From assembly GCA_903910495.1 (NCBI GenBank), contig CAIVZW010000216.1:1-6460 (forward strand): a stretch of 6,460 nt of DNA, given 5' to 3'. The position numbers and the translations under genes are program-made. Shown piece after piece: positions 1 to 6,460 of the stretch (position 1 is the stretch's first letter; every line of letters starts with the position of its first letter). Under the pieces are notes generated by a model. That model was not told where the DNA came from, searched no databases, and worked only from the letters and a program-made list of their open reading frames with translations. The DNA comes from an uncultured beta proteobacterium. GTDB taxonomy: Bacteria; Pseudomonadota; Gammaproteobacteria; Burkholderiales; Rhodocyclaceae.

Positions 1-120
1 GATCACTCTGCAGAGTTGGCCTATCCAGTTTTCGATTGAGTGGGCAGCAGTTACGACAAATGACTTTGCCGGAGAGCTTCCTTCATTTTCCGGAGATGGC
101 CAATTTTCACTTATTGACAT
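1..120 (-). CDS. dctQ: TRAP transporter small membrane subunit (DctQ-like), 5' end only
   Basis: Reading from the ATG at 120 down to base 1, the minus strand is open for 40 codons and continues past the window edge. The protein begins MSISENWPSP and reaches IENWIGQLCRVI. A short polar N-terminus followed by a helix with Asn-Trp and then hydrophobic residues is how DctQ proteins usually enter their first membrane segment, but the four helices that define the family lie outside. An AGGA lies 9 bases before the ATG (minus strand, about 130-133). The frame begins 80 bases after the stop of dctP, exactly where dctQ is expected in a dctP-dctQ-dctM operon. The identification rests mainly on position. 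In this family DctQ pairs with DctM in the inner membrane and forms part of the docking surface for the periplasmic DctP. Another small membrane protein is possible. Confidence 0.55.
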   Translation of the reverse strand, partial: MSISENWPSPENEGSSPAKSFVVTAAHSIENWIGQLCRVI

Positions 121-153
121 ATTCGCTTATCCTAAACACAATCAGAAGGGTGC

Positions 154-188
154 CAAGGGCAGCAGCCTTGTCCAGGCATAGGCATGCC
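154..188 (-). promoter_or_regulatory. Two small hairpins between dctP and dctQ
   Basis: The first inverted repeat, GGCAT (175-179) with ATGCC (184-188), has a 4-base loop and starts 12 bases after the dctP stop. The second, CAAGG (154-158) with CCTTG (166-170), has a 7-base loop. AGGGC (156-160) could alternatively pair with GCCCT (189-193). The stems are only 5 bp and no U-run follows, so a full terminator is unlikely. Intercistronic hairpins after a binding-protein gene often stabilise the upstream mRNA, so that DctP is made in excess over the membrane subunits. That role is inference here. Confidence 0.3.
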
Positions 189-200
189 GCCCTGCGTGAT

Positions 201-1190
201 TTACTTGGTAGCGGCACGGAACTGCTTGACGAAATCGCCAAAAGGTTTCTGCTCCCAAGCTTCCCACACCTTCTGGGTAGCAGCCTTGAAAGCTGCCGGA
301 TCTGCATTATTTATCTGAACAGAAGGCATTTTCTTGTATTCGGCCATCAGTTTTTCGTCAGATTCAAACATCAACTTGCGCTCGAAGGCAGTGGCTTCCT
401 GTGCGGCGTCCTTGATCATCTTGCGATCGTCAGCCGAGAGACGACCCCAGGTAATTGCACTCATCACAAAAGGCATCGACTCATACTTGTGATTGGTGAT
501 CGAGATGTATTTCTGTACTTCGTGTAGCTTCGATGAGTGGATGTTTGCCAGAGGATTCTCCTGGCCATCAACTACACCCTGTTGAATTGCGATGTAGAGT
601 TCGCCGAAATTGATTTGCTGGGTGCTGGCACCCATGGCCTGGAACATGTCGACGGTCGCCGGATCTGCCGGCGTACGCAGTTTCACGCCGACGAGGTCTT
701 CCGGCTTGGTGATCGGGCGCTTGTTGTTCGAAACCTGGCGTATGCCGTTATCCATCCATCCGAGGAGAATCAGGCCTTTGGCTTCCAGTTTCTTTGCCAG
801 TTCTTCACCGATCTTGCCATCCAGCAGCTTCCATGCCTCCGGTTGAGTCTTGAACGCGTAGGGCAAACCCAAAGCGGCCAGTTCAGGAACCACCGAAGAC
901 AGAGGTCCTTGAGAATTGACGCTCATGTCAAGGGTGCCTGTGCGCATGCTCGAGATGTTCGTCAAATCATCACCAAGTTGTGCAGCTCCGGCAACCTGAA
1001 TGGTGTACCGCCCCTTACTCTGTTCCTTGACGATATCGGCGAACTTTAGCGCTGCCAGTGCTTTTGGATTGCCGGGCGCGGCATTATGGCCGAGCGTCAG
1101 TTTAATCGGAGCCTGGGCTGAGACCGTCTGCGCAAAACAAAATGCGCTTGCAGCTAGCGTCATTGCGAGCCATTTGAACTGGGTTTTCAT
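201..1190 (-). CDS. dctP: TRAP transporter substrate-binding protein, DctP family
   Basis: This 329-residue protein is the periplasmic receptor of a tripartite ATP-independent (Na+-driven) transporter. Residues 1-25 form a signal peptide (MKTQFKWL, a hydrophobic core to about 22, then VSAQA), with likely cleavage near residues 25-27. The mature domain starts with the typical strand IKLTLGHNAAPGNP. Family hallmarks are QLGDD (71-75), the GIRQVSNN segment with Arg151 (149-156), GVKLRTPADP with Arg172 (168-177), GELYIAIQQGVVDGQENPL (196-214) and WGRLS (248-252). In characterised DctP/SiaP proteins the Arg in the LRTP segment makes a salt bridge to the ligand carboxylate, and it is present here. 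Length is normal. The start at 1190 is set by a perfect AAGGAGGT 5 bases upstream; a GTG at 1238 would place 16 residues in front of the signal peptide. It lies 334 bases after the hydroxyacid dehydrogenase and is followed by the dctQ candidate. The ligand is unknown but is probably an organic or sugar acid. Confidence 0.95.
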   Translation of the reverse strand: MKTQFKWLAMTLAASAFCFAQTVSAQAPIKLTLGHNAAPGNPKALAALKFADIVKEQSKGRYTIQVAGAAQLGDDLTNISSMRTGTLDMSVNSQGPLSSVVPELAALGLPYAFKTQPEAWKLLDGKIGEELAKKLEAKGLILLGWMDNGIRQVSNNKRPITKPEDLVGVKLRTPADPATVDMFQAMGASTQQINFGELYIAIQQGVVDGQENPLANIHSSKLHEVQKYISITNHKYESMPFVMSAITWGRLSADDRKMIKDAAQEATAFERKLMFESDEKLMAEYKKMPSVQINNADPAAFKAATQKVWEAWEQKPFGDFVKQFRAATK

Positions 1191-1195
1191 GTGTG

Positions 1196-1203
1196 ACCTC
1201 CTT
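1196..1203 (-). promoter_or_regulatory. Strong ribosome binding site of dctP
   Basis: The minus strand reads AAGGAGGT, then five bases (CACAC... region), then the ATG at 1190. This is a full-length Shine-Dalgarno match at good spacing. It fixes the start of dctP at the Met that opens the signal peptide and predicts strong translation, as expected for an abundant periplasmic receptor. Confidence 0.8.
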
Positions 1204-1276
1204 GTATGAGTAAAACAAACGGCAGCACAGGAAAACACTTGCCTCCTGTTCTACCTCTTTTGCACCGCAACTACTT

Positions 1277-1291
1277 TAACAACACCTGTTA
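1277..1291. promoter_or_regulatory. Short dyad upstream of dctP
   Basis: TAACA (1277-1281) and TGTTA (1287-1291) form a perfect 5-bp inverted repeat around a 5-base centre, 87-101 bases upstream of the dctP start. It lies in the only stretch (1191-1308) before dctP that is not coding or a gene remnant. It could be a protein-binding site for a secondary dctP promoter. I could not find a convincing -35/-10 pair beside it, and a dyad this short can arise by chance. Confidence 0.15.
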
Positions 1292-1308
1292 CAAACATCT
1301 ACAGCGTC

Positions 1309-1524
1309 CTATAACCATGATTTGAAGCTCCGGACCCTTGCCGCCGGCGAGATCACACGGCGTTCATGCAGTATAGTAAAAGCACTGGCATCCAGGTAGG
1401 CATCCGGCAGGGCAATCCGGCGGAAACTGGGCGGAATGACTTGTTTGCGCATCAGCAATTTGGCAATAACTTCGCCGAGACCGCCAGCAATCGAATGGTT
1501 CTCAGCAATAATAACGATGTTCCA
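1309..1524 (-). pseudogene. Remnant of a second transketolase C-terminal subunit (5'-truncated)
   Basis: From 1524 down to the TAG at 1311-1309, the minus strand encodes 71 residues with no start codon at a sensible place. The residues begin WNIVIIAENHSIAGGLGEVI, pass through PPSFRRIALPDAYLDAS, and end VRSFKSWL. This matches the extreme C-terminal domain of transketolase-like proteins: a beta strand, the ENHSxxGGLGE motif, the xRRIxLPDxY strand, then a helix ending at the natural C-terminus. The pyrimidine-binding domain and everything before the final domain are absent. The fragment starts one codon (TGG) after the TGA of the hydroxyacid dehydrogenase and is in the same frame, so readthrough would fuse the two. 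The intact C subunit at 2531-3478 differs at these motifs (ENHQKRNGFG, IGLEDTFAES), so this is a diverged paralogue rather than a recent tandem copy. It is most probably a non-functional relic of rearrangement. Confidence 0.8.
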
Positions 1525-2484
1525 TCATGGGTTGACCACGTTCTGTGGTTTGCCCTTGAGGAACGCGGCGAGATTGTCGGCGGCGACATTTATCAGCCGC
1601 GTGCGGGCTTCCCGGGTTGCCCACGCGATATGTGGTGTGACGATGCAATTCTGCGCTGAAAGCAGGGGATTGTCAGGAACAGGCGGTTCGGAAGACAGCA
1701 CATCGACCGCTGCGCCGGCCACGCGCCCGGATTTAAGTGCCTCGGCCAGTTCCGCTTCGTTGATCAAAGGGCCGCGCGACGTGTTCAGGATCAGCACCCC
1801 AGGCTTCATTTTTCCGATGGACACCTGATTGATCATGCCGCTGTTGTTATCAGACAACGGGCAATGCAGGCTGATCACATCGGCCTTGGCGTACAGATCG
1901 TCGAGCGTCGTATAGCGTAGCGTTGCTGATTCGAGCCGTTTGTCCGGGTATTCGTCCACGGCCAGGATATTCATTCCGAACGCCTGTGCAATCTTTCCGA
2001 ACGCCTGCCCGATCCGACCGAAGCCGATGATGCCGAGTGTTTTTCCGTCAAGTTCGACAAGCGGGTTGAGCCAGTAACAGAAATCCTTGCCAGCGGACCA
2101 GTCGCCGGCCCTGACGCTGTCCGCATGACGACCGACGCGGTGACAGAGTTCCAGAAGCAGTGCCATAGTGAACTGGGCGACGGCCATCGTGCCGTAGGTC
2201 GGAATGTTGCTGACAGGGATGCCGCATTCCCGGGCGACCGTGATATCGACCACATTGTAGCCGGTCGCCAGTACGCCGACGAAACGGATCTGCGGATTGG
2301 CGGCGAAATGTTCGCGGGTCAGGGGAGTCTTGTTGGTGAAGACGATCTCGGCATCGGCGAGCCGTGCCATCATCTGATCGGGCGCGGTCCGGTCGTGGAC
2401 CGCCAGCGTACCCTGCTGCTCGATCCCCGACCAGGTCAGGTCACCCGGATTCAGTGTGTATCCGTCCAGAACAACGATCTTCAA
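1525..2484 (-). CDS. D-2-hydroxyacid dehydrogenase (glycerate dehydrogenase / hydroxypyruvate reductase-like)
   Basis: This 319-residue cytoplasmic oxidoreductase belongs to the NAD-dependent D-isomer 2-hydroxyacid dehydrogenase family and would interconvert a 2-keto acid and the D-2-hydroxy acid. The N-terminus MKIVVLDGYTLNPGDL is typical of the glycerate-dehydrogenase-like branch. The Rossmann motif GFGRIG is at 154-159. Asp177, at the end of the next strand (ILAVDEY), points to NAD rather than NADP. The catalytic set is complete: Arg237 in NTSRG, Glu266 in DVLSSEPP and His285 in TPHIAW. Length is normal. The start codon is TTG at 2484, supported by AAAGGA 6 bases upstream, by the family N-terminus, and by the lack of an ATG nearby in frame. 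It begins 46 bases after tktC, so it is in the same operon. Glycerate/hydroxypyruvate is a likely substrate pair by family resemblance only; another C3-C5 hydroxy acid, or a sulfonated one, is possible. Confidence 0.92.
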   Translation of the reverse strand: MKIVVLDGYTLNPGDLTWSGIEQQGTLAVHDRTAPDQMMARLADAEIVFTNKTPLTREHFAANPQIRFVGVLATGYNVVDITVARECGIPVSNIPTYGTMAVAQFTMALLLELCHRVGRHADSVRAGDWSAGKDFCYWLNPLVELDGKTLGIIGFGRIGQAFGKIAQAFGMNILAVDEYPDKRLESATLRYTTLDDLYAKADVISLHCPLSDNNSGMINQVSIGKMKPGVLILNTSRGPLINEAELAEALKSGRVAGAAVDVLSSEPPVPDNPLLSAQNCIVTPHIAWATREARTRLINVAADNLAAFLKGKPQNVVNP

Positions 2485-2490
2485 TAGTTT

Positions 2491-2496
2491 TCCTTT
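2491..2496 (-). promoter_or_regulatory. Ribosome binding site that supports a TTG start
   Basis: The minus strand reads AAAGGA, then six bases, then TTG at 2484-2482. Its position decides for the TTG start of the hydroxyacid dehydrogenase, because no in-frame ATG or GTG lies close upstream and the protein family begins exactly here. Confidence 0.6.
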
Positions 2497-2530
2497 CTTG
2501 TTGGTGCGTGACGACTTGAGGAATATGGTT

Positions 2531-3478
2531 CTATTTCTTTTTCAACAACGCGGCCGTCGTCTCCGCGATCCTGGCCCCCGACATGCCGAACTTGTCGAGT
2601 GTGATCTGGTAGTTTCCACTCTCGGCGAAGGTGTCTTCCAATCCGATCAGGGCCGCTGGTACGGGATTGTTCTGCAACGCCCACACGGCCAACTCATAGC
2701 CGAATCCGTTGCGCTTCTGGTGATTCTCGGCGACGACCAGCGCGCCCGTCTTCCTGAGCGACTCGGCCAGCGTCGCCTGGTCCCAGGGCTTCAGCGAATA
2801 GAAATCGATGACTTCGGCGTCGATTCCCTGTTTGGCCAGCTCGTCGGCAGCGGCAAGGGACTGGAAGACGATGTCGCCATAGGTGGCGATGGTGACGTCC
2901 TTGCCTTTTCGTACGACCTTGGATCCGCCCAGACGGAAGGTTTCGCCCGGTCCGTACAGTTCGAACAACGGATCTCGCATGAGGCGGGTGAACACCGGTC
3001 CCGGCGTATCGAGCGCGATGTCGAGCGCGGCCGCTGCCGAGGCACTGTCGGCCGGGACGAGCACCTTCATGTTCGGCAGCGTGGTCATGAATGCGATGTC
3101 CTCGGTGGCCTGATGCGTGACACCGTCGATGGCGGCGGTGAGGCCTCCATGGCTTGAGAGGAACTTGACGTTGAGGTGCGGGTAGCAGATGAACGAACGG
3201 ATGACTTCGAGAGCGCGCATGGTGATGAAGACGCCGTAGCCGCAGACGATGACGTTGCGACCCTCCACGGCCATGCCGGCGGCCGATGCGGCAGTGCCGA
3301 TCTCGGCGATGCCCATGTTGAAGTAGCGGCCCGGATGCTTGTCCTTGAACAGATAGGAGAACGTGGACTTGGCAAGGTCCGATTCGAAGACCGCGAATTC
3401 CTTGTCCGTTTCCGCGCGGGCGGTCATCCGTTCCGCGAACACTCGGCGGGTCGGGCTGGTGGCTGCCGGGAAATTCAT
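2531..3478 (-). CDS. Transketolase-like protein, C-terminal (pyrimidine-binding) subunit
   Basis: This 315-residue protein is the second half of a split thiamine-diphosphate transketolase. It carries the pyrimidine-binding domain (about 8-170) and the C-terminal domain (about 190-310). The conserved Glu that activates the cofactor is Glu59 in FNMGIAEIG (53-61). Further family segments are SSHGGLTAAIDGVTHQATED (108-127, including His122), MTTLPNMKVLVPAD (131-144) and FTRLMRDP (163-170). The C-terminal domain has ATYGDIV (198-204) and ENHQKRNGFGYE (251-262), where canonical relatives have ENHSxxGGLG. Length is typical of split C subunits. The start at 3478 overlaps the stop of the N subunit (ATGA) and has AAAGGAG 7 bases upstream (3486-3492), so the two are translationally coupled for equal synthesis. 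Together they would transfer a two-carbon ketol unit. The donor and acceptor cannot be read from sequence. Other TPP enzymes such as DXP synthase are excluded by the split form and length. Confidence 0.92.
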   Translation of the reverse strand: MNFPAATSPTRRVFAERMTARAETDKEFAVFESDLAKSTFSYLFKDKHPGRYFNMGIAEIGTAASAAGMAVEGRNVIVCGYGVFITMRALEVIRSFICYPHLNVKFLSSHGGLTAAIDGVTHQATEDIAFMTTLPNMKVLVPADSASAAAALDIALDTPGPVFTRLMRDPLFELYGPGETFRLGGSKVVRKGKDVTIATYGDIVFQSLAAADELAKQGIDAEVIDFYSLKPWDQATLAESLRKTGALVVAENHQKRNGFGYELAVWALQNNPVPAALIGLEDTFAESGNYQITLDKFGMSGARIAETTAALLKKK

Positions 3479-4332
3479 AGCGTGACTCCTTTCAGTTCTG
3501 CGATGGCTTTCTTGTATTGTTCGTCGTTGGGGGCCTTGCCGTGCCAGTCAAGCTGGTTTTCCATGAAACTCACGCCCTTGCCCTTGACGGTATCGGCGAG
3601 GACACAGATCGGTTTGCCGTTGCGGGTGAGCTTCGCTTTGGTGAGCGTGGCCAGCACATCGGCCATGTCATGCCCGTTCATCGTCAGAACGTCAAAACCG
3701 AAGGCGCGGAACTTCGCATCGATGGGTCGTGTAGGCAACACCTCGTCGGGCGTGCCATCCAGTTGGAGATTGTTGATGTCGACAATGGCAACCAGGTTGT
3801 CGAGTTGGAACTTTGCAGCGGCGAGCGAGCTTTCCCATACGACGCCCTCGTTGATTTCGCCATCGCCAAGGACGACGAAGACCTTGTAATCCTTCTTGCG
3901 CATCAGCTTGCCTTCCATCGCGATGCCCACGGCCTGGGCATAACCCAGTCCCAGCGAGCCGGTCGAGGCATCAAGACCAGGAAGGTAGGTCGCGATCGGA
4001 TGCCCCTGCAGACGACTGTCGTTCCTGCGCAGCGTCTTGAGTTCCTCGATGGGGAAAAAGCCCCGCATTGCCAGCGAGGCATACCAGATCGGGCAGGCAT
4101 GCCCTTTTGAAAGGATGAAGCGGTCGCGTTCTTCCCACCCCGGATTGGCGGGATCGACCTTCATCAGGTCGAAGTACAGCGCCGCGACAAAATCGGCGGC
4201 TGACAGCGAGCCGCCGATGTGCCCCGACTGCGCCGTATAGACCATGTCCACTACGTGGCAGCGAAGCTCGTTGGCGATCAGTCTTAGCCGGTCGACGCGA
4301 GCATCGAAGGAAAGGCCGGATGTGTCATTCAT
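3475..4332 (-). CDS. Transketolase-like protein, N-terminal (diphosphate-binding) subunit
   Basis: This 285-residue protein is the first half of the split transketolase and binds the diphosphate and Mg2+ of thiamine diphosphate. The TPP motif is complete: GDGEINEG at 156-163, with the paired Asn residues in VDINNLQLDG at 187-188. Other family segments are SGHIGGSLSAAD (36-47, His38), FILSKGHACP (72-81, His78), HPIATYLPGLDASTGSLGLG (111-130) and LDWHGKAPN (261-269, His264). Length is typical of split N subunits, which stop where the pyrimidine domain would begin. The start at 4332 has GGAG 7 bases upstream. It lies 181 bases after the SDR and overlaps the C subunit by 4 bases. Being split is common in bacterial catabolic operons. 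The housekeeping transketolase of a proteobacterium is normally a single chain of about 660 residues, so this pair is probably specialised. Confidence 0.93.
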   Translation of the reverse strand: MNDTSGLSFDARVDRLRLIANELRCHVVDMVYTAQSGHIGGSLSAADFVAALYFDLMKVDPANPGWEERDRFILSKGHACPIWYASLAMRGFFPIEELKTLRRNDSRLQGHPIATYLPGLDASTGSLGLGYAQAVGIAMEGKLMRKKDYKVFVVLGDGEINEGVVWESSLAAAKFQLDNLVAIVDINNLQLDGTPDEVLPTRPIDAKFRAFGFDVLTMNGHDMADVLATLTKAKLTRNGKPICVLADTVKGKGVSFMENQLDWHGKAPNDEQYKKAIAELKGVTL

Positions 4333-4471
4333 GAGTTAACTCCAAGGATGAGGAAAGCAGGGATGTCCATTGAACCGCCACCTGACCGATACCGAACAGG
4401 GATCTCTGTAATGCTTTGGAGAGCCATGGGATATTGGTGGCGAGGAATAGTACGGCGACGTTAATGCCCAT
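4325..4471 (-). CDS. Possible small hydrophobic ORF ahead of the transketolase genes
   Basis: In the 181-base gap between the SDR and the transketolase N subunit, the minus strand has a 48-codon frame from ATG 4471 to TGA 4325. It starts MGINVAVLFLATNIPWLSKA and ends SSLELTHE. Residues 2-17 are hydrophobic enough for one membrane segment. Its stop overlaps the next gene's start as ATGAATGA, and the ribosome binding site of the transketolase gene lies inside it, which is an arrangement seen in translational coupling. Against it, there is no clear ribosome binding site before the ATG, I recognise no family, and the frame is short enough to be chance. It could also be gene debris like that at 1309-1524. 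Beyond this frame I see nothing in 4333-4513. Confidence 0.2.
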   Translation of the reverse strand: MGINVAVLFLATNIPWLSKALQRSLFGIGQVAVQWTSLLSSSLELTHE

Positions 4472-4513
4472 TATTGCGACCGGCTGGTTCCATTAGAAAT
4501 GATTCTTGTCATG

Positions 4514-5263
4514 TCAGTGAATCAGCATCCCGCCGTTGACGTCCAGCGTGACGCCGGTACAGTACTTCGAGAGGTCACAGGCGAGGAACAGGCAGGCACC
4601 GGCAACATCGTTGGGTTCGCCGATGCGGCCGAGCGGAATGGATTCCAGGATCGACGCGCGCTTGTCTTCCGGAATTTTGCCCTTGTTGATGTCGGTGGCA
4701 ATCAGACCGGGTGTAACGCAGTTAACACGGATGTTGTCGCCGCCGAATTCGCGCGCCATGGCGCGCGCCAAGCCAAGGACGCCGGCCTTGGCTGCGGAAT
4801 AGTGCGGGCCGCCGAGGATGCCGCCGCCACGCTGCGCTGAAACGGAGGAAATGCAGACGATAGAACCGGATTTCTGCTTCTGCATGGCCGGCAGGACGGC
4901 TTGCGACATATGCAGGGTACCTCGCAGACTGACATCGAGAATGGCGTCGTAGTCAGCATCAGTGATGTCCACAGTTTTGCGTGGCTGGGTGATGCCGGCA
5001 TTATTGACCAGGATGTCGATACGACCGTAGCGAGCGAGAATCTTCTGGACAGCCTCTTCGCACTGCGCCTTGTTGGTGATGTCGGCAACCACGCCCATAT
5101 TGTCTTTGCCTAGAAGGTCGGCGGATTGCGAGGGATTGGCGGTCTCAAGATCAAGTATGACGATTTTTGCACCCTGTTCGGACATCATCCGGGCAGTGGC
5201 GAAACCGAGGCCATTGACACCGGCTCCGCCGGTCACAATTGCAACGCGATTGTTAAGTAACAT
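4514..5263 (-). CDS. Short-chain dehydrogenase/reductase (SDR), classical FabG-like
   Basis: This 249-residue cytoplasmic NAD-dependent oxidoreductase would interconvert an alcohol and a ketone or aldehyde. The Rossmann fold opens with VAIVTGGAGVNGLG (7-20), a cofactor loop about two residues longer than the usual TGGAxGIG. Asp38 (VILDLE) favours NAD. VVADIT is at 58-63 and NNAG at 87-90. The catalytic Ser140 (CISS), Tyr155 and Lys159 (YSAAK) are present. The helix-4 Asn of the classical catalytic tetrad is replaced by Ser112 (DVSLRG). NCVTPGLIATD (181-191) and TGVTLDVNGG (236-245) complete the family pattern. The start at 5263 is preferred because AAGGA lies 8 bases upstream; the ATG at 5284 has no ribosome binding site and would add MTTRIHQ. 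It is the first gene of the operon, divergent from the LysR gene. The substrate is unknown, but a polyol, sugar or hydroxy acid would fit. Confidence 0.93.
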   Translation of the reverse strand: MLLNNRVAIVTGGAGVNGLGFATARMMSEQGAKIVILDLETANPSQSADLLGKDNMGVVADITNKAQCEEAVQKILARYGRIDILVNNAGITQPRKTVDITDADYDAILDVSLRGTLHMSQAVLPAMQKQKSGSIVCISSVSAQRGGGILGGPHYSAAKAGVLGLARAMAREFGGDNIRVNCVTPGLIATDINKGKIPEDKRASILESIPLGRIGEPNDVAGACLFLACDLSKYCTGVTLDVNGGMLIH

Positions 5264-5271
5264 TTGATGGA

Positions 5272-5276
5272 TCCTT
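5272..5276 (-). promoter_or_regulatory. Ribosome binding site deciding the SDR start
   Basis: The minus strand reads AAGGA 8 bases before the ATG at 5263. The alternative ATG at 5284 has no purine-rich stretch at a useful distance, so the shorter protein is favoured. Confidence 0.5.
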
Positions 5277-5340
5277 GTTGTCATTGAAAGTCATTGCTGT
5301 AATATTGCATAGTTATTGGTCGTGAGCGCAAGAGTTAAAA

Positions 5341-5358
5341 ATTCATGCGGCGATGAAT
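5341..5358. promoter_or_regulatory. Inverted repeat ATTCAT-N6-ATGAAT, candidate LysR operator
   Basis: This is a perfect 6-bp dyad with a GC-rich 6-base centre inside an AT-rich region. It lies 23 bases before the lysR start and 77 bases before the SDR start. Its position next to the regulator's own start would suit autorepression. Its symmetry gives T-N12-A rather than T-N11-A, so assignment to LysR is inference. Confidence 0.35.
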
Positions 5359-5380
5359 AATTTTCATGTTAGGGTGCTTC

Positions 5381-6289
5381 ATGAGATCCGATCTTCCACC
5401 ATTTACGGCATTGGTCGCTTTCGAAGCGGTGGCCCGCCGATTGAGTTTTGCGCGTGCTGCCGGTGAATTGCATCTGACTCCGTCGGCCATTAGCCACCAG
5501 ATTGCAAATCTCGAATCGTTCCTTGGGTTTCGTCTGTTTGAGCGTTCGTCACATGGCATCTTGCTCAGTGATGCAGGTGAAAATTATCTGAAACGCGTGG
5601 CCGGTGCTCTGGGGGCTATCAGTAATGCGACAAACGATGTGCGTAAAGGGGCGCGAAATACCCTCTATGTGCACTCCTGTCCAACCTTTGCTGGCGTTTG
5701 GCTAATGCCAAGACTGAGGGAGTTTGTCGAGGCCTATCCTGAAATCTCCCTGTCACTTTCGGTTTCACCCGACCATTCCGATTTTGCACTTGGCCAGGTT
5801 GACATTGATATCCGCTACGGTATTCCTGAGTGGCCCAATCTTGTTGTCCAATCGGTCTTCGACGAAAATGTCCTGCCTCTCGCCAGCCCTGATTTTCTTG
5901 CACAGCGAGTGATGCGGAATCCGGAAGACCTACTCGAACGTCCGCTGATCCAATCAACAAAGAACGTTGTACAGTGGTCCGCCTGGTTTGCCAGCCGTGG
6001 TTTGATCGGGACACCTGAACACTTTGCCTTTCGTTTTGATCGTTCTTATCTGACTCTGGAAGCCGCGGCGCAAGGGTTTGGCGTTGCCTTGGAAAGTCTG
6101 CAGATATCAGCTCCGTATATTGCGAATGGTCGGCTACTCCCGATTTTTCAGACGGACTGGGCCCTTGTGGTACGGACACATTTCATTGTTTGCCCGGAAA
6201 GACACATACAGCGACCCGAAGTAACGCAATTCATTAACTGGATGCGACAGCAACTGGATAAATCTCAAGCAGATTCAACAGTAGAATAG
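5381..6289 (+). CDS. LysR-family transcriptional regulator (GcvA-like)
   Basis: This 302-residue DNA-binding regulator is probably the local activator or repressor of the divergent operon. The N-terminal winged helix-turn-helix spans about 5-63: LPPFTALVAFEAVARR, then the helix-turn-helix LSFARAAGELHLTPSAISHQ (21-40), then LESFLGFRLFERSSHG and the wing. A linker helix runs to about 90. The effector-binding domain (about 95-295) starts LYVHSCPTFAGVWLMPRLREF and includes VDIDIRYG (140-147) and EAAAQGFGVALE (227-238), segments typical of the GcvA-like subgroup. Length is normal. The start at 5381 has AGGG 6 bases upstream; an ATG at 5366 would add MLGCF and lacks a good site. The gene looks less GC-rich than the metabolic genes, a common trait of regulators. 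The effector is unknown. The serine hydrolase gene follows 55 bases later on the same strand. Confidence 0.93.
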   Translation: MRSDLPPFTALVAFEAVARRLSFARAAGELHLTPSAISHQIANLESFLGFRLFERSSHGILLSDAGENYLKRVAGALGAISNATNDVRKGARNTLYVHSCPTFAGVWLMPRLREFVEAYPEISLSLSVSPDHSDFALGQVDIDIRYGIPEWPNLVVQSVFDENVLPLASPDFLAQRVMRNPEDLLERPLIQSTKNVVQWSAWFASRGLIGTPEHFAFRFDRSYLTLEAAAQGFGVALESLQISAPYIANGRLLPIFQTDWALVVRTHFIVCPERHIQRPEVTQFINWMRQQLDKSQADSTVE

Positions 6290-6344
6290 ACGTCGCACCA
6301 GAAACGTAACGAGTCAACGAGCAACCAAGTCAAAAGGAAATCTC

Positions 6345-6460
6345 ATGGTGGAACACGTGTATTTTCCAGGACCAGATCCCGAATGGGAACAGATCTCCCC
6401 AGAATTGGCCGGCTTTGACGAGCAACGCCTTTGTTCCGCAGTGGATGAAATCCGAAAAGC
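6345..6460 (+). CDS. Probable beta-lactamase-family serine hydrolase, 5' end only
   Basis: The frame from ATG 6345 is open for 38 complete codons and runs off the window. AAAAGGA lies 6 bases upstream (6332-6338). The protein begins MVEHVYFPGPDPEWEQISPE and continues LAGFDEQRLCSAVDEIRKA. An aromatic-proline opening, then W-E, then P-x-x-A-G-F-D-x-x-x-L-x-x-A-V is the usual N-terminus of class C beta-lactamase-fold hydrolases (esterases, peptidases, lactonases; EstB type). The catalytic Ser-x-x-Lys lies further downstream, outside the window, so activity cannot be confirmed. No signal peptide is visible, which argues for a cytoplasmic esterase or amidase rather than a periplasmic resistance enzyme. 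It could be co-transcribed with lysR. A link to the operon, such as cleaving an ester or lactone of the substrate, is inference. Confidence 0.6.
   Translation, partial: MVEHVYFPGPDPEWEQISPELAGFDEQRLCSAVDEIRK

Follow-up and report, generated by a model that had tools for sequence, protein, structure and literature searches.

We analyzed a 6,460-nt stretch of DNA from an uncultured beta proteobacterium (hereafter, the window) and found an operon whose transketolase genes were most likely exchanged in situ. The operon's own tktN and most of its tktC (encoding the N and C subunits of a split transketolase) would have been replaced by a cassette of tktN', tktC' and a D-2-hydroxyacid dehydrogenase gene (DH), and the dead 3' end of the original tktC would still stand in front of dctP. 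We estimate the probability of this reading at about 0.85 from the sequence comparisons presented below. The features of the window are the following:

201..1190, minus strand: dctP, TRAP solute-binding protein, assigned to the resident operon; ATG at 1190
1191..1308, minus strand: spacer between remnant and dctP, 118 nt from the TAG to the dctP ATG (intact tktC-dctP spacers measure 59-238 nt in the nine annotated loci having SDR-tktN-tktC-dctP)
1309..1524, minus strand: tktC remnant, apparently the C-terminal end of the transketolase C gene that the operon first had; 71 codons and TAG
1519..1527, minus strand: right junction zone, comprising the DH stop TGA (1527-1525) and remnant codons 1 and 2, neither of which matches transketolase
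1525..2484, minus strand: D-2-hydroxyacid dehydrogenase (DH), apparent foreign cassette; ends level with its homologues
2531..3478, minus strand: tktC', divergent transketolase C subunit, apparent foreign cassette; 88% identical to Propionivibrio dicarboxylicus
3475..4332, minus strand: tktN', divergent transketolase N subunit, apparent foreign cassette
4328..4492, minus strand: 55-codon open frame in the SDR-tktN' gap, running into the tktN' start; tentatively the end of a TRAP large permease
4514..5284, minus strand: SDR oxidoreductase, assigned to the resident operon
5366..6289, plus strand: LysR regulator, resident, divergent from the operon

The minus strand from 1524 to 1312 translates to WNIVIIAENHSIAGGLGEVIAKLLMRKQVIPPSFRRIALPDAYLDASAFTILHERRVISPAARVRSFKSWL and is closed by a TAG at 1311-1309; this frame follows the TGA of DH immediately and in the same phase. 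By sequence comparison, residues 3-71 match the extreme C-terminus of split-transketolase C subunits. A preliminary description of this DNA had read a C-terminal transketolase fragment of 71 residues here, and both the translation and a tblastn search of plasmids confirm it. The remnant matched 188 of 72,556 plasmid records (best E = 1e-17), with 40.6-60.3% identity among the matches listed (60 of the 188) and a span that was nearly always residues 3-71. The annotated genes beneath these matches are transketolases, and the similarity stops within a few residues of the relatives' C-terminal ends. These plasmid matches are decisive and place the homology far beyond chance. The match to a transketolase C-terminal profile, proposed as a check, was present but weak: residues 4-53 aligned to Pfam Transketolase_C (PF02780) with E = 0.0089 and 16.4 bits, below the curated cut-off of 25.9. 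The remnant covers only positions 64-114 of the 124 of this profile and most of the domain is absent; because it is truncated, missing the cut-off does not speak against descent. The remnant is 44-59% identical to nine canonical TktC proteins and 22% identical to the window's own TktC', so that the upstream C subunit is indeed clearly diverged from the fragment. Its similarity thus places it with the canonical split-transketolase C subunits of the TRAP operon type rather than with other TktC, although it is no full-length member of that family (71 of ~337 codons). Finally, the homology begins at residue 3 (residue 4 relative to locus L006) and the junction therefore lies within about nine bases, namely the DH stop and the next two codons, which agrees with the very tight junction described earlier.

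The remnant also departs from its family where the family does not vary. Across 19 intact loci, 24 columns of the alignment are invariant, and the remnant departs at 7 of them; six of these departures fall in the motif AGALPTLHDRYG, for which the remnant has ASAFTILHERRV. When each of the intact loci was left out in turn, 0 departures were observed in 13 loci, 1 in five and 3 in one (24-27 columns each). In a tree of the remnant stretch alone, its end branch reaches 1.14 changes per column (median, 0.14), a measure of decay that is partly confounded by distance because the nearest relative is only 59-60% identical. Truncation together with lost constraint, our two marks of a pseudogene, are thus both found in the remnant, with the same partial confounding. 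One property counts against decay: the frame is still open through all 71 codons. The first in-frame ATG, GTG or TTG is residue 23. A scan of 1150-1560 revealed neither a promoter-like nor a terminator-like site, and the whole window yielded no Rfam match above the gathering score. A strong ribosome-binding site of dctP's own (AAGGAGGT) lies five bases ahead of its ATG. Judged by the lost invariant residues and the long branch, the remnant most likely represents a pseudogene in decay; it is probably dead and most likely serves at most as a spacer. Neither this decay nor the shared phase with DH was mentioned in the preliminary description.

We then compared gene order across 20 loci carrying the TktC family of the remnant. 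Four distant loci (L001-L004), obtained by searching genome contigs with the remnant, were excluded from the counts. The order SDR-tktN-tktC-dctP, all on one strand, was observed in 11 of the 20 loci (L008, L010-L015, L023, L024, L026 and L028; L023 lists its SDR under the name glucose 1-dehydrogenase); for L008 and L015, which have no gene table, the order was derived from tblastn. This share is no unbiased census because of how the loci were chosen: the order was present in seven of the eight loci chosen by dctP (L010 having been picked once tktC was seen beside dctP), in four of the 11 chosen by the remnant and not in the one chosen by a DNA match to the SDR (L009). Eight of the 11 loci (L008, L010-L015 and L026) encode a DctP at least 50% identical to that of the window (51-56%), and thus provide the intact tktC directly upstream of a close dctP that the preliminary description had called for; DctP is only 29-36% identical in L023, L024 and L028, despite the expected order. 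The remaining loci are arranged differently. L005 and L007 present SDR-dctP-dctQ-dctM-tktN-tktC (with a TIM barrel before tktN in L007), an MFS transporter takes the place of TRAP in L006 and L029, and L030 and L031 present tktN-tktC-SDR-dctP. L009 presents tktN-tktC-SDR-oxidoreductase-dctP, with a DctP 32% identical to that of the window; L025, without a gene table, gave matches to tktN, tktC and LysR and none to SDR or dctP; L027 retains the tktC end only. The frequent SDR-tktN-tktC-dctP order is as expected if the remnant ends the operon's own tktC. As had been proposed, a canonical-type transketolase C gene very probably once stood ahead of dctP.

The closest known arrangement is an alphaproteobacterial plasmid operon in which SDR-tktN-tktC-dctP-dctQ-dctM diverges from LysR (L010-L014 and L026; the version of L023 and L028 has one long permease gene). 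The window's SDR, dctP, LysR and remnant are alike in kind and order. In contrast to this operon, the window carries the divergent tktN' and tktC' instead, plus a dehydrogenase after tktC'. A second tktC end resembling the remnant was found in plasmid pM0123d of Mesorhizobium amorphae (L027:5914-6207), where a gap without a listed gene contains no more of a canonical TktC than its final ~96 residues. Unlike the window remnant, this end has lost none of the 24 invariant residues, and no dctP, SDR or tktN match was found across the 12-kb stretch. It is perhaps a younger remnant from the same gene family.

The genes of the window follow two different sets of homologs, which makes the operon a mosaic. 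The SDR is 54-76% identical to the SDRs of the 11 loci L005-L015 (closest to L009, 76%, L007, 75%, and L005, 70%), DctP is 51-56% identical to nine of the ten dctP-matching loci among L005-L015, and LysR is 62% identical to L007 and 54% to L005 (34-39% to the others). We further compared family means, omitting L008, L015, L025, L027, L030 and L031 of the 20 loci. TktN' and TktC' are on average 38.7% and 35.9% identical to their 14 canonical counterparts, which average 71.9% and 73.8%, respectively, among themselves. The window's DctP fits its family (48.4% relative to 49.4% within 11 loci), and so does the SDR (61.7% relative to 67.7%), yet the latter mean falls just short of that of the lowest member (63.1%), which counts against a simple picture. 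An Anaerotruncus protein shares 59% identity with DH, and the dehydrogenases of the canonical loci share 30-41%. Among named proteins, TktC' is closest to Propionivibrio dicarboxylicus (88% and 82%), then to a Betaproteobacteria bacterium (81%) and Candidatus Accumulibacter (79%); a protein of a Treponemataceae MAG is 83% identical across 96% of the length. In the tree, TktC' groups with these proteins and is separated from the canonical group with 100/100 support. The remnant falls inside the canonical group, although its branch is long and its precise position uncertain; when the tree is built from the short stretch only, the remnant belongs to no well-supported set. The GC-content at third codon positions is 0.82 for tktC', 0.73 for tktN' and 0.72 for DH, relative to 0.685 for the SDR, 0.61 for dctP, 0.56 for the remnant and 0.49 for LysR; the SDR is therefore nearer the cassette than dctP, which counts against a simple picture. 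The SDR had previously been placed in the arriving block. SDR and LysR side with the family of the resident operon, unlike tktN', tktC' and DH; the arriving block was therefore most plausibly tktN'-tktC'-DH, the only part that looks foreign. We sought its donor in plasmids by tblastn, and none of L017-L022 combines a tktN-tktC pair with a DH match (the record of L019 starts mid-locus). Searches of viral contigs with TktC' and DctP found no relatives, and an X-padded remnant query scored nothing among 17 candidates.

The most likely course of events can be outlined as follows. The resident operon would have been SDR-tktN-tktC-dctP with a divergent LysR, probably followed by TRAP permease genes beyond the window. 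The divergent tktN'-tktC'-DH would then have displaced tktN and about four fifths of tktC, presumably through one or a few recombination steps, with a right joint in the roughly nine bases that span the DH stop and the two codons after it. The 71 codons left behind, without a usual start before residue 23, would have drifted and would now be a mere spacer between DH and dctP. The regulator, the SDR and the transporter would now serve the new enzyme, and a change of pathway may have come with the swap. One observation stands against this picture: the loci with the closest SDR (L009, L007 and L005) and LysR (L007 and L005) have no tktC before dctP. The intact operons that we compared are those of more distant relatives, not of the window's own lineage.

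The left junction lies somewhere in the 181-bp gap between SDR and tktN' (4333-4513). We compared the 55-codon frame in this gap (4492-4328) with the C-terminal ends of 15 DctM proteins. The end from L032 beats 500 of 500 shuffles (25 of 20,000 were as good in a longer run), L009 beats all but 2 and L034 all but 16 of 500, and 12 of the 15 ends are not notable. Multiplied by 15 tests, the similarity to L032 corresponds to a chance of about 0.02. Six-frame translations of the loci, cut into 7507 pieces of 55 residues, served as a control: 21 pieces match the L032 end equally well, and the 12 listed among them look like true TRAP permeases. The frame extends some 20 residues beyond the L032 end. 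It gave no match in Pfam (E 1), in plasmids by tblastn (E 1 and E 10) or in the PDB. We treat it only as a lead to a second scar, a tentative TRAP permease end. That both edges of the swap are scarred, with a donor dctM end before tktN' and the resident tktC end after DH, is doubtful. If both scars were true, the donor would have had dctM-tktN'-tktC'-DH and a truncated gene's 3' end would lie at each joint; transketolase cassettes would in that case travel from one TRAP operon to another as units severed close to gene ends, with regulator, SDR and transporter as a staying chassis. A 7-nt direct repeat, GTTCCAT on the plus strand, occurs on that strand at 1519-1525 and 4487-4493 only, at both cassette edges. 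We did not count it as evidence because 508 of 5000 shuffled gaps share a 7-mer with the junction zone, a chance of about 1 in 10.

Alternatively, the cassette could have been added upstream of an intact resident tktN-tktC pair, of which a later deletion spared only the last 71 codons. Such a course shares the core of the preferred explanation, with which its odds overlap, and appears possible but clearly less likely. One-step replacement and insertion followed by deletion give the same product, and the window itself neither favors nor disfavors the latter. Side-by-side transketolases do occur, since the Skermanella and Hartmannibacter loci have an extra full-length tkt near the split pair; however, this route requires an additional state with a redundant pair and a deletion ending at the DH stop. 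A different starting point, in which the resident order was that of L005 and L007, would involve a duplication or rearrangement that set a second dctP after the tktC end, where the cassette arose or landed. The affinities of the SDR (L007, L005 and L009) and LysR (L007 and L005) agree with such an origin, and the 4492-4328 frame could be its dctM end. We consider it improbable: it requires more steps, the window's DctP is equally close to eight of the tktC-dctP loci (51-56%; L008, L010-L015 and L026) and to L005 and L007 (51-54%), and the spacing to dctP suits the simple order.

It is also conceivable that the junction is an assembly chimera of two loci, as its tightness might suggest; a search for a second copy of the junction, which covered viral contigs only, found none. 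However, a chimera would join an intact, constrained gene and the remnant looks decayed; moreover, one kind of operon accounts for SDR and LysR to one side of the junction as well as for dctP to the other, which makes a chimera very unlikely. The remnant might instead be functional, as a short protein, or extend DH by read-through, since its frame is open and in phase with DH past a single TGA, a phase with one chance in three. This is the least likely reading given that 7 of the 24 invariant residues are lost, that most of the domain is absent and that no usual start precedes residue 23. DH itself looks complete, its end NVVNP aligning with the ends of the homologs in L018 and L022 (NVVNL and NVVN).

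In situ replacement also has precedents. Omelchenko et al. reportedly observed in 2003 that operon genes are replaced in situ by distant homologs while their neighbors stay. The operon of the window is a member of this known kind, a mosaic operon, with the end of the displaced gene still readable. Mosaic operons arising from in situ gene displacement have been described (PMC4481853). As in those operons, genes inside the operon are replaced by distant homologs and the neighbors are kept; unlike them, the window keeps part of the displaced gene in readable form at the joint, and its three incoming genes apparently arrived as a block. Our literature search on split transketolases and on xenologous or pseudogene transketolase operons found no paper, and the papers retrieved on transketolase together with two of TRAP transporters, short-chain dehydrogenases and apiose did not deal with such a swap, as judged by title and the start of the abstract. 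Because the end of the old enzyme gene adjoins its apparent replacement, an in situ swap in a carbohydrate operon becomes datable and testable, given close relatives. The remnant would constitute a record of enzyme exchange inside bacterial operons, and its 71 codons should not be annotated as a gene.

Judging from the protein families and general knowledge, the SDR would oxidize a polyol or sugar acid imported by the TRAP system, the transketolase would use the ketose thus formed, and DH would reduce a 2-oxo acid such as hydroxypyruvate. Two further open frames leave the window. A plus-strand frame at 6345-6460 starts with MVEHVYFPGPDPEWEQISPELAGFDEQRLCSAVDEIRK, and a minus-strand frame 3' of dctP (120-1) starts with MSISENWPSPENEGSSPAKSFVVTAAHSIENWIGQLCRVI and could, by its position, be the start of dctQ.
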